In this document: positions 1-64,000 of the stretch, one piece after another
How positions within the stretch are numbered: position 1 is the first letter of the stretch
Layout of the letters: each line of letters opens with the position of its first letter
Assembly: GCA_022360055.1 (NCBI GenBank)
Contig: JAKSDO010000096.1
Coordinates: 1-64,000 of the forward strand
Direction: 5' to 3'
From: Cytophagales bacterium
Lineage (GTDB): Bacteria > Bacteroidota > Bacteroidia > Cytophagales > Cyclobacteriaceae
DNA length: 64,000 nucleotides
The notes under the pieces: generated by a model
Seen by the model: the letters and a program-made list of their open reading frames with translations, nothing else
Database searches by the model: none
What the model was told of the DNA's origin: nothing
Position numbers and translations under genes: made by a program

Positions 1-343
1 GTCATCTCGCGGCCAATATAAGTGCAAATCAATTTAGACAAAATGAACGTAATTGGTAATACACACCGGCTGAGCAAGAAAGAAACTTCAATGTCGATCG
101 TTATTGATCATCCGATCTTTGCAGATATTGTTCATTAGTAGCTTCTACCTTGTCATCTCGACGTCCGGAGAGATCTGGTTGTCTTATACACACAGACAAT
201 CCGATTCCCATTGTCCCAGCTTTATGTACTGTCATTTCGCAGCGCAGCGGAGAAATCTGGCTGATTAGCGGCGATCCGGTATTGATTAAACCAGATTTCT
301 CACTCCGTTCGAAATGATACTTTACTTTTTACAAACATAAGGG
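1..343. repeat. Intergenic inverted-repeat region
   Basis: No gene is visible here. A near-palindromic unit has a left arm at 231-260 (starts GTCATTTCG, ends AGAAATCTGG) and a right arm at 291-319 (starts CCAGATTTCT, ends CGAAATGATA). The innermost nine to ten bases of the arms are perfectly complementary and the outer GTCATTTCG/CGAAATGA blocks also pair. A degenerate half unit (TGTCATCTCG...AGATCTGG) lies at 151-177, and the first bases of the window (GTCATCTCG) look like another half. This resembles dispersed REP-like palindromes between Bacteroidota genes; that comparison is from memory. Confidence 0.6.
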
Positions 344-1135
344 CTAGCTTGATTTTTCGATTTTAAGCAGCCGGTCATTCAACTGGTCAAACAAGTTTTC
401 GAGGTGCATAATTCGCTCGGATATCAATGTCGGGGCTTCGATTTTACGGGAGAAATATCCAATCACTTCCCAGGCTTCGATTACTTCTCCTTTTGATATT
501 TCGATTGGATTGAAATTGGAATTATCAGGTATGAGGTCCAGATGATCTTTTCCGGGCTTCACCCTTCGGATAAATATTTTATCCCTGGTAATAATAATAT
601 TCAGATCGTTTTTTGAAAACCTATAGGGCGCATTCATTTTTTTCCCGAACACCAGGTCGCCCAGGTTCAATCCGTGAAAATTGTCATGCATGTCATCGGT
701 GGTCATTTCGAAAGCCCGAACATTTTTGTCATGATGCTTTGGTAACAAAACCTTTGGCAAGGAAGAAATGAAATCGCGATTGTTGATGTGTACGATATAT
801 TCGAGTTGCTTATCGCCCGGAACAAAGACAGACTTGATGAAATTTTCTCCAAATTCAGCCTTTTTCTCAATTGGTTCGTTGCCTTTGACGTCTTCCTCAA
901 GATGAACATTGAAATTGTAAAGATCATTAATCGTCAGCTCCTTGGTCAAAAGGGAGTCGATCGAAATGCCAAAATAGTTAGCGATTTGGATCACTGTTTC
1001 CAGTTTGGGTTCTGCCCGCTCCTCTTCATAAGCCCCAACACTTGGCCTGGCCAAATTGAATATTTCCGCAAAAGCCGCTTGGCTCAGCTTTTTGACTGTT
1101 CTTATTTTTCTGATGTTTTTTCCAATGATGCTCAT
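344..1135 (-). CDS. XRE-family HTH regulator with S24/LexA-like C-terminal domain
   Basis: Probable DNA-binding repressor. Residues about 5-62 form a lambda-Cro/XRE helix-turn-helix (GKNIRKIRTVKKLSQAAFAE, then ARPSVGAYEEERAEPKLETV). Residues about 95-225 resemble the S24/LexA peptidase fold (DMHDNFHGLNLGDLVFGKK, later VIEAWEVIGYFSRKI), but I see no convincing Ser-Lys catalytic pair, so it may be a sensory, non-cleaving version as is common in Bacteroidota. The last ~25 residues are probably coiled coil. It is divergent from the pspA cluster with 190 bp between. Two overlapping palindromes sit 13-51 bp before its ATG, which would suit autoregulation and possibly control of the facing genes. 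Confidence 0.85.
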   Translation of the reverse strand: MSIIGKNIRKIRTVKKLSQAAFAEIFNLARPSVGAYEEERAEPKLETVIQIANYFGISIDSLLTKELTINDLYNFNVHLEEDVKGNEPIEKKAEFGENFIKSVFVPGDKQLEYIVHINNRDFISSLPKVLLPKHHDKNVRAFEMTTDDMHDNFHGLNLGDLVFGKKMNAPYRFSKNDLNIIITRDKIFIRRVKPGKDHLDLIPDNSNFNPIEISKGEVIEAWEVIGYFSRKIEAPTLISERIMHLENLFDQLNDRLLKIEKSS

Positions 1136-1147
1136 ATTTTTTCGTAT

Positions 1148-1186
1148 ATTGCTAACCTTTTGAGCAATTCTATCGTTATTAGAATT
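1148..1186. promoter_or_regulatory. Overlapping palindromes between XRE gene and psp cluster
   Basis: ATTGCT-N9-AGCAAT occupies 1148-1168. It overlaps AATTCTA-N7-TAGAATT at 1166-1186, whose arms are perfect 7-mers. Both lie in the divergent spacer just upstream of the XRE gene start. Two-fold symmetric sites there are typical operators for dimeric XRE repressors; the assignment is inference. Confidence 0.4.
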
Positions 1187-1325
1187 AAAATTACAAAATT
1201 AATATTCTTAAATGAAGCGAAACACTTTAATATTAATAATAAATTCCAAATATGATTGAACGATTAATTTCTTAATTTTAACAACTTTAAAAATGAAAAA
1301 TCACATCTAAAAAATCTTAAACATT

Positions 1326-1721
1326 ATGAACGACCACTTTGAAAAAATACAGGGATATCTCCTCGATTTGGATTTCAATATTTTAAATGAAAATGCGGAA
1401 GATGGTGTTTTTTGGGTTGAAAAAGAAGATGCCGGAATACATAATCTGGTGATAGGTTGCCTGGATCCCATTCTGGTGATGGAACAGTTTTTATTCGAAA
1501 TAAAAAATGACTCAAATGATGTTTACAAGAAGCTTTTGATTAAAAACAGGGATATTATACACGGTGCATTTGTATTGGACGAAACCGGAACGAAAGTTAT
1601 TTTCAGGGACACATTACAGTTGGAAAATCTGGACCTGAACGAATTGGAGGGCTCTCTTAACTCATTGAGTTTATTATTAAGCGAGTATTCAGACGAATTA
1701 ATTGAATTTTCAAAGAACTAA
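1326..1721 (+). CDS. YbjN/CesT-like or DUF2170-like small protein, first gene of psp cluster
   Basis: Soluble 131-residue acidic protein with alternating strands and helices (GVFWVEKE, LVIGCLDPILVMEQFLFEI, NRDIIHGAFVLDE, then a C-terminal helix LSLLLSEYSDELIEF). This fits the YbjN/type-III-chaperone-like fold. In E. coli the equivalent position before the PspA paralogue yjfJ is held by yjfI (DUF2170), so it may be a distant counterpart. It ends 12 bp before pspA and is almost certainly co-transcribed with it. A role as a partner or chaperone of the PspA system is inferred from neighbours only. There is no signal peptide or TM segment. Confidence 0.7.
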   Translation: MNDHFEKIQGYLLDLDFNILNENAEDGVFWVEKEDAGIHNLVIGCLDPILVMEQFLFEIKNDSNDVYKKLLIKNRDIIHGAFVLDETGTKVIFRDTLQLENLDLNELEGSLNSLSLLLSEYSDELIEFSKN

Positions 1722-1733
1722 AAAAATAGAAAA

Positions 1734-2450
1734 ATGAGCGTATTTAAAAGGTTATTTAAAATAGGGCAAGCGGAAGCGCACAATATTGTTGATAAACTGG
1801 AAGATCCTATAAAACTCACAGAGCAGGGAATCCGGGATTTGAAAAGAGATCTTGATCAGAGTCTGAAAGCTTTGGCAGAAGTAAAAGCGATGTCGATCAA
1901 AGCCAAAAAAGAATCTGCCGAAGCCAGAAACAGAGCAAAGAGCTATGAAAACAAAGCCATGATGCTTTTGACAAAAGTGGAAAAAGGCGAACTGGACAGT
2001 GCCGAAGCTGACCGATTGGCAACCGAAGCCCTGAACAAAAAGCAGGATGCGGAAAATCAGGCCAGTTCAGCTCAGCAGAATGCAGCGGGGATCGATAAGA
2101 ACTTGGTTAACCTGGAGCAAAATGTAAAAAAGCTTCGATCAAAGATTTCTCATTATGAGAATGAATTGAAAACCTTAAAAGCCCGGGCTAAGGTAAGCCA
2201 GGCCACAACAAAGCTCAATAAGCAAATGGCTCAAATCGATAGCACCGGAACCATCGCTATGCTGGAAAAAATGAAAGAAAAGGTAACTGAAAATGAAGCC
2301 CTTTCCGAAGCATATGCCGATGTTGCCAATGAAAACAGGAGTATCGATGAAGAGATTGATGACGTGCTGGGCACAGAGTCTCCTTCGGAATCGTCGGATG
2401 CCCTTGCGGCTTTAAAAGCGAAAATGAAAGCCGGAAAAGGCGAAGAATGA
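1734..2450 (+). CDS. pspA: PspA/IM30 family membrane-stress protein
   Basis: Peripheral inner-membrane protein of the ESCRT-III-related PspA/Vipp1 family, which oligomerises on damaged or stressed membranes. The 238-residue length fits the family. The N-terminus (MSVFKRLFKIGQAEAHNIVD, then LEDPIKLTEQGIRDLKRDL) is the characteristic amphipathic helix plus the family's DP motif. The rest is long coiled coil rich in Ala, Lys, Glu and Gln (about 30-195), followed by an acidic tail with IDDVLGTE. Neighbours (DUF4178, DUF350, membrane spermidine-synthase-like) match the E. coli yjfIJKL-type arrangement rather than pspABC. Terminator-like structure follows 83 bp after its stop, so expression may exceed that of the genes behind it. 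Confidence 0.93.
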   Translation: MSVFKRLFKIGQAEAHNIVDKLEDPIKLTEQGIRDLKRDLDQSLKALAEVKAMSIKAKKESAEARNRAKSYENKAMMLLTKVEKGELDSAEADRLATEALNKKQDAENQASSAQQNAAGIDKNLVNLEQNVKKLRSKISHYENELKTLKARAKVSQATTKLNKQMAQIDSTGTIAMLEKMKEKVTENEALSEAYADVANENRSIDEEIDDVLGTESPSESSDALAALKAKMKAGKGEE

Positions 2451-2487
2451 CCAATTAAAATTCAAAGTCATCGGATTTCTAATTAAA

Positions 2488-3180
2488 ATGATCTTGCTCG
2501 TCCTGATCATTTGGACGGGATGGCAATTGATCAAAGGCCTTGTCTATAGTTCCAAAGACAAGGAAAAGACAGGGCCTTTTAGTATTTTTGGCACAACTAA
2601 CCGTGACAGAAGTCACCCACAAAAAAGCAATATGGGACTTTTTGATAGATTCAAGAAAAAGGAAGATCCTCACTACGATCCCAATAACCTTAGAATAGAA
2701 GACCTTCGCGTCGGATTTATGTTTGATTATGATCTGAAAACCTGGATCGTCAAAGAAGAATATGAATACGATTGGGGAGATAACTATTTTACAAGGGAAT
2801 ACAAACTTGATGCCTCAGATGATACGGCTTATCTCCATATCGATTATAACGATGAAGGATTCATGACGTTGAGTCGCAAGTTAAAAGTCAGAGCCCTTGG
2901 GGAAGACATTCCCGAAGAGATCATTGAAAACAAACGTCCTCCGAAGAAAATCGAATTTAAAGGAACAGAATATTTGTTGGACAAAGAAAGCCCGGGTTAT
3001 TTTTCTGATGATCCCGAAGATGATGCAAGCTGGACAGAATTCATTTCTTGGGACTATTACGATGCAGATGGTAAATTAACGGTTTGTGTCGAACAATGGG
3101 GAGCGCGCGAATTCGAAGCTTCTTACGGTAAGGTTGTATATGACTATGAAATAACAAATATTTTACCAGGAACAGTCTAA
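2488..3180 (+). CDS. DUF4178 domain protein, psp cluster, start uncertain (2488 or 2632)
   Basis: From the ATG at 2488 the product has 230 residues, beginning with a hydrophobic helix (MILLVLIIWTGWQLIKGLVY) and a charged linker. A second in-frame ATG at 2632 gives MGLFDRFKKKEDP, which looks like the natural start of DUF4178 proteins, and a terminator-like hairpin lies between the two. I therefore favour 2632 for the main product. The 2488 form would be membrane-anchored, either through a fused small TM peptide or as a leader. The DUF4178 part (about residues 62-225) is beta-rich with aromatic signatures (FDYDLKTWIVKEEYEYDWGD; VEQWGAREFEASYGKVV). Function is unknown; the domain recurs beside PspA and DUF350 proteins. 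Confidence 0.75.
   Translation: MILLVLIIWTGWQLIKGLVYSSKDKEKTGPFSIFGTTNRDRSHPQKSNMGLFDRFKKKEDPHYDPNNLRIEDLRVGFMFDYDLKTWIVKEEYEYDWGDNYFTREYKLDASDDTAYLHIDYNDEGFMTLSRKLKVRALGEDIPEEIIENKRPPKKIEFKGTEYLLDKESPGYFSDDPEDDASWTEFISWDYYDADGKLTVCVEQWGAREFEASYGKVVYDYEITNILPGTV
2533..2590 (+). promoter_or_regulatory. Terminator-like hairpin with competing hairpin, then -7-like box
   Basis: The arms 2533-2545 (AAAGGCCTTGTCT) and 2567-2579 (AGACAGGGCCTTT) pair over 13 bp with one G-U, followed by TTTTAGTATTTTT, like an intrinsic terminator. The left arm can instead pair at 2538-2545 (CCTTGTCT) with 2556-2563 (AGACAAGG), eight perfect pairs, excluding the terminator. This is attenuator geometry. The T-run overlaps TATTTTTG (2583-2590), a match to the Bacteroidota TAnnTTTG -7 box. 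Together these suggest partial termination after pspA and restart before the DUF4178 ATG at 2632. Function is inferred. Confidence 0.5.
2603..2616. promoter_or_regulatory. Small palindrome before the internal DUF4178 start
   Basis: GTGAC-AGAA-GTCAC, perfect 5-bp arms, lies 16 bp before the ATG at 2632 and just after the possible internal -7 box. It could be an operator or a weak 5'UTR hairpin. It is short, so chance is not excluded. Confidence 0.25.
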
Positions 3181-3190
3181 CTAAAGAATA

Positions 3191-3943
3191 ATGAGACAAG
3201 TCGTTTTATTTGTATTTTTTATTGTATTGGTGTACGCTTGTAGCCGTACATGCGAAAGCGATTACAGTGAACCAATCAAAAGCCCTGTCGATGAGATCGT
3301 AAAAGCTATGACAAATGTGCCGACCTATTCAGTCATTCTATACGATATGAATACGGAAGGTACCATTTTTAAAGAGTACTACCATCAATATCGAATTATA
3401 TCGGAAGACGAAAATGGAGAAGTAAAGGAAGAGATCACTGACTGGCAACCCGTTGGTGAAGAATTTTTCAAGGCCAATCTCAATAATATGGGAATGGAAA
3501 TAGTTGCCAAAGGTGAAGATGGTAAAGTTGTCAAAGGAGTAAGCCCCCCGGGATATGGAGCATATGTAGGCAATGAAAAATACGGCCATTGGGTACAGCG
3601 GGACGGAGGGTCATTTTGGGAGTTTTACGGGAAATTTGCCCTTATGAATTCCCTGTTCAACATGATGGCTTTCCCGATTCAGAGATCTTATTGGAACGAT
3701 TATCGAGGTGGGTATTACGGAACAGGACGTACCTACTATGGCCCGAGAGGAAATGACGGAAGATATGCCTACGGAACCAATAGCCGGTATAATACTGCTT
3801 CCAATAAGTCATCTCGGTGGGCAAGCAATGCTTCGAATAATTCCTTTAAACAGCGGGTAAGAACGAGCACACCTCAGAGCTCAAAATCCGGATCAAGGTA
3901 CAGCAATTTCTCCAGGTCTCGCAGTGGCGGTTACGGGAAATAA
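3191..3943 (+). CDS. Lipoprotein with Gly/Ser/Tyr/Arg-rich low-complexity tail
   Basis: The first 17 residues are a lipoprotein signal (LFVFFIVLVYACS) with lipobox Cys at residue 17, so the protein should be lipid-anchored facing the periplasm or outer membrane. Residues about 30-150 form a globular domain (DEIVKAMTNVPTYSVILYDM; YHQYRIISEDENGEVKEE). From about 170 on the chain is dominated by Gly, Tyr, Ser, Arg and Asn (RGGYYGTGRTYYGPRGNDGR), probably disordered. Lies between the DUF4178 gene (10 bp before) and the two-TM gene (3 bp after), within the psp cluster. I do not recognise a named family; it may stand where the E. coli cluster has the DUF1190 protein YjfM, which also has a low-complexity tail. 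Confidence 0.75.
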   Translation: MRQVVLFVFFIVLVYACSRTCESDYSEPIKSPVDEIVKAMTNVPTYSVILYDMNTEGTIFKEYYHQYRIISEDENGEVKEEITDWQPVGEEFFKANLNNMGMEIVAKGEDGKVVKGVSPPGYGAYVGNEKYGHWVQRDGGSFWEFYGKFALMNSLFNMMAFPIQRSYWNDYRGGYYGTGRTYYGPRGNDGRYAYGTNSRYNTASNKSSRWASNASNNSFKQRVRTSTPQSSKSGSRYSNFSRSRSGGYGK

Positions 3944-3946
3944 ACC

Positions 3947-4408
3947 ATGATTTTCAAAATGAAAACGGACAATAGGGTCCCTTTGCAATACGGATATCTT
4001 ACGTTTCTCAGGGACAGGTTGGAGATTACCGATAATTGCCGGATGGAGAAAATCCTCATTCTTATCGGTTTTTTTTCCTCGACGCTGTACGGTCTGTGGT
4101 GTGTACTTGCATATACCGGTGCCGGAAATCCGGTTATGTATTATTCGGGAATTCTGATATTGCTGACCTGGGCTTTTGCTACTCCCTTTCTTATAAAACG
4201 CACCTACAAACAAGTGCTGTTTTATAAGGAAATCGGGAAAATCAATATGCAAGAAAATTATGGTGGAGAATACAGGGCTATGTTCAGGTTGAAAAGAGGA
4301 AAAATCCGGTTTGTCCACCTGGATAAAAATAAAAAGCACGTCAAACTTTTCGTGCGTAAATTGAATGAGTTACATATAAAAACGGAATTTCAATCGTTGA
4401 CGGCGTAA
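3947..4408 (+). CDS. Two-TM membrane protein of psp cluster
   Basis: 153-residue protein of no recognised family. A polar N-terminus of about 32 residues precedes two hydrophobic segments (ILILIGFFSSTLYGLWCVLA at about 35-55 and ILILLTWAFATPFLI at about 68-84). A basic cytoplasmic-type tail follows (KRGKIRFVHLDKNKKHVKLF). It starts 3 bp after the lipoprotein stop, so it is tightly co-transcribed. The second ATG (residue 5) is an alternative start. Role unknown; position implies a part in the PspA/DUF350 membrane system. Confidence 0.7.
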   Translation: MIFKMKTDNRVPLQYGYLTFLRDRLEITDNCRMEKILILIGFFSSTLYGLWCVLAYTGAGNPVMYYSGILILLTWAFATPFLIKRTYKQVLFYKEIGKINMQENYGGEYRAMFRLKRGKIRFVHLDKNKKHVKLFVRKLNELHIKTEFQSLTA

Positions 4409-4409
4409 T

Positions 4410-4535
4410 ATGAAACCGGTAGGACCGGAGCAAATTCAGGACACACACGTGTATAATTATATTGCTCTGTGTGTCGGCAACCTAAAAAAATATAAACATA
4501 TGAAAAGAAAAATTATTCACTTAATCCAAATATGA
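4410..4535 (+). repeat. Copy 1 of a 95-bp hairpin element with a 41-codon ORF
   Basis: Bases 4410-4505 match 17993-18088 at about 84 of 96 positions without gaps. A stem GACACACA (4440-4447) with TGTGTGTC (4468-4475) is perfect. The element opens with an ATG and reads as 41 codons (MKPVGPEQIQDTH...), ending TGA at 4533-4535. Of nine codons that differ between copies only one is synonymous, so protein-level conservation is not supported. A second ATG at 4500 starts MKRKIIHLIQI. It lies before the DUF350 gene. I read it as a mobile-like 5' leader cassette; a small peptide gene is the alternative. Confidence 0.55.
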
Positions 4536-4560
4536 CCCATACCCTAAATTACATCTAGCT

Positions 4561-5415
4561 ATGAATATGACATATATTGATGCCACCTTAACTACTGTTG
4601 TCTATCTCACCAGTAGTTTTGCATTATTTTTTATCGGCAAGTATTTATACCAACTATTCCATCGGGGATACAACGTCAAGGATGAACTGGTAGAAAAGGA
4701 TAATCTTGCTTTTGCCCTGGCGCACACCGGATATTTCATTGGTTTGATCTTGGCGATTGGAGGAGTGATGATGGGTGAAACAGCAGGATTGTTGATGGAC
4801 CTATTATATATCGGCGTCTATGGGATTGTCTCCCTTATCCTTTTAAACCTGTCGATCATGGTCAACGATAAAGTTATTTTAAGAAGATTTAGTGTCAGGA
4901 AGGAAATCTGTGAGGATCAGAATGAAGGCACAGGTTTACTGGAAGGCGCCAGCTCGATCGCTACCGGTTTAATCATTATGGGTTCTGTGTATGGAGAAGG
5001 CGGGGGCATTGATACCGTATTGATTTACTGGGTGATTGGTCAGATTCTGTTGATCCTCACTGCATTTGTGTACAATTGGATTACACCATTTGATGTGCAT
5101 GAGCACGTAGAAAAGGATAATGTGGCGGTGGGTGTGGCCATGGCTGGTGCGATCATTGCCATTGGAAACCTGGTTCGACACGGATTGATGCACGATTTTG
5201 AAAATTGGTGGATTACGGCCGAGTATATCGCCATAGATGCCGGAATTGGGCTGATCTTTTTACCGATCGCCCGCTTTATCGCGGATAAGATTTTGTTGCC
5301 CGGAAGAAATTTAACCGATGAGTTGATCAATCAGGATAAACCAAATATTGGTGCTGGCGTAATTGAAGCTTTTGCCTATATTGGCGGATCGGTACTTATT
5401 TGCTGGAGTTTGTGA
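4561..5415 (+). CDS. Integral membrane protein with two DUF350 repeats
   Basis: 284 residues with about eight hydrophobic segments, arranged as two similar halves. The first half carries NVKDELVEKDNLAFALAHTG and the second FDVHEHVEKDNVAVGVAMAG. Each is the conserved E-K-D-N-x-A-x-x-(L/V)A motif of DUF350, followed by TM helices. A third similar motif (DELINQDKPNIGAGVIEAFA) starts near residue 257. This is the yjfL-type partner of PspA and DUF4178 proteins; its biochemical activity is not known. It is separated from the gene before by 152 bp containing the hairpin element, so it may have its own leader. Confidence 0.88.
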   Translation: MNMTYIDATLTTVVYLTSSFALFFIGKYLYQLFHRGYNVKDELVEKDNLAFALAHTGYFIGLILAIGGVMMGETAGLLMDLLYIGVYGIVSLILLNLSIMVNDKVILRRFSVRKEICEDQNEGTGLLEGASSIATGLIIMGSVYGEGGGIDTVLIYWVIGQILLILTAFVYNWITPFDVHEHVEKDNVAVGVAMAGAIIAIGNLVRHGLMHDFENWWITAEYIAIDAGIGLIFLPIARFIADKILLPGRNLTDELINQDKPNIGAGVIEAFAYIGGSVLICWSL

Positions 5416-5867
5416 TCACATACCCCAATGACGCCGGGTTGATCACAGAGGTCTTCTCCGAGAACGCGTAAAAATAATTGAGCTCCGAAAGTAACTTACA
5501 TAGCTCCGGATGTATATTGAACTTCCGGACCCTTGGCAAGTACATATAAAGAATATTTTGTTTTTAAATTGGTGCAAACAGGATGTCCCTGTGGAAAAAG
5601 AAGAACAATGCCTTTAAATAACAAGAAGTAAAATTGGATTGCAGATCCTGCAAAAATATTTTGGTGTGAAAAAAACTGGTTCTCGATCGTGTTGACATAT
5701 GGAATGATGTGCATCTCGTTCAAACATTTACGGAGAGGATTGAAATTTTTGCTTGCCAAAAATTTCAACGTTGTTTGTTTAAAAACGGTACCAAACGAGT
5801 GATTATGGACATATCCTGTTTTTATCTTTATTTCCTTTGTGCAAATCTTTATGATTATTTTGATTAA
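5416..5867. other. 452-bp spacer between DUF350 gene and SpeE-like gene
   Basis: I see no convincing gene. A 90-codon minus-strand reading frame at 5496-5768 has no recognisable motif. The spacer holds a perfect 12-bp hairpin near its right end (separate entry). Its length suggests the SpeE-like gene is transcribed from its own promoter. Confidence 0.5.
5740..5768. promoter_or_regulatory. Perfect 12-bp inverted repeat upstream of SpeE-like gene
   Basis: TTGAAATTTTTG (5740-5751), loop CTTGC, then CAAAAATTTCAA (5757-5768): twelve perfect pairs, AT-rich. It lies about 100 bp before the TTG start at 5868. It could terminate transcription from the DUF350 side or act as an operator; no clear T-run follows on either strand, so a protein-binding site seems a little more likely. 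Confidence 0.45.
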
Positions 5868-7409
5868 TTGAAACTCCGCTCCAACATACTCAAGCTTTGC
5901 CTTTTTGCCACCGGACTTTCCGGGATTGTTGCAGAATATGTGCTTTCAACTCTTGCTACCTATTTCTTGGGTAATTCGGTGTTTCAATGGACCATGATCG
6001 TATCCATTATGCTGTTTTCCATGGGATTGGGAGCAAGACTTACTAAAATGATGGATGGAAACCTTTTGGAAAAATTCATCTGGATTGAGATCACGCTTTC
6101 TATCCTGGCTTCTTTTGTCTCATTGATTATATACACAATAGCGACATATACGATCTATACGGGCTTTGCAATTTATTCTTTGAGCATTATAATTGGATTG
6201 CTGATAGGGATGGAAATTCCGTTAGTCATAAGAATAAATGATCAGTTTGAAGCATTGAAAATCAATGTTTCTTCCATGATGGAGAATGACTATTACGGCA
6301 GCTTGCTTGGGGGAATGTTTTTTGCCTTTATCGGATTACCGTTTCTCGGCTTAACTTACACACCGTTTGTTCTTGGATTTGTGAATTATTCCGTGGCCAT
6401 TGTTTTACTAATTGTGCTCTGGAAAGATCTTAAACAACAGGTAAAATCCAGGCTTGGAGTTGCAAATGCACTCGTTTTCGTTTTTTTATTTACGGGGATA
6501 CTTAATGCAAACAAGGTGATTGATCATGGAGAGGAAATGAGATACAAAGACCGGGTGATCTATTCCAAACAAACGAAATATCAGAAATTAGTTATTACAC
6601 AATCCAATGAAGATTACTGGCTTTTTATCAATGGCAATCAGCAATTAAGTACGGTCGATGAAATCATGTATCATGAGCCTTTGGTACATCCTTTGCTAAA
6701 ACTTCATCCTCATCCCAAAGACATCCTTATACTTGGAGGAGGAGATGGTTGCGCAGCGAGAGAAATTCTGAAATATAAAAGTGTTCAAAATATAACTTTA
6801 GTCGATCTCGATCCGGAAATGACGAGAATTGCCGCCGAACATCCGGTACTTTCCGAAATCAATCAGCATGCAATGGAACATGAAAAAATAACCGTCATCA
6901 ATCGGGACGGATATGCATTTCTCGAAGACAAAAAGAACTATTATGATATCGTAATCATTGACTTGCCCGATCCAAAAACCATTGAATTAGGACGTCTGTA
7001 TTCATATGAATTTTACAAGCTCTGTTATAAGTCTTTAAGACCAAATGGATTGATTGTTACACAAGCAGGCAGCCCGTACTTTGCCGCAAGAGCGTATAAA
7101 TGCATTGATATGACCATGAGCGAAGCTGGTTTTGCTACCGTTCCAATTCACAATCAGGTAATCACTTTGGGAGAATGGGGATGGATTCTGGGAGCTAAAA
7201 ACTTATCGAAAACCCAATTTAAAAATGCTTTGGTACAATTAGAGTTTGAGGACATTCCTACCAAATGGATCAGCAATGAAGCTATGACTTTGATGACTTC
7301 ATTTGGAAAGGACTTTACCGAAGATGCAAAAGAATCGGTCGAAGTGAATACCATTCACAACCCGGTCCTGTTCAATTATTACCTGAAGGGAGACTGGGAT
7401 TTGTATTGA
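5868..7409 (+). CDS. Membrane-embedded spermidine synthase-like aminopropyltransferase
   Basis: 513 residues. The N-terminal ~205 residues contain about seven TM helices (LCLFATGLSGIVAEYVLSTL; MTMIVSIMLFSMGLGARL). The C-terminal domain (about 220-480) is a Rossmann fold of the spermidine synthase family, with ILILGGGDGCAAREILKY binding the decarboxylated-SAM-type donor and a catalytic-loop Asp in IIDLPDP. TM-fused SpeE-like proteins recur beside PspA and DUF350. No SAM decarboxylase is nearby, so the true substrate is uncertain. The start is TTG directly after an in-frame TAA; the next Met is at residue 42, inside the TM region, so TTG is likely real. Confidence 0.88.
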   Translation: MKLRSNILKLCLFATGLSGIVAEYVLSTLATYFLGNSVFQWTMIVSIMLFSMGLGARLTKMMDGNLLEKFIWIEITLSILASFVSLIIYTIATYTIYTGFAIYSLSIIIGLLIGMEIPLVIRINDQFEALKINVSSMMENDYYGSLLGGMFFAFIGLPFLGLTYTPFVLGFVNYSVAIVLLIVLWKDLKQQVKSRLGVANALVFVFLFTGILNANKVIDHGEEMRYKDRVIYSKQTKYQKLVITQSNEDYWLFINGNQQLSTVDEIMYHEPLVHPLLKLHPHPKDILILGGGDGCAAREILKYKSVQNITLVDLDPEMTRIAAEHPVLSEINQHAMEHEKITVINRDGYAFLEDKKNYYDIVIIDLPDPKTIELGRLYSYEFYKLCYKSLRPNGLIVTQAGSPYFAARAYKCIDMTMSEAGFATVPIHNQVITLGEWGWILGAKNLSKTQFKNALVQLEFEDIPTKWISNEAMTLMTSFGKDFTEDAKESVEVNTIHNPVLFNYYLKGDWDLY

Positions 7410-7423
7410 TTAAATACCAAAGG

Positions 7424-7897
7424 CTACTTGACGTATTCTTTCCTTCTCAGGATCGTCTCAATAAACTTCCGCTCATTTTCCGTATTGAAAACCTTAAAGG
7501 GAAGGTAAATCAATTGGACTTTTGACATCCATAGGACAAATCCGTTTTTCAACTTCCTGGCGCGACGTATCTGCTCCCACTTGATGGGCATTCCCTGCTT
7601 TGTATTGATTTTTATTAAGATTTGCTGGCTTGTAATTTCATAGCTCAATCGCTCAAAAAGTATTTTTCCCTGCTCCAATTGAGTAATTCCGGCAAACTGG
7701 ATCAGCCAGAATAGAATGTAAATCGCATAGGCGATCAAAGCGCCGGTAATCCACCAGTGTGACCAGATGAAAATTGCGGGAAGCATAAGCCCCAACGCAA
7801 TTAGGATCACCCACCATTGTTGCCGAATCACCCCTGCCAGGGCAATTTTGATATATTGTTTGGTTTCAAGCTTATATTTTCTCGTTTTTACTATCAT
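7424..7897 (-). CDS. YcxB-like membrane protein
   Basis: 157 residues with two adjacent TM helices (WWVILIALGLMLPAIFIW at about 28-45; ITGALIAYAIYILFWLI at 50-66), followed by a cytoplasmic beta domain. LSYEITSQQILIKINTKQG, then IKWEQIRRARKLKNGFVLWM and LPFKVFNTENERKFIETI, is the standard YcxB-like layout (strand, WxxI, FxLY/W, P..F). Function of the family is unknown. Convergent with the SpeE-like gene, 14 bp between stops, so not part of the psp cluster. Confidence 0.8.
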   Translation of the reverse strand: MIVKTRKYKLETKQYIKIALAGVIRQQWWVILIALGLMLPAIFIWSHWWITGALIAYAIYILFWLIQFAGITQLEQGKILFERLSYEITSQQILIKINTKQGMPIKWEQIRRARKLKNGFVLWMSKVQLIYLPFKVFNTENERKFIETILRRKEYVK

Positions 7898-8016
7898 TTT
7901 GGTTCCAATTTTTTTGGGGGCACAAATCTACATGGAATCTATGAGATAATTACACAAATTAGCCCCATTAATTCATATCATTTACGTTTTCGAGTCTTTT
8001 CCAAATTGGATTTAAG

Positions 8017-8883
8017 CTATTTCTCAATCTCAGCTTTTAGGCTCATATCCAGACTTTTTACCGAATGTGTAAGTGCTCCAATGGAAATATAATCAACTCC
8101 CGATTCCGCTATTTCCAAAATATTCTTTTCCGTAATTCCACCGGATGCTTCTGTTTTCATTTTCCCGTCGATCAACCCGACAGCTCTTTTTATTGTTGCG
8201 GCATCCATATTATCCAGCATCACAATGTCAGCGCCCCTGGTGACCAGCACTTCGGCTACTTCTTCAAGATTTCTGGTTTCAACCTCAATTTTCAAGCGCT
8301 TGCCCGTTTTATCCAAATACTCATTTGCAGAGGTTATCGCATTGGTAATTCCACCTGAATAGTCGATGTGATTGTCCTTGAGCATGATCATATCGTACAG
8401 AGCGAAGCGGTGATTGGCGCCTCCTCCAATAATTACGGCCCATTTTTCCAAAGGCCTTAGATTAGGCGTTGTCTTGCGGGTATCCAGAATCTTTGCGCCG
8501 GTATGTTCGATAAGTTCGCATAGATGATTCGTATAGGTGGCAATGCCACTCATCCGCTGCATGCAATTCAGCACAAGCCGTTCTGCTCCTAAAATCGACC
8601 TGACCTGACCCTTTACTTCAAAAGCGATCTCACCAACGCCAACTTTGTCACCGTCTTTTTTAAAGAAATCTATTGAAAGGAGCGGATCAATCTTTCCGAA
8701 AATTTCCGCGGCCAGCTCCAGTCCTGCAACGACGCCGCTTTCTTTTAGTTTCAGTTGTGCTTTCCCAAGCAATTCTGCCGGAATGGTTGATAATGAAGAG
8801 TGATCACCTTCACCGATATCTTCTTGAATAGCCTGATTAATGAAGCTATCCATATATTCTTTTGTAACGTAACTCGGTTTCAC
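8017..8883 (-). CDS. nadC: Nicotinate-nucleotide pyrophosphorylase (carboxylating)
   Basis: Quinolinate phosphoribosyltransferase of NAD biosynthesis: quinolinate plus PRPP gives nicotinate mononucleotide, CO2 and PPi. Clear family signatures are present: EDIGEGDHSS, ERLVLNCMQRMSGIAT, ILDTRKTTPNLRPLEKWAV, GGGANHRFALYDMIMLKDNH, IEVETRNLEE, IVMLDNM and EASGGITEKNI. I chose the GTG at 8883 (reads VKPSYVTKEYMDSF); an ATG at 8907 adds an unlikely MLIFYFCG, and an ATG at 8853 is also possible. It follows the DUF4783 gene by about 60 bp on the same strand, a pairing common in Bacteroidota. No other nad genes are in view. Confidence 0.95.
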   Translation of the reverse strand: MKPSYVTKEYMDSFINQAIQEDIGEGDHSSLSTIPAELLGKAQLKLKESGVVAGLELAAEIFGKIDPLLSIDFFKKDGDKVGVGEIAFEVKGQVRSILGAERLVLNCMQRMSGIATYTNHLCELIEHTGAKILDTRKTTPNLRPLEKWAVIIGGGANHRFALYDMIMLKDNHIDYSGGITNAITSANEYLDKTGKRLKIEVETRNLEEVAEVLVTRGADIVMLDNMDAATIKRAVGLIDGKMKTEASGGITEKNILEIAESGVDYISIGALTHSVKSLDMSLKAEIEK

Positions 8884-8946
8884 GCCGCAAAAATAGAAAA
8901 TGAGCAAAGAAAAAATATGATTGAGTGGAAAGAATAACCGGAAAAG

Positions 8947-9354
8947 TTACTCTCTGCTAAAATCTATCGAGTCAACAAGGTAATCTTCACCGAATTTCTT
9001 GATCAAAATCCAAACCCTAAATGAACCATCTTCAAAGGTATATTTTCCGATGACATAAGTTAAGCCTTGTTTTGAAGCTCCTTTATGAATGTACTGAAAA
9101 TCTGTCGGCGGGTATTTTTTGAAAAACTCCTTGAGTACCAATTCTGCCTGAGAGCGACTGTAATTTGATTTTTCTCCTTCAAAATTGAGTTCAACCATGG
9201 CGTTAAAATTTTTCACAAATTCCTTTGAACTCCCGGCTTTCAATGCAGCCCGCATATTATTGATGACTTCACTTTGCGCATAAGCTCCCTGAAAAAGCCC
9301 AAGGCTACATACAAAAGTACCAACAAAAAAATAATACCTAACTGATCTTTCCAT
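8947..9354 (-). CDS. DUF4783 secreted protein upstream of nadC
   Basis: 135 residues with a signal peptide (FFVGTFVCSLGLFQGAYAQS, cleavage near residue 27). The mature part is a small NTF2/SnoaL-like alpha+beta fold (VINNMRAALKAGSSKEFVKN; ELVLKEFFKKYPPTDFQYIH; WILIKKFGEDYLVDSIDFS), matching DUF4783. Members are typically encoded next to nadC in Bacteroidota; no function is established. Divergent from gpmA across 157 bp. Confidence 0.85.
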   Translation of the reverse strand: MERSVRYYFFVGTFVCSLGLFQGAYAQSEVINNMRAALKAGSSKEFVKNFNAMVELNFEGEKSNYSRSQAELVLKEFFKKYPPTDFQYIHKGASKQGLTYVIGKYTFEDGSFRVWILIKKFGEDYLVDSIDFSRE

Positions 9355-9470
9355 CTGACCTGCTCAAAATAACGAAAAAATAAAGCTAAATCTATGCCAG
9401 TATTTGATTAATTTTGCAGCAAATATAAGAATGCGCTTACTTATATTCTTTCAACGCACAAATTTTGATT

Positions 9471-9478
9471 TATTTTTG
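9471..9478 (+). promoter_or_regulatory. Candidate -7 promoter box of gpmA
   Basis: TATTTTTG matches the Bacteroidota sigma-A -7 consensus TAnnTTTG and lies 34 bp before the gpmA ATG. I could not find a clear TTTG-type -33 element at the expected 19-21 bp spacing, so this is only a candidate. Confidence 0.35.
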
Positions 9479-9511
9479 GAAATCCTTGTTTAATAGAAAA
9501 ATCAATTAAAT

Positions 9512-10258
9512 ATGTACAAACTAGTTTTGTTAAGACACGGCGAAAGCCAGTGGAACATGGAAAACAGGTTTACGGGCTGGGCCGATGTAGATCTTACCGA
9601 CAAAGGAAAAGAAGAGGCAAAAGCTGCTGGTGAATTGCTGAAAAGTGAAGGATTTAAATTTGACAAAGCTTTTACTTCATTTCAAAAAAGGGCCATAAGA
9701 ACACTCTGGATTACACTGGATGGAATGGACCTTATGTGGATTCCTGTCGAGAGATCCTGGAAATTGAACGAAAGATTCTATGGCGGGTTAACTGGTATGA
9801 ACAAAGCAGAAACAGCTAAGAAATATGGTGATGATCAGGTTTTAATATGGAGACGAAGCTATGACATTCCTCCTCCTGAACTGGATAAATCAAGCGAATA
9901 TTATCCCGGAAATGATCCGAGATACGCTGATCTGACCGATGAAGAGCTCCCGACAACCGAATGCCTGAAAGATACGGTCGCAAGGGTTGTGCCTTATTGG
10001 GAAGGCGTCATCGCTCCTGAAATCAAGGCGGGTAGAAATTTGATTATTGCTGCTCATGGAAATAGCTTAAGAGCCCTGGTTAAATATCTCGATGAAATGA
10101 CCGAAGAAGCTATCCTTAAACTAAATATTCCTACCGGTGTACCATTGGTTTATGAGCTGGATGAAAACTTGAAGCCAATCAAGCATTATTATTTGGGAGA
10201 CCAGGAAGCTCTTGCCGCAAAACTTCAGGCAGTAGCAAATCAAGGGAAAGCAAAGTAA
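9512..10258 (+). CDS. gpmA: 2,3-bisphosphoglycerate-dependent phosphoglycerate mutase
   Basis: Glycolytic enzyme interconverting 3- and 2-phosphoglycerate through a phosphohistidine. 248 residues, the normal length for dPGM. The phospho-accepting His9 is in [10 protein letters not shown], followed by [14 protein letters not shown]. The acid/base Glu is in [14 protein letters not shown] and the second catalytic His in [17 protein letters not shown]. It sits 7 bp before the next lipoprotein gene, so the two may share a transcript. tpiA, another glycolytic gene, lies about 8 kb away. Confidence 0.96.
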
Positions 10259-10265
10259 TCGGGCA

Positions 10266-10844
10266 TTGAATCGTTGGTTGATTTACCTTGTTTTATGGTT
10301 CGTTTGGTCTTGTGCACCAAGCAATAACAGAAAGGAAAAGTCGGCTAAATTCTATGATATAAACGGACTGGTGGACGAGCAAATACATTGGCTGAGTTCC
10401 ATCAGTCCTTCCGTATCCAAAACGGCGACAATCAACGGCAAAAAAGAACAGCGTCGAATCCGGCCAATGGATTCGGTAGGCTGGGCCAAAGAATTGACTA
10501 TATTCAAATCGGCCGATATAAACCGTTCCATACTCAGTGACAGTTATTCCATAGCTGAATCGATAGATTCGAATGCTACCAGGGTTGTTTATCAAAGTAA
10601 ATACCCTGCATCAACTGAAGTTGAAGAGCTTGTGATTGAGCTTGACAAAAACCGGAAACCAGTTAGAATTCATGCCAGGCTCGACAATAGCAATGAACTT
10701 TTCAACAGCGCAAAAATCATTGAGTTAAATTTCAGGGATGTAGAAGGCCGACGTTTAATTTCCAGCTACCATACAGAAGGGTGGCAAAAAATGATCTCTA
10801 AAGATACTGCTTCCTATGTAGTAAGATCGGAAATAACCTATTGA
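10266..10844 (+). CDS. Putative lipoprotein downstream of gpmA
   Basis: 192 residues with a lipoprotein signal (WLIYLVLWFVWSCAP, lipobox Cys16). The start is TTG (LNRWLIY), the only start giving a complete signal peptide. The mature part is mixed alpha/beta (INGLVDEQIHWLSSISPSVS; RVVYQSKYPASTEVEELVIE; RRLISSYHTEGWQKMIS). No named domain recognised; similar unnamed lipoproteins occur in Cytophagales as far as I recall. Close coupling to gpmA (7 bp) probably reflects co-transcription rather than function. Confidence 0.75.
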   Translation: MNRWLIYLVLWFVWSCAPSNNRKEKSAKFYDINGLVDEQIHWLSSISPSVSKTATINGKKEQRRIRPMDSVGWAKELTIFKSADINRSILSDSYSIAESIDSNATRVVYQSKYPASTEVEELVIELDKNRKPVRIHARLDNSNELFNSAKIIELNFRDVEGRRLISSYHTEGWQKMISKDTASYVVRSEITY

Positions 10845-10964
10845 ATCTATTCTCAATTTACCGGGAATTGATCCGGTACATACGGTCAGGTATCAATATT
10901 AGCATGTTCAATCTCATAAATGATTTCAAATAAACATCGATGATTCTTCGGTGCCCGATGCTCC

Positions 10965-11885
10965 TTAAATCTCTAACAAGGCCTCCAAAAACCGCATATT
11001 GTGCCTGGGCTGCTTGACTACAATGGTTGGTATTTGGGAGTTTTGCATAATGAGCTTTTCGGAAATGCTTCCCAGCAAAACCGCCGCAGCCTGGGTTCTT
11101 CCCTTGGAACCGACAGCAATTGCCGTTGATTTATTCTTCAGTGCAAATTGATATATTTTTTTTGCTATGTCATTTTTCCTGTCAAGGACAAAATCGGCCA
11201 CCATATTTACACCATCGGTATCAAATTCGGAAATAAATTCGTTAAAAGAATCTTTAGCATTTTGCTTCATAATATCCGCAAATTCTTCGTACGACTTGCC
11301 AGACACATGGTACCCGGTAGGCACATGATAGACATTAAGAAATGTGATTTTCAATCCAGGGACTTTGTCAGCAATAAACAGGGCGTACTCCACTGCAAGC
11401 TTTGAAGCGTCGGAAAAATCGATCGGCACAAGTAATCTTTTCAGCAACTCCGGTAAAACTTCCGGTACGAAAACGACCGTACACGGTGCAAGCTTTACAA
11501 TTTTGCTGCTTACAATTCCATGCCCGTCGAGGCCTGATTTTCTTCCCAGCACAATCATATCCACTTCTTTGATCCTGGCCCATTTCAGTATCTTATCCGT
11601 AGCATCTCCATCCGTAACCTTTATTTCATAATCGACGTTGAGCTGGTTGCCGGCCTCCTCATCAATGGTAAATTTGATTTCATTCTTAGTAGCCTCATCC
11701 ATTGGTGCAACGAGGTTGGGATATTTCTCAATAATCTCATCAGGCAATTCCATATTTTTCATTACATTGATGAAATAAACCTTGTCTATTGTAATCCTAT
11801 TGCTCAGGTAGGTGATGTACCTGACGAGGCTCTCATCCATTTCAGTCAAGTCAACAGCAACGAGTATTCTTTTGATATCTTCCAT
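10965..11885 (-). CDS. Universal stress protein, tandem UspA domains
   Basis: 306 residues made of two UspA domains (about 1-143 and 147-295). The second domain carries the ATP-binding motif G-2x-G-9x-G-S exactly (GSKGRTQAAAVLLGS near residues 258-272). The first has GRKSGLDGHGIVSS at the same place, which departs from the motif and may not bind nucleotide the same way. Tandem Usp proteins respond to stress or energy limitation. Monocistronic, convergent with the gpmA pair. Confidence 0.92.
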   Translation of the reverse strand: MEDIKRILVAVDLTEMDESLVRYITYLSNRITIDKVYFINVMKNMELPDEIIEKYPNLVAPMDEATKNEIKFTIDEEAGNQLNVDYEIKVTDGDATDKILKWARIKEVDMIVLGRKSGLDGHGIVSSKIVKLAPCTVVFVPEVLPELLKRLLVPIDFSDASKLAVEYALFIADKVPGLKITFLNVYHVPTGYHVSGKSYEEFADIMKQNAKDSFNEFISEFDTDGVNMVADFVLDRKNDIAKKIYQFALKNKSTAIAVGSKGRTQAAAVLLGSISEKLIMQNSQIPTIVVKQPRHNMRFLEALLEI

Positions 11886-12095
11886 AAAAAATGATTAATT
11901 ATTCAATTCGATTATAAAATTCAATTTATCTGCTTTTCATGAATTTTGTTAATTTATCCATGTTAATTTTTCAAAACTATAGGACGCCCATTACCGATTA
12001 GTCCGCTTTCCGGATATTCGATAAAGAAAACATGACGATTGTTAAATATCTCGCAGATTCCATGTATAATTGCATGCTTATAGCCAATAATTGTT

Positions 12096-12443
12096 GTGAA
12101 CGAAGCAGAGGAAAGCCATTCATTTCTGGAGCGGTTAAAAAAGAAGTGGGGTTTGAAAAACCTTTTCCAGGTCATTATCATTTTAATCGTATTTAGTCTC
12201 ACAGGTATGACCGTTGTTGTGATCAGGCCTGTCATTTTCTCATGGTTCGGGTTTAATGAACAGACTCCTTTTTGGCTCAAGACCATTACTTACATCCTGC
12301 TTATTTTTCCCATGTACCAGATTCTCATATTGGTGTATGGTACTCTTTTTGGTCAGTTCGCCTTCTTTTGGGAGAAAGAAAAAAAATTGTTTAAAGTGCT
12401 TTCCAGACCATTCAGACCAAAAACCAATCGCAATTACAATTAA
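12096..12443 (+). CDS. DUF6787 small membrane protein
   Basis: 115 residues with two TM helices (FQVIIILIVFSLTGMTVVVI at about 24-44 and ITYILLIFPMYQILILVYGT at about 65-85) and basic, aromatic flanks (LERLKKKWGLKN; FFWEKEKKLFKVLSRPF). The RLKKKWGLKN...TLFGQFAFFWEKEK pattern fits DUF6787, a family found mostly in Bacteroidota. Function unknown. The start is GTG; no in-frame ATG exists upstream before a stop. Confidence 0.8.
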   Translation: MNEAEESHSFLERLKKKWGLKNLFQVIIILIVFSLTGMTVVVIRPVIFSWFGFNEQTPFWLKTITYILLIFPMYQILILVYGTLFGQFAFFWEKEKKLFKVLSRPFRPKTNRNYN

Positions 12444-12502
12444 ATAGAAATTAGCTTTTGCTGATTTTTATCAATGATTAAATTGGGCGAAAAATTGGTA
12501 AA

Positions 12503-13402
12503 ATGTCCAGATCTGTAGCGTTAGTGCTTTCCAGCGGAGGGGCCAGGGGTTATGCGCATATTGGTGTGATCGAAGCACTGGAAAGACATGGTTTCTCCAT
12601 TAAATCGGTGACAGGATGCTCTATGGGAGCGGTAGTCGGTGGAATTTATGCAGCCGGAGGACTGGACAAATTCAAAGCGTGGGCATGTAAACTCGAGCGA
12701 ACAGATGTTTTCAAACTATATGATTTTGTTTTCTCCAGCCAAGGCCTGATCCGCGGTGAACGTGTCTTCAAGCAAATCGAGTCCTACATTCCGGATAGAA
12801 ATATTGATGAGCTAAAAATTCCGTTTAAAGCTCTGGCGACGGATCTGAACGCACAAAAAGAAATTATATTTTCAACCGGCAGTCTGTACAGAGCGCTAAG
12901 AGCAAGCTCGACGATTCCGGCTGTCGTAAAACCCACGGAGTTTGAAGGGCTTGAATTACTGGATGGAGGAATTTTAAATCCCTTGCCCATTAACCACGTC
13001 ACTAAAGACGACAATGATCTGATTGTTGCAGTCGATGTAAATGCACGTATTCCATACGATCATTCAAGGCGAACCAAAACCGAAATAGCCGAAGACAGGA
13101 AATTCAGCATTCACCTGGAAAAGTTGGCTAAAAAATGGTTTCGTAAAGAGACCAAACGGATCAATTCATCCAAAAAGAAGTTAGGTTTCTTTGATTTGAT
13201 GATGAAATCCATAGATATGATGCAGGATCGAATTACAGAAAACATCATCGATCGATATCCTCCCGATATCTTGGTGCAGATATCGAGATCGGCATGTTCC
13301 ACATTTGATTATTACAAGGCAGAAAAACTAATTGAAGAGGGGAAAACAGCGTTTGAAAAGGCATGGATAAAATTTACGGGGAATTCATATGTTGAGCGTT
13401 AG
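12503..13402 (+). CDS. Patatin-like phospholipase (RssA/NTE type)
   Basis: 299-residue Ser-Asp dyad lipid hydrolase. Oxyanion loop GGARGYAHIG at 12-21, nucleophile Ser40 in GCSMG and catalytic Asp154 in LLDGGILNPLP. The length and order fit bacterial patatin-like esterases of the RssA group, cytosolic or membrane-associated. Its last 14 bases overlap the start of the following methyltransferase gene, indicating translational coupling. Confidence 0.93.
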   Translation: MSRSVALVLSSGGARGYAHIGVIEALERHGFSIKSVTGCSMGAVVGGIYAAGGLDKFKAWACKLERTDVFKLYDFVFSSQGLIRGERVFKQIESYIPDRNIDELKIPFKALATDLNAQKEIIFSTGSLYRALRASSTIPAVVKPTEFEGLELLDGGILNPLPINHVTKDDNDLIVAVDVNARIPYDHSRRTKTEIAEDRKFSIHLEKLAKKWFRKETKRINSSKKKLGFFDLMMKSIDMMQDRITENIIDRYPPDILVQISRSACSTFDYYKAEKLIEEGKTAFEKAWIKFTGNSYVER

Positions 13403-14012
13403 TGTCAAAGAGCTGAATCACCTTCTTGGAAACATTGACATTTATTTGCTCGATCAAATTTTGAAGGCTAGGTTTCACAAAAGCCATAAAATTCTGGATG
13501 CGGGATGCGGGGAAGGAAGAAATCTCATTTATTTCATCAGGAATGGCTATCGGATTTGGGCTATCGATAGAGATGTCGACGCTATCCAGATGCTAAAATA
13601 CCTTGTAAAATCCATAGATAAGGAATATCCGATTAACAGATTCATCTCAGGGCATGTTGAAAATTTGCCCTATAACGACGAAGAGTTTGATGCCGTTATC
13701 TCAAGCGCTGTGCTTCATTTTGCAGAAAACCAAAGCCACTTTTTATCCATGATCGGAGAAATGGTCAGGATACTAAAACCAGGAGGTACTCTTTTTGTTC
13801 GAATGGCTGCGGATATGGGGATGGAAGATAAAATTCAACCTTTAAAAGATGGGAAATTCCTGCTCCCCGATAAGTCAGTGAGGTATCTCCTCACCAGGCA
13901 ACAGCTTTATGAGATCATAAACGATTTTGGATTCGGATTCATCGAACCTTTTAAAACCGTGATAGTCGATGAAAAACGGTGCATGTCAACATTGGTGTTG
14001 AAGAAGCTCTAA
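13389..14012 (+). CDS. Class I SAM-dependent methyltransferase
   Basis: 207 residues, Methyltransf_11/25 type. Motif I is ILDAGCGEGRNLIYF at about 37-51, an acidic residue ends strand 2 (IWAIDRDVDAI), motif IV is DAVISSAVLHFAEN and motif V/VI MVRILKPGGTLFVRM. The layout is TehB/UbiE-like but no specific substrate motif is seen. The ATG overlaps the patatin gene by 14 bp, so a linked role in lipid or small-molecule modification is possible but not shown. Confidence 0.88.
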   Translation: MLSVSVKELNHLLGNIDIYLLDQILKARFHKSHKILDAGCGEGRNLIYFIRNGYRIWAIDRDVDAIQMLKYLVKSIDKEYPINRFISGHVENLPYNDEEFDAVISSAVLHFAENQSHFLSMIGEMVRILKPGGTLFVRMAADMGMEDKIQPLKDGKFLLPDKSVRYLLTRQQLYEIINDFGFGFIEPFKTVIVDEKRCMSTLVLKKL

Positions 14013-14500
14013 ACAAAGTTAATCCGATTTACGTACCGGAATTTTGCAAAATGGGTTCGAATGCATTTCGAAGCGATTGAATAATTAGTCATTAAGCATC
14101 GGGTTATCCCGATTATCGCTTTAAACATTGCTCAAACCTGCCTTGCCGTTGACTGGGATCAGGAAGAGCGATCAAAAGAATATATCCCAAATGTAGTTCC
14201 TGTAAGTTTAAAAGTAATGATCGGCCCATGAGCACCTGCTTGCGGCAGAAGTCCGTCTTCCGTTTGGTTGACCTGTCCGCCCGGGCGGGAAAAATTGTGA
14301 ATTTTCAGGTTAACTCAAACTTCGTTGAGCGCATGATCCAAAATTCCACGCCGTAGTGAGGACACGCTAAAAAAGTCGGGTGCAAGTAAGCTACTGCTTT
14401 GGGTGTTTCTTACCGCAGAGCGGCTTACGATTCCATTAAGGACAGCGGAAGAGCATGTGAAGCTAAAAATCACAAATCAAATTTCATAAGAAACATGGAA
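14013..14500. other. 488-bp convergent spacer with palindromes
   Basis: No gene seen. ATCGGG-TTAT-CCCGAT (14098-14113) is a short hairpin 85 bp after the methyltransferase stop and could be a weak terminator. A perfect 14-bp palindrome, TCCGCCCGGGCGGA-type, lies near 14278-14292. It is followed by AATTTTCAGGTTAACTC, which recurs in similar form near 62854-62871. An imperfect stem (GTAAGC...GCTTAC) spans about 14384-14430. I found no tRNA, 4.5S RNA, tmRNA or RNase P signature. Confidence 0.5.
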
Positions 14501-17116
14501 TCAATCTCCTCCCCTTAAGATGGCCTTCATTTCGTTGATCTTCAATAAAGCTTCGATTGGCGAGATTGTATTTACATCTATTTTACTTAACAGCCCCCGT
14601 ACTTCTTCCATCCTTGGATCCGCCTCAAACATACTCAACTGATAATTGCGCTTTGGAATATCCTCAATTTTTTTATCGGTATGTCTACTGATCTTTTCCT
14701 TTTCCAAATGCTGCATAATCTCATTGGCCCGGATCACAATAGGGTTGGGCATACCTGCCATCTGCGCTACATGAATACCAAAACTATGCTCGCTCCCGCC
14801 TTCTTTGAGCTTTCTCAAAAAAATGATCTTGTCTCCGGCTTCTTTGACCGAAACATTGAAATTCTTTATTCTGGGAAAGTCATTGGTGAGTTGATTGAGT
14901 TCATGGTAATGCGTTGCAAAGAGCGTTTTGGCTTTATGCTTATGGTTGTTGTGCAGAAATTCCACAATAGACCAGGCAATGGATATGCCATCATATGTGC
15001 TTGTCCCACGTCCTATTTCATCCATTAAAACCAAACTGCGATCGCTCAGATTGTTCAGAATGCTGGCCGTCTCGGTCATTTCCACCATGAAGGTCGATTC
15101 GCCTTTTGCAATATTATCGGACGCGCCTACCCTCGTAAATATTTTGTCAATGATACCAACAGAAGCCAGAGATGCCGGCACGAAACAACCGATCTGCGCC
15201 ATAAGCGCTATAAGGGCGGTTTGCCTGAGCAGGGCAGATTTACCGGCCATATTAGGTCCGGTAATAATCATGATTTGTTGCGTGTCATTGTCCAAAAAAA
15301 CGTCGTTCGGAACATATTCTTCGCCCAAAGGCAATTGTTGCTCGATCACGGGATGGCGCCCTTGTTTGATATCGAGTACTTTTTCGTCGGTGACCTTTGG
15401 CTTTACATAATTCTGGCTGTAGGCCAGGTTGGCAAACGCAAGGAGGCAATCGATCGAAGCAATGGCCTTGGCATTTTGTTGGATCATTCCGACAAAATCG
15501 GTTGCGCTTTCCACGAGCTCATTGAAAATTCTCTGCTCGATGATATGAATTTTATCTTCGGCCCCCAGAATCTTTTCTTCGTATTGTTTAAGCTCTTCAG
15601 TGATATATCGTTCCGCATTTACGAGTGTCTGTTTCCTTATCCAATCCTGTGGAACTTTATCTTTATGACTGTTTGTTACCTCAAGATAATATCCAAAAAC
15701 TTTATTGTAAGCAATTTTTAAAGATGCAATTCCGGTATTCTGTATTTCTCTTTGCTGGATTTGGACGAGAAAATCCTTACCTGAAAATGCAATTTTTCTC
15801 AATTCATCCAATTCGGGATCCACGCCGTCTTTGATTAAATTACCCAGATTTGAGACGATTGGAACTTCCTCTTTTAGCTCGGCTTCGATTTTATTTAAAA
15901 GAAATTCGCAGGGATTTATCTGATCTGCTAATTTTTGAAGCTGTGGAACATTGCTATCGGAAAGAACCGCTCTTATCGGAATAATCTGCATCAACGATTT
16001 TTTAAGTAAAATCATTTCACGGGGATTAATCCTCCCGACAGCAACTTTGCTGATTAATCGTTCCAAATCGGCAATATGCTTTAGGCGCTCTTCCAATTGG
16101 TCCCGCAATTCTTCGTTATTATAGAATGCTTCGACCACCTGCAACCGTTCATTGATCGGATTTTTCTCCTTCAACGGCATGATCAGCCATTTTTTCACGA
16201 GGCGGCCTCCCATAGGTGTGATGGATTTATCGAGGATATCAATTAAAGGGACTCCGCCTTCCTGCTGCGGATAAATCAATTCCAGATTTCGAATGGTGAA
16301 TTTATCCAACCATACATATTTTTCTTCTTCTATCCTTGAAATGGAGGAGATATGCTTAATCTCTTTATGTTCCGTTTCCTCCAGATAATACAGGATCGCT
16401 CCGGAAGCAATAATTCCTGCCCTCAAATTTTCAATACCAAATCCTTTTAAAGATGTTGTCCGAAAATGATTTGTAAGTATTTCATAGGCATAGTCAAACG
16501 CATATACCCAGTCGTCGGGAGTAAATGTATTGTATTTATCTTTAAAGAAATCCTCAAATTCCTTTCGTTTTGCTTTCGAGTAGATGATCTCTGACGGATT
16601 GAAATTTTGAAGGAGATTATCAATATATTCAAGTGTGCCCGTGGAAGTATAAAACTCTCCGGTCGAAACATCCAAAAAGGCAACACCTGAATCGTTTCCG
16701 TCTATGTGGACGGATGCCAGGTAATTGTTGGTTTTTTTTTCTAATACATTGTCATTAAACGAAAGTCCCGGAGTAACTAATTCGGTTACCCCTCGCTTTA
16801 CAATGCCCTTTACTGTTTTAGGATCTTCAAGCTGATCACAGATTGCAACCCGGTTGCCGGCTCTTACCAGTTTTGGTAAATAGGAATCCAACGAATGATG
16901 AGGAAATCCAGCCAGCTCGATATGAGACGCCGCACCGTTTGCCCTTTTGGTGAGCACAATGTCCAGGATCTTACTTGCTTTGATGGCATCTTCACCAAAT
17001 GTTTCGTAAAAATCACCAACGCGAAATAGCAAAAGAGCACCCGGATGCTTGGCCTTGATGGCATTATATTGTTTCATCAAGGGTGTTTCCTTTGGCGTTG
17101 ACTTTGTCTTGGACAT
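14501..17116 (-). CDS. mutS: DNA mismatch repair ATPase MutS
   Basis: 871 residues, the normal length for MutS1. The mismatch-reading F-x-E motif is at residues 36-38 ([11 protein letters not shown]). Connector, lever and clamp domains follow. The ATPase has Walker [14 protein letters not shown], Walker [17 protein letters not shown] and the switch [10 protein letters not shown]. The C-terminal helix-turn-helix region carries HVAQMAGMP. Binds base mismatches and recruits MutL. Single gene, divergent from the SpoU methyltransferase; its start and that gene's are about 95 bp apart. Confidence 0.98.
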
Positions 17117-17212
17117 TCCTTCCGATTATCGATTAATGATGAACAGATGCGAAGATATTTATTCTATTTTTGCTCTGAAAATTTATTGATATTAAAATTC
17201 TCCCGAAATAGT

Positions 17213-17743
17213 ATGAGGAAATTGCGAAATGAAGAATTGAGCCGGCTGTCTGTTGAAGAGATGAAAAATGTTGAAAAAAATCCTCTAATAATTGTGCTGG
17301 ACAATATCAGAAGTATGCACAACGTCGGCTCAGCATTTCGAACTGCGGATGCATTTCTTTGTACAGGAATCATTTTATGTGGCATTACGGCGCAACCTCC
17401 ACATCGTGAAATTCACAAAACCGCACTTGGCGCTACGGAAACAGTTGATTGGGAATATTATCAAAGATCTGCAGATGCGATCGAATCTTTAAAAATGCAG
17501 GGTTACAAGGTGGCGAGTGTCGAGCAGGCGGATGAGAGTATTTCCCTGGAAAAATTCGAATTGAGATCTCGCGAGAAATTAGCACTTGTCTTCGGCAATG
17601 AAGTGAAGGGCGTTGCCGATGAGATCGTCGAGAATTCTGACTATGTAATTGAGATCCCGCAATTTGGCACCAAGCACTCCATCAATGTTTCCGTATCGAT
17701 TGGGGTAGTGATATGGGATCTGATCAAAAAATTAAAGTATTAA
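17213..17743 (+). CDS. RNA methyltransferase, TrmH/SpoU (SPOUT) family
   Basis: 176 residues from the ATG at 17213 (MRKLRNEELSRLSVEE), chosen because the upstream in-frame extension to 17147 codes for an unlikely hydrophobic peptide. SPOUT motifs: NIRSMHNVGSAFRTADAF (motif 1, catalytic Arg/Asn), LALVFGNEVKGVADEIV (motif 2) and IEIPQFGTKHSINVSVSIGV (motif 3), forming the trefoil-knot SAM site. Members methylate ribose 2'-O positions of tRNA or rRNA; the target cannot be told here. It lacks an N-terminal substrate domain, so it is the short TrmL/TrmH-like form. Confidence 0.93.
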   Translation: MRKLRNEELSRLSVEEMKNVEKNPLIIVLDNIRSMHNVGSAFRTADAFLCTGIILCGITAQPPHREIHKTALGATETVDWEYYQRSADAIESLKMQGYKVASVEQADESISLEKFELRSREKLALVFGNEVKGVADEIVENSDYVIEIPQFGTKHSINVSVSIGVVIWDLIKKLKY

Positions 17744-17746
17744 ATA

Positions 17747-17839
17747 TCCCCGGTTCGGGGACCTGATGAGCGGTAAATTTCGCGCGTGAAGGGACACAAA
17801 AAAATGGACGGACGATCCGGTATTGGAAACAATCGTCCG
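17747..17839. other. Hairpins after the SpoU methyltransferase
   Basis: TCCCCG-GTT-CGGGGA lies within 17747-17761, directly after the gene stop, and may act as a terminator, though without a T-run. A second stem CGGACGAT (17809-17816) with ATCGTCCG (17832-17839) has eight perfect pairs and a 15-base loop. No open reading frame is associated. Confidence 0.4.
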
Positions 17840-17992
17840 CAGTTGAAATAAGATCTCTGAATGCCCTGAAATACAAGGATAAATAGTTAATAATTTTTGC
17901 GATTTACCTGCTTTGTCCCAGAAAATATTTGTGAATCCTGCAGATTTCTTATCTATTTATTTATTTTGTTTTGATAAAGAACCAGACCAACG

Positions 17993-18088
17993 ATGAAACC
18001 GGCGTGGCCGGAGCAAATTCAGGACACACACGAGCATGATTATATTGCTCTGTGCGTCAGCAAACTAAAAAAATATAAACGGATGAAA
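17993..18088 (+). repeat. Copy 2 of the 95-bp hairpin element, 5' of the cupin gene
   Basis: Gapless match to 4410-4505 at about 88 percent. The outer stem GACACACA (18023-18030) with TGTGCGTC (18051-18058) has one A-C mismatch. An inner stem GAGCA (18032-18036) with TGCTC (18046-18050) is perfect. The element opens at an ATG and runs in frame into the cupin gene, which then starts at its own ATG at 18083. Similarity begins exactly at the ATG and stops just after the downstream gene's ATGAAA, so the element behaves like a leader module. Confidence 0.55.
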
Positions 18089-18445
18089 AACTATATCAAG
18101 GAGGATGATCCTTTTATCGTCCCTACCGTTGACATGAAACTTATTGAAGAACATTTTGGCAATGCCAGTAATAAATATGACAAGTGCAGCATTGCCCGAA
18201 TGGAGGTGCCTCCCAGATGGAAAGAACCCGTTCAAACGCCGGAATTCGATGAATTCACATTGATGGTGAAAGGTCAAAAACGAATAACCGTCGATGGAGA
18301 AAAAATCGAATTGAAAGCAGGCCAAAGCATATTGGTGAAAAAGGGATCCAGGGTTCAATATTCAAACCCGTACGACTATCCTGCAATTTATTGGTCCGTT
18401 TGTCTTCCGCCATTTTCGCTGGATACGGTTCACCGGGAAAAGTAG
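18083..18445 (+). CDS. Small cupin-domain protein
   Basis: 120 residues from the ATG at 18083 (MKNYIKEDDPFIVPT). A single double-stranded beta-helix: PEFDEFTLMVKGQKRITVDG, then LKAGQSILVKKGSRVQYSNP and AIYWSVCLPPFS. The usual metal-binding HxHx(3-4)E of cupin motif 1 reads ...PEFDEFT, with only acidic residues, and motif 2 lacks a clear His. Metal binding is therefore doubtful; the protein resembles EutQ-like cupins. In-frame extension to 17993 runs through the repeated hairpin element and is probably not part of the protein. Confidence 0.8.
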   Translation: MKNYIKEDDPFIVPTVDMKLIEEHFGNASNKYDKCSIARMEVPPRWKEPVQTPEFDEFTLMVKGQKRITVDGEKIELKAGQSILVKKGSRVQYSNPYDYPAIYWSVCLPPFSLDTVHREK

Positions 18446-18572
18446 ATCCGGCTACCGGCTTCTAACGCATGATTTTTGTCATGATTAAAGTAATATTAAT
18501 ACAGCCACATGTGGAGCTAAACTCAAATTGAATAAATTTACAGCCGATTTGTTAATAATTAAAATTTGAAAA

Positions 18573-19334
18573 ATGAGAAATAAAATTGTTGCAGGAAACT
18601 GGAAAATGAACAATACATTGGAACAGGGCGTAACCCTTGCTTCCGAAATTGTAAATATGGTCGCCAATGAATTGACGGATGATGTCAAGATGGTCCTTTG
18701 TACACCTTATATTCATTTGAGCAGTGTTTCAAAAATCATCGGAGATGCGGAAAAAATATCGTTGGGCGCTCAAAATTGCAATGATAATTTAAAGGGCGCG
18801 TACACAGGAGAAATATCTGTAGATATGCTTAAATCCGTCGGTGTGGAATATGTGATTTTAGGACATAGCGAAAGGAGAGAATATTACGGAGAAAGCAATG
18901 AATTCCTCGCCGGGAAAGTGAATACCGTAATCGAAGCAGGTCTTACGCCTATTTTCTGCTGTGGTGAGACTTTGGAAACAAGAGAAAGAGGAGCACATTT
19001 CGATTTTGTGACCAACCAGCTTACCGAGAGCCTGTTTCATCTTTCTGTAGAAAATTTTAGTAAAATAGTAATTGCCTATGAGCCGATCTGGGCTATCGGT
19101 ACGGGCGTCACAGCCTCAAAAGAGCAGGCCCAGGAAATGCATGAAAAACTGAGAGCGCATATTGCTAAGAAATATGGAACGGAGATCGCCGATGGGACAT
19201 CGATCCTCTATGGAGGTAGCTGTAATCCAAAAAATGCTGCCGACCTGTTTGCTCAGAAAGATATAGATGGCGGACTCATAGGAGGAGCATCTTTGAAATC
19301 GAGAGATTTCGTTGATATTGGAAAATCGTATTGA
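18573..19334 (+). CDS. tpiA: Triosephosphate isomerase
   Basis: Glycolytic isomerase of dihydroxyacetone phosphate and glyceraldehyde 3-phosphate. 253 residues, normal TIM barrel length. Active-site residues are visible: Lys11 in AGNWKMN, electrophile His in ILGHSERREYYGE and catalytic Glu in AYEPIWAIGTG; phosphate loops at ILYGGSCNP and GLIGGASL. The following DUF6150 gene overlaps its stop by four bases, then prmA follows, so tpiA-DUF6150-prmA form one operon. Confidence 0.97.
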   Translation: MRNKIVAGNWKMNNTLEQGVTLASEIVNMVANELTDDVKMVLCTPYIHLSSVSKIIGDAEKISLGAQNCNDNLKGAYTGEISVDMLKSVGVEYVILGHSERREYYGESNEFLAGKVNTVIEAGLTPIFCCGETLETRERGAHFDFVTNQLTESLFHLSVENFSKIVIAYEPIWAIGTGVTASKEQAQEMHEKLRAHIAKKYGTEIADGTSILYGGSCNPKNAADLFAQKDIDGGLIGGASLKSRDFVDIGKSY

Positions 19335-19696
19335 CATTCATGCTGTACAAATGCTTAAGGAGAATTGTCTGGATATTGGCATTGACCATTCCAGGCAGTT
19401 CTCCTTCCGTTTTTTCAGCTCAGGTAGATTTTTGTAAGCTTTTTGGATCCGTATACATTGAAAAATCGCCTCAAAAAGCCGATTTTCGGGTATATGAAGA
19501 AGAATCAGAAGCTTTTTCAGACATCAAAGTCTACGAAGTGGAAAGCAGAGTGTATGCAGACCGCGAAGGATTATGGCATTTTACAGACACCCGGGCTTTT
19601 GCGGATTTTACCATATATTTTGAGCCAAAAGAAGGCTTGGCAGACTTTTCCGTGTTTTTCACCGATGTAGAATCCTACGCCGGTTGCAATAAATAA
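19331..19696 (+). CDS. DUF6150 family exported protein
   Basis: Up to 121 residues; start TTG at 19331 (overlapping the tpiA stop) or ATG at 19340. Hydrophobic N-terminus with an apparent signal peptide ending near SVFSAQ. The mature part shows the DUF6150 pattern of repeated ADF-x-(V/I)-Y segments: KLFGSVYIEKSPQKADFRVY, DIKVYEVESRVYAD, FADFTIYF, LADFSVFF, ending SYAGC. Function unknown; the family is common in Bacteroidota. Two bases separate it from prmA. Confidence 0.82.
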   Translation: MTFMLYKCLRRIVWILALTIPGSSPSVFSAQVDFCKLFGSVYIEKSPQKADFRVYEEESEAFSDIKVYEVESRVYADREGLWHFTDTRAFADFTIYFEPKEGLADFSVFFTDVESYAGCNK

Positions 19697-19698
19697 TC

Positions 19699-20532
19699 AT
19701 GACCCAATACTTAAAAATCTTTATTGAGTGCCCGACTGAAATTCATGATCTGCTAATTGCAGAATTAGGACTTGTCGATTATGATTCTTTTCAGGAATTT
19801 GATAATGGAATTGAAGCTTTTATTGACAAACAATTTTTCAACAAAGAGGAGCTTTTTATAATTCTTGAAAAGTATGGGTTGAACCAATTGATTATACCCA
19901 AAAAGCTCGAAAATATTAATTGGAACGAACAATGGGAAAAGAATTTCAAGCCGGTTTATATTCGTGACGAGGTTCAGGTCAGAGCTACATTTCATGAGAA
20001 AAGGAAAGATTTTAAGCACGATATCATCATCAATCCAAAAATGTCATTTGGGACAGGTCATCATGAAACTACACATCTGGTCATCTCCCAACAGCTTTCC
20101 ATCGATCACAAAAATAAAAAAGTTTTAGACATAGGCACCGGTACCGGGGTCCTCGCGATTATGGCATGTAAACTTGGAGCAAAATCAATATATGCCACCG
20201 ATGTTGATGATTGGTGTATTATGAACTGCAAAGAGAATTTTGAACTAAACAAGGTTGAGAATCTTAAAATATTGCAAGGAACCGTTGACGAACTTACATT
20301 ACCTGGCAACTTTGACATTATCCTGGCCAACATCAATAAAAATGTATTGCTCCATGAAATGCAATTTTATGCGGGATTATTGGCAAGTGATGGAAAATTG
20401 GTTTTGAGTGGCTTTTATATCAAGGATCTTAATGATTTAAAAGAAAGCGCTTTTGCCTACAACATGAATCTTGAACATACGGAAACAAGAAATGATTGGG
20501 CAATGATGCGTTTAACTCTTTCAAACACATAA
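19699..20532 (+). CDS. prmA: Ribosomal protein L11 methyltransferase
   Basis: 277 residues. An N-terminal substrate-recognition domain (about 1-90) ends with NWNEQWEKNFKPVYI. The catalytic Rossmann domain has NPKMSFGTGHHETTHLV, VLDIGTGTGVLAIMACKLGA and IILANINKNVLL; the last (N-I-N) is the methyl-acceptor loop typical of PrmA. Trimethylates L11 in other bacteria. Last gene of the tpiA operon. Confidence 0.94.
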   Translation: MTQYLKIFIECPTEIHDLLIAELGLVDYDSFQEFDNGIEAFIDKQFFNKEELFIILEKYGLNQLIIPKKLENINWNEQWEKNFKPVYIRDEVQVRATFHEKRKDFKHDIIINPKMSFGTGHHETTHLVISQQLSIDHKNKKVLDIGTGTGVLAIMACKLGAKSIYATDVDDWCIMNCKENFELNKVENLKILQGTVDELTLPGNFDIILANINKNVLLHEMQFYAGLLASDGKLVLSGFYIKDLNDLKESAFAYNMNLEHTETRNDWAMMRLTLSNT

Positions 20533-20667
20533 TCAAATCGTTCAATTTAGCGTTATTATGCTTGAAAACTTATTCGGTTGAGATTTATCTGATTTCTGGA
20601 ATAAAGTAGTTGTTCAATAATTACTAAATTGTCAACTTTTCTGACTTATAGGGTTTAGAATAAACAG

Positions 20668-23600
20668 GTGAAAAAAGTCAAATTCTTTTTTTTACTAGCA
20701 CTAACCGCAAATGCGGCCTTTGGCCAATATGTTGCGTTACGCGATTCTGCCGATTCATTTGGCGGACAGGTGGCCATACTTCTGGAACGAACTGCCAATA
20801 CCGAAGCAGCCAGTATCGGCCAGGATTTTAATGCCCTTTGGCCGAATTCTTTCTCTGCTCAGCAGCAAGTCCGGATTATTGATATTGCCTTAAGACTGCA
20901 AAAAGAAAAACGACCGGCAATTCCATATCAACGCGACTTTTTCGGCGCAATAACTTCCGGTATAAACATCGCAGGTTTGTCAGGTTCCAAATTGGATAAT
21001 TTCCTGTCGATGCTTTCAAAATCTGCACAGGTGAGTTCACCGAGGAATTTTGCCCGGGAATTAGTAAACCTCAGAACATTTTTTGAACACGAGGCCCTGC
21101 ATTATTCGAGATACAACAGTTTGTATGTTTCCAATGCGGATTTTGATTTCGAATTTGTAGAGGTTGTTGAAAGATCGTACGAAGATATAATTTTTGACGA
21201 AGCGGAAGAAAAGAAAGATGATAGCGAAGAATTCGAAGATGATGGTTGGGGAGACGATTCAGATGATGGCTGGGGTGATCGTGAAGATTCCTGGGGAGAT
21301 GATAGCGGCGACGGTTGGGGTGATTCGGGGAATGATTGGGAAGAAGACGAATCAGATAATTGGATTTCTGTTGAAGAGGATGCCCTCCCTGACGCGGCGA
21401 TGATCACTTTTGATGAATCTGCCCTAAGCGCTGACATGCCGGACCGGGAGGGAGCAATAATTACCTTTTCGAGGACAGATTTGATAATTGCGACTAAATA
21501 CGATTCTACGATACTTGAAGGCACCAGCGGATCTTTTCTGCTTGATAAATATACGTTTATCGGTGAAGGAGGAAAATTTGGCTGGACTGCTGCCGGTCTG
21601 GATCCTGGCGAAGCCTACGTAAACTTCGATAAATTTGCATTCAATACCAGGAATCCATATCTGGAAGCGAGTAATGCAAAACTTTCGTATAAAGAAAAAA
21701 TCAGTACGGAACCCAGTGGATTTTTTGAATTTAAAAGTATAAAACATGACAGTGCGGGGGCTTCCGTTTATCCAAAATTTATATCTTATGAGAACGATAT
21801 TCGTCTGGATAACATCGGCGATAAGAATTTGATATATATAGGAGGGATTGCCCTCGAAGGAAGGAAGCTTTTGGGCGCTTCGGCTTATGGCAAAGATTCC
21901 AAGCTTGAATATAAAGATGCGGACGGAAGAAAATTCAAAACTTATTCCAAACTGGTCGAGTTTAGAGATTCCGTAGTTACGGCCCACAACTCCAAAATGG
22001 CTGTTTATCACGGCAGAGATTCGATCACCCACCCTTCGGTAAAGGCCAGATTTTATACTTATGATAAAAGGTTTGTGGCTATTAAAGATAAAAACGGATA
22101 CAACATCAGGCCGTTCAATGCATCCTACTACAATATGAGTATGGAAGCCGATATGATCAATTGGGATATGAAAAGCGATAGTATGAATATCTCGATACTA
22201 AACGCAAAAAGCCTGTTGCCGGCATATTTTAAGTCCTCGGAATATTATGATTTTGAAGAAATAAAGGAACTGACAGGCGTATATAATTTTAATCCATTAC
22301 TGGTCGCCTATAGCTATGGCGCAAAAAATAAGACAAGGGAATTTTATGTTTCAGATCTTATCGACGATCTCAAACTGAATGAAAAAGCAGTGCGAGGGGC
22401 CATGATGCATTTGCTATATCTGGATTTTATTGAATATGACCAAATTGGAGGGCGGATCTTTCTGAAAGATAAAGCCCTTCATTATGTAAGATCAAAAAAC
22501 AACAGAAAAGATTTCGACGATCTGCTGATTCCTTCACTTTCGACGAATAAACCAAACGCGACGCTTCATCTGGAATCCGAGGAGTTGAGTGTTCGCGGGA
22601 TCGATAAGTTTTTTATAAGTGAGATACTCGATGTATATATTTATCCCAAGGACAATGAGATTAAGCTTTTGAGAAACCGGGATTTCAAATTTGACGGGCA
22701 GTTGTTTGCCGGGAATTTTGAATTTGTAGGGAGGAATTTCACTTTCAGATACGATAGTTTCCTGGTTGATCTCCTGAATATCGATTCCGTAAAATTCTAT
22801 ATTGATGGTGATAGCCAATATCAGAAAAAGCAAATCGACAACAAACTTGTATCCCTGGAGCTGCATGAAGACGGAACCACAACCATGCGTACAAATAATA
22901 GTACGAGCGGCACGTTGTATATCAATCGTCCCGATAACAAGTCCGGTCGAAAAATATTCCCCCAATACCCGGTCTTTGATGCCGACCGGGGGGCAATTGT
23001 CTACTTCGATACCAAAGAGACGCTGGGCGGTGCCTACGACAAGTCCGTTTATTTTATAGTTCCGCCGTTTGGTATAGATAGCCTGAGCAGCAGCGATCCC
23101 TCCACTATTGGATTTGACGGAACTTTTGTTACCGGAGGCATACTGCCGGAATTTAAAGAAAAACTGAAAATTATGCCGGACAATTCCCTTGGATTTGAAC
23201 ACATTATTCCTCAAGAAGGATTTGCATTATACGGAGGGCCGGGGAAATTGTATAACAAAGTTCAACTGGACAAAAACGGATTGGTCGGAAGTGGAAAGAT
23301 CGATTATCTGAGCAGCTCTTCGTACTCCGAAAACTACGTTTTCTATCTGGATTCCATGGTCGCCGAAGGCACGAATTTTAAAATCGAAGAAGGGGACATT
23401 AACAACATCTCCTATCCCGATATTTATACGGATAATTTCGACATGAAATGGGTTCCGGGGGAAGACCATATGTATGTCAGGAATAAATTGGATAGCTTCC
23501 AATTGTATAACAATTCGGCTACTCTGGATGGGTTTATCGATGTAACTACCCAGGGAGTAAATGGCGGGGGAACAATGACTACCCGAGGATTCAAATCAAA

Positions 23601-25716
23601 ATCAGATGAATTCACATTCTCCGAAACAAATTTGTTTGCCAAACATTCATTTTTCGAATTGGCGTCGGACAATCCCGAAAAACCATTGCTCACGGGCGAT
23701 GATATCAGGTTGGAGTTTGATTTTAGTCGCGATGTTGCAGATATCAGCCCCGAAATTGAAGGAATGGCAGCATTGGATTTTCCTTACGCGCAAATCAAGA
23801 CATCAATATCCAAAGCGCAATGGAATCTCCAGGAACAGAAAGTATATATGACCAAACCTCCCGATGTCGATATAGAAAATTCATATTTCTACGCTACAAG
23901 GGAAGAGCTGGATTCCCTGGCATTTAATGCCGAAGCCGCAGAATACGACATACAAACGAGCGAGCTCAAGGTATCGGGAATTCCATACATCATTGTTGCG
24001 GATGCAATGATCACTCCGGAGAATAATGAGGTGTTAATTCTTGAAAATGCCCAGATCGGGAAGCTGTACAATACGACCGTTGTCATTGATACATTAAATG
24101 AGTACCACAGGTTAATTAATGGAACGATACAGATTCATTCAAGGAAAGATTTTTCCGGTGATGCCACCTATGAATTTGTAAATGCGCTCAAAGATACATT
24201 TAACATCAAATTTGGAAAATTTGAACTATGGGAAGATCCGGCAATTAAAAATGATCAACTTCAAACAGTTTCAAGCGGAATAATTAGTGAAGAGAACAAA
24301 TTGAGAATTTCCGAGGGGATGTATTATAAGGGTGATGTTACCATGTATGCCAGAAATCGTGCGCTCGAACTTGATGGCTATGTACAGTTTGATTTGTCAT
24401 CAAGACAAAATTATAATACCTGGATTAAGTATTCGAGCATGGACGAAGAAACCCAGGATGTAATGTTTGATTTCAATCAAGCCGTTACTGAAAATGGTCA
24501 GAGGCTGAACGCCGGGATGCATTTTGGCAGTTTAAATGATGAATTATATGTCACATTTGCTGAAGAAAAGAAGCTTGATACGGATGAAGACTTCTTTACT
24601 CCCGATGGCATCATGTATTTCAATTCAGACAAAGGGATGTTCATGATTGAAGATACTGCCAAAACCAATGGGAGCAAGTTTAGCGGAAAGGTTTTCGGAT
24701 ACAACGACAATACGGGGGCGATAGAGTTTGAGGGACCATTGAATTTTATAGAATCTACAGATAATGCGAAGCTGACAGCCTCCGGATTCGGCAGTGGAAA
24801 TATTAAAGACGGCAAGTACCAGATCAATTCACTCTTGAAATTTGATTATAAACTTCCCGAGCAGGCATTGACATTGATGGCTGCAGACTTGTTTGAAGTT
24901 ATCGAAAATTTTGGCGCACCGGAAGCGGAAAATGATCCCGACGCATTTTTGTATAAGGTTTCGGAGATTATTGGCGAGCGAGCAACGCTTGAATACGATA
25001 AACGAAATCAGGAAGATTACTTGCCAATAGCTTCCTTTAGCCCCAAAATGATCGGAAGCATGGTATTTTCAAAAGTTAATCTGGAATGGTCACCGGATCA
25101 TAAGGCATGGTACAGCAAGGAGCGAGTCGGTTTGTCAAATATTTTAAAGGCAGATTTAAATGCTCTAATTGACGGTTTTGTTGAGATAAAGAAATCCTCG
25201 GAAAAGGGAACGATCATGAATGTGTTTATTCAGATATCTTCGGATTGCTGGTACTATTTTGGATTTGAAGATAATCGACTCATGATCTATTCATCCAACA
25301 GCGAGTTTGTGGATATTATCGCTTCAAAAAGCAATATTAATAAAGCCGGCTTCGGAGAATATGTATTTGTTGACGCCGATCTTCCGGATGTGTTAAAATT
25401 CGTTGATCGTTTTAGGTTGGATTATTTAGGGATAAAAGAGCCCTATGAAATCAGAATGCCGGTGGAGGAAGTTGCGGATAATTATGATATACTGGAAATC
25501 CCTGTTGATAATACGGAAGATGGAGATGTACTTCCGATGGAAATAGAGGACAATACGGAAGAAAGCTTAAACGACATTCGGAAAAATGACAAAGCTGAAC
25601 CAAAGCAGGGAGAAGATCTTCCCGACACGGACGAACCCCAAACAGAAGAAGACCTTCTGGAACCGGTAGTGGATAAAAAGGCTGAAGAAATGGAAGAGGA
25701 TGACGAGGGGTTTTAA
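20668..25716 (+). CDS. Giant secreted acidic protein with W-G-D repeats (1682 aa), unknown
   Basis: The start is GTG (VKKVKFFFLLALTANAAFGQ), which gives a clean signal peptide cleaved after about residue 20. Residues about 25-170 are helical. Residues about 185-235 are a highly acidic tract with six or seven W-G-D units (DDGWGDDSDDGWGD; later SGDGWGDSGNDWEEDE). A small winged-helix-like stretch lies around 565-620 (DLKLNEKAVRGAMMHLLYLD). Most of the rest is beta-rich, with many repeats of the style F-x-G-x-(L/V)-x-G and L-x-(L/V)-x-G, like a long beta-helix or AsmA/TamB-type bridge. The last ~80 residues are Glu/Asp-rich. No type IX C-terminal signal or TM segment is seen. I do not recognise a named family; it is monocistronic. 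Confidence 0.85.
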   Translation: MKKVKFFFLLALTANAAFGQYVALRDSADSFGGQVAILLERTANTEAASIGQDFNALWPNSFSAQQQVRIIDIALRLQKEKRPAIPYQRDFFGAITSGINIAGLSGSKLDNFLSMLSKSAQVSSPRNFARELVNLRTFFEHEALHYSRYNSLYVSNADFDFEFVEVVERSYEDIIFDEAEEKKDDSEEFEDDGWGDDSDDGWGDREDSWGDDSGDGWGDSGNDWEEDESDNWISVEEDALPDAAMITFDESALSADMPDREGAIITFSRTDLIIATKYDSTILEGTSGSFLLDKYTFIGEGGKFGWTAAGLDPGEAYVNFDKFAFNTRNPYLEASNAKLSYKEKISTEPSGFFEFKSIKHDSAGASVYPKFISYENDIRLDNIGDKNLIYIGGIALEGRKLLGASAYGKDSKLEYKDADGRKFKTYSKLVEFRDSVVTAHNSKMAVYHGRDSITHPSVKARFYTYDKRFVAIKDKNGYNIRPFNASYYNMSMEADMINWDMKSDSMNISILNAKSLLPAYFKSSEYYDFEEIKELTGVYNFNPLLVAYSYGAKNKTREFYVSDLIDDLKLNEKAVRGAMMHLLYLDFIEYDQIGGRIFLKDKALHYVRSKNNRKDFDDLLIPSLSTNKPNATLHLESEELSVRGIDKFFISEILDVYIYPKDNEIKLLRNRDFKFDGQLFAGNFEFVGRNFTFRYDSFLVDLLNIDSVKFYIDGDSQYQKKQIDNKLVSLELHEDGTTTMRTNNSTSGTLYINRPDNKSGRKIFPQYPVFDADRGAIVYFDTKETLGGAYDKSVYFIVPPFGIDSLSSSDPSTIGFDGTFVTGGILPEFKEKLKIMPDNSLGFEHIIPQEGFALYGGPGKLYNKVQLDKNGLVGSGKIDYLSSSSYSENYVFYLDSMVAEGTNFKIEEGDINNISYPDIYTDNFDMKWVPGEDHMYVRNKLDSFQLYNNSATLDGFIDVTTQGVNGGGTMTTRGFKSKSDEFTFSETNLFAKHSFFELASDNPEKPLLTGDDIRLEFDFSRDVADISPEIEGMAALDFPYAQIKTSISKAQWNLQEQKVYMTKPPDVDIENSYFYATREELDSLAFNAEAAEYDIQTSELKVSGIPYIIVADAMITPENNEVLILENAQIGKLYNTTVVIDTLNEYHRLINGTIQIHSRKDFSGDATYEFVNALKDTFNIKFGKFELWEDPAIKNDQLQTVSSGIISEENKLRISEGMYYKGDVTMYARNRALELDGYVQFDLSSRQNYNTWIKYSSMDEETQDVMFDFNQAVTENGQRLNAGMHFGSLNDELYVTFAEEKKLDTDEDFFTPDGIMYFNSDKGMFMIEDTAKTNGSKFSGKVFGYNDNTGAIEFEGPLNFIESTDNAKLTASGFGSGNIKDGKYQINSLLKFDYKLPEQALTLMAADLFEVIENFGAPEAENDPDAFLYKVSEIIGERATLEYDKRNQEDYLPIASFSPKMIGSMVFSKVNLEWSPDHKAWYSKERVGLSNILKADLNALIDGFVEIKKSSEKGTIMNVFIQISSDCWYYFGFEDNRLMIYSSNSEFVDIIASKSNINKAGFGEYVFVDADLPDVLKFVDRFRLDYLGIKEPYEIRMPVEEVADNYDILEIPVDNTEDGDVLPMEIEDNTEESLNDIRKNDKAEPKQGEDLPDTDEPQTEEDLLEPVVDKKAEEMEEDDEGF

Positions 25717-25752
25717 TAGCCCTTGTCATTCTCAAACGGTCAGCCTCCTATC

Positions 25753-27840
25753 TCAATTCGAATCGTTTTTTTTGATAGAAAACTCGACCCTTCTGTTTTT
25801 ACTTTGACCCTCGCTGGTATCGTTGGAGGCAATAGGTCGCTCGGAGCCATGTCCTTCCACTTGAAATCTTGCATCTGAAATCCCGTGGCTCACAAAATAA
25901 TCGAGCACTGATTCCGCTCTTCTTTTTGATAAACTGATATTATACTGGGCCGGTCCGACATTATCCGTATGGCCGGAGATCAACAGCTCGATCGAAGGTT
26001 TTTCTTTCATGAATTCTACCAGCTTATCGAGCATAGGATGAGCGGTTTTATTAATAAAATCAGACGCAAATTCGAATAGAACGGAACTATCAAGAATTAA
26101 TTCTTCTTCCTCACCGGAAACGAAACTTTCAAGCCTGTTGTCCTCGGGGCCGGAGATAACTGCCGCAACAGGTTGAGCATCCTCACCTTTACTTAACGAA
26201 ATTGTTCGCTCGATTTCCACAAAATCTACCTCATCGACGAGGTCAATACGATCCGATTCACTGACATATCCCACAGCTTCAGTCTTATAATCGTAGGCAG
26301 ATCCGGCAGGTAACAGGATTTCATACTCGCCCGTAAGCGAATCGGACACGGTAAAGCCAACACCTGTATTTTCCGGCAATAAGTTGTAAGATATTTTGGC
26401 GACAACCGGGGCATGCGATGAAGCATCCAATACCTTTCCCGAAATACTTACAATTGGCGCCGGCTGATAAAAAATCGGCATGGCAATTTTGTAGATATCA
26501 CCATTTCCTTCTTCCTCGGCTTTGGAGTAATACGCAAACTGACCGGAAGGAGGTATATTAAAGAACACATCGTCTCCTGCCGAATTTATATCAGGGCCAA
26601 GATTTTCAGGTTCGGTCCAGTTTGTCCAGGTATCGTCCAACCTTCGGCTAATGTACACATCGCTGCCCCCATACCCACTAAAGCCTTTAGATGAGAAATA
26701 CAGGGTTTCGTTATCCGCTGCAAGATACGGTGAGGATTCTGTATGAGCGGTATTTATATCATTCCCAAGGTTCAACGGCTCGGTCCAACGATTGTCGCGT
26801 TGTAAAAAGCTTACATAAAGATCTTTCCCTCCATAAGCATCGTATCTGTCTACAGCCATTATTAAAACTTTTCTGTTGGTAGCCAGGAAATAGTTCCCAT
26901 CCATACTTTCAATAAATCCGTTAATTATGTCCAATGGTTGGGGCTTGCTCCAGCCTTCGCTGGTTTTGGTGGATACGGATACTCCCGGTTTCATTTTGTC
27001 GCGTTTGCCATATTGGTTCCCCAACAACACGGTCATGGCGTTTCCGTCCGGAGTAATCGAGCTGATATAATTTGGCCCCTTGTTGTTTAATGGTGGGCCG
27101 ATGTTTACGGCTTTTTTCCAGGTTCCATTGGAATTGTCCAATTCCGAATACCAAATATCATTTTCATCGTCCGCTCCTCCTATATTTTCGGGATGATGCG
27201 CCCGGCTATAGTAAATGGTTTTGCCATCGGGAGCAATTAAAGGCCTCGTTTCCTGGTACGGACTATTTACGTTGTTGCTGAGTCGTTCTACCACAATTTC
27301 CTCTACCAGGTTTTGAGGTTGCTCAATTTTAATTTCAATTGGCTTATTCGATCCTGATACACCAATGGCATCTATCCCCGAGTAGCCCGGTACTTTTCTT
27401 CCGTCTACGATCACTCTTAGCGATTCTACCTGGTATTTGGTTTTTTCGATATTAATCCTCAACAGTCTCGATTTTATATCGACCGGTCGCGGCTCAAAGG
27501 TGTGCACAAGAAATTCATTGCCGTTTTTATTGTACAAGTAAATTTCATAAACGGCGCTGGGATTGTAGGATTCTGCAATCACGATCTGCTGAACACGGAT
27601 TGCCTTTTCAAAAGCTACGGAGATAAACTCTAACTTGTTGGGTTTTGCCGGCATCCAAGCATTAGGGCTATCGCCTCCCTGGGGCAAGGCATTGGGCTTG
27701 CCGAGAACCTGCTCGGCAGAATATTCGTAAGCTGATAGCTCTGAAGAGAAATCCAATACTTCGCTGGCCCAATAAACTCTTTGGGCGTGACTAACGAAAG
27801 ATAAAAGAATCAGCGGAAATAGCAGTTGTTTTTTTAGCAT
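25753..27840 (-). CDS. OmpA-family protein with PD40 beta-propeller
   Basis: 695 residues. Signal peptide ends near FVSHAQ (residue 19). Order of domains: discoidin/F5-8-like beta domain about 20-165 (VYWASEVLDFSSELSAYEYS; IVIAESYNPSAVYEIYLYNK); PD40 WD40-like propeller about 180-455 (IAPDGKTIYYSRAHHPENIG; YLAADNETLYFSSKGFSGYG; NIPPSGQFAYYSKAEE); carboxypeptidase-regulatory-like beta domain about 460-545 (ISGKVLDASSHAPVVAKISY); OmpA domain about 575-690 with the peptidoglycan-binding signature ISGHTDNVGPAQYNISLSKR. The type IX protein PorE has a related architecture with TPRs instead of the discoidin domain. It follows the next OmpA gene on the same strand by about 20 bp. Confidence 0.92.
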   Translation of the reverse strand: MLKKQLLFPLILLSFVSHAQRVYWASEVLDFSSELSAYEYSAEQVLGKPNALPQGGDSPNAWMPAKPNKLEFISVAFEKAIRVQQIVIAESYNPSAVYEIYLYNKNGNEFLVHTFEPRPVDIKSRLLRINIEKTKYQVESLRVIVDGRKVPGYSGIDAIGVSGSNKPIEIKIEQPQNLVEEIVVERLSNNVNSPYQETRPLIAPDGKTIYYSRAHHPENIGGADDENDIWYSELDNSNGTWKKAVNIGPPLNNKGPNYISSITPDGNAMTVLLGNQYGKRDKMKPGVSVSTKTSEGWSKPQPLDIINGFIESMDGNYFLATNRKVLIMAVDRYDAYGGKDLYVSFLQRDNRWTEPLNLGNDINTAHTESSPYLAADNETLYFSSKGFSGYGGSDVYISRRLDDTWTNWTEPENLGPDINSAGDDVFFNIPPSGQFAYYSKAEEEGNGDIYKIAMPIFYQPAPIVSISGKVLDASSHAPVVAKISYNLLPENTGVGFTVSDSLTGEYEILLPAGSAYDYKTEAVGYVSESDRIDLVDEVDFVEIERTISLSKGEDAQPVAAVISGPEDNRLESFVSGEEEELILDSSVLFEFASDFINKTAHPMLDKLVEFMKEKPSIELLISGHTDNVGPAQYNISLSKRRAESVLDYFVSHGISDARFQVEGHGSERPIASNDTSEGQSKNRRVEFSIKKNDSN

Positions 27841-27861
27841 CTTTGTTATTAATATATGTTG

Positions 27862-28629
27862 TCAGTTCTCTTTGTCGATCTTTAATATCCTTACTTCTAC
27901 TCTTCGATTTATTTCGGAAGCTTCGATAGATTTTTCCTTAACGAGTGGCTTTGTCCCGCCAAAAGCTTTGGTTTTAATTTTTCTACTGCTAATACCTTTG
28001 CCCACCAGGTAATTTTTCACTGCTTCAACACGTTGCTGGGACAATTCCATATTTAGTCTTTTACTCCCCCGGTAATCTGTATGCCCTTCCAGTTGGATCT
28101 GCATGGAAGGATGGTTATTCATTAGACGGGCAAGCTTGTTTAGTTCCTGATAAGATTGCGGAGTGATTGCAGATTTTCCTTGCTCAAATATTAATTTATT
28201 CAAGCGAATTACCTGATTTTCTTTGATCTCGGGCTCAAGATAATAATCCCTTGCGATCTCCCCATTTAGCAGGGCTTTTCTTGGCTCAAGATTTTCGAAT
28301 AAACGCTTGTAATTTTCACAGCGAATATTAATTCTGTAATGATGTTTTAGATTTACGTAATATTCATAATATCCCGTCGAATCGTTCGACGTGATGATCC
28401 CGATTTCACTTGCATGTGGTAAACTTTCCAAAACCATTTTGGCTTTCAGGGGAATCCTGTCGGGATGATCACTAATCGTATCATAGATATGACCATGCAT
28501 TCTTATTACAGTATCGGCTGCAAAACCAGCAATTCCGGATCCATTTCCATAAATTGAGAAACTGATCAGGATGGGTATTGTAATTGCAACTATTCTGAGA
28601 CAAGATGGTTTTAAAAAAGGCATCCGCAC
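27862..28629 (-). CDS. OmpA-family peptidoglycan-binding protein
   Basis: 255 residues. N-terminal hydrophobic signal (IVAITIPILISFSIYGNGSG). Residues about 40-130 form a beta-sandwich (MHGHIYDTISDHPDRIPLKA; TSNDSTGYYEYYVNLKHHYR), then a C-terminal OmpA domain (about 145-250) with LEGHTDYRGSKRLNMELSQQ and the NRRVEVRI ending. Anchors outer membrane to the cell wall. First gene of a two-gene transcript with the PD40-OmpA protein; the pair probably works together in the envelope. Confidence 0.9.
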   Translation of the reverse strand: MRMPFLKPSCLRIVAITIPILISFSIYGNGSGIAGFAADTVIRMHGHIYDTISDHPDRIPLKAKMVLESLPHASEIGIITSNDSTGYYEYYVNLKHHYRINIRCENYKRLFENLEPRKALLNGEIARDYYLEPEIKENQVIRLNKLIFEQGKSAITPQSYQELNKLARLMNNHPSMQIQLEGHTDYRGSKRLNMELSQQRVEAVKNYLVGKGISSRKIKTKAFGGTKPLVKEKSIEASEINRRVEVRILKIDKEN

Positions 28630-28731
28630 TAAAAAATCTGTAATTCGAGTATAAGTATAAAAGTATAAATAAAAACGTAAAAATTGGAAAAATGCAAATT
28701 ATTAAATTGAAGATGAATTTATAGCCTACAG

Positions 28732-29292
28732 ATGATCAAGCAAACTCAAACCGATGTCGTCCGTCAAGGGAAGGAGCTTTTTTTTGTCGCAATTGTTCCT
28801 CCGGCAGGAATAAGACAGGAGGTAACCAAAATGAAAATAGATATGGCCGAGGTCTTTCAATCATCTCGTGCCCTGAGGTCTCCACCACATATCACGTTGG
28901 TTCCACCGTTTAATTATAAAAGTAATGATGAAAAAGAGCTGTTTGATATTCTGACGGATATATGTAGCGCGACAAAGCCTTTTGACATAACCATGAATAA
29001 TTTCGGAGCGTTTAAACCTCGAGTGATTTATATAAAAATATCCGAAAACGGCAGCCTTTATGCATTATATGAAAAACTCAATCGGACATTCAATGAAGGA
29101 AAACATGGCGGAAGATTCAACCCTCATATGACTTTGGCTTTCAGAGACCTGAGCAAGGTGATGTTTTACAAAGCCTGGCAAAAATATAAATCCATGCCAT
29201 TTCGAGCTGAATTTGACGTTCACAGTTTATTTTTACTGAAGCACGATCAAAAACATTGGGAATTATATCGGGAGTTTCGGTTTGGTGGTTGA
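28732..29292 (+). CDS. 2H phosphoesterase (2'-5' RNA ligase family)
   Basis: 186 residues with both HxT/S motifs of the 2H superfamily: HITLVPPF near residue 63 and HMTLAFRD near residue 131. Length and the SPPHITLVPPF context fit LigT/YjcG-type proteins. These hydrolyse or form 2'-5' or cyclic phosphate bonds in RNA; the substrate here is unknown. No operon partner; convergent with the DUF6702 gene 3 bp away. Confidence 0.9.
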   Translation: MIKQTQTDVVRQGKELFFVAIVPPAGIRQEVTKMKIDMAEVFQSSRALRSPPHITLVPPFNYKSNDEKELFDILTDICSATKPFDITMNNFGAFKPRVIYIKISENGSLYALYEKLNRTFNEGKHGGRFNPHMTLAFRDLSKVMFYKAWQKYKSMPFRAEFDVHSLFLLKHDQKHWELYREFRFGG

Positions 29293-29294
29293 TT

Positions 29295-29795
29295 CTACCA
29301 TCCGGAAGTGTCAATTCTGCCTGTTGTTTTATTCCATGTAGCTTTCAGGCTTTTCATTTCTCCCTTATATTGAAAATGGGTCAGATTTATTTGATCCAGG
29401 TACACTTCGGTAATAATCGAATTATTAATTTCTATTGTTTCGATCTTCTTTATTTTCTTTCCCTCGAGATAGCATAAAAGTGCATCATCATCAAACTCAA
29501 GCCCCAGAAAATCAAGTGGTGTTGTTTTGCCGTTTACTTTTATCTGAAAATTATTTTTCAAATAGGTTTCGATCGGCTCTTTGCCTACAAGTTTAGGATC
29601 TTCTACATCTACCAACTTAAAGGTTTCATGTCCTCCTTGCCGGATAGACAACTCCAGATCGTCGACAAAGATTTTCATGGATATCTCAAGAGAATGCGAG
29701 TTTTCATTATAATATACTTCACAAACACTCACGTGAAACGGATGTAGGTTTGTCGTTAAAAGGAAGCAAATTAACCTGTTGATTATAAGCAGCAT
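29295..29795 (-). CDS. DUF6702 family exported protein
   Basis: 166 residues. N-terminal hydrophobic stretch, then HPFHVSVCEVYYNENSHSLE, the DUF6702 hallmark (HxFHxSxxxVxYN). It continues ISMKIFVDDLELSIRQGGHE and ends with HFQYKGEMKSLKATWNKTTG. Probably a periplasmic or surface beta-sandwich protein. In related genomes DUF6702, HupE-like and M1 peptidase genes lie together, as here, although this one is divergent from the other two. Function unknown. Confidence 0.85.
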   Translation of the reverse strand: MLLIINRLICFLLTTNLHPFHVSVCEVYYNENSHSLEISMKIFVDDLELSIRQGGHETFKLVDVEDPKLVGKEPIETYLKNNFQIKVNGKTTPLDFLGLEFDDDALLCYLEGKKIKKIETIEINNSIITEVYLDQINLTHFQYKGEMKSLKATWNKTTGRIDTSGW

Positions 29796-29890
29796 TAAAA
29801 AAAAAATTATTATTTAAATTCAAATTTATACATTAATATTGCGATTCTTTATAAAATACAATTTTTTAATTTTCACTAAGAAATACATTT

Positions 29891-30478
29891 TTGTCACAGT
29901 TTGGACTTTATTATAAGCTTGGATTCAGGTACATTCTGGATATTTACAGTGTAGCCTATATACTGTTTCTAATATCCTTATTGGTTGTATTTACCATAAA
30001 AGACTGGAAACGAGTGATAATTCTTCTGATATTTTTCATCGTGGGTTATACCGTCACAATTTCCCTTGCGAGTTACAGGATAATCAAATACAATCAGGAG
30101 CTGTTGGAATTTCTTCTTCCCCTGACCATATTTTTTACTTCGTTTACCAATATCTTCAAAAAAAAGGACAATTTTCGCTTTTACGTAAATATGAGAAAAA
30201 ATTATGTACTGGCCCTGATATTTGGGGGAATACATGGTTTTAGTTATGGTAATTATATTACAGGGATTATCAATGGAAAGATGCGGCTTTGGGATCAGTT
30301 TATATCGTTCAACCTTGGGGTCGGTTCCGCCCAATTGATTGTTTCACTTGTATTTTTATTAATTGCTTTTATATTTCTCAGTATAATTGGGGTAAACAGA
30401 AGAGATTGGGTCATGGTTATATCATCAGGAATTGCCGGAGTGGCGCTCACGCTTTTGTTTGAGTTAAAGTTTTGGTAA
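29891..30478 (+). CDS. HupE/UreJ-like membrane protein
   Basis: 195 residues with about six TM helices (SVAYILFLISLLVVFTI; VIILLIFFIVGYTVTISLA; LEFLLPLTIFFTSFTNIF; YVLALIFGGIHGFSYGNYI; QLIVSLVFLLIAFIFL). GGIHGFSYGNYI matches the His-containing motif of the HupE/UreJ_2 family (L-x-H-G-x-G-F), proposed to carry nickel or cobalt, or of unknown role. The start is TTG in the ORF. The M1 peptidase begins 14 bp later; the two are an established neighbour pair in Bacteroidota. Confidence 0.83.
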   Translation: MSQFGLYYKLGFRYILDIYSVAYILFLISLLVVFTIKDWKRVIILLIFFIVGYTVTISLASYRIIKYNQELLEFLLPLTIFFTSFTNIFKKKDNFRFYVNMRKNYVLALIFGGIHGFSYGNYITGIINGKMRLWDQFISFNLGVGSAQLIVSLVFLLIAFIFLSIIGVNRRDWVMVISSGIAGVALTLLFELKFW

Positions 30479-30492
30479 AATATTAGTAGCAT

Positions 30493-32703
30493 ATGAAAAG
30501 TAGCGGAATATTCTTGATTCTTTTTATCTTGATACAGAATGGTTTCAGTCAGGATAGTTTTGAGGGGAGAAAGTTTGAACAATTGGGAACAATCTTGCCC
30601 ACACCAAACAGTTACAGAACAGCTTCCGGAAGTCCCGGTCATGAATACTGGCAACAAAAAGCCGATTATATAATCGATGTTGAACTGGATGATGACAACC
30701 AAAGGATAAGCGGATATGAAGAAATAACCTATACAAATAATTCGCCCGACGAGCTTTCCTATTTATGGTTGCAATTGGACCAAAATAAGCGAAGATCCGA
30801 TTCCGACTTTTACAGAAGCGAAACTTCCAGAGTCAACCAGGATATGAACAAAATGGGTCTGAAGAAATTATTGGGTCATGAGTATGATCTTGGATTCAAA
30901 ATCCTGGAGGTTAAAGGTGTTGATGGGAAAAACCTAAACTACAAGATTAATAAGACGATGATGCGTGTTGATCTACCGGAGGAATTGAGCCGTGGAGGAC
31001 AATATACGTTTTCAGTAAAGTGGACTTACAACATTAACGACAGACTGGAAGTAAGAGGAAGATCGGGGATGGAGTATTTTCCTGAAGATGGAAATTATCT
31101 TTACACGATTGCTCAATTCTTTCCCAGAATGGCCGTTTACGACGATATAAATGGCTGGCAGAACAAGCAGTTTGTAGATAAAGGTGAGTTTACCTTGCCA
31201 TTTGGAGATTATAAAGTGAGGATAACTGTTCCTGCAGACCATATTGTGGCATCTACGGGGGAGCTTCAAAATTCTGCCGAAGTTTTGACCGCAGATCAAA
31301 TGGACCGTTTTGAAAAAGCCCGGACCGCTGCAGAGCCTGTAATAATCGTATCTCAGGAAGAGGTGGAGAAAAAGGAAAAAAATAAATCAACAAGTAAGAA
31401 AGTATGGGAATATCACGCGGTTAATGTTCGGGATTTTGCATTTGCCAGTTCCAGGAAGTTGATATGGGATGCGATGGGTGTCGAAATTGGCGGTAAGACT
31501 GTGATGGCGATGTCATATTATCCAAAAGAAGCCAATCCACTTTACGAAGAATATTCTACAAAGGTGGTTGCTCACACATTAAGAGCATATTCCAAATATA
31601 CAGGACTGGATTACCCATATCCCGTAGCCATTTCGGTTGAAGCTGCAAACGGAATGGAATACCCGATGATTTCTTTCAATTTTGGCCGCCCCAATAAAAA
31701 CGGCGTATATTCCGACCGGACAAAGCGCGGGATGATATCAGTGATTATTCATGAAGTCGGGCATAACTTTTTCCCAATGATTATTAATTCGGATGAGCGG
31801 CAATGGACCTGGATGGATGAAGGGTTGAATACTTTTGTTCAATACCTGACCGAAAAAGAGTGGGACCCCGAATATCCTTCAAGGCGAGGTCCGCCGGAAA
31901 AGATTGTTCCGTATATGAAAGGGAGCAAGGATTATATGGTTCCCATTATGACAAATTCAGAGCAAATTAAACAATTCGGAAGCAATGCGTACGCGAAACC
32001 AGCTACCGGTCTTGTGATTTTGCGAGAAACAATTATGGGAAAGGAGTTGTTTGATTTTGCTTTTAAAGCGTATTGCAGGAAATGGGCGTTTAAGCATCCT
32101 TCGCCCGCTGATTTTTTCAGAACCATGGAAGATGCCAGCGCAGTGGATTTAGATTGGTTTTGGAAAGGTTGGTTTTATTCTACAGATAATGTTGACATTG
32201 AAGTTGCGGATGTAAACTGGTACAAACATGATGTGCGAATTGATGAAGAAAGTACGGCATCTTCCAAAGAGAAGAATAGAAAAAGGAAGAAATCCGGAAA
32301 CAGGGAATCCGAAAAAATTGATGCCTACGGATTTGCTCCCGATGAGATTCAAAGCCCGGAAGAAAAACTGATTAATCCCAAACCGTTGAAGACTTCGCTA
32401 TCGGAATCCGATGAGCTTTTGCATCCGGATCAAAATTTTTATGAGATAAAGTTTACAAATAAGGGCGGACTGGTGATGCCGTTGATCGTCCAGTTCAATT
32501 ATGTGGATGGGTCTTCCGAAATTAAAAGGATTCCTGCCGAAATATGGCGTTACAATGAGGAGGAAGTAACCAAGGTGTTCGTGCTGGATAAAATTGTCGA
32601 TAATGTTGTCCTGGACCCGTTCAAGGAAACAGCAGATGTGGATGAAGCAAATAATCATTTTCCGCCAAAGAATTTGCAGTCCGGTTTTCAGAAGTATAAG
32701 TAA
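30493..32703 (+). CDS. M1-family zinc metallopeptidase, exported
   Basis: 736 residues with signal peptide (GIFLILFILIQNGFSQ). N-terminal beta domain to about 280. The catalytic domain has zinc motif HEVGH at residues 420-424 and the third ligand Glu443 exactly 18 residues on (WTWMDEGLNTF), the M1 gluzincin spacing. The usual GAMEN exopeptidase motif is represented by ANGMEYPM, so aminopeptidase specificity may be altered. A basic, charged insert (KEKNRKRKKSGNRESEK, near 595-615) precedes a C-terminal beta region. Probably periplasmic or surface peptide degradation. Confidence 0.94.
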   Translation: MKSSGIFLILFILIQNGFSQDSFEGRKFEQLGTILPTPNSYRTASGSPGHEYWQQKADYIIDVELDDDNQRISGYEEITYTNNSPDELSYLWLQLDQNKRRSDSDFYRSETSRVNQDMNKMGLKKLLGHEYDLGFKILEVKGVDGKNLNYKINKTMMRVDLPEELSRGGQYTFSVKWTYNINDRLEVRGRSGMEYFPEDGNYLYTIAQFFPRMAVYDDINGWQNKQFVDKGEFTLPFGDYKVRITVPADHIVASTGELQNSAEVLTADQMDRFEKARTAAEPVIIVSQEEVEKKEKNKSTSKKVWEYHAVNVRDFAFASSRKLIWDAMGVEIGGKTVMAMSYYPKEANPLYEEYSTKVVAHTLRAYSKYTGLDYPYPVAISVEAANGMEYPMISFNFGRPNKNGVYSDRTKRGMISVIIHEVGHNFFPMIINSDERQWTWMDEGLNTFVQYLTEKEWDPEYPSRRGPPEKIVPYMKGSKDYMVPIMTNSEQIKQFGSNAYAKPATGLVILRETIMGKELFDFAFKAYCRKWAFKHPSPADFFRTMEDASAVDLDWFWKGWFYSTDNVDIEVADVNWYKHDVRIDEESTASSKEKNRKRKKSGNRESEKIDAYGFAPDEIQSPEEKLINPKPLKTSLSESDELLHPDQNFYEIKFTNKGGLVMPLIVQFNYVDGSSEIKRIPAEIWRYNEEEVTKVFVLDKIVDNVVLDPFKETADVDEANNHFPPKNLQSGFQKYK

Positions 32704-32808
32704 AGCGACGATTCGTACCAGGGGGTCTCATGCATCAAAATGATCCCCTAATATGGATCAGAAAGTCACGCGTTCGGACTTTCGTAAATATAAACCCAAA
32801 AATGTTTT

Positions 32809-34995
32809 TTGATGATAGCTCCTCATTGGAAGACCTTTTTTCTTTTTATTTTATTGTTTAGTTCCGGAGGACTTATTCGGGCTTCAAGCGAAGTTAAAGC
32901 TGTTTATACGGCCTCAGCTCCAAAAATTGACGGGCGGCTCGACGATCTGGCTTGGAACAATGCCGCAAAGATTACCGAGCTGGTTCAACGGCTTCCAAGA
33001 ATTGGCGAACCCGCCACGGAAGACACTGAATTTCTGATACTTTACGATAAGGATTTCATATACATCGGCATGAGGTGCGCAGATGATCCGGAAAAAATTA
33101 CCGCCAATGAGCTGGCAAGGGATGTGAGCCTGGCAAACGATGACCGGGTTCAAATCATCTTTGACACTTTTTTAGACAAACGAAACGGTTATTGGTTTCA
33201 GATCGGACCAAAGGGCTCCATAGGCGATGCGTTGGTTAGTGAAAATGGAGCTGGTTTTAATAAACAGTGGGATGGACTTTGGCAAGGCCGGGCCAGGATT
33301 CATGAGGCCGGTTGGGATGCTGAAATTGCGGTTCCATTTAAAACCTTGAATTTTAAACCTGGACTGACGGAATGGGGATTAAAATTGATAAGAAACATTA
33401 AGCGAAAGTCGGAAGTTACGTATTGGCCGGTCGCAAATTTGAATTCGTACAGGTTCCAAATCTCAGACGCCGGCCTTTTGACCGGACTGGATGGGATTAC
33501 AAAGGGGATTGGATTGGACATAAGGCCATACCTGATTACGGGTATTGACGATCCCGAATCAAAAAACAGCACCTTTATCCGGAATAAAAATCCATTATTC
33601 AATATTGGGGGAGATATTTTTTATCGCGTGACGCCCGGAATTAAAGCCGCGTTGACCATCAATACGGATTTTGCCCAGACCGAGGTGGACAGCCGGCAGA
33701 TTAATCTTACGCGGTTTAGTCTGTTGTTTCCGGAAAAAAGGGGCTTTTTTCTTGATGGAGCACAGTATTTTAATTTTGGGATAAGCGGCGATCGCGACAA
33801 TGATTATGGGGAGCTCAATATCCCCTTTTTCTCCAGGAGAATCGGTTTGGATGCCAAAGGGAATCCGATCCCGATAGTTTGGGGGGTAAAAGTTACGGGT
33901 CAGACGGGCTCCTGGAATATTGGGTTTCAAAATATCACGGACAAGCCGGACGACAACAGAAATTTTACGGTGGCAAGGGTAACCAGAAATATTGGGAATC
34001 AATCGTATGTGGGGTTTATTGGAACGAACGGGAATGCGCTCTCTGATGCCGGGAATCAGTTGGTTGGACTGGATGCGCGAATTGCCACAGCAAATTTCAA
34101 GGGAAACAAGGTGCTTGCATTTACTGCTTTTGGAATGAAATCTTTTACAGAAGGTTTGGAGGGTAAAGATATGAGCTGGGGCGCGGAAGTAAACTATCCG
34201 AATGACCTCCTGAAATTCAGAGCGGGGCATCAGGAAATTGGAGAAAATTACAGGGCAGGAATAGGTTTTGTGCCCCGGTTTGGAATCAAAGATACCTATA
34301 TAGAAGCAGCGCTCGGACCAAGGCCGAAGAAATATGGAATTTTGCAACTGAATTTCAGAGCGGCGGGAGATTTTATAACAGATCTTAACAATGAACTGCT
34401 GACCAGGGAAATTCCGATTACTCCTTTTGAAGTCGAAATGGTTTCCGGAGATGAGTTTGAGATATCAACACTTTCGGTATTTGAATATATTTATGAAGAT
34501 TTTATAATTTTTCCAAAGGAGGAAATTGTAATTGATTCGGGCAAATACGATTTCTGGAGACACACCATAGAATTTCAAAGTGCTCAAAGACGAAGGATCT
34601 GGTTTCAGCCAGCTTATACTTGGGGGTCATTTTTCAATGGACATCGACATGATTTTGAATTCGCTTTCGGATATAAAATTAACACCCCTGTTTTCGTAGG
34701 TCTGGAATATGAATTGAGCAAAGTCTTTTTGCCGCAGGGAGATTTCGAAACCCAAATTTATAGAGTTAATGCAAACATATTTTTTGGTCCGGATATAACA
34801 CTCACCAATTTTGTTCAATATGACAATGTATCGGAAGAAATTGGCTGGCAATCCAGATTTAGATGGATATTGAAACCGGGCAATGAAATCCTATTTGTTT
34901 GGAATTCCAATTCAATAAAACGGCCGGAAGAGGACCGGTTTACCGTTCAGGAAAGTTTTACCAGGTTGAAGCTGAATTACAATTTCAGGTTTTAG
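32809..34995 (+). CDS. CBM9-like / DUF5916 outer-membrane-associated protein
   Basis: 728 residues. A hydrophobic N-terminal signal ends near LIRASSE. Residues about 35-225 form a family-9 carbohydrate-binding-like beta sandwich (APKIDGRLDDLAWNNAAKIT; FLILYDKDFIYIGMRCADDP). The rest is DUF5916, beginning with IGLDIRPYLITGIDDP and the signature DFAQTEVDSRQINLTRFSLL, FPEKRGFFLDGAQYFNFG. It probably forms an outer-membrane beta-barrel and ends in Phe, as barrel proteins do (LKLNYNFRF). Substrate unknown. Alternative start at the second Met. Monocistronic. Confidence 0.9.
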   Translation: MMIAPHWKTFFLFILLFSSGGLIRASSEVKAVYTASAPKIDGRLDDLAWNNAAKITELVQRLPRIGEPATEDTEFLILYDKDFIYIGMRCADDPEKITANELARDVSLANDDRVQIIFDTFLDKRNGYWFQIGPKGSIGDALVSENGAGFNKQWDGLWQGRARIHEAGWDAEIAVPFKTLNFKPGLTEWGLKLIRNIKRKSEVTYWPVANLNSYRFQISDAGLLTGLDGITKGIGLDIRPYLITGIDDPESKNSTFIRNKNPLFNIGGDIFYRVTPGIKAALTINTDFAQTEVDSRQINLTRFSLLFPEKRGFFLDGAQYFNFGISGDRDNDYGELNIPFFSRRIGLDAKGNPIPIVWGVKVTGQTGSWNIGFQNITDKPDDNRNFTVARVTRNIGNQSYVGFIGTNGNALSDAGNQLVGLDARIATANFKGNKVLAFTAFGMKSFTEGLEGKDMSWGAEVNYPNDLLKFRAGHQEIGENYRAGIGFVPRFGIKDTYIEAALGPRPKKYGILQLNFRAAGDFITDLNNELLTREIPITPFEVEMVSGDEFEISTLSVFEYIYEDFIIFPKEEIVIDSGKYDFWRHTIEFQSAQRRRIWFQPAYTWGSFFNGHRHDFEFAFGYKINTPVFVGLEYELSKVFLPQGDFETQIYRVNANIFFGPDITLTNFVQYDNVSEEIGWQSRFRWILKPGNEILFVWNSNSIKRPEEDRFTVQESFTRLKLNYNFRF

Positions 34996-35726
34996 AATCT
35001 CTCCTCCAAGCACCCTGAAATCCGGAGCAATGCGCGAAGCTGTCCCAGGCCGGAAAAGCATCATACTTAATAAATGCTTTTGTAAATACTTGCTGTTCGA
35101 GCGGGGCGCTTTAATTTAGTTCCGACAGGAAAAGCCTTATGAATCGGGGCTCACCGGTTCAGGGAGGCCCGGTGTTCAAGGTTGAATCAGCGCCTATCGG
35201 ATCGCCCGGTTTGTTGTATCGCGCTTCAAAACCGGCAGGCACCATCTTCATCGGGCGATGTGAGAGCAGCCTTGTAAGCTTGTGTCAAAGTCTTTTTCGC
35301 AATTAAGATTAGCGCGATATGTTAATCGTTTAAAAAGTTTTCCGGCATCAAAAGTCAATTACAAATTTTTAGTTTAGTAATGGTGATACAAAGGACTGGT
35401 GGATTATAGCTCGAACTGCAGCAATCAAAAAATAGTTGTATATTCATTCTTCTTCTTAAGATGTAACATATCGTGTGAATTCGTTAAGTGATTTATCTGT
35501 GTTAAAGCATTATTGTCGAAAGACAATCCTTTACGTTACGGATTCCCGGACGCCGGGGAGAGGGAGTATTTGCTATTCTTCCGAAAGAGCGTGTGATTTT
35601 GCAGGCAACCGCCCTCCTCCATTCTGTTGCCCATGTTTTGGGGCCACCGGGTGGGATTGGATTGCTTGGGAAGGGTTTAATTTTCAGATGTTGATGTAGG
35701 ATTCGGGTTCACTAGTAATTAAAGAT
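34996..35726. other. 731-bp spacer with GC-rich multi-stem patch
   Basis: No convincing protein gene; the 74-codon frame at 35475-35699 has no family features. Between about 35150 and 35260 the sequence is GC-rich and folds into several perfect short stems: CACCGG (35152-35157) with CCGGTG (35169-35174); ATCGCCCG (35201-35208) with CGGGCGAT (35252-35259); and, in competition with the last, CCGGTTT (35206-35212) with AAACCGG (35229-35235). A structured RNA or a remnant of foreign DNA are both possible. No known riboswitch motif was recognised. Confidence 0.4.
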
Positions 35727-36914
35727 TTGGATCAGCCAATGTATCCGGAATTATCTGATTTTATAAACGATGTATTTGGGGTAGATCCGGCATTACCTTT
35801 TTCCTCTTTCGGCACAATTTTAGGGTTGGCATTTGTAATCGGGTACCTTTTATTTGCGGCAGAATTATGGAGGAAGGAAAAAGAAGGCCAGATAGCACCG
35901 GTTGTGAGAAATGCTGATTTAACCAAAAAATGGGTTATCTTTTCCAAATACCTTTTTAGTGGAGTGAGCGGATTTGTTATTGGGCATAAGTTGATTGGGG
36001 CGATATATAATTATCAGGAGTTTGTCCATAATCCCGGCACCTTTCTTTTCTCTATTGAAGGAAATTTAATCGGAGGATCAACCGGTACTATAATTGGGCT
36101 ATTGTTTTGCTACTATAACGTTGCGAGCTTGAATAAGCGCCCTCAAAAGTTAGTAAATCACTATCAGATGCTCGGTAAGATGTCATTAATGGCGTCCGTA
36201 TTTTGCCTGGTCGGAGCGAGGTTGTTTCATTACATTGAAAATCCTGACGAATTGATAACGAATCCGCTGGAATCACTAATTTCCGGTGGGTTGAATATAT
36301 ACGGAGGGTTGATTTTTGGTGGCCTGTATATCTTTTTGTTTATCCGCCAAAATAAATTGGATCTCCTTCATTACGGAGATGCCTGCGCTCCCGCACTCAT
36401 GATCTCTTACGGAATTGCCAGAATAGGTTGTCATATTTCAGGTGACGGAGACTGGGGAATACCCAATGATCACCCAAAACCGGACAATCTTTTCTTTATT
36501 CCGGATTGGTTGTGGTCATATGATTATGCAGACAATGCTTTAAATATTGATTTGATTTCCTTTTATAAGGAAAGAGGATTTGAAAGCGTCTTGGGGAGAG
36601 CATGGCCCACTCCCTTGTATGAATTTATGATCTGCTTTCTGTTTTTTATAGTACTTTGGTATTTGCGCAAGAAAAAACTTCTTCCCGGAACCTTGTTTTC
36701 ACTTTATCTGATTCTAAATGGAATTGAAAGATTCTCAATAGAATGGATACGCATTAATCCCAGGTATACCTTTTTAAAATTAAGTTTTTCAATGGCGCAA
36801 TATATATCGTTGATTTTACTACTACTGGGAATTTACGGATTATGGTATTTCAATTATTCTAAAAAAAATCCGAAGTCGAATCAAATTGATGCTGGGATCC
36901 GATCGATTAATTGA
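35727..36914 (+). CDS. lgt: Prolipoprotein diacylglyceryl transferase
   Basis: 395 residues, seven or so TM helices. Transfers diacylglycerol from phosphatidylglycerol to the lipobox Cys of prolipoproteins in the inner membrane. Key features: SYGIARIGCHISGDGDWGIP (the Arg-Gly/Asn signature loop of Lgt, Bacteroidota version), GGLNIYGGLIFGGLY (the HGGL-equivalent region) and PTPLYEFMICFLFFIVLWYL near the C-terminus. The frame opens at TTG 35727; the ATG at 35739 (MYPELSDFINDVFGVDP) is an equally good start. The window encodes several lipoproteins that would be substrates. Confidence 0.9.
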   Translation: MDQPMYPELSDFINDVFGVDPALPFSSFGTILGLAFVIGYLLFAAELWRKEKEGQIAPVVRNADLTKKWVIFSKYLFSGVSGFVIGHKLIGAIYNYQEFVHNPGTFLFSIEGNLIGGSTGTIIGLLFCYYNVASLNKRPQKLVNHYQMLGKMSLMASVFCLVGARLFHYIENPDELITNPLESLISGGLNIYGGLIFGGLYIFLFIRQNKLDLLHYGDACAPALMISYGIARIGCHISGDGDWGIPNDHPKPDNLFFIPDWLWSYDYADNALNIDLISFYKERGFESVLGRAWPTPLYEFMICFLFFIVLWYLRKKKLLPGTLFSLYLILNGIERFSIEWIRINPRYTFLKLSFSMAQYISLILLLLGIYGLWYFNYSKKNPKSNQIDAGIRSIN

Positions 36915-36922
36915 GTATGAAC

Positions 36923-36986
36923 ATGTGCTGATCTTTGATTTTGTACACAATATTTGTAACTTAAGATATCTCTCAACTCAGCACAT
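36923..36986. promoter_or_regulatory. Widely spaced inverted repeat upstream of the 37.0-kb gene
   Basis: ATGTGCTGA (36923-36931) and TCAGCACAT (36978-36986) are perfect 9-bp arms 46 bp apart, immediately before the gene at 37001. The segment between includes TATTTG (36951-36956), a partial -7-like box. This could be a looped operator or an mRNA leader stem; inference only. Confidence 0.3.
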
Positions 36987-37000
36987 TTAAGATCGCAACC

Positions 37001-37528
37001 ATGAAAACTTCCAGGCTTTTGCCATACTTAATATTTCCTTTTTTGATGTTTTCCTTGTTTGGCGTGGATTGTGATGACGAGGAAGATCAAAAAATTTGTA
37101 AAGAGACCAGAGATGTAAAGTCTGCCGTATTAAGGCTGAATGAAAATTCAGCGAAAAAGCTGGATGTTAAGACACGAAATGCCCGTGCTGAGTGCAGCGC
37201 ATATTTCAAGGTTCAATTTGGATGGGAAGATGCGGATAAATTCGGGTCGGAATTTGAGAAATCTCCAATGGATGAATCTTTTGCCGGATTAAAGCTAAGA
37301 TTTGGCGAAACATCGTATAGCAACACCTATGTAGTGCAAAGCATTGGCAAGGTTAGCGACGGATTAAGTCCCGATAATAAAAGGGGGAATGTATGGATCA
37401 TTGAGTTTGAGGCTCCCGCACCGTCTACGACAGGGGATACACAGTTTTTTGTTGAAATCGAACACGATATTTTAGATACCGAATTTAATTTTTGGGTAAC
37501 GGTTGAAATTGAGTTCTCATTTACCTAG
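37001..37528 (+). CDS. Exported protein of unknown function
   Basis: 175 residues. N-terminal hydrophobic signal (LLPYLIFPFLMFSLFGVDC). The Cys at residue 24 follows GVD, a poor lipobox, so secretion by signal peptidase I is equally possible. Mature sequence begins acidic (DDEEDQKICKETRD) and is beta-rich (AECSAYFKVQFGWEDADKFG; TQFFVEIEHDILDTEFNFWV). No family recognised. Convergent with the next gene, 34 bp apart. Confidence 0.75.
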   Translation: MKTSRLLPYLIFPFLMFSLFGVDCDDEEDQKICKETRDVKSAVLRLNENSAKKLDVKTRNARAECSAYFKVQFGWEDADKFGSEFEKSPMDESFAGLKLRFGETSYSNTYVVQSIGKVSDGLSPDNKRGNVWIIEFEAPAPSTTGDTQFFVEIEHDILDTEFNFWVTVEIEFSFT

Positions 37529-37562
37529 GCTTTGAACCGGCGAATTACACATACATAACTCA

Positions 37563-38819
37563 CTAGTTCAGATAAATGCCCGCACTTACGTTAAACAAGC
37601 GGTATGTATATTTTTCAGTTCCTGAGGTAAACGCTTCACTTAATCCGTGTTCGTAAGATAATTCCAAAAACAGCAACTTATAAACCATCTGACCGCCAAT
37701 CTCCAGGTGAAATGCGCCGTCGCTCAATATTGTATTGCCAACGCTGGAAAGGTTTCCATTGATCGCATGTGAGATCAGATAGTTTAATTTTCCCGAAAAA
37801 GAAATTTTTACTTCATCATTTTTATAAACATTTCCTCCTAGCCCCAACCCTCCGGTAAATCCCTGGATGTAAAATTTTTCATCGTCAATTTGCTGACTTG
37901 GCAAGGGAACCATCAGCTCCTCTCCGGCAGAGTTTCTCCAAAATTTTGTGCCGGCCACAAAAAAAACGGGATCACCTCTGAAATAATCCAGACCAATCAG
38001 CCATCCTGTTTTGCCCTCGGTTTTATGTCCGGTATCGCCATTTAACGAGCCGGAGTTTAATCCGATTTTTAAAGCGACCCCTCGCTTCTTTTTTCTCTCA
38101 TTTTCTTTTGGACTCAAAGATTCATTTGTTGCGGTTGCTACGGGAATACCTGTAGATTCAACGATTTCATCCGCATTTTCTTTTTGCTCACATTGTTTTA
38201 ACGCGTCCGGAAGATCCGCCTGAATTGAAGCAATTATTGAATTTATCGGTGCGAATTGACTTTGATTTTGTTGCATTGATAATTCACCGGATAAATTACT
38301 TTTCAATGAAGCAGCGATACTGTTTAAGTTATCGCTTAATTCGGCGAAGAGCGGATTGCGGATCAGAGTTGAAATTGTACGTAATTCTATAGCTGATTTT
38401 TGCAAATCCAAACGAAGACAATCCGCGCAAGAAGTACCGGTTTGTACAAGTGCTTCACCCATGTGAAATCCGGCCCGATACAAAGCAAGCCTGGCCTGGA
38501 AATATGGGTTGAAACAAGTTCCCATATGCATAATGTTATAAATAATATCGTTATGGGCTACCGATGGCATGGTAATGTCAGGAGTAATTGGTTTAACAAA
38601 TCCGGGTTCCCAAGATTCCAACCATTCCGCAGCAGCGTTTGCGGCCCATGTCCCATAATTCGCTTTACCGGTATGATTTTTAACGTGAGCCGATAAAAAG
38701 CCCATGTTTAATCCGGTGTTAAATAAATGAAAGGGATTCACGGCCTGAGAAAAAGCATTCGTTGTCCATAAAAAAACAATTGCAATTATCCAGGAGCGTT
38801 TTGTCAGGTTGGGGGTCAT
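37563..38819 (-). CDS. Putative outer-membrane protein with Cys-rich helical domain and C-terminal barrel
   Basis: 418 residues from ATG 38819 (MTPNLTKRSWIIAIVFLWTT), chosen because this gives a proper signal peptide ending near NAFSQ; an in-frame extension to 38873 adds 18 residues. A helical domain (about 30-200) contains HMGTCFNPYFQARLALYRAG and TGTSCADCLRLDLQKSAIEL, with a CxxC. A basic linker (KENERKKKRG) leads to a beta-strand-rich region (about 245-418) ending FNVSAGIYLN, resembling a small outer-membrane barrel. No named family recognised. CxxC without a following His, so not a heme site. Confidence 0.72.
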   Translation of the reverse strand: MTPNLTKRSWIIAIVFLWTTNAFSQAVNPFHLFNTGLNMGFLSAHVKNHTGKANYGTWAANAAAEWLESWEPGFVKPITPDITMPSVAHNDIIYNIMHMGTCFNPYFQARLALYRAGFHMGEALVQTGTSCADCLRLDLQKSAIELRTISTLIRNPLFAELSDNLNSIAASLKSNLSGELSMQQNQSQFAPINSIIASIQADLPDALKQCEQKENADEIVESTGIPVATATNESLSPKENERKKKRGVALKIGLNSGSLNGDTGHKTEGKTGWLIGLDYFRGDPVFFVAGTKFWRNSAGEELMVPLPSQQIDDEKFYIQGFTGGLGLGGNVYKNDEVKISFSGKLNYLISHAINGNLSSVGNTILSDGAFHLEIGGQMVYKLLFLELSYEHGLSEAFTSGTEKYTYRLFNVSAGIYLN

Positions 38820-39217
38820 GGTTTGGGTTATTTTATACGGCAATAAATTATTAAAAATATCCAAAATAAACAATACAAAGATGCTCTCGGATCTGATTAT
38901 GAGACACGGTTTGAGAATTTCAAATTTGGAAATGGCTCAACGCGACCTAAGCGGCATCATAATCCCTATCAACCGTTATTACTTCCTAAAAATCAATGTG
39001 TTTCTTAATAAATATACCGGACTTATGATTGCGACCTAAAAGAATGAATTTAAGATCGTAATTATTGCAATTCGCATGATGCATCACACAGGCTATAGGT
39101 TATTCATAAAATTCCGGTTCGGGGTTTTGTCTGCGTTGTTCAAAGCAAACCCTCGACATTCGAACTATGCGGATTGAGATGAAGCAGGCACAATTTCTCC
39201 GGATAAACGGTTTGATC
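38820..39217. other. 398-bp spacer, no feature recognised
   Basis: The region between the outer-membrane protein gene and the DUF4434 gene is AT-rich at its left end. Small frames at 38809-39039 and 39167-39385 lack homology-like patterns. I see no strong hairpin or repeat. It probably carries the promoter of the outer-membrane protein gene. Confidence 0.4.
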
Positions 39218-40129
39218 CTATCCCTCAGCGTTATAATAGACCCACTCCAAATATCTATTGTACAAGTTGTGAGCCGAATGATACATAGAGTTCGGGCTGA
39301 GAAAATGAGGTTGTTCAAATGTGATCAGTTTTTCAACCCCGATGTCTCTGGCAACACTCATCTTGTAATGCAGGTTTTCCCATGAAATAGGGAGGAAATT
39401 AATAGGCATTCCGCGTTCAAAAGTTTCGATATTGGCCCAGGAAATCAACCCGTACTTATCCGCCAGCGATTTATTAATCCCGGAGAATTCTTTCAATTCC
39501 ATTAAATCAACCTGTCCGTCCTGGAAAGCGACATAATCGATCTTGCCGCTTAGAGCCGCAAATATTTCGTCCCATTGCTTTTCGTGTTCTTCGGGAGTTA
39601 TGGGATTTTCAAATTGCATTCGCCCCTTTACGTAGGGAGAGATAAGCATTGGGATATCTTTGAGGTCTTTTAACTTTTGGATAAGCGCATGATACTCTTT
39701 CAAGAACCCCGGATCAAGTGTGGTCATTTCATGGCTTAAATACCAGCCTTTGAAAGATGAATAGTGGCCGTATTTATTAAGAATTTCTTCGATCAACCGC
39801 AGATTCAGCTCAGCCTCTTTGTGGTATTTTTGTTGATGCCAATATTTTCCCGAGTCATAAAGTCCGAGAAAAAATTTCATTCCGCACCTTTCACTTTCAT
39901 AAAGAAAAAGTTTGAGTAGGTCATGGCAGGCAGGTCGCATCGGCCCATGTTCCGACAATACTTTTGAATTGAAGGTCATTTTATATTTATATCCAACCCG
40001 GATTAGAATTACCGTGTCGATCCCAATTGATTTCATGACATCAAATTCTTTTTTCCATTCTTCGGGTCCCCAGTTTGCAGAAGGAATATCATGACTAATT
40101 TCGTCTATAAAAGTGCCGGTTATTTTCAT
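39218..40129 (-). CDS. DUF4434 domain protein, TIM-barrel glycoside-hydrolase-like
   Basis: 303 residues, no signal peptide, so probably cytosolic. Begins MKITGTFIDEISHDIPSANW, the DUF4434 start, then WGPEEWKKEFDVMKSIGIDT and VILIRVGYKYKM. GYDSGKYWHQ-type, FKGWYLSHEMTTL and VDYVAFQDGQVDLME-like segments (here KIDYVAFQDGQVDLMELKEF) fit a (beta/alpha)8 barrel. Glu in the GWYLSHE strand and Asp/Glu at FQDGQVD could be active-site residues. Located 404 bp after the AGE-type epimerase on the same strand; both are carbohydrate enzymes and may act in one glycan pathway. Confidence 0.82.
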   Translation of the reverse strand: MKITGTFIDEISHDIPSANWGPEEWKKEFDVMKSIGIDTVILIRVGYKYKMTFNSKVLSEHGPMRPACHDLLKLFLYESERCGMKFFLGLYDSGKYWHQQKYHKEAELNLRLIEEILNKYGHYSSFKGWYLSHEMTTLDPGFLKEYHALIQKLKDLKDIPMLISPYVKGRMQFENPITPEEHEKQWDEIFAALSGKIDYVAFQDGQVDLMELKEFSGINKSLADKYGLISWANIETFERGMPINFLPISWENLHYKMSVARDIGVEKLITFEQPHFLSPNSMYHSAHNLYNRYLEWVYYNAEG

Positions 40130-40533
40130 CGCTTAATTATTGTCAGCGAAATATAATGGATCTTTCTTCAATTTCATTAGTGCTCTTTTTCAAAGCTCCC
40201 CGGCGCATATTAAAAAGACCAGGTATTTAGCACCATCCACCTTTTCCGGATTTTGTTTCTAAACAGCAACAATCCCGTTGTAAGATTTGTTCTCAGCCTG
40301 AAAACCGGTGAGTGGCATGGGTACGATCGCTCAGGATTCCATTATAGTCTTCAATTCTGAGGATCGCTTTAACGTTGCTGAGGCACCCCGGCTCTTCTAT
40401 GTCGTCCGCGGAAGTATTTGGCCTCAGGCCACATCCCATAATGGTATTTTCCCATTTAAATTTTTCAATTCTGAGAACGGGGAGTTTGACTGACGTATAA
40501 GTTATCTTCAGCAGGATCAAATCTGAAATCGAA
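40130..40533. other. 404-bp spacer between DUF4434 and epimerase genes
   Basis: No convincing gene. A minus-strand frame at 40293-40541 overlaps the end of the epimerase gene but starts at TTG and has no family pattern. A 12-bp direct repeat TTCAATTCTGAG occurs at 40350-40361 and 40464-40475. The long gap between two same-strand sugar genes could mark a lost gene. Confidence 0.35.
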
Positions 40534-41826
40534 TCACCCAATGCTCTCGCGGAGTAATCGCAGTCTTTTTATGGTCTCAATCATGGACCTCACCGTATGG
40601 TAATTGATTTTCCAGTTGTGGCTCATGTGTGTCCAGATCGGTTCACCTTTGCGCGTAAGCAATGGCCACCATTCTCCAACCTGGTGATGTATCATTTTAT
40701 CAAAAACAAACCGGTGTACATTCAAATACGCGGGCCAGTATTTTTCAATATCAAATACCAGGCATGCCTGAGGAAGGGCAATTAGCATCTCAGCATTTTG
40801 CCAAAATTCTTTTTCACGATCATAAACGCCACCGGAATGTGATCCTTCTACAAAAACACCGCCGTATTCCCAGTCGATGCCATCTTCCAGTGCATGGTCA
40901 TATTGCTTTCGAATGATATCTGTAAAATTCGTAAATGGAAGATTTAAAATATTTAAGGCATGCATTAAAAGCCAGGCATATTCGACATTGTGCCCGTAAC
41001 TTGTATTATCTTCGGCATGTCCTTTGGAACCATCTTCCGAAAACCTGTCCCAACCCCAGACAATATCAAATTTTATCTGAGGAGCCACGCTCCAGTCAGC
41101 GAAGAATTGAGGTATGCCGGTTTTAAATTTCGGATGGAGGATTTTATCAATTATAAGTTCGATTATTTCGATGAGTTTTCGTCGATGAACTTCTTTTTGC
41201 GAACATTCGTAAAGCGCAGTGAATGCTTCCATAAGATGCATATGTGCATCCAGTGTTTTCCGGTCTCCTCCGGCAGGCCCGGAACCTTTGAGTTCCCAGC
41301 TTCGGTCAAACATTTCGAAATAGCCGCCATAGTGCGAATCAAGGCAATATTTTTGGATCAGATCAAAAACTTTTTCCGCGTAGTCTATTCCTCTTAAATC
41401 TCCGGTGGCTAGCGTGTATTCGCTCAAACTGTAAATTGCAAAACTATGTCCGTACAAGATCTTTTCGTCGATCTTTATATTTCCGGCCCGGTCAGTCAGC
41501 CAGAAAAATCCGCCGTGAACAGAATCCCACATTTTATCAAGAAGAAAATCGACACCTTGCCGGGCCAATTCGCCGGTCTGCTCGGCATGATATCCATTTC
41601 TGCAGGCAGAAGAATAAATGTATATGCTTCTGGCCTGGCCGAGCATGGATTTTTCGTCTTCTCCGGTATCCTTGCCATCTTTATCGAAATGGGTAATAAA
41701 TCCCCCGTTTGCGGTATCTAAAGTGCGGTTAATCCAAAATGGAAGTAATTCGTCGTTTATATGTTGCTTGCATTCATCAATGCAGGCTTGAACTTCAGAT
41801 TTAATCATTTCCATAATTCGTGGCAT
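40534..41826 (-). CDS. N-acylglucosamine 2-epimerase / cellobiose 2-epimerase family protein
   Basis: 430 residues, (alpha/alpha)6-barrel sugar epimerase. Family signatures: ELLPFWINRTLDTANGGFIT, GQARSIYIYSSAC, WDSVHGGFFWLTD, LYGHSFAIYSLSEYTLATGD, catalytic His regions SYGHNVEYAWLLMHAL and WWPLLTRKGEPIWTHMSHNW. Resembles cellobiose/mannobiose 2-epimerases more than renin-binding proteins, since both active-site His regions are present; the exact sugar is uncertain. No signal peptide. Upstream of DUF4434 on the same strand. Confidence 0.9.
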   Translation of the reverse strand: MPRIMEMIKSEVQACIDECKQHINDELLPFWINRTLDTANGGFITHFDKDGKDTGEDEKSMLGQARSIYIYSSACRNGYHAEQTGELARQGVDFLLDKMWDSVHGGFFWLTDRAGNIKIDEKILYGHSFAIYSLSEYTLATGDLRGIDYAEKVFDLIQKYCLDSHYGGYFEMFDRSWELKGSGPAGGDRKTLDAHMHLMEAFTALYECSQKEVHRRKLIEIIELIIDKILHPKFKTGIPQFFADWSVAPQIKFDIVWGWDRFSEDGSKGHAEDNTSYGHNVEYAWLLMHALNILNLPFTNFTDIIRKQYDHALEDGIDWEYGGVFVEGSHSGGVYDREKEFWQNAEMLIALPQACLVFDIEKYWPAYLNVHRFVFDKMIHHQVGEWWPLLTRKGEPIWTHMSHNWKINYHTVRSMIETIKRLRLLRESIG

Positions 41827-42109
41827 TTTTTGTACAAGTTATCAATGGAGTTATCATTTTCAAATCGGAAAACGGGCCTGCCGGTTTATCGTTTCATGTA
41901 AAGTAAAAAGTTCGGCGTTCTTTCGTCCTTAATTTAAATACAGAAGTATTCGGTCTTAGGGCTAGTAATGAAAAATAAAAAAATACCTGTCAATGAAAGG
42001 CAATTTTTTATGTTATTAGTGGTTTTGCACCCTTCTTCTTTTCTATTAGCTCTTTTAACTGAAAAATTCACAAAATTATATTTTCCATACTTGAATAAGG
42101 AATGTGTTT

Positions 42110-43390
42110 CTACAATGAAAGTTCAAATTGAAACCTGTATATGTGGGTTGTTGGTTTGCTTTCTTCCTGCAGCCAGCTAAAATCTGTCTGCACTTTGATC
42201 TTGTGTCCGACAATAAATTTTGAAAACGCAATTGTATATTGTGTTAAATCAGGGAATGGAGATCCCTGTTGAGGGCATACCTCGGTATATCTTCCGGCAA
42301 TTTCATAATTGTTTCCGAATACATAACCTGACTGCGCATTGAAAGCTTTACCTGTATAAAAGTCATTGACGAAGTCATTGTATTGAGCTGTTGTCTGTTC
42401 CCTATAATTATGAATTTTTCTGTCGACATATTCCGACATAAACGAAAATCCCATGTATTTAAACATCAGATCACTGATCCATGATCTGATATTGGCTTTA
42501 TTATCGGTTACAGATCCGGTTTGGCCTCGCGATTTTACCGCATTGTTATTATAGTCAAATGTAAGTCCAAGAGCCAGTTTTGGAGTTGGTTCTCTTTCGA
42601 GATCCGAGCCTTTGTAATCACCTTTGCCGATAAAATCTCCGAAAGGAAGGTATTCGAGCCTGGCAGTGTAGTCAAGACCTTTTTCTATCGGAGCTGGATT
42701 TTCTTGCCAGATCGCAAGACCTTCTCCTTTAGATACGGATAACACCTGCCTAAATGTACCATGTCCTGCGTTAAACTGATGCATCAGCCAAACACCAATA
42801 TCCCGGTCCAGCGTAAACTTGGCGTTTAGTAAGGAACGATCTACAAATTGGAGCTCCTGAGACGATATTACCCTTTCTCTATTTCCTCTTAGTTTTGTTT
42901 GTCCTGCCCAAATTTCAAAATTCCTATAGAAATTCCACTTCACATAGGCATCGAGTACCTGAGCCCCAATTAGATCTATTTCCAGTTTATACCCGAATTT
43001 CGGATTAAATAAATGTCCGTCGGATTTGAACCGAACACGTCGGAAGTAAAGATCCTTTTCCGATTCTATTCCGGGTCCCTGAGCCTTTGTCAAATCAAAT
43101 CTGGTTTGAATTCTGCCACTATACTTAAATTTGAATGATGACCGACCCTTCTCAAAAAATATTTCGCGATTGGTTAAGCCATTTTTAATTTTATGGTTTT
43201 TATCCTTATTGTTAATAAGATCTGCACCGGAGCAATTGGTATTTTTCTCCTCTGAAACAGCAGATCTATTTGTGGCTAAAGTCGAAATTGAGTCCGAGAT
43301 ATTCGTTTCCTGGCTAAACGTAGTATGAAACAATAAGATAAGTGCAATAAATAAAAATTGTAGGAGAAGATTTGGCCCAAAAATTAACAT
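42110..43390 (-). CDS. OprO/OprP-type porin
   Basis: 426 residues with signal peptide (LQFLFIALILLFHTTFSQ). After a Ser/Asn-rich linker the chain is a typical 16-strand-style barrel: FKFKYSGRIQTRFDLTKAQG, KDLYFRRVRFKSDGHLFNPK (the R-R-V-R-F motif of this family), GYKLEIDLIG, VKWNFYRNFEIWAGQTKLRG, TKFSWLQEE-like end (TDFSWLQEESKPTTHIYRFQ) and a terminal aromatic-rich strand. Family members transport phosphate or pyrophosphate; substrate here is not shown. Monocistronic with a long upstream region. Confidence 0.9.
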   Translation of the reverse strand: MLIFGPNLLLQFLFIALILLFHTTFSQETNISDSISTLATNRSAVSEEKNTNCSGADLINNKDKNHKIKNGLTNREIFFEKGRSSFKFKYSGRIQTRFDLTKAQGPGIESEKDLYFRRVRFKSDGHLFNPKFGYKLEIDLIGAQVLDAYVKWNFYRNFEIWAGQTKLRGNRERVISSQELQFVDRSLLNAKFTLDRDIGVWLMHQFNAGHGTFRQVLSVSKGEGLAIWQENPAPIEKGLDYTARLEYLPFGDFIGKGDYKGSDLEREPTPKLALGLTFDYNNNAVKSRGQTGSVTDNKANIRSWISDLMFKYMGFSFMSEYVDRKIHNYREQTTAQYNDFVNDFYTGKAFNAQSGYVFGNNYEIAGRYTEVCPQQGSPFPDLTQYTIAFSKFIVGHKIKVQTDFSWLQEESKPTTHIYRFQFELSL

Positions 43391-44445
43391 TTAGTTTGAA
43401 TAAAATTCACAATAAAAAAATGATCAGTTAATGTTAGCCGATAAAAACGATCAATTCTGCTAATCGGCTACAATAATAAACTTAATATTATCTAAATGTT
43501 ACTATTATGTTAAATATATAATTATAAATTTGAGCTTCAATCAGGTTCACGGCATTTTAACATACAGATCACTTAATCCGCATTAATCATTCGTAATAAG
43601 GTGATATTGGAAATTGAGCGCTTTTGAATATTGCAAAGCCGGATGTTTTCTTCGTATAGTTTTACGAAGTTTCAGCAATTGGGCTGGAAAGCGACTTGAT
43701 TTCAGATCATATTTTCTAACGATGAGGACCGGTGTCCGGAGAATACTTCCTTCGGATTGAGCTGCTGCTCCCCGTGCCTTTCTTCTCCGGTCAAAATGAA
43801 GGTACGAATGGAATATATCATTTATGCAATTGGGAAATTCAAATTTCAGCCGAATATTTTTATGGACTAACTGCTTGTCAGTCAATATATTATAGTGGAC
43901 TGATCATTTTATTTGAAATAAAATTGTATTATTTGGTTACTTTTTATGATTATTCCAGAATATATTCATGAATTTTGCTAGTAAAGTGCGAGGTTAGTAA
44001 AGTTTAGTAGTCAACTTTTTAGTCATCTGTGTTCATTTTTGTGTGAAAGGGTCGGGAAACCGATCCTTTCAATTTTTCTGGCCATCCCACAGGCCGTCTT
44101 GTTCCCGTGCTGATTTTGGATTAACATATGGAGTTGGTGCCCTCGTATTGGCTCTTATTCCCGATCCTATTTTTCAGGTTGATGTTCGGCTTCATCCATT
44201 ATGGAATCCGGAGGTAAAACAAAATGGAACATCTCGTTAGGGAAAAATGACAAAACAAATTGAGTCCTGATCATCTATTTAATTACAGGGTATGCCGGGT
44301 TTTCGGATTGTTTCCGATCGATTTACGGCTGGTTTGGAGTATCTAATAATCAAGTAGATTTTTTACTCGGCCTTCAAAACTAAATCTGCATATTGATATT
44401 TATCTTTTCCGGGCAGCCCGGATTGGACCTTTTGCAATTGAATAT
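43391..44445. other. 1055-bp region without a convincing gene
   Basis: The left end (43391-43560) is very AT-rich and should hold the porin promoter on the minus strand. It contains TAGCCGAT (43436-43443) with ATCGGCTA (43464-43471), perfect 8-bp arms. Reading frames at 43583-43885, 43732-43971 and 44043-44240 look non-coding in composition. A strong plus-strand terminator at 44045 (separate entry) implies some transcript enters from the left, perhaps a non-coding RNA or a decayed gene. Confidence 0.45.
44045..44077 (+). terminator. Intrinsic terminator with GAAA tetraloop, no clear upstream gene
   Basis: GAAAGGGTCGG (44045-44055), tetraloop GAAA, CCGATCCTTTC (44060-44070): eleven pairs with one G-U, then AATTTTT. 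It is oriented for plus-strand transcripts. The nearest plausible plus-strand gene upstream is none within several kb, apart from a doubtful 79-codon frame ending at 43971. Confidence 0.65.
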
Positions 44446-44673
44446 CTAGAAAAGGGAAAATTCAGGCTCCTGGTTTTCACTTTTATAGTTGTCAAACCAA
44501 AATTCATAATCATCGTAATGCACACAGTTTTGAATAGTGCCGTTTTCACCTTGAATGGTGAAAATACTATATTCGGGAAGCCAGTTTTTAAGCTGAAGCA
44601 TCTGAGTAAATGGAAGCCTGGAGAGTCTTATAAACTCAGTGTCATTGTATTTTTCCGGATGTATCTTTTTCAT
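44446..44673 (-). CDS. Small hypothetical protein (75 aa)
   Basis: 75 residues from ATG 44673. The composition is protein-like: MKKIHPEKYNDTEFIRLSRL, then PFTQMLQLKNWLPEYSIFTI and NCVHYDDYEFWFDNY, predicting two helices followed by beta strands. No family recognised, no signal peptide or TM. Isolated between a non-coding stretch and the AraC regulator gene on the other strand. Could be chance, but the amphipathic pattern favours a real gene. Confidence 0.5.
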   Translation of the reverse strand: MKKIHPEKYNDTEFIRLSRLPFTQMLQLKNWLPEYSIFTIQGENGTIQNCVHYDDYEFWFDNYKSENQEPEFSLF

Positions 44674-44863
44674 GACAAAAAAAGTTATGCAAGCTTACTA
44701 ATTTTAAATTACACTGAGGTTAAGCAACTTTTAAGCCATAATTAATTTTTGAGATCGGACAAGCCGTTGAATAATCGTGAAATTCCCATAAATTGAAAAT
44801 TGCTATATAAACGTTACTATTATGAAACATTAAGTATATTTTGTAAACCGACAGCATTTTCAG

Positions 44864-46018
44864 ATGACCACCATAATCACCATAGGATTTATTCAGGCGC
44901 TATTCTTTGCTATCCTGGCTTTAAGCAAAAAAAAGAAGGAAGTCGCAGACTACATTCTGGCCGCTTTGTTCTTAACGCTTTGTTACCAGTTGGCCGTCAA
45001 CTTCATTATTGTTACGGATTATAGAGAAAAATTTATTCACTTGGTGGGTACGGCCGGCCCGATGTCTATGCTTTACGGTCCTTTACTGTTTTTTTTCATC
45101 AAAAATTATATCTCTCAAAACCATGAGTTTAAACTAAAATACCTGTTCCATTTTGTGCCGTTTGCGATCGATCATCTTGTTGGATTCAAAACGTTTTACC
45201 TGCAATCCGGAGAAGAAAAGCTTGAAGACCTCTTGGAAATCATGGCTGGCCAACCGGATGCGGATTTATCTATATTCTTAATGCTGAGATCTCTTATCCC
45301 TATTCTTTATTGCATATGGTCGATAAAGGTTTTAACCGTTCATCGGAAGAATCTTAAAAACATTTATTCTTTTACCTCTGAAAAGCTGACGCTGGATTGG
45401 CTCTGGTACCTCGCGTGGAGCATGCTTGTGGTCGGTGTCTCGGCATTTTTAATCAATGCAACCATTGTGTTTTTTGATGTCGCGGATTGGATACAGCTTA
45501 GAAAAATAATCGTATCCATCTCGGCGATTTGGATATTCTTTTTGGGCTATTACAGCATTCGGAAAACGCCTTTTTACAGATCGTATCACATTGAAGGAGT
45601 CAATACGCTGGAGTTTGATAAAGTTTCAAGACAGCCGGATAAGTACGAAAGAACAAGGTTGAAAGAGGAAGAAATCCCGGAACTGAAGGAAAAACTTCTT
45701 GAATATCTTGAAGATGAAAAACCATATCTTAACAAAAATCTGACCATTGGCGAATTAGCGGAATCCATTCATGTTCAGACTTATCAGCTTTCACAATTGA
45801 TCAATGATCAACTTGGAAAATCCTTTTTTGAGCTCATCAATTCGTACCGTGTTGAAGAGGTCAAGGGCCGTTTTTTTGATCCAAAATACAACAATCTCAC
45901 ATTATTGGGAATCGCGATGGAATGCGGGTTTAACTCCAAAGCTTCATTTAACCGGATCTTCAAGCAACACGCGGGTCAGACACCTACTGAATATATAAAA
46001 GATAAAAAAGCTGCATAA
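44864..46018 (+). CDS. 7TM-type membrane AraC-family regulator
   Basis: 384 residues. Residues 1-235 hold about seven TM helices (ITIGFIQALFFAILALSKKK; YILAALFLTLCYQLAVNFII; MLYGPLLFFFIKNYI; LAWSMLVVGVSAFLINATIV; IIVSISAIWIFFLGYYSI). The C-terminal part (about 275-380) is an AraC HTH: LTIGELAESIHVQTYQLSQL, then LTLLGIAMECGFNSKASFNR and IFKQHAGQTPTEYIK. This 7TM-HTH architecture is widespread in Bacteroidota; it probably senses a signal in or at the membrane. The EEP-family gene starts 10 bp after it, so the regulator may be co-transcribed with its targets. Confidence 0.92.
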   Translation: MTTIITIGFIQALFFAILALSKKKKEVADYILAALFLTLCYQLAVNFIIVTDYREKFIHLVGTAGPMSMLYGPLLFFFIKNYISQNHEFKLKYLFHFVPFAIDHLVGFKTFYLQSGEEKLEDLLEIMAGQPDADLSIFLMLRSLIPILYCIWSIKVLTVHRKNLKNIYSFTSEKLTLDWLWYLAWSMLVVGVSAFLINATIVFFDVADWIQLRKIIVSISAIWIFFLGYYSIRKTPFYRSYHIEGVNTLEFDKVSRQPDKYERTRLKEEEIPELKEKLLEYLEDEKPYLNKNLTIGELAESIHVQTYQLSQLINDQLGKSFFELINSYRVEEVKGRFFDPKYNNLTLLGIAMECGFNSKASFNRIFKQHAGQTPTEYIKDKKAA

Positions 46019-46028
46019 TCTTATTCCC

Positions 46029-47093
46029 TTGTATTGGTTCAGGTCCATAACGGTTTTGTTTAATCAGGTGGTATTCGCTTGCTTCTGCTTTGCCCAGAAT
46101 ATTCATGAAGAAGACGTATTTGATCTTGGACCTGAAGGAGGGCGAGGTCTCAGGATTATGTTTTATAACGTTGAAAACCTGTTTGATACGTTTGATGATC
46201 CGGCCAAAGAAGATGATCAGTTCACCTCAAAAGGAGAGAAGAACTGGAATCATTACCGGTATAAAGAAAAGCTAAATAATATCGCAAAAACCATCATCGC
46301 AGTTGGCGGATGGAAACCTCCGGATATCGTTGGATTGTGTGAAGTTGAGAATTTGCACGTACTGCTCGATCTGGTAAGTAAAACACCTCTCAGGAAATTC
46401 GGATATCGGGTAATTCACAAAAACTCGCCGGACCCCAGAGGTATTGATAATGCCCTTTTGTATTTACCGGATAAACTCGAAAAGATAAATAGCGGTTTGT
46501 TAAGGATAGGCACAATAGGCACAAAGGAAGAGTTTCTTACACGGGATATCCTTCACGCATCATTTAGTTTCATGCCTAAAGATACCATTCAGTTCTTTGT
46601 AAATCATTGGCCTTCGCGATTTGGCGGAAAATCATTTTCGGAGCACCGACGGATAGAGGTCGCAAATGCCCTCAAAGTTCATATTGACAGCATACAATCC
46701 CTGAATAGGGAAGCCAAATTAATCCTGATGGGAGATTTCAATGATGAGCCGGGCGATCCCAGTATTTCGGACGTATTAAACGCCCAACCGTTGACAAATA
46801 CTATTTACGATTCCGGTCTGTATAATTTATCTTATGAAGATTATCGGGATGGAAAAGGGACAATTACATACAAAGATATTGATGTTACCTGGTATTTGTT
46901 TGATCAGATCATAGTTTCCGGAGCGTTGATAAATGGCCGGGGATTGAAGATCAATGGGAGGAAGAACCACATTTTCAAGGCGGATTGGCTGATTAAAAAT
47001 GGAAGGCCGTTTCGCGCGTATCAAGGGCCAATATATCGAGGAGGATTTAGTGATCATTTGCCAATATTTTTAGATTTGTATTATAGTGACTAA
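46029..47093 (+). CDS. Exported endonuclease/exonuclease/phosphatase family protein
   Basis: 354 residues. The start is TTG, giving a signal-like N-terminus (SITVLFNQVVFACFCFAQN). EEP fold motifs in order: IMFYNVENLFDT (metal Asn), DIVGLCEVENLHVL (Glu), FFVNHWPSRFGG (His), LILMGDFNDEP (Asp-Asn) and the terminal FSDHLPIFLDL (Asp-His). A Mg-dependent phosphodiesterase or nuclease, probably extracytoplasmic. Next gene, a metallophosphatase, starts 25 bp later; joint phosphate scavenging from organic phosphates is a reasonable inference. Confidence 0.92.
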   Translation: MYWFRSITVLFNQVVFACFCFAQNIHEEDVFDLGPEGGRGLRIMFYNVENLFDTFDDPAKEDDQFTSKGEKNWNHYRYKEKLNNIAKTIIAVGGWKPPDIVGLCEVENLHVLLDLVSKTPLRKFGYRVIHKNSPDPRGIDNALLYLPDKLEKINSGLLRIGTIGTKEEFLTRDILHASFSFMPKDTIQFFVNHWPSRFGGKSFSEHRRIEVANALKVHIDSIQSLNREAKLILMGDFNDEPGDPSISDVLNAQPLTNTIYDSGLYNLSYEDYRDGKGTITYKDIDVTWYLFDQIIVSGALINGRGLKINGRKNHIFKADWLIKNGRPFRAYQGPIYRGGFSDHLPIFLDLYYSD

Positions 47094-47118
47094 TTATCTG
47101 CCTATTTTCGACCTGTAA

Positions 47119-49014
47119 ATGAAAAAACTATTAAGATACGTTCTGTTTTTGGCGTCCGGTAGCATTAATTTAAGTGCAAATGGACAGGAGATGTTGGAAT
47201 CATCTCAATTTCCTCTAATCCACCACAACCTAAAGAATGACGATCTGGGGCCACACTTTCTGTTTCGAGGAAAGAAGTATTATCAGGCGGTCTTGGCGAG
47301 AGATCATTCGCTTCCAAATATTAAAGGGAACCCGGTTGGGAATCCCGACGGCATATCATTTGATTTTCAGGATTCACTTTTGAATGGCAAGCTATATTAT
47401 GGATTTATTCCCTATGGGGACTCCTGGCATCCGCAACCGGTATTTTTTAGGACGCCTGCTAAAATTACAGGTGGGAAGTCGAGGGTATCTATAAAGAGTC
47501 TTGCCGGAAGATACGATATGATTGCTTGGGAGCGCAAGAGAAAGGGAAGCCTTGGCTACAGGGTTGTGGACGATGCAGGATATATTATTTACGATGGCGT
47601 GATTTCATTCAAGGGAACCGGACCTTTTGAAATCGATAATACAATTTTGGAAGGTCCCTTTATAAATCTTTTGACCCATAGCGAAGTTACTGTTTCTTTT
47701 AAAACAAATTTTGAATTGAAATGTGAAGTAGAGGTAAATGGTAAAAGTTTTAGTAGTAAAAAAGGAACCGATCACGAGATAAGAATAAAGGGCCTGGACC
47801 CTGCGACAACCTATCAATACATCGTAAAGTATGGCGGCAATTCCCAAACCTATGAATTTAAAACTGCCCCAAGGCCTGGTAGCAGATCGAAATTCACATT
47901 TGCTTATGCCAGTGATTCGCGGTCCGGTCAGGGCGGAGGAGAGCGGGACCTCGGAGGAGTGAACGCCTATATCCTCAAAAAAATTATGGCTCTGAATATG
48001 CTGAAAGGAGTGTCTTTTATGCAATTTACAGGAGATATGATCACGGGATACCGGTCGTACATGAATGAGACAGAACTGGAATACGTCAACTGGAAACGGG
48101 CAATTCAACCTTTCGCTCATTACTACCCCGTAGTCACAGGCATGGGAAATCATGAAGCTTTAGTGAATTTTTATTTCGATCCCGAGACGAATGTCCGTAT
48201 CATGGTGGATAAGTTTCCCTATAAATCCGAATCTTCGGAGTACTTGTATGCCAGGGAATTCGTTAATCCTGTCAACGGACCGGTCAGTGAGGATGGGGCG
48301 TCTTATGACCCATCGGTCTCGACCGACGATTTCCCTTCCTACAAAGAAAATGTTTTTTACTATACCTATGATAATGTTGCGGTTGTTGTTCTAAATTCCA
48401 ATTACTGGTATGCCCCGACACACCGGTTGTTGCAATTTGTGAGTGGAAACCTCCATGGATATATTATGGACAATCAACTTCATTGGCTGGACAAAACAAT
48501 CGCCAAACTTGAGAAGGACAAGAATATAGATCATGTATTCATTACCCAGCACACGCCTTTTTTCCCAAACGGCGGCCATGTTCAAGACGATATGTGGTAT
48601 GACGGCAACAATGATTACCGCGCCGTAGTCGCTGGTAAAAGGTTGCCAAAAGGCATCATTGAGCGCCGAGACGAATTGTTGGATATTATTGTAAATGAAA
48701 GTTCAAAAGTCCGGGCGATATTAACCGGAGATGAGCATAATTACTGTAAAACGGAGATCGGCCCGGATACCTATCGATATCCCGAGGTTTATCTTCCACA
48801 GAAAATTGAGTTAAAAAGAACGATCTATCAAATAAATAACGGAGCGGCCGGGGCCCCTTATTATGCTCAGGAAGAGACGCCGTGGACTCCTTATACTTCA
48901 GGATTTACAACTCAAAATGCTGTGGTATACTTCCATGTTGATGGAGAAAGTATAGACATGGAGGTGATCAATCCCGATACGCTTGAAAAGGTAGATGAGC
49001 TTAAATTGAATTAA
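47119..49014 (+). CDS. Purple-acid-phosphatase-like metallophosphoesterase
   Basis: 631 residues with signal peptide (YVLFLASGSINLSANGQ). Residues about 20-180 are a beta domain, 190-255 a fibronectin/PAP N-terminal-like module (LDPATTYQYIVKYGGNSQTY). The catalytic domain carries the dimetal motifs ASDSRSG, FTGDMITG, GMGNHEAL, FITQHTPFFPNGGHV and LTGDEHNYCK. The signature DSR replaces the usual DxG/DxH of motif I but keeps the Asp. Part of the same transcript as the EEP gene; the truncated GH116 gene follows by 33 bp. Confidence 0.9.
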   Translation: MKKLLRYVLFLASGSINLSANGQEMLESSQFPLIHHNLKNDDLGPHFLFRGKKYYQAVLARDHSLPNIKGNPVGNPDGISFDFQDSLLNGKLYYGFIPYGDSWHPQPVFFRTPAKITGGKSRVSIKSLAGRYDMIAWERKRKGSLGYRVVDDAGYIIYDGVISFKGTGPFEIDNTILEGPFINLLTHSEVTVSFKTNFELKCEVEVNGKSFSSKKGTDHEIRIKGLDPATTYQYIVKYGGNSQTYEFKTAPRPGSRSKFTFAYASDSRSGQGGGERDLGGVNAYILKKIMALNMLKGVSFMQFTGDMITGYRSYMNETELEYVNWKRAIQPFAHYYPVVTGMGNHEALVNFYFDPETNVRIMVDKFPYKSESSEYLYAREFVNPVNGPVSEDGASYDPSVSTDDFPSYKENVFYYTYDNVAVVVLNSNYWYAPTHRLLQFVSGNLHGYIMDNQLHWLDKTIAKLEKDKNIDHVFITQHTPFFPNGGHVQDDMWYDGNNDYRAVVAGKRLPKGIIERRDELLDIIVNESSKVRAILTGDEHNYCKTEIGPDTYRYPEVYLPQKIELKRTIYQINNGAAGAPYYAQEETPWTPYTSGFTTQNAVVYFHVDGESIDMEVINPDTLEKVDELKLN

Positions 49015-49047
49015 TTCTTAACGGACGTATATAACCTGATCTTTGGC

Positions 49048-49500
49048 ATGACCGGCATCAATAGACGAGATTTCCTTAGAACCGGAGCATTGGCAACTAC
49101 CGTTGGGGCCACGGTCGGAATTGGAAATTCAAAAGCCCATCCGATGAAAGACGGGAATTATTCCCGCAATTTTAACGATTCATATAAAGGGCCGTTTCTG
49201 AACCAAGTTGCATTTCCGCTGGGCGGTCTGGGGGCGGGGATGGTTTGTCTCGAGGGGTCGGGATGTATTTCACATGTTTCGGTTCGCAATACACCGGATA
49301 TTTTCAACGAACCATTTATGTTTGGAGCTGTTTCAATCCAAGGAGCGAAAAACAAAGCCAAAGTGCTCGAGGGCCCTGTGCCACGCTATAAAATCTTTGG
49401 GCGCCCAAATGCAGGAAACGGGAATACAACTTACGGGTATCCTCGATTCAACAGTTCAAGCTTTAAAGCCAGATTTCCTTTGGATAACTCTGAGCTTTAA
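49048..49500 (+). pseudogene. Truncated GH116-family gene (Tat signal plus N-terminal fragment)
   Basis: 150 codons. Begins with a twin-arginine signal (NRRDFLRTGALATTVGATVG). It continues with the N-terminal beta domain of GBA2/GH116 glycosidases: NQVAFPLGGLGAGMVCLEGS, ISHVSVRNTPDIFNEPFMFG, VPRYKIFGRPNAGNGNTTYG, YPRFNSSSFKARFPL. Family members are normally about 800-950 residues with a C-terminal (alpha/alpha)6 catalytic domain, wholly missing here. The stop (49498-49500) overlaps the stop of the facing aminotransferase gene, so a deletion or rearrangement probably joined the two. The remaining product cannot be catalytic. Confidence 0.75.
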
Positions 49501-50333
49501 TTTGTTTTTAAGAATTCCTCCGTATATCCCTCATACATTTTCTGTAACTGAACTGTAGTTGGGCCGGGCTTTCCATTGCCGATAAGAATATCATCCACCT
49601 GGCAAACCGGCATTACCTTTTTTGTCGTGCCTGTGATAAATGCTTCTTTGGCACCCGCCAGTTCTTCGAGATAAAGATCGCGTTCTTCTACGATATAGCG
49701 CTCTTTTGCCATGGAAATTACATGCTTTCTGTTTATCCCTTTAAGCACTCCGTGACGGGCCGTAATTAGTCTATCGTCCTTGTCGACAATAAAAAAATTG
49801 CTGCGTGTCACTTCGGAAATTTTGCCGTTCCAGTGGAACAGCAGATCAAGCGCTCCCATTTTTTTGATTTCCGGCAACTTGTAAATGCCCATCAAGTAAT
49901 TGATGGACTTTACCTCGGGCAGGTCCCTGGAATATTCATGTGTAATTAATTTTATCCCGTTGGCGAAATAATCCTTCGGTAATGGGTTTATGGGTTCATT
50001 GATTACAAACAGCGATGGATCGCCAATAGAATACCCGGTTTCGGATGCTCCACCCGTAAGTACTATTCTGATTCCCGAATTCCGAATGTTGTTGGTTTCG
50101 ATCAGCTCCAAAATCATAGATATCAGCTTTTTTCTGCCTACCGGGCATTTCAATCGAAGCGCATCGGCCGAATGAAAGAAACGCTCGATGTGATCATGGA
50201 AATATAGCGGCTCCAGGCCAACAAGCCTGAAAAAGTCAAACACTCCGTACCCGCGCAGCAAGGTAAGATCGCTTATATGAATAAATGCTTCATAACAGTT
50301 TACGATCTTGTTGTTAAGTATGCATTTTACCAT
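49497..50333 (-). CDS. Class IV aminotransferase (PLP fold-type IV)
   Basis: 278 residues, the size of D-amino-acid/branched-chain aminotransferases and aminodeoxychorismate lyase. Motifs: RGYGVFDFFRLVG near the N-terminus, catalytic Lys in EVKSINYLMGIYKLPE, ISEVTRSNFFIVDKD (the E-x-x-x-S/N PLP loop) and ITGTTKKVMPVCQVDD. Motif details do not decide between an ilvE-, dat- or pabC-type activity. Stop overlaps the truncated GH116 stop by two bases. Divergent from the AraC gene at 50377. Confidence 0.9.
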   Translation of the reverse strand: MVKCILNNKIVNCYEAFIHISDLTLLRGYGVFDFFRLVGLEPLYFHDHIERFFHSADALRLKCPVGRKKLISMILELIETNNIRNSGIRIVLTGGASETGYSIGDPSLFVINEPINPLPKDYFANGIKLITHEYSRDLPEVKSINYLMGIYKLPEIKKMGALDLLFHWNGKISEVTRSNFFIVDKDDRLITARHGVLKGINRKHVISMAKERYIVEERDLYLEELAGAKEAFITGTTKKVMPVCQVDDILIGNGKPGPTTVQLQKMYEGYTEEFLKTN

Positions 50334-50376
50334 TCGGCAAAAATAAAGATTATCTGAACCTTAAGCGGGACATGAT

Positions 50377-51321
50377 ATGATTTTTAATGTTCTCCATATT
50401 ACAATTCTCACAGTATTTTGTCTTGTAATGAAAAGTTCCATACGAATTCTTTTAATTTTCGGAGCTGAACTTCAACATACACCTATGGTATTCGAAAATA
50501 GCAACATGAATTTGGGAGGTAAGCTTATATTGACAGTAAATGAACCTTGCATCGATTGGGAACAGTCGAACCAGGATCATTTAATTCACATTATCTGGAA
50601 CCACTCAAACGCGGATGTTGAAATAGATATCGATGGCATCTCCATTGTGTTGCCTCCTCAATGCCTGATCACCACAACTTACTACCACCACGTATTTGTA
50701 CCTGGAAATCAGGAGCGACTGATCGTTTTCTCATTCAATAGAGCGTACTATTGCGTTTACGATCACGACCACGAGGTGTCATGCAACGGCATAATCTTTT
50801 TTGGGGCTCAGAAGCTGGTCGTAATTAAACTCGATGCTTCTTTTAAAAGAAAACTTGAATTACTGCTACAGGTCTTTATTGATGAATTTGAATATGAGGA
50901 TAATGTTCAGGGAGAAATGTTGTTGATGCTTTTAAAACGGTTGATCATTATTTGCACGAGGTTGGCCAAAGCGGCCGGAGGCCTTGACGATTTGATCCTT
51001 GAAAATGTAGAGATAATACGGCAGTTCAATTTTTTGGTAGATATGCATTACAAAGAAAAGAAGTCGGTGAAGGAGTATGCCGATCTTTTGTTCAAATCGC
51101 CCAAAACATTGGCCAATATATTTGCCAAATCGGGCAGCAAGACACCTCTTCAGATCATTCATGAGCGGATCATTCTGGAAGCGCGCAGGCTTTTGACCTA
51201 TACGGATAAAAACATTAATGAAATAGCTTATGAGCTGGGCTATAAAGACACAGCCACATTCTCTAAACTGTTTAAAAAACGCATGCTCGAAACGCCTCAA
51301 AGTTTCAGAGAAAAGCGCTAA
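50377..51321 (+). CDS. AraC-family transcriptional regulator
   Basis: 314 residues as drawn; the first ~35 are unlike the family, so the true start may be the Met at 50428 (MKSSIRILLIFG) or the one at 50485. Residues about 45-150 form a cupin-like sensor (LIHIIWNHSNADVEIDIDGI; PPQCLITTTYYHHVFVPGNQ; RLIVFSFNRAYYCVYDHDHE). The C-terminus (about 215-312) is an AraC HTH pair: KEYADLLFKSPKTLANIFAK, then INEIAYELGYKDTATFSKLF and KKRMLETPQSFREKR. Next to the AhpD-like gene, a pairing repeated in other Bacteroidota, suggesting it controls that gene. Confidence 0.88.
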   Translation: MIFNVLHITILTVFCLVMKSSIRILLIFGAELQHTPMVFENSNMNLGGKLILTVNEPCIDWEQSNQDHLIHIIWNHSNADVEIDIDGISIVLPPQCLITTTYYHHVFVPGNQERLIVFSFNRAYYCVYDHDHEVSCNGIIFFGAQKLVVIKLDASFKRKLELLLQVFIDEFEYEDNVQGEMLLMLLKRLIIICTRLAKAAGGLDDLILENVEIIRQFNFLVDMHYKEKKSVKEYADLLFKSPKTLANIFAKSGSKTPLQIIHERIILEARRLLTYTDKNINEIAYELGYKDTATFSKLFKKRMLETPQSFREKR

Positions 51322-51366
51322 GGGTTAATAAAGGGAAGAATTGACATTTTATTGGGAAGTATTTCC

Positions 51367-51384
51367 TTCACAAAATATTGTGAA
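51367..51384. promoter_or_regulatory. Palindrome upstream of AhpD-like gene
   Basis: TTCACAA-AATA-TTGTGAA: perfect 7-bp arms, 52 bp before the ATG of the AhpD-like gene, with TTTG shortly downstream. It may be the operator of the neighbouring AraC regulator or of another dimeric factor. AraC proteins often bind direct repeats, so the owner is uncertain. Confidence 0.4.
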
Positions 51385-51435
51385 TGCGCGTTTGTATGCA
51401 TTGTAGATCAAATGTAAAACTAAAAATTTAAAACA

Positions 51436-51984
51436 ATGCAAAAGTTCACAGTTCCAACAAAAGAAGAAGTTTCGGAAAATAACCAAACGATTTTTGATAA
51501 CCTTCAAAAGGGTTTGGGATTTGTTCCGAATTTATATGCCTATTATGCAAAAAACGATACCGCGTTAGGTGATTATCTCGCGCTTCAGAATCGAAAAAGC
51601 ACGCTTAAAGCTAAAGAGCGTGAAGTAATTAACCTTGTAGTAAGCCAGGTAAACGGATGTAGATACTGCCAGTCGGCCCACACGGTTCTCGGCAAAATGA
51701 ATGGATTTTCAGCGGAAGAGGTTTTGGAAATCAGGGGAGGATCGGCCTCGTTTGATTCCAAATTGGATGCGCTCACAAAGTTTACGAAATCGGTTGTCGA
51801 GCATCGGGGAAGAGCAACCGAGGAGGCTAAGGCGGCATTTTTTGAAGCGGGTTATAATGAAGCCAATCTGATTGATGCCGTCATTGTAATTGGCGACAAG
51901 ACAATAAGTAATTACATTCATAACCTGACCGGATTTGAGATTGATTTTCCGCTAGCTCCTGAATTGGAACACACAATGGTATAA
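51436..51984 (+). CDS. AhpD/carboxymuconolactone-decarboxylase-like protein
   Basis: 182 residues, all-helical CMD fold. The active-site CxxC is in VVSQVNGCRYCQSAHTVLGK with the following His, as in AhpD alkylhydroperoxidase-like proteins. NLQKGLGFVPNLYAYYAKND at the N-terminus and AVIVIGDKTISNYIHNLTG near the C-terminus match the peroxidase-related CMD subfamily. Likely peroxide or thiol redox protection. It is followed by a strong terminator, so the AraC gene and this gene form a closed unit. Confidence 0.92.
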   Translation: MQKFTVPTKEEVSENNQTIFDNLQKGLGFVPNLYAYYAKNDTALGDYLALQNRKSTLKAKEREVINLVVSQVNGCRYCQSAHTVLGKMNGFSAEEVLEIRGGSASFDSKLDALTKFTKSVVEHRGRATEEAKAAFFEAGYNEANLIDAVIVIGDKTISNYIHNLTGFEIDFPLAPELEHTMV

Positions 51985-52007
51985 ATTGCAAGAATTTTCC
52001 GGAACGG

Positions 52008-52056
52008 AAGGCCGGATAAGGTTTGGTAATTCATCAAACTTTATCCGGCCTTTTCT
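52008..52056 (+). terminator. Strong intrinsic terminator after AhpD-like gene
   Basis: AAGGCCGGATAAGGTTTG (52008-52025), loop of nine, then CAAACTTTATCCGGCCTT (52035-52052). Eighteen pairs with a single G-U, followed by TTCTATTT. It starts 23 bp after the stop codon. The sequence on the minus strand also ends AAGG..., with A-rich rather than T-rich sequence, so it works mainly in the plus direction. Confidence 0.9.
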
Positions 52057-52324
52057 ATTTACTTGGTTTTGAAATGTTTTACCGGGAGCTGGTTATCCCA
52101 CTGTAATCAACTGGTCCCACCCACCGGCTTTGGTAACTCATGATTACTATTTCTGGACCGGTCGTTCGACATTACATCGTAATCAGAAATAATTCAAAGA
52201 GGATTCCGTTATCATTTTTTCAAACAATTTGAGTTACAAAGGCTTTTAATCATGTCAGTTTCCCCCAGTAACTTTATAAGCAAACTATGATTTCCGGAAA
52301 CGTGCGATAAGACGGCCAATTAAT
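52057..52324. other. Spacer before the MDR oxidoreductase gene
   Basis: The rest of the 340-bp gap after the terminator has no gene or strong repeat. It probably carries the promoter of the oxidoreductase. Confidence 0.35.
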
Positions 52325-53293
52325 ATGAAAGCAGCAGTGACTACCAGGCCCGGACCTCCGGATGTAATTCAAATTTTCGATTTGCCAGCTCCCACCGCTA
52401 CACCCGGCTGGGTTTTAATCAGGATTAAAGCTTTCGGGCTCAATCGTTCGGAGTTATTTACCCGAAGAGGGGATTCACCGAATGTCAAATTTCCCAGGGT
52501 CCAGGGTATTGAATGTGTCGGGCTAGTTGAGGACGATCCGTCCGGAACCTATGAGAAAGGTCAGAAGGTTGCTGCGATAATGGGTGAGATGGGCAGAGAA
52601 TTTGACGGAGGTTATGCCGAATATACACTCGTGCCACTTGAGATTGTAATTGCTTTTGAGAGCGACTTGCCGTGGTCTACGCTCGGCGCCCTTCCCGAAA
52701 TGTTTCAGACTGTTTCAGGATCGCTGCACGAGGCTCTGGAGATTAAAAAAGGTGAATCGCTCCTGATAAGGGGCGGCACATCATCGATTGGATTGATGGC
52801 CGGTCAACTTGCCAGTCATTTGGGTTTAAAGGTGATATCTACAACCAGGGATCCTGCCAGAAAAGATCTTCTTGTAGAGCATGGTGCGGATCACGTGATT
52901 GTAGATGACGGCCGAATTTCAGGGAAGTTAAAATACTTTTTCCCTTCAGGCGTAGAAAAAGTGCTTGAATTGATCGGCACGCGAACACTAAAAGATTCTC
53001 TGAAATGTCTTGGTCACAAAGGAACGGTTTGTATGACCGGAATCTTGGGGAATGAATGGACAGTGAAAGAGTTTACTCCCATGGGAGACATCCCGTCGCT
53101 TGGAAAGCTTACGGTTTATATGGGCGATTCCGGGAATTTAAGTCAGGAGAAGCTGCAGGAGTTTATTGATACGGTAGAGCAGGGAATCATTAAACCTCGA
53201 ATCGATACCATATTTAAGTTGGATCAAATCGTCGAGGCGCACGAATATATGGAAGCCAATCGCGCAAAAGGAAAACTTGTAGTAGTAATATGA
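52325..53293 (+). CDS. Zinc-independent MDR alcohol dehydrogenase / quinone oxidoreductase
   Basis: 322 residues, medium-chain dehydrogenase/reductase. The N-terminal catalytic domain has GLNRSELFTRRGDSPNVKFP and VQGIECVGLVEDDPSG; no structural or catalytic zinc Cys set is present, as in quinone oxidoreductases. The cofactor site is LLIRGGTSSIGLMAGQLASH, then GLKVISTTRDPARKDLLVEH (NADP-type Arg/Lys after strand 2). The EFDGGYAEYTLVP segment and GGTSSIG suggest the YhdH/QOR-like group. Substrate unknown; monocistronic. Confidence 0.9.
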   Translation: MKAAVTTRPGPPDVIQIFDLPAPTATPGWVLIRIKAFGLNRSELFTRRGDSPNVKFPRVQGIECVGLVEDDPSGTYEKGQKVAAIMGEMGREFDGGYAEYTLVPLEIVIAFESDLPWSTLGALPEMFQTVSGSLHEALEIKKGESLLIRGGTSSIGLMAGQLASHLGLKVISTTRDPARKDLLVEHGADHVIVDDGRISGKLKYFFPSGVEKVLELIGTRTLKDSLKCLGHKGTVCMTGILGNEWTVKEFTPMGDIPSLGKLTVYMGDSGNLSQEKLQEFIDTVEQGIIKPRIDTIFKLDQIVEAHEYMEANRAKGKLVVVI

Positions 53294-53384
53294 TGGCCGG
53301 AGTGCGCCCGATTTCCAGGCTTTTTGCCCCCTTTTAGACTTGGAAGAGCCCTTATATATTAAATGATTTACAAATTCTTTCGGG

Positions 53385-54128
53385 TCATGGATACCAGTTT
53401 CGAAGCCGGACCTCAATACTTTCATCACCATCGTTTACGAGTTGCTCGAATTTTTTCACGTCCGATAAACCTCCTTGCCCGCGGTAATGATACGGGTATA
53501 CGATCTTTGGTTTGAATTCCAGTACAGCGCTTGCGGCCTGATGAATATCCATGGTGTAAGGGAGGTTCATGCACACAAAGGCGATGTCGATTTTTTTTAA
53601 GGTTCGCATCTCAGGGATATCTTCCGTATCTCCCGACAAGTAAATGCGCTTGTTTCCCATAGTGAGCACATAGCCGTTGCCCCGGCCTTTGGTATGAAAA
53701 GCATCGTCGGATTGGGGGAGATTGTACATGGGTATCGCCTCGATCTCAACACCTAAAGCAGTTGTTTTTGCTCCATTTGCGATTACCGTTACATCGGCTG
53801 CCAACTCTTTTGGAAGTTTGGCTGCTACGGCCTCTGGCACAATCCATTTTGCTTTTGAAGTTTCAAGTTTTTCAAGCGTTGGAATATCCAAGTGATCCCC
53901 ATGAATATCCGTAATCAGTATGATGTCCGGAGCCTTGAGACCTTCAAATCCACGGGCCCCTCCGTACGGATCTACATATATGGTTTTGTCGTCCCAGATC
54001 AACGCCAATGTGCCGTGGGTAATTGGGTGCAATTCAAGTGTTCCCTGATCGGTCTTTACCTGATCCTGGGCCTGAAGATAGAGCGAAAGAATGCTCAAGA
54101 ATACGAATACGGGAAGTTTAAATCTCAT
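53385..54128 (-). CDS. Exported MBL-fold hydrolase (UlaG-like)
   Basis: 247 residues with signal peptide (FVFLSILSLYLQAQ). Metallo-beta-lactamase fold: metal motif IDILITDIHGDHLDIPTL reads T-D-I-H-G-D-H, in which the first His of HxHxDH is replaced by Asp or is offset. Later ligands are in RIYLSGDTEDIPEMRTL and IVYPYHYRGQGG. Probably periplasmic; substrate unknown. The upstream spacer contains a 12-bp inverted repeat and, farther out, the terminator of the nrf operon, so it is a separate unit. Confidence 0.88.
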   Translation of the reverse strand: MRFKLPVFVFLSILSLYLQAQDQVKTDQGTLELHPITHGTLALIWDDKTIYVDPYGGARGFEGLKAPDIILITDIHGDHLDIPTLEKLETSKAKWIVPEAVAAKLPKELAADVTVIANGAKTTALGVEIEAIPMYNLPQSDDAFHTKGRGNGYVLTMGNKRIYLSGDTEDIPEMRTLKKIDIAFVCMNLPYTMDIHQAASAVLEFKPKIVYPYHYRGQGGLSDVKKFEQLVNDGDESIEVRLRNWYP

Positions 54129-54204
54129 TGTGGTTGGCAGTTGGTTTTCAATTGTACGAAGATAATAAAAATATCCGGAGGAATGTTTGAATTTGACTTT
54201 TCCA

Positions 54205-54269
54205 ACAATTATGATTGTCGATCAAGCTACCGGATCTAAAAAGATTACGATGTGTTGAATCATAATTGT
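54205..54269. promoter_or_regulatory. Perfect 12-bp inverted repeat upstream of MBL gene
   Basis: ACAATTATGATT (54205-54216) and AATCATAATTGT (54258-54269) are exact reverse complements 41 bp apart. They lie 77-141 bp upstream of the MBL gene start on the minus strand. A looped operator or two half-sites for one regulator is possible. Confidence 0.4.
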
Positions 54270-54316
54270 GGGTTTGGCGATGTTTTTTGCCTTAAGATCT
54301 TTAGTTTTTGACTTGA

Positions 54317-54344
54317 AAAAGCCAATCCGGTAGGATTGGCTTTT
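54317..54344. terminator. Bidirectional intrinsic terminator after nrfA
   Basis: AAAAGCCAATCC, loop GGTA, then GGATTGGCTTTT: twelve perfect pairs, with A-tract and T-tract at both ends so it works on either strand. It lies 83 bp after the nrfA stop and separates the nap-nrf operon from the MBL gene. Confidence 0.92.
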
Positions 54345-54426
54345 CTCTCAATACAACAATTTATTATTTATGAATTTTCTACATGGTATTCGAAGTCCTC
54401 AGGGTGTCCCGTAAATGTCCGTAAAT

Positions 54427-55968
54427 CTACTTTAGAGAAACCTTTTTCATATTTAAATCATACTTTGGCATGGCATCTTCACGCTTTTTAGCTGCTTCCC
54501 GCCATTGTGGAACCAACGTCTCCAGGAATTTCTTTTTGTCATTCACCAGCTTTTCCATATCAAGACCGACGTATGCCTGGGCTTTGGTTTTTGTACTTAC
54601 ATCTGCCAGCGGGATTTTACCTCTGTGTCCCAATTCATATGCCAATGTCGCAATTTTCAATCTTGCATCATTTGCCTTCTGAATCCCGGTGCTGATAATC
54701 CTCAGAGTTTCTACAGGGGCATGGAACGCTCCTCCATGGCTGGCGGCAGCATAATCCCAGCGCCATTGGGCGTGTCGAATATCCTGCAGAATATCCTTCA
54801 TTTGGGCTTCGGTCGCACCCTGCTTCCAGGCAAATTCGGCTTCAAGGTGTGTGGTGACGAGCAAGTGTTCCAATGCTCCCCGAATTTCCAATACGCGGTC
54901 CATGTTTTCATAGACGCTGTTGGTCAATTCTTCTTCGCTTTCTCTATGACAAACCTGGCAACTGTTGGAAATATTGTTCAGCGGACTTTGAATCTTATGA
55001 TCCGTGAATTTCACACCCCCCTCGGATTTATAGGGCATATGACAATCTGCACACGCCACACCACGCCTGGCATGGATCCCTGTTTTGAAAATCTCATAGC
55101 CCGGGTGTTGGGCCTTGAGCATTGGAGCTTTACTTAATGCATGCGTCCAGTCGCTGAATTCGATGTCGTCGTAATATTTCTCCACTTCTTCGACCGACAT
55201 GCCATTGTCCCAGGGAAAGGTGAGGTAAGGAACGCCTTCATGAGGTTTTTTCTTGTTGAAATAATATTCTACATGGCATTGCGCACAAACAAGAGATCGC
55301 ATCTCCTGGTGAGTTACTTCATTTATATCTTTCCCCTGCCGTTCAAATGCCTCGATCAATGCCGGTCTGGTAATCTGCAGATCCATGGTTTTTTCGTTAT
55401 GGCAATCTGCACAGCCAATCGGATTTACAATCTCTTCGCCGTGGCGCGACCATTTTCCGGAATAAAACTCCTTTACTCCAATCTCATTCATGAGTCTGGG
55501 GACATCCGGACTTTTACAGGTCCAGCAGGTGGCCGGCATGGGTCCGTCCGTTGGTCCGGTCGGGGCACCTGTTCGCAATGATTTATAAACATCCGTTACA
55601 GCATACACATGACCTTTGGCCTGGTTGTAATCTTTGGCAAACCCATATCCGGCCCAAAGAATTACTAAAGCGGGAAATTGTTCGAGCTGATCAACATGTG
55701 CATTGCCGTTATATTTGCTGAGAAAAGAAGTATCCCTGGTGGCCATATAGGTTTCATATTCTTTTGGGTAGTTCTGGCCCCAGACAATATTTCTGGGTTC
55801 GAATGCCTGAATATCAGCCTTTTTCTGATCCACGAATTGCGCTTCTGTTCGCCGTTCGATGATGTTGGAGGTCAAAAGACCAAGGCCAAACACAATCAGG
55901 GCGGTAATTATAAATAATACCCATCCCAGCCAGGGTCTGGATTGTACGGATTTTCTGATGGTATTCAT
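54427..55968 (-). CDS. nrfA: Cytochrome c nitrite reductase (ammonia-forming), NrfA
   Basis: 513 residues. N-terminal membrane-anchor/signal helix (WLGWVLFIITALIVFGLGLL), then the pentaheme catalytic domain. The active-site heme motif is CWTCK (148-152). Four CxxCH follow: 186-190, 228-232, 306-310 and 337-341. The active-site residues around LKAQHPGYE (Lys285, Gln287, His288) and the Tyr after the third heme (CHVEYYF) match E. coli-type NrfA. It reduces nitrite to ammonium by six electrons in the periplasm, fed by NrfH. Six bases after nrfH; last gene of the operon. Confidence 0.97.
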   Translation of the reverse strand: MNTIRKSVQSRPWLGWVLFIITALIVFGLGLLTSNIIERRTEAQFVDQKKADIQAFEPRNIVWGQNYPKEYETYMATRDTSFLSKYNGNAHVDQLEQFPALVILWAGYGFAKDYNQAKGHVYAVTDVYKSLRTGAPTGPTDGPMPATCWTCKSPDVPRLMNEIGVKEFYSGKWSRHGEEIVNPIGCADCHNEKTMDLQITRPALIEAFERQGKDINEVTHQEMRSLVCAQCHVEYYFNKKKPHEGVPYLTFPWDNGMSVEEVEKYYDDIEFSDWTHALSKAPMLKAQHPGYEIFKTGIHARRGVACADCHMPYKSEGGVKFTDHKIQSPLNNISNSCQVCHRESEEELTNSVYENMDRVLEIRGALEHLLVTTHLEAEFAWKQGATEAQMKDILQDIRHAQWRWDYAAASHGGAFHAPVETLRIISTGIQKANDARLKIATLAYELGHRGKIPLADVSTKTKAQAYVGLDMEKLVNDKKKFLETLVPQWREAAKKREDAMPKYDLNMKKVSLK

Positions 55969-55974
55969 AGTGAT

Positions 55975-56568
55975 TTATTTATTATTCGTGTTTAGATTTC
56001 TTATAAATTCAGGTACCGGACTCCCCGGAAGCGGTACTTTTGAGTTTGGGGTAGAATTTAACCCTTTCACGCGGCCATGAGGTACTTCCCGATGACAATC
56101 CCAGCAAAGCTTGCCATTGTTATGCAGCTTATCTTCAAGAGTTACATGTTGCAATCCAACATTTTGATTTACCCTTTGATGACACCCCTTGCAGTTTTCC
56201 TGCACAACTTCCTGACCTGCTTCATGCATTTTTATCACCTGGGGTTCCATCCGTAACGTGAACATCGTGGCATGTCGCAGGCCGTCTTTGGCTTTGAAAT
56301 AGTATTTGTTCAGAACATTGTTATGGGGGACATGGCAATCGTTACAGGTTGCCACTTCGCGATGACTGCTGTGCTGCCATGTAGCGAATTCCGGCCGCAT
56401 GACGTGGCAATTGACACAGGTTTCCGGTTTATCCGATAAATATGATGCGGCATTTGAAACATAGAACGCGTAGATGAAAATGCCGACAAAAAATGCGATC
56501 AGTATATTTACATAAAAGATCCAGTTGGATGGCGGTTTAAGATAATTTAATAACTTGTTGATGCCCAT
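55975..56568 (-). CDS. nrfH: Cytochrome c nitrite reductase small subunit, NrfH
   Basis: 197 residues, membrane-anchored tetraheme cytochrome of the NapC/NrfH family that moves electrons from the menaquinol pool to NrfA. One N-terminal TM helix (IFYVNILIAFFVGIFIYAFY). Four CxxCH motifs: 51-55, 75-79, 126-130 and 155-159. PETCVNCHVMRPE gives the Met/Asp quinol-site loop typical of NrfH. The C-terminal tail includes HGRVKGLNSTPNSKVPLPG. Spacing of 6 bp to nrfA and 11 bp from the porin gene confirm operon structure. Confidence 0.95.
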   Translation of the reverse strand: MGINKLLNYLKPPSNWIFYVNILIAFFVGIFIYAFYVSNAASYLSDKPETCVNCHVMRPEFATWQHSSHREVATCNDCHVPHNNVLNKYYFKAKDGLRHATMFTLRMEPQVIKMHEAGQEVVQENCKGCHQRVNQNVGLQHVTLEDKLHNNGKLCWDCHREVPHGRVKGLNSTPNSKVPLPGSPVPEFIRNLNTNNK

Positions 56569-56579
56569 AATACTTCGAA

Positions 56580-57887
56580 TTAATCTTTTGCGGTGCTAAA
56601 CAATTGAGGTTTAAATGCGATCATCGCCCACGCCCAGTTGTTCAATGCACTTCGATCTCCTCCGTCTTTTACCGCTTCCATTGCTTCGGTAGCAAACATT
56701 TGCGAATAACCCAGATTAAACTTCACATCCTTTGCCAATACGGCTGTGTACACCAGATCCACCTCGGTTCCCAGGGACGATCCGTAGGTTCCGTTTGCTG
56801 TGCCAAATCCGCGATAAATCTTAACCGGGCTCATAAAATAATGCAGGTTGGCCGCCAGGTTTGATTTATTCCCTATTTTAAATTTCGTTTTTAGATGCAA
56901 GTCAATCAAGCCGGATGTCTTCCCGCCTCCCGCTTGACCGTGGTAATTTCCTACATAAAAATAGTCCATAAATCCGTAAAACTTATGGTTGGTTCCATAT
57001 AACGGATTGAAGGATTTATCTTTATCTTCTCCTCGTGCAGTACCGGAAAGGTATTCGAATCCCAAGGTGAGCGGCGTAATATCCGTGTCGTATGTTCCGT
57101 GAAGAGTAAACATTAATCCGCTTACCTCAACGGCATTCCCGTTTTTCCCTCCCTGGTAGTAAAACTCTCCGTCGAGCTTTACTCCTCCTAAATTGTAGTT
57201 ACCCAATATTGCATAGGTTTGTCGGTGCGCCATGGACGTATCGGTTTGCACCTGCCTGCCATCGTTATGAAACAATGCAGAAATACCGCCGTTTTCAAAT
57301 TTTTTATTCCACCATCCAAATATCATTGTTTTATAATTACTTACCCCAATGTATTCCGTGCCGCCCAGGTTTCTTGGTTCGATTGGATCCATACTTTGAT
57401 TGTATGCAAACGCCAGGTGAAGTTCGCTCTTCCGGTCTGCATTTTTACCGGTAAACAATAGGGCATCGTGGCTTCTTCCCTGTTGCGCCCAATCGAGATT
57501 TCCCAGAAACCGGGCATTGTTGTAATCCATAGCCTGGCGGCCAATTTTAAACCCGTATTTTTCATTAAATGAGTAAGCGGCAAATGCTTCATATACATTG
57601 GTCAAACTTGGATCCTCTTTATATATTTGATCGGCTGCACCCCATATTCGCACATCCTGCAGAGAAATATTTACCCGGATCTTTTCTCTTTTGAAATCAA
57701 AATACAGGCGAGAACGCTGTTCTATAAAAAATGCCGGATCTGTGCTTTTTTCTCTTAACCGTTTAAAACCATTTCGAAATTCCGTTCTGGGGCGCAACTC
57801 GCCGGTCAGGGTAAATTGTGCCGACAGGTCGTTGCTTGCGAATAAGATAAGCAAGGCAACGATTGGGATATGAATTAGTTTTCTCAT
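56580..57887 (-). CDS. Alginate-export-family outer-membrane porin within nap-nrf operon
   Basis: 435 residues with signal peptide (IPIVALLILFASNDLSAQ). Barrel sequence of the alginate_exp family: TLTGELRPRTEFRNGFKRLR, FFIEQRSRLYFDFKREKIRV, VYEAFAAYSFNEKYGFKIGR, QAMDYNNARFLGNLDWAQQG, ending WAWAMIAFKPQLF. Despite the name, members in respiratory operons may pass small anions. Its place between nap and nrf genes suggests nitrate or nitrite passage through the outer membrane, an inference. It follows the small 62-residue gene by 31 bp. Confidence 0.9.
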   Translation of the reverse strand: MRKLIHIPIVALLILFASNDLSAQFTLTGELRPRTEFRNGFKRLREKSTDPAFFIEQRSRLYFDFKREKIRVNISLQDVRIWGAADQIYKEDPSLTNVYEAFAAYSFNEKYGFKIGRQAMDYNNARFLGNLDWAQQGRSHDALLFTGKNADRKSELHLAFAYNQSMDPIEPRNLGGTEYIGVSNYKTMIFGWWNKKFENGGISALFHNDGRQVQTDTSMAHRQTYAILGNYNLGGVKLDGEFYYQGGKNGNAVEVSGLMFTLHGTYDTDITPLTLGFEYLSGTARGEDKDKSFNPLYGTNHKFYGFMDYFYVGNYHGQAGGGKTSGLIDLHLKTKFKIGNKSNLAANLHYFMSPVKIYRGFGTANGTYGSSLGTEVDLVYTAVLAKDVKFNLGYSQMFATEAMEAVKDGGDRSALNNWAWAMIAFKPQLFSTAKD

Positions 57888-57918
57888 AATGCGAATTGTT
57901 AAAAAATTGATGTTTTGG

Positions 57919-58107
57919 TTAAATAATATTCTTACTTCTCAAATCTTTCTTTATGGTAAGCGCCGTGCTTACAACTGCATAGATAAAGCACGGCTGTCCT
58001 ATAAAAATGAAAAGTGTCATCCAAGCCGGTGTCGGGTTGAACACATAAACCAGGCTAATGATTATTCCGATTAAAATGAATATTGCTTCTATTGTAAATC
58101 TTTTCAT
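57919..58107 (-). CDS. Small two-TM protein in nap-nrf operon
   Basis: 62 residues: basic start (MKRFTIEAIFILIGIIISLV), TM1 about 7-22, TM2 about 29-52 (WMTLFIFIGQPCFIYAVVST), basic tail (KKDLRSKNII). It begins 4 bp after the tetraheme gene's stop, so it is surely co-translated. No family recognised. Such small proteins may help assembly of membrane cytochrome complexes; that is a guess. Confidence 0.8.
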   Translation of the reverse strand: MKRFTIEAIFILIGIIISLVYVFNPTPAWMTLFIFIGQPCFIYAVVSTALTIKKDLRSKNII

Positions 58108-58111
58108 TATT

Positions 58112-58837
58112 CTATTGATTATTTACCTTGGCTAAATTTGGTTTTTCATTTATCAATTCGATATACTCTTTCATAGAACCAAGGTCTTCAGAATCAATTC
58201 GGTGTCTATCGCTGATCAGGTTTTTATATTCCGTACTCCCCGGAGTACGCTGTAATCTGGTCGGATGAGCCCTACCATGACAGTTGAGACAACTCACGGA
58301 ATTATCATGAAATTGATCCATAATAGGGGTGTGCATTTTTACTTCCTGAAACTTTTCGGTGGCTTCGTGGCAACTCATGCAGTTGGCATTATTGAATTCA
58401 CCTTTGTATTCGATGGGCTCCTGATAAGTGCCTGTGATGTATCTCATCAGATGACGATAGCCATCGGTTTTCGCTTTAAAATTGCCATTAAATCCATAAT
58501 CTTTATGACAACCGTAGCATTGGTCCTTTGGTATCCAGTTGTTTTTATAATGTCTGGCGGCTAAGGTCATACTTTTTTCATTCACAAGATCATTGGTAAA
58601 TGGTTTCATCACATGGCAGCTCTGACAGGCTTCAACCGTTTTACTGGTCTCAAATACATGATAATTTGCCAGAAAAACCATGACTGCCGGAAGTACGATC
58701 AAGCCTGGGAAGACGGCTTTTTTTACCCGTCTGCTTATCGTTTCACGTTTTTTGAGTATATAGACTACAAAGCCCAAATTGAGGATGAAGATTACAACGC
58801 TCAATATTTTCACAAGATCAACTATGCCTCCGATCAT
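58112..58837 (-). CDS. NapC/NirT-type tetraheme cytochrome c
   Basis: 241 residues. Two hydrophobic segments (about 5-27 and 43-59), then four CxxCH heme motifs: 71-75 (CQSCH), 107-111 (CYGCH), 153-157 (CMSCH) and 183-187 (CLNCH). Two N-terminal membrane segments are unusual, since NapC/NrfH have one. Begins 3 bp after the napA-type gene, so it is probably the electron donor for that enzyme, replacing NapB/NapC. Longer than NrfH and with a different second half, so not a simple duplicate. Confidence 0.92.
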   Translation of the reverse strand: MIGGIVDLVKILSVVIFILNLGFVVYILKKRETISRRVKKAVFPGLIVLPAVMVFLANYHVFETSKTVEACQSCHVMKPFTNDLVNEKSMTLAARHYKNNWIPKDQCYGCHKDYGFNGNFKAKTDGYRHLMRYITGTYQEPIEYKGEFNNANCMSCHEATEKFQEVKMHTPIMDQFHDNSVSCLNCHGRAHPTRLQRTPGSTEYKNLISDRHRIDSEDLGSMKEYIELINEKPNLAKVNNQ

Positions 58838-58840
58838 AAC

Positions 58841-61129
58841 TTATAATTTTTCTACTTCCACTACTTTTTTTACTGAGACTGCTGTCACCTTGTATTCCGG
58901 TTCTTTCGATACCGGATCAAAATTATCTGCCACGACTTCATTTACTAGGAATTTCGGATCATAGAATGAGGCGAACACAACGCCTTTGGTTTCATGATCA
59001 GAGATTTTTACTTTAGCGATAATGCTTCCGTATCTACTGGAGACTTCTATTTTATCCCCATCTTTGATTCCCATATTCTGAGCATCTTGTGGATTCAGAT
59101 AGAATACTCCTGGCCCGCTTCCTTTCGATAAGGATGGGATTTTGTCCGTCATGGTGCCCGTATGCCACTGCTCAACAACCCGCCCTGTTGTCAGGTGCAT
59201 TGGGGAACTTTCGGAAAGCTGTTCATTGGAAGGAATATAAGGCCTTAGGAAGATAATGGCCTTATCATCCGGTTTGCCGTAAAACTGGATGTCTTTTCCC
59301 GCTTTTACAAACGGATCACCTTTCATGTAACGCCTTTCCGTACCGGGATGATCTTCAGTGGGGCAAGGCCATTGCAATCCTCTTTCCTTTCTGAGACGCG
59401 CCCGGGTCATACCTTCAAAATTGTAATAGCTTGCTGCTGAGAATTTTCTGTATTCATCCCAGGCTTCTTCGGGAGTTTTATAAGCAATCAGATTTCCATA
59501 GCCCATTCGGTTGGCAAAATCAACCAATATGTCAAAGTCACTTTTCGCCTCTCCCGGTGGGTCAAGCAATTTCTCAATCAATTGATACCTCCTTTCAGAC
59601 TGACCATATACGCCTTCTTTTTCAATCCAAAGTGCGGCAGGCAGAAATACATCGGCATGCTTAGCTGTTTCCGTATCTTCAAATACATCTGCGACAACAA
59701 GAAAGCATTTATCCAATCCTTCTTTCACAGGTTTCAAATTAGGCATGGATTGAGCCGGATTTGTACACATTATGATGGCTGCCTTCACACGTTCATCATT
59801 CATAGCTCTGAAAAGATTTACAGCATCTAACCCGGGCTTGGGAGCTATGGTTCCTTTTGGAACTCCCCAAAGCTCTTCTACTTCATTGCGGTGTTTTTCA
59901 TTGGCAACAAGCCGGCCATTGGGTAAAATATGCGAAAGCGAGCCGGTATCTCTTACCCCTCCGCATGCATTGCTTTGTCCGGTTAGTGAAAGGGGCGAAG
60001 CGCCGGGTCTACAGATTTGCTGCGACAGCAGATGCAAGCTGTTTAGGGTGTTGTTTAGAAATACCCCCTGAGATCGCTGATTGATTCCCATGGTCCACAT
60101 AGAAAGTGTTGCTTTGGAGCTTGCAAATTCGTACGCCACTTCTTCGATCTGGCGAGGTGTAAGCCCAAGTGTTCCGGCTACTTTTTGAGGGGTATAATCT
60201 TCAAGAAATTTGGCGTAATCCTCAAACGTAACTGTTCTTTTACCATCGCTAAATTTGATATGCTCCACTAAAAATTCCGGATCATACCATTCATTCCTTA
60301 CAATCTCGTAAGCCATGGCATTGAGCAGAAGCATATCTGTTCCCGGAACTACCGGCAAGTGAATATCAGCTTTTTTAGCCGTCATTGTTTTGCGGGGATC
60401 CACACAAATAATCTTTACATTCGGATTGGACTTTTTACGGATCATGATCCGCTCCCACAGCGGCGGATGACATTCGTACGTATTTGATCCAATCAGGAAA
60501 AAACACTCGGCATGGTCGATATCGTCGTATCCACCCGGAGGTTCATCTTTACCAAATGTTTGCGTATATCCAACGGCGGCGGAGGCCATACAAAGCCTTG
60601 GATTCCCGTCAACATTATTGGTGCCAAATCCGGCCTTGAATAATTTGTTGGCCGTATAGCTTTCTTCAATTAGCAGTTGACCGGAGCCATAATAAGCTAC
60701 ACTGTTTGGGCCATGTTGGTCAATTGCGCTTTTAAATTTTTCGGTAATCAGGGACATTACCTCATTCCAAGATGCTTCTTCCAGCTTACCGTTTTTCCTG
60801 ATTTTTGGTTTTGTAGCCCGGTTTTGTAGCTGTGTCAATTCGGCGAGCATGTTGCCCTTGATGCAGATTACTCCTTTGTTGTGCGCTTCCAGGTCTCCTC
60901 TGATCCTGGTAACTTTTTTGCCGTGCATGCCTACCATAATACCACAGCCTGTTCCACAATATCTGCAGACTGACTTGTGCCATGATCTCGTAGGTCCTTT
61001 GTCAACAATGATTTCCGTAAGTCCCCAGCCTCCAAGCGCCATGCCGCCCACGGCCGTTACGCCTGTTCCCAGTTTTAAAAATCGACGGCGGCTCAAGCCG
61101 CCATTTGATGAATTTTCACTCATTTTCAT
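58841..61129 (-). CDS. napA: NapA-type periplasmic nitrate reductase catalytic subunit
   Basis: 762 residues. Twin-arginine signal (LSRRRFLKLGTGVTAVGGM, Arg14-16). [4Fe-4S] cysteines at 55, 58, 62 and 89 (CRYCGTGCG...VICIKG). Molybdenum ligand Cys180 in NPRLCMASAAVGY, followed by GKDEPPGGYDDIDHAE and GSNTYECHPPLWERI, the NapA pattern. Later MGINQRSQGVFLNNT and LTTGRVVEQWHTGTMT complete the bis-MGD fold. Reduces nitrate to nitrite in the periplasm. No napB, napD, napF or napGH is next to it; first gene of the operon. napA is a homology name, and a related oxyanion reductase is not excluded. Confidence 0.93.
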   Translation of the reverse strand: MKMSENSSNGGLSRRRFLKLGTGVTAVGGMALGGWGLTEIIVDKGPTRSWHKSVCRYCGTGCGIMVGMHGKKVTRIRGDLEAHNKGVICIKGNMLAELTQLQNRATKPKIRKNGKLEEASWNEVMSLITEKFKSAIDQHGPNSVAYYGSGQLLIEESYTANKLFKAGFGTNNVDGNPRLCMASAAVGYTQTFGKDEPPGGYDDIDHAECFFLIGSNTYECHPPLWERIMIRKKSNPNVKIICVDPRKTMTAKKADIHLPVVPGTDMLLLNAMAYEIVRNEWYDPEFLVEHIKFSDGKRTVTFEDYAKFLEDYTPQKVAGTLGLTPRQIEEVAYEFASSKATLSMWTMGINQRSQGVFLNNTLNSLHLLSQQICRPGASPLSLTGQSNACGGVRDTGSLSHILPNGRLVANEKHRNEVEELWGVPKGTIAPKPGLDAVNLFRAMNDERVKAAIIMCTNPAQSMPNLKPVKEGLDKCFLVVADVFEDTETAKHADVFLPAALWIEKEGVYGQSERRYQLIEKLLDPPGEAKSDFDILVDFANRMGYGNLIAYKTPEEAWDEYRKFSAASYYNFEGMTRARLRKERGLQWPCPTEDHPGTERRYMKGDPFVKAGKDIQFYGKPDDKAIIFLRPYIPSNEQLSESSPMHLTTGRVVEQWHTGTMTDKIPSLSKGSGPGVFYLNPQDAQNMGIKDGDKIEVSSRYGSIIAKVKISDHETKGVVFASFYDPKFLVNEVVADNFDPVSKEPEYKVTAVSVKKVVEVEKL

Positions 61130-61154
61130 CGCCTTGTTGGTATTCAGGTTTAAA

Positions 61155-61160
61155 ACAAAT
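61155..61160 (-). promoter_or_regulatory. Possible -7 element of nap-nrf promoter
   Basis: On the minus strand this reads TATTTG, a partial match to TAnnTTTG. The CRP/FNR-like palindrome would lie about 30 bp upstream of it, close to where an activator overlaps the -35 region. Weak evidence. Confidence 0.25.
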
Positions 61161-61177
61161 ACTGAAGACAGATTTTG

Positions 61178-61195
61178 CTTATGATCGAAATCATA
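61178..61195. promoter_or_regulatory. CRP/FNR-like palindrome upstream of nap-nrf operon
   Basis: TTATGAT-CGAA-ATCATAA, perfect 7-bp arms with a 4-bp spacer, the geometry of TTGAT-N4-ATCAA sites. It lies 49-66 bp before the napA ATG in the napA/DCC spacer. Anaerobic or nitrogen-oxide control by a CRP/FNR-family activator is likely but the factor is not in this window. Confidence 0.6.
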
Positions 61196-61348
61196 AATGT
61201 ACCTGCCCGAATAAAATTAATAAATAATGACTCCGGTCAACACGGGATATCAATAATTATTAAATTATGTTAATTGCCGGTATTAACCAAGAAAATAGGA
61301 ACACTTTTTACCCATTGTGGTTTATCAATAATTGAAACAGATATTGGA

Positions 61349-61744
61349 GTGAAAGAGGTCGTATACTTTGATGGTGTTTGTAAGCTTTGCAATTGGGCCG
61401 TAAGATTCCTGATAAAACATGATAAGAAAACCCGGTTCTTTTTTGCACCCCTGCAATCGGACTACGCAAGGAAGTCCCTGGGATATTCTAACGGTCACCA
61501 TACAAGTTTGGAGTCCCTGGTATTTCAGGACCATACCCTTATTTTAACCAAATCCGATGCCGTATTAAAGATTATGGAAGGATTGGGAGGTTACTGGAAA
61601 CTTTTGACCGTATTTAAAGTCCTGCCTAAATCGTGGAGAGATTCCCTGTATGAGTTCATCGCCGGCAACAGGTATCGATGGTTTGGTAAAAGCAATAAGT
61701 GTCTGATCCCGACAAAAGAAATTTCATCCAGGTTTCTAGCCTGA
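61349..61744 (+). CDS. DCC-family thiol-disulfide oxidoreductase-like protein (DUF393)
   Basis: 131 residues from the GTG at 61349 (VKEVVYFDGVCKLCNWAVRF), the usual start of this family; an in-frame TTG at 61274 would add 25 residues with no family character. The hallmark FDGVCKLCN has the DxxCxxC motif. HDKKTRFFFAPLQSDYARKS and SDAVLKIMEGLGGYWKLLTV, then WRDSLYEFIAGNRYRWFGKS, complete the domain. Probably thioredoxin-like; substrates unknown. It shares nine bases with the end of the convergent CDF gene. Confidence 0.88.
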   Translation: MKEVVYFDGVCKLCNWAVRFLIKHDKKTRFFFAPLQSDYARKSLGYSNGHHTSLESLVFQDHTLILTKSDAVLKIMEGLGGYWKLLTVFKVLPKSWRDSLYEFIAGNRYRWFGKSNKCLIPTKEISSRFLA

Positions 61745-62641
61745 TCCGATATCGGTGGTTACGATGACATCCACGTTGTGAATTGGAAAATCTTTTTCCA
61801 AATCCTTGACAATTCTATCTTTTATCTCGTCGGGAAGGGTTGTCTTAATCGTTGCGCCGGACGGATTAATGAATAAAGATATCCAGTATTTTCTGCCTGT
61901 CTTCACTACAAATATCTTTTGGTTTTCTTCGGGAAATGGCGCAGTGGCTGATCTTATTAATTCCCGGATTTTGTTGTACAACGGCCGATCAACACCAAAC
62001 AGCATAAGCTCTTTGAATCCACTTCTAATGGCCTTAATTGGTACCGGTATACTTATCAATACGACTGCAATTACAATGATTTGATCTATATAAACTGTGA
62101 CGGGTTTTAACACACCGTCTTTTAATAGAATTACCAGCACAAAGGATGCAGCTATACTCAAAGTTACAAGCATATTGATAAGCCAATTTTCTTTTTCCAA
62201 TATCAGCATTGGAGACGTAGAAGTCTTTGCCCTGGTTTTTATCACAAGGTATATCGTGATGTTTGCAATTGAAGCTATTCCGATGTAGATCAGGACGACC
62301 CCAAACTTCAATTCGTTCCCTCCTGAAAGAAGTGTAAGCATACTCGTAGTCATAACTGTGGCGGAAAGACCAAACACAATGAGTCCTTTGATGAGGATAT
62401 AAAATGGTTCGAACGCCACGTATCCAACGGGAAGGCGTTCCGAAAACGGTTCTTCCATCATCCTGGATATTTTGAGTGCAAACCAGGCGGTAAATACGGC
62501 TATACAGTTAAAAACACCATCGAGTAAAACTGCCTGAGAACCTGTTATCAAGGAGAATGAAATGCCAAGAATAGCTAAAAACAGAGCTCCGTATAAGGAG
62601 ATTTTAATGCCTTGTGCTTCATTTTTATCCATATCGGTCAT
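61736..62641 (-). CDS. Cation diffusion facilitator-family protein with altered metal site
   Basis: 301 residues, six TM helices (ISLYGALFLAILGISFSLIT; VLLDGVFNCIAVFTAWFALK; FYILIKGLIVFGLSATVMTT; FGVVLIYIGIASIANITIYL; WLINMLVTLSIAASFVLVIL; DQIIVIAVVLISIPVPI) and a cytoplasmic C-terminal domain. The classical TM2 D-xxx-D reads D-GVF-N here, and the TM5 H-xxx-D reads N-WLI-N or E-NWLI-N, so three of four usual metal ligands are missing. It may move another ion or work differently. It lies downstream of the DUF294 gene. Confidence 0.85.
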   Translation of the reverse strand: MTDMDKNEAQGIKISLYGALFLAILGISFSLITGSQAVLLDGVFNCIAVFTAWFALKISRMMEEPFSERLPVGYVAFEPFYILIKGLIVFGLSATVMTTSMLTLLSGGNELKFGVVLIYIGIASIANITIYLVIKTRAKTSTSPMLILEKENWLINMLVTLSIAASFVLVILLKDGVLKPVTVYIDQIIVIAVVLISIPVPIKAIRSGFKELMLFGVDRPLYNKIRELIRSATAPFPEENQKIFVVKTGRKYWISLFINPSGATIKTTLPDEIKDRIVKDLEKDFPIHNVDVIVTTDIGSG

Positions 62642-62955
62642 TTAAACAGTGAAAATAGAAAGACTTGATAAATAGATTACCTAATCCCGGGAGATAATTT
62701 CTCATTTGGTTTTTCTTTTTGAATATTCTCATAAAGCGGTCTGCGAATTGGGTTCCTTTGTCCCATTTTTGAGCGTTTTATGCTTAGTTGGCCTGTAGGG
62801 CGTCCATCCGCCGCGGCAGACCCGGCTGGTTGGCAAGCGAAAGAAATTCCACGAATTTTTCAGGTTAAACTCGATCCAAGACAGATATGAACTTTGATCC
62901 GTTTGATTTTTTATACATGTTTAGCGGGATACATTGTCGATAAAAGAATTGAGAA
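62642..62955. repeat. 314-bp spacer with possible dispersed-repeat fragments
   Basis: No gene seen. TAGTTGGCCTGT near 62786-62798 and CGAATTTTTCAGGTTAAACTC near 62853-62873 resemble TGGTTGACCTGT and TGAATTTTCAGGTTAACTC in the same order near 14268-14316, with a different middle. They may be fragments of one intergenic repeat family. Function unknown. Confidence 0.35.
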
Positions 62956-64000
62956 TTACATGGATCCCTTAAAGTCGAAATTGAGCTTGGTCTGGAGATT
63001 TCCAATTTCTCCAAATATCTTTTTGATGGTACTCACTTCAATATGCGTTAGATTTTCAATTTCAATATTATTATTTGGTGCCTGGTTTTGAAGGATGTTT
63101 TTTGCCTGGAATCTGAATCGTAATTGCATGAGATAATTATATGACAAGGCCAATTCCTCATAGATGTCTCTGCTGATTACTCCGAGTTCATGGAGAGATT
63201 TGATGCGCGAAAGAGAATTTGTTTCAGGAATATCGTGATATAAAGCATACAGCCTGATAAAACTGACAATCGGTAAAAGAACTTTTTTTACGTCAAGATT
63301 TACCTGTTGCCCCGTGTGCTCCTTATCAATAATTTTCCCAAAAAGACTTACAGGTGGTTTGTACTTTACTACCGATTGTGCGAGGTGATAGAAAAATACT
63401 GATTTGTTTTCCAATGATTTATTTACATGATCCTTCAAATCTGATATTAGCTCCATGTCTCCCAAAACTCCTCTAAAATCAAAGAAAATACAGGCATCCA
63501 AAATGCTTTGCGGATCGCTGTTGTTTATCCATTCTGTAAAATACTTTTTCCAGACGGCAACAGGTTGAGTCCATTTAGGGTTTTGCGCCATGATATCCCC
63601 TTCACAGTATTTATATCCAACTTCATTGAGATTCCGGCAAATTATCTCACCCATTTTTTTGAAATATGCAGTGACTTCTTCAAGCTTCTCTTTCCCAACA
63701 TTTTCAAATACAATGGCATTATCCTGATCAGTAAGGAGCGTTTGCTCTTTACGGCCTTCACTTCCCATGACCATAAATGCGAACCGGCATGGAGGTTCGC
63801 CAAGTTCTTCTTGAGCTAATTCCAGAAGCCGAATTGTAATTGCATCAGAAACAGAGGTAATAATTCTTGTGATGTTTTGCGTTTTGTCACCACTTTCAAT
63901 CAATGCATTTATAAGTGCTGGTACCCGATTATGGATTTTGAGCAATTGTTTTACATCTTCAGCAGCTTCTATCTCGCGGATTAAATAGCTCACCGAGTTT
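62956..64000 (-). CDS. DUF294 nucleotidyltransferase-like signalling protein, N-terminus beyond window
   Basis: At least 347 codons; the frame stays open to the window edge (codons before the GTG at 63993 read N-S), so the true start lies outside. Residues from about 70 form a GlnD/Pol-beta-like nucleotidyltransferase: FMVMGSEGRKEQTLLTDQDN carries the GS and DxD motif. The following helical region (DUF294_C) includes PLFGKIIDKEHTGQ-like (PVSLFGKIIDKEHTGQQVNL) and VLLPIVSFIRLYALYHDIPE. Family members usually have a cNMP-binding domain and CBS pair at the missing N-terminus and control signal or ion proteins; here the CDF gene follows. Confidence 0.85.
   Translation of the reverse strand, partial: NSVSYLIREIEAAEDVKQLLKIHNRVPALINALIESGDKTQNITRIITSVSDAITIRLLELAQEELGEPPCRFAFMVMGSEGRKEQTLLTDQDNAIVFENVGKEKLEEVTAYFKKMGEIICRNLNEVGYKYCEGDIMAQNPKWTQPVAVWKKYFTEWINNSDPQSILDACIFFDFRGVLGDMELISDLKDHVNKSLENKSVFFYHLAQSVVKYKPPVSLFGKIIDKEHTGQQVNLDVKKVLLPIVSFIRLYALYHDIPETNSLSRIKSLHELGVISRDIYEELALSYNYLMQLRFRFQAKNILQNQAPNNNIEIENLTHIEVSTIKKIFGEIGNLQTKLNFDFKGSM

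Follow-up and report, generated by a model that had tools for sequence, protein, structure and literature searches.

Short bacterial repeats are normally intergenic and lie away from start codons. ERIC/RU, BOX, RUP and MITEs are intergenic, mobile and about 100 bp long, and they can be co-transcribed with their neighbours; to our knowledge, none of these small repeats inserts precisely at start codons. Rickettsia palindromic elements are small palindromic repeats that lie in frame within genes, where they can add residues. REP and REPIN sequences, which are mobilised by RAYT (TnpA-REP), are high-copy, short, palindromic and non-autonomous; they form mosaics of units and carry a conserved short sequence 5' of the hairpin foot. 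IS200/IS605 elements have subterminal hairpins at both ends and, as described in PMC6006769, are laid out as target, element, hairpin and identical end sequence.

The repeat described here, from a genome of the Cyclobacteriaceae, shares with REP/REPIN the high copy number, the short, palindromic, non-autonomous make-up, the mosaics of units and the conserved short sequence 5' of a hairpin foot. It differs from them in its borders, which are fixed at ATGAAA, and in its 90-bp oriented units, which stand head to tail at start codons. A GTAG/GGAG (or CGTC) tag is missing, the sequence at the hairpin foot being ATGAAA in the consensus of both unit types (A and B), and no RAYT flanked by units turned up among the inspected Y1 loci, which comprise those of this genome and a part of those of its relatives. 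Size and mobility are like those of ERIC/RU, BOX, RUP and MITEs, but terminal inverted repeats are lacking; unlike the Rickettsia palindromic elements, the units do not keep their frames, and only 1 of 106 arrays lies inside a gene. A literature search found no description of such an element, which is not proof of its absence from print. It is a new family of a known broad kind in an unusual niche, and its members are probably non-autonomous mobile elements of about 90 bp that insert at ATGAAA (TTTCAT when read on the opposite strand) and keep the invaded gene translatable.

The window, i.e., the whole stretch of 64,000 nucleotides that was analysed, contains two copies with the following features.

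4410..4499, plus strand: unit A, copy 1, 90 bp, ATGAAACCGG...AAACAT, with the right border ATGAAA at 4500
4416..4428, plus strand: hairpin 1 of copy 1, 5-bp stem and 3-nt loop, CCGGT-AGG-ACCGG (fold and covariation)
4440..4475, plus strand: hairpin 2 of copy 1, GACACACA...TGTGTGTC (fold; 87.1% paired; specific to the A type of this genome)
4486..4499, plus strand: A-rich right end of copy 1, resembling a Bacteroidota initiation region (base composition; PMC6847099)
4500..4505, plus strand: right ATGAAA of copy 1, the target or junction hexamer (opens an 11-codon frame only)
17993..18082, plus strand: unit A, copy 2, 90 bp (sequence match to copy 1)
17999..18011, plus strand: hairpin 1 of copy 2, CCGGC-GTG-GCCGG (fold)
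18023..18058, plus strand: hairpin 2 of copy 2 (fold)
18069..18082, plus strand: A-rich right end of copy 2, candidate translation initiation region (base composition; PMC6847099)
18083..18445, plus strand: cupin gene, 120 aa, beginning at its native start ATGAAAAACTATATC (orthologue alignment; Pfam Cupin_2)

The original prediction, which rested on these two copies, had described a gapless repeat of about 88 percent identity with mostly non-synonymous codon differences. Positions 4410–4505 and 17993–18088 indeed align without gaps and are identical at 84 of 96 bases, and 8 of the 9 differing codons are non-synonymous. The unit has a length of exactly 90 bp, and the terminal ATGAAA is common to the unit and the downstream sequence. 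Folding z-scores of the window copies range from -1.45 to -4.09. Of the two genes that the copies precede, the cupin gene has its native start (ATG at 18083) at the right ATGAAA of copy 2. Copy 1 does not lie at the start of the DUF350 gene, which begins at 4561, downstream of the ATGAAA at 4500 and its 11 codons. The longest cupin ORF, 150 aa from 17993, is the cupin gene extended through the element (17993–18082), and automatic annotation could thus yield a false N terminus of 30 residues. Orthologue alignments start at residues 27–30 of this ORF in five genomes of the same genus, a sixth being cut by a contig end.

To call the sequence duplicated was a great understatement, and a lack of other copies, named beforehand as a possible refutation, is contradicted by hundreds of them. 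A genome-wide search gave 231 matches to the core 24-mer CCGGAGCAAATTCAGGACACACAC at up to 3 mismatches (115 forward, 116 reverse) and 310 matches to a 27-bp left-end motif at up to 2 mismatches in the 7.55-Mb genome, with no match to either reversed pattern. The assembly consists of 300 contigs, several of which (C86, C179, C195) end inside arrays, so that copies are probably undercounted. Arrays were surveyed in 97 stretches (1.77 Mb), which were picked round known copies and whose densities are therefore not typical of the genome. The background was counted in these stretches too, and genes were called by a simple ORF rule. The survey yielded 204 units in 143 arrays. They belong to two related types, A (166 units, mostly 90 bp) and B (38 units, mostly 91 bp), which occur alone or head to tail, each junction consisting of one common ATGAAA. 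The arrays comprise 93 single A, 2 single B, 15 AA, 11 AB, 8 BA, 3 ABA, 2 each of AAA, ABB, BAA, AAB and BB, and 1 ABAB. In both types, ATGAAAC(A/C)GG is followed by hairpin 1, by GAG..AATT...ACAC... and by the A-rich end, ...AAAC(A/G)N, after which comes ATGAAA. The B unit at L099:9731–9821, one of the 38, is 91 bp long, has an MKQAMPEII... frame with an in-frame TGA and is interleaved with A units. A hybrid of A and B with its joint at the common GGCATG (L096, about 8842–9059 in reverse-strand coordinates, G000:C248) suggests recombination between the unit types. At L128:5763, an A-type right end lies directly 5' of a 574-codon ORF with no recognisable unit upstream, which is either a decayed unit or chance.

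The left heptamer ATGAAAC is present in 105 of the 143 arrays and the right ATGAAA in 117; both ends are exactly ATGAAA in 91. Where one deviant right hexamer, ATGGAA, opens a gene, the orthologues start with ATGAAA (three species), ATGAAG or ATGGAT, so that the deviation may have arisen by later mutation. In the case of another, ATGAGA, there are only two distant orthologues (49–54% identity). This border evidence fits a shared core and a 6-bp target duplication equally well. In the first case, a tyrosine or serine recombinase would integrate a circular form through a 6-bp ATGAAA crossover core, and the arrays would be serial integrations resembling integron cassettes. Such a process agrees with a hexamer that is the same at all borders and junctions, with the interleaving of A and B, and with a left flank without target preference beyond the hexamer, except for the native initiation signal. 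Paired inverted core sites do not, however, accompany ATGAAA in both the A and the B consensus, and the two bases immediately 5' of the right ATGAAA are variable; we consider this process unlikely. In the second case, the element would be a MITE moved by a DDE transposase with duplication of a 6-bp target, ATGAAA, as the 91 arrays with both ends exact and the retained start codon would lead one to expect. However, the terminal inverted repeats of the consensus do not exceed 3 bp in A (CCG) and are absent from B, a fixed ATGAAA is an unusually strict target, and the 1.77 Mb contain no longer element bounded by these ends, which together make such a MITE improbable.

The original prediction also favoured an RNA or DNA element over a peptide, and the codon statistics bear this out. 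A peptide or N-terminal extension (MKPxxPEQIQDTH...) kept by selection could be proposed on the grounds that the 30-codon frame is open in 56 of the 138 A units with readable borders (33 of the 204 units, of both types, lacked readable borders and were left out of the frame analysis). Against this, mean variation at codon positions 1, 2 and 3 is 0.114, 0.089 and 0.110 in the 96 A units of exactly 90 bp, i.e., third positions show no excess. In the same units, synonymous differences number 263 versus 243 (sd 13) expected, and premature stops are in excess, with 78 versus 47 (sd 6) expected. The length is not a multiple of three in 42 of the 138 A units, and the 91-bp B unit contains an in-frame stop. 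The open frame runs into the gene in 20 of 84 start arrays, which is not more than the 10 of 22 among the other arrays. Codon-position variation, stops and indels thus reveal no codon-level purifying selection on the unit frame, the second possible refutation named beforehand, and the peptide or N-terminal cassette was rejected on these codon statistics as extremely improbable.

The check for covariation came out differently for the two hairpins. Hairpin 1, with five pairs and a three-base loop, is paired in 95.8% of cells across 96 A units. At its closing pair, UA (40 of 95) alternates with CG (36), besides 4 UG and 15 unpaired; in B it reads CAGGC-CAT-GCCTG, which adds one more compensated pair. 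The alternating pairs of hairpin 1 may stem from few events inherited by many copies. Hairpin 2 is paired in 87.1% of cells, and its pairs have seldom changed on both sides. Over the structure as a whole, covariation scores 0.111 versus 0.092 (sd 0.004) in shuffles, but the pairs with two-sided changes (5 versus 4.9) and the pair types (21 versus 20.1) are no better than in shuffles. The GACACACA/TGTGTGTC hairpin, which the original prediction stressed, is restricted to the A type of this species and absent from units of the sister species. Judged by this comparison, it is not the family-defining part, because the sister-species units without it still have the hairpin on the left and the A-rich end on the right. 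Several of those units (L263, L267, L270, L273, L276 and L277, in G003 and G005) carry a further, CCCGCCTGCCGGCGAGGCAGG-like palindrome in the hairpin 1 loop, which looks like the insertion of another REP-like element.

Among 148 genomes of the family, the left-end motif exceeded the reversed control (at most 1 match) only in G000 (310), G001 (30), G003 (3) and G022 (7), and six other genomes had one match each. A search of 390 genomes of the order at up to 1 mismatch, a draw to which G001, G003 and G022 did not belong, returned the own genome only. A 22-bp pattern matched eight loci in GTDB contigs outside the own genome, all from Cytophagales/Cyclobacteriaceae or Bacteroidia MAGs, and had no match in viral contigs; a contig scan with a 38-base pattern gave no match either. 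By these searches, the element hardly seems to occur outside this genus of the Cyclobacteriaceae and a small number of relatives. Right-end matches with the left motif 60–140 bp upstream are followed by an ORF of at least 50 codons in 5 of 6 cases in G003, 7 of 10 in G005, 6 of 6 in G001 and 3 of 3 in G022; matches without the left motif (2 in G003, 1 in G005, 2 in G001, 9 in G022 and 1 in G006) were not counted, and those near edges were excluded. B-type units are the kind present in the more distant genome G022.

The right ATGAAA of an array is usually the native start codon of the gene. In 106 arrays, it opens an ORF of at least 100 codons 81 times, is noncoding 24 times and lies in a gene once, whereas the other ATGAAA sites of the same stretches comprise 265 starts, 354 noncoding and 2248 coding sites (start versus noncoding, odds ratio 4.5, p = 4e-11; matched ORF rule of 100 codons, 37 of 143 arrays dropped at edges or without a right ATGAAA). 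A looser definition places 88 of 126 arrays at starts; another 27 have short frames and 11 lack an ATG (17 arrays at edges were left out). The enrichment at starts is a mix of targeting and the purging of harmful insertions.

In this phylum, adenines at -14 to -11, -6 and -3 promote initiation, according to PMC6847099. The left flank of gene-start arrays carries this native signal, with A in 55, 64 and 64% at -13 to -11, and none is seen in the left flank of 18 non-start arrays; the unit therefore separates the gene from its old initiation region. The right end of the units has A at -13 to -11 in 98–99% and at -6 to -4 in 95–96% of the 84 start arrays. The consensus of B contains the same two A-blocks. 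At position -3, however, the element has C rather than the favoured A. The right end thus apparently serves the gene as a built-in initiation region, as far as base composition can tell. It is an equally simple reading that the A-rich end may be kept as a recognition site of the mobilising enzyme and not for translation, because non-start copies keep its letters about as well as start copies.

The suggestion of a mobile regulatory leader holds for mobility and is not supported for the regulatory part. If the element altered the expression of the following genes and start copies were kept by selection to the benefit of the host, one could understand the enrichment at start codons, the hairpins and the tandem arrays, which occupy 33 of 84 start sites and 3 of 22 others. 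An adenosine-kinase-like gene (MKKVLGMGNALVD) with units in three species points the same way, but the make-up of its arrays differs (L099, ABAB; L271, AA; L291, A), and it may be either a hot spot or a site of repeated turnover. The genes behind the arrays are of many unrelated kinds. At the two genes checked, sister species lack the element: the cupin orthologues have the same ATGAAA start, and those of a ferredoxin-like gene start with ATGAAA in G002, G003 and G006, ATGAAG in G004 and ATGGAT in G010. As the type and number of units differ at shared genes and an Rfam scan of the window at gathering cut-offs gave 0 matches, a host-beneficial leader is quite improbable.

Under the preferred reading of a non-autonomous element inserting at ATGAAA, a recombinase supplied in trans would insert the unit at this hexamer. 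The unit would bring or recreate ATGAAA at its far end, whereupon the next copy could insert beside it and tandem arrays could grow. Insertions at start codons would be tolerated because the right end would stand in for the displaced initiation region. The most speculative step is an HUH/Y1-like enzyme acting on the minus strand, and it is in the class of enzyme that the explanation is weakest. It is proposed because the minus-strand order of target, element, hairpin and identical end sequence matches the IS200/IS605 layout described in PMC6006769. A fixed sequence flanks one end, as a target would, and a fixed final sequence closes the other, both being TTTCAT on the minus strand, and there are no terminal inverted repeats. 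Of the two hairpins, hairpin 1 is conserved and hairpin 2 is present only in the A type of this genome. In contrast to IS200/IS605, the element has a hexamer instead of a tetranucleotide, a hairpin directly at the end and no cognate Y1 gene or TnpA among the loci read. The orientation of arrays shows no bias against the gene background (78:41 versus 190:84, p = 0.48), and thus gives no hint of the strand preference that IS200/IS605 elements should show; there is no replication-strand bias either.

A Y1/RAYT mobiliser was rejected after inspection of Y1 loci. With unit profiles and/or a degenerate left-end pattern, no unit was detected near the four Y1_Tnp loci of this genome or near 48 further ones, a part of those in relatives (28 + 20, some overlapping). 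A generic scan for ATGAAA plus hairpin in the first 32 Y1 loci gave 13 chance-like matches among 577 ATGAAA-like sites, and G015 bears the element, yet has no Y1 match. Two RAYT-like Y1 genes (L090 and L091, G000:C265 and C59) lie among palindromes of their own (GTCTTAGCGAGACGCTAAGAC; CTGTCGGATAT...ATCCGACAG), which are unrelated to the element. A long autonomous element was likewise rejected for the 1.77 Mb, where 7 of 343 end-motif matches fall outside recognised units and none pairs into a longer source element.

The element occupies a most sensitive site of a gene, its start codon, and the price for this is apparently the initiation region that it brings along. Its copies are natural experiments on translation initiation without Shine–Dalgarno sequences in Bacteroidota, and they pose the puzzle of which enzyme recognises ATGAAA/TTTCAT. 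They are also a warning for gene calling, in which proteins may receive a false MKPxxPEQIQDTH start. A more far-reaching idea, to which we give only tentative credence, is that insertion is directed to translation start sites and not merely to the hexamer, for example via single-stranded or transcribed DNA at promoters or via mRNA, and that the element's own ribosome-entry signal keeps the invaded genes expressed. If true, this would be a bacterial transposable element specific for start codons that avoids harm in a new way.

Follow-up and report, generated by a model that had tools for sequence, protein, structure and literature searches.

A NapD-less NapA module with a tetraheme cytochrome and a small membrane protein in a predicted nitrate ammonification operon of a Cytophagales bacterium

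Periplasmic nitrate reductases of the NapA type that are encoded together with a tetraheme cytochrome and a small membrane protein (SMP, a label of this analysis), and without NapD, form a three-gene module which is common to several phyla. The module is part of a six-gene operon of a Cytophagales bacterium (Table 1), located in a stretch of 64,000 nucleotides (GCA_022360055.1 JAKSDO010000096.1:1-64000) which is called the window in the following. It is this module, less the compact order of the six genes, that makes the operon unusual. Judged from its genes alone the operon should serve respiratory nitrate ammonification, the reduction of nitrate to ammonium. We consider it probable that it joins a NapD-independent, membrane-tethered NapA module with NrfHA-dependent ammonification, a porin and control of the FNR/CRP type.

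All six ORFs described in an earlier note on this DNA were recovered on the minus strand, in the order and with the narrow spacing given there; the intergenic gaps are 3, 4, 31, 11 and 6 bp from napA to nrfA. The hairpin 3' of nrfA folds well on both strands (-19.6 and -18.7 kcal/mol, z -5.8 and -4.9), which bears out the bidirectional terminator proposed in that note.

Table 1. Features of the operon and its flanks, with positions counted from the first letter of the window
Feature	Position	Strand	Description
napA	58841..61129	-	762 aa, monomeric-type periplasmic nitrate reductase (predicted); Tat signal, 4Fe4S and Mo-Cys motifs
tetraheme cytochrome	58112..58837	-	two N-terminal TM helices; divergent NrfH/NapC-type quinol dehydrogenase (predicted)
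small membrane protein (SMP)	57919..58107	-	62 aa, two helices; constant partner of the tetraheme cytochrome
porin, outer membrane	56580..57887	-	Alginate_exp family; nap/nas genes are recurrent neighbours in Bacteroidota
nrfH	55975..56568	-	tetraheme quinol dehydrogenase of nitrite reductase
nrfA	54427..55968	-	pentaheme ammonia-forming nitrite reductase; CWTCK and four CXXCH; predicted N-terminal TM segment
palindrome TATGATTTCGATCATA	61180..61195	.	perfect; FNR/CRP-type operator candidate
terminator hairpin, usable on both strands	about 54313..54345	.	from folding energy

The NapA protein carries a Tat motif (SRRRFLKLG), an Fe-S motif (CRYCGTGC, with the fourth cysteine in GVICIKG) and the Mo-ligand motif RLCM. 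Its best relative of solved structure is the monomeric NapA of Desulfovibrio desulfuricans (2JIO, 804 bits), followed by NapA of E. coli (551 bits). The scores against the two NCBIfam NapA equivalog models, 647 (646.7) and 623 bits, stay below the cut-offs of 904 and 930; these models represent the E. coli type of 830 residues, and the window protein is shorter. Its full-length similarity to NapA exceeds that to other molybdoenzymes. Two further molybdopterin-oxidoreductase matches in the genome are much weaker, and NapA therefore stands as the one good candidate for a nitrate reductase found there. We predict from its sequence that it is the catalytic subunit of a periplasmic nitrate reductase. 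The wider family also includes formate dehydrogenases and other oxidoreductases, and a sequence cannot give the substrate with certainty, but a substrate other than nitrate is very improbable for this enzyme. The similarity to D. desulfuricans NapA extends over the full length and includes the 4Fe4S, RLCM (Mo-Cys) and INQR stretches, and NrfHA is encoded in the same operon both here and in two related loci (L032 and L033). The neighbourhood and phylogeny of NapA, which the earlier note had suggested as a check, were examined as well, and the protein sits among NapAs and not with enzymes for other substrates.

NrfH and NrfA score above the curated cut-offs (168 bits against an NCBIfam cut-off of 134, and 668 bits against 595), and the heme motifs of NrfA, CWTCK included, are those of Table 1. 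The pair is thus identified as an ammonia-forming nitrite reductase, and together with the position of the enzyme among true NapAs this upholds the earlier assignment as a nitrate-to-ammonium operon.

The porin matches Pfam Alginate_exp with 57.6 bits. The earlier note had called it an unusual passenger, which does not agree with the positions of its homologues in Bacteroidota. These adjoin napA, napD or nas-type genes of the fused kind, and their arrangement varies. They follow the small protein (window, L032, L033, L184), lie immediately upstream (L185) or divergently (L034, L041), or are found near nas-type genes (L097, L098); in L118 the homologue precedes napD. The natural reading is that the porin would act as a nitrate/nitrite channel.

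NapA loci were taken from relatives and from GTDB contigs and their neighbourhoods were scanned. Besides the window, NapA, cytochrome and small protein follow each other in this fixed order in 26 surveyed NapA loci. Two more module loci are present on two Persicobacter megaplasmids and another four in as many additional genomes of the G081 genus, which brings the total to about 30 places (L031 and L114 are one locus and were counted once). The loci belong to Bacteroidota, Planctomycetota, Acidobacteriota and Myxococcota, and one lies in a bin labelled Proteobacteria only. The small protein is found even in the G081 group, which is of high GC content, and in the distant locus L115, whose NapA shows 50% identity.

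Within 7 kb, NapD and NapH are missing from all 26 module loci, and nearly all non-module NapA loci of the dissimilatory type have NapD and/or NapH. Neither the cytochrome nor the small protein was found beside a non-module NapA among the other surveyed NapA loci. The NapAs of the module group in one clade with a single change of state (SH 99; FastTree, 83 rows), which was obtained again with IQ-TREE (SH-aLRT 99; 51 rows), and the NapA of D. desulfuricans is placed outside of it. Two NapAs inside the clade, L036 and L037, have no visible module; their contigs end just after napA.

The full six-gene order, with porin and nrfHA in one unit, was seen only in the window, a Fulvivirga MAG (L032) and a Flammeovirgaceae MAG (L033). 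L031 has nrfHA on the upstream side of napA, and the module occurs without NrfHA in most loci whose flanks were read. In L032 and L033 the gene after the six-gene unit encodes a large membrane protein, which looks CcsBA-like by eye.

The earlier note had reported NapB, NapD and NapGH as missing from the operon. They are indeed missing locally, and for NapD this extends to the whole genome. No NapD was found in the window genome with PF03927 or with a profile that includes Bacteroidota NapDs, and none of the other module genomes has a NapD above the PF03927 cut-off. PF03927 also misses the genuine NapDs of two Bacteroidota (G020 and G022) and is too insensitive in this phylum; the conclusion on the absence of NapD therefore rests on a custom profile made from four Bacteroidota NapDs and four others. 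This profile recovers NapD in all eight source genomes, one of which has two, and also detects one in G061. Searched genome-wide with it, 27 of the 28 module genomes have no NapD. The only module genome with NapD is G061, in which it lies directly upstream of a second NapA in a napD-napA-cytochromes locus.

A functional NapD that is too divergent to be detected would give the module a chaperone after all. The sequence of NapD is short and varies, and the proteins overlooked by PF03927 are true NapDs. We nevertheless consider a hidden NapD unlikely, because the custom profile found every known NapD of the set and two outside its training, there is no NapD match in the vicinity of the module, and no other small ORF was seen to recur beside it. 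NapH is not found above the cut-off in the window genome, and its NapGH matches are weak, with none near napA. The proposed search for chaperones elsewhere was also extended to TorD/NarJ as a substitute; the window genome has none, and among 24 module genomes searched 20 lack it as well.

NapD is treated as essential in published work (PMC10609526; PMC5217062), and a 'denitrificans' strain without napD has no NapAB (PMC5217062). The four nap operon types given in a 2026 review, napEDABC, napDAGHB, napCMADGH and napAGHBFLD, all contain napD (PMC13223375). The window operon without napD belongs to none of them, and it also lacks the NapM and NapGH of the napCMADGH type. A NapA clade that apparently manages without NapD in at least four phyla makes it testable which step of NapA maturation needs a dedicated chaperone.

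The cytochrome of the module has 241 residues with four CXXCH motifs, the first of which reads CQSCHVM, and two predicted TM segments where NrfH has one. Pfam NapC/NirT is matched by 16 of the 17 members of its family, and hhalign aligns it with NrfH over 119 columns (probability 98.6%, E 1.3e-15). Both families show the CxxCHxM motif of the first heme without variation, and both contain an (A)KxDGxRH stretch in similar form. Due to the Pfam matches, the alignment to NrfH and the shared first-heme motif the protein is assigned to the NapC/NrfH family, of which it is a divergent member. With this family it has in common the four hemes, the N-terminal membrane anchor, CxxCHxM at the first heme and the Pfam NNT match. 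It differs by its extra TM helix, by its constant 62-residue neighbour and by scores below the curated cut-offs (53.5 of 134.2 bits for NrfH and 18.9 of 310.6 bits for NapC/NirT). Its AF2 model is of moderate quality (pLDDT 73.5, hemes not included). Foldseek found no match for this model in the PDB, VIA-align gave one meaningless helix match (Z 2.6), and a search of PDB sequences with the profile of the cytochrome returned nothing significant. NapM was considered as the identity of the cytochrome and rejected, as the alignment spans 28 columns only.

The cytochrome is likely the quinol dehydrogenase of the module. The earlier statement that electrons must reach NapA through the tetraheme protein is kept as the most economical reading, without its 'must'. 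Since nrfH is part of the same operon, the cytochrome could instead be a mere relay like NapM, with NrfH or another dehydrogenase oxidising the quinol and feeding both NapA and NrfA. This is rather improbable in view of the module loci without NrfHA, and of the cytochrome itself, which has its own membrane helices and CxxCHxM and resembles NrfH and not NapM.

The small protein was previously called an unusual passenger, which is not supported. In every module locus with readable sequence it comes after the cytochrome, and pN/pS values of 0.05-0.18 in four pairs show purifying selection on it. AF2 models it as a hairpin of two TM helices (pLDDT 89). The window protein has no Pfam match at E 0.1 and belongs to no known family; NapE is not among the families matched by 16 of its relatives. 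A short KDLxxKxVL-like segment is conserved at the C-terminus. In three Planctomycetota genomes the pair of cytochrome and small protein is present with no NapA seen nearby, and one of these pairs adjoins genes for a Rieske protein, a cytochrome b and a nine-heme cytochrome. The small protein is therefore tied to the cytochrome and not to NapA.

Its shortness, the lack of a redox motif and of a known family, and the conserved C-terminal segment would also fit a role in assembly, either cytochrome maturation or NapA export, in place of one in electron transfer. We regard such a role as possible but the less probable choice. The pairs with no NapA seen nearby, one of them beside Rieske and cytochrome b genes, argue against the export form; between assembly and structure they do not decide.

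Two features of the NapA sequences suggest that the enzyme is tethered to the membrane. A lipobox follows the Tat motif in all seven NapAs of the subclade formed by L115 and L153-L158, and in the subclade of the window NapAs of different phyla share a conserved Trp and Glu just past the hydrophobic stretch; both features can be read as attachment. A Cys in the post-Tat region is also present in a few NapD-type NapAs.

In the reading that we prefer, the cytochrome and the small protein, with two TM helices each, would form a quinol-oxidising membrane unit of four TM helices. Electrons from menaquinol would pass over the four periplasmic hemes of the cytochrome and enter NapA at its 4Fe4S cluster, and the enzyme would reduce nitrate to nitrite at its Cys-ligated Mo-bisMGD. 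NapA would be held at the membrane by its Tat signal, retained as an anchor, in the subclade of the window and as a lipoprotein in the sister subclade. Nitrite would then be reduced to ammonium by NrfHA, which has a quinol dehydrogenase of its own, and nitrate or nitrite would cross the outer membrane through the Alginate_exp porin.

Several known Nap systems share parts of this arrangement. The system of D. desulfuricans 27774 (napCMADGH; NapA 2NAP/2JIO) likewise has a monomeric NapA of about 755 residues, no NapB and a multiheme cytochrome partner. It contains NapC, NapM, NapD, NapG and NapH (PMC13223375), whereas the window has one two-TM cytochrome and the 62-residue protein, and neither NapD nor NapGH. 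In Sporomusa ovata (napGHCAD and nrfHA) a NapC-type tetraheme protein adjoins a NapA without NapB, and nrfHA lies in the same region (PMC12780646), but NapGH and NapD are present, NapC has one TM helix and SMP is not described. Caldithrix abyssi likewise has a NapA but neither NapB nor NapC, and encodes nitrite reduction next door (PMC5317091); its system differs by NapM, NapGH and Rieske/cytochrome b proteins, and the nitrite step is carried out by eHao and not by NrfHA. The napD-napA-two cytochromes locus of other Bacteroidota (G016, G022, G035 and the second locus of G061) shares the phylum and a periplasmic NapA. It has NapD upstream, other cytochromes, further subunits downstream and a NapA on a separate branch.

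We lean slightly towards the view that the module represents a fifth nap architecture, self-contained, membrane-bound and NapD-independent, with a new two-subunit quinol dehydrogenase. It would have arisen once among NapAs and spread to at least four phyla, and the pair of cytochrome and small protein would also be used with other partners, for example a Rieske/cytochrome b complex. No published description of the arrangement was found in the literature searched, which mostly did not cover subscription journals, so that an earlier description is possible. Among complete Nap systems the module may be the smallest, and surveys restricted to NapAs with familiar partner genes (as in PMC12769810) may overlook it, which matters for gene-based estimates of the reduction of nitrate to ammonium.

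The palindrome upstream of napA (TATGAT-TTCG-ATCATA) is exact, as the earlier note had it. A lone match of this kind is weak, since TGAT-N4-ATCA occurs three times in the window where 2.7 are expected. The 16-mer TATGAY-N4-RTCATA, however, is present ten times in the genome against once for the reversed control, and the site upstream of napA is a member of this set. Another site lies 114 bp before a HypB-like gene, and a further one 78 bp before the gene of a c-type cytochrome, which is itself preceded by a gene for a CRP-family regulator. The ORF after this c-type cytochrome gene appears NosZ-like by eye and has no Pfam match. In most of the module loci examined the palindrome was not found before napA, and control by it is therefore local to some lineages. 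One of these is Flammeovirga, in which a near-identical site is located at a similar distance before napA. The best reading is that the operon belongs to a regulon of the FNR/CRP type, with a putative regulator of this family acting at the palindrome.

At three planctomycetotal loci (L148, L149 and L150) a tetraheme cytochrome of the module type is accompanied by the small two-helix membrane protein, and NapA was not seen in the vicinity. At L149 the pair is adjoined by genes for a second tetraheme cytochrome, a nine-heme cytochrome, a Rieske protein and a cytochrome b; this gene setting suggests that the cytochrome and the small protein are a putative quinol-oxidising pair that may be reusable with other partners.

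The cytochrome, and possibly also the small protein, occurs in a deviating form. The variant cytochrome of locus L046 carries an insertion of roughly 60 residues after its first heme and ahead of the SLAARH motif, and despite this insertion and the missing helix the small protein is still found downstream. The L151 protein did not match the small-protein profile; it may be a diverged version of the small protein.

Deviating and possible deviating members of the cytochrome/small-protein pair
Feature	Position	Strand	Remark
Cytochrome variant	L046:5496-6176		first membrane helix absent
71-aa protein, two-helix-looking	L151:6323-6538	minus	directly 3' of a distant cytochrome relative

A lipobox follows the Tat motif in all seven NapAs of the subclade formed by L153-L158 and L115. 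In several lineages (L034, L044, L154, L156, L158, L184) the module is adjoined by genes resembling those for molybdenum-cofactor synthesis, for which the names moaA, moaE, moeA and mobA were assigned by eye. Genome G061 encodes both nap types, a NapD-type nap locus (L183) and the NapD-less module (L033).

The palindrome TATGAY-N4-RTCATA, an FNR/CRP-type operator candidate upstream of the window napA, is present in three additional copies on contig C245 of the same genome, G000 (loci L175-L177), where they surround genes for a CRP-family regulator and a c-type cytochrome and an ORF resembling NosZ. This likeness was judged by eye, and a Pfam search of the cut fragment gave no matches. Possibly these genes are an N2O respiration cluster belonging to one palindrome regulon with the window operon. 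Another copy, at L169, precedes a HypB-like gene (hydrogenase maturation) by 114 bp.
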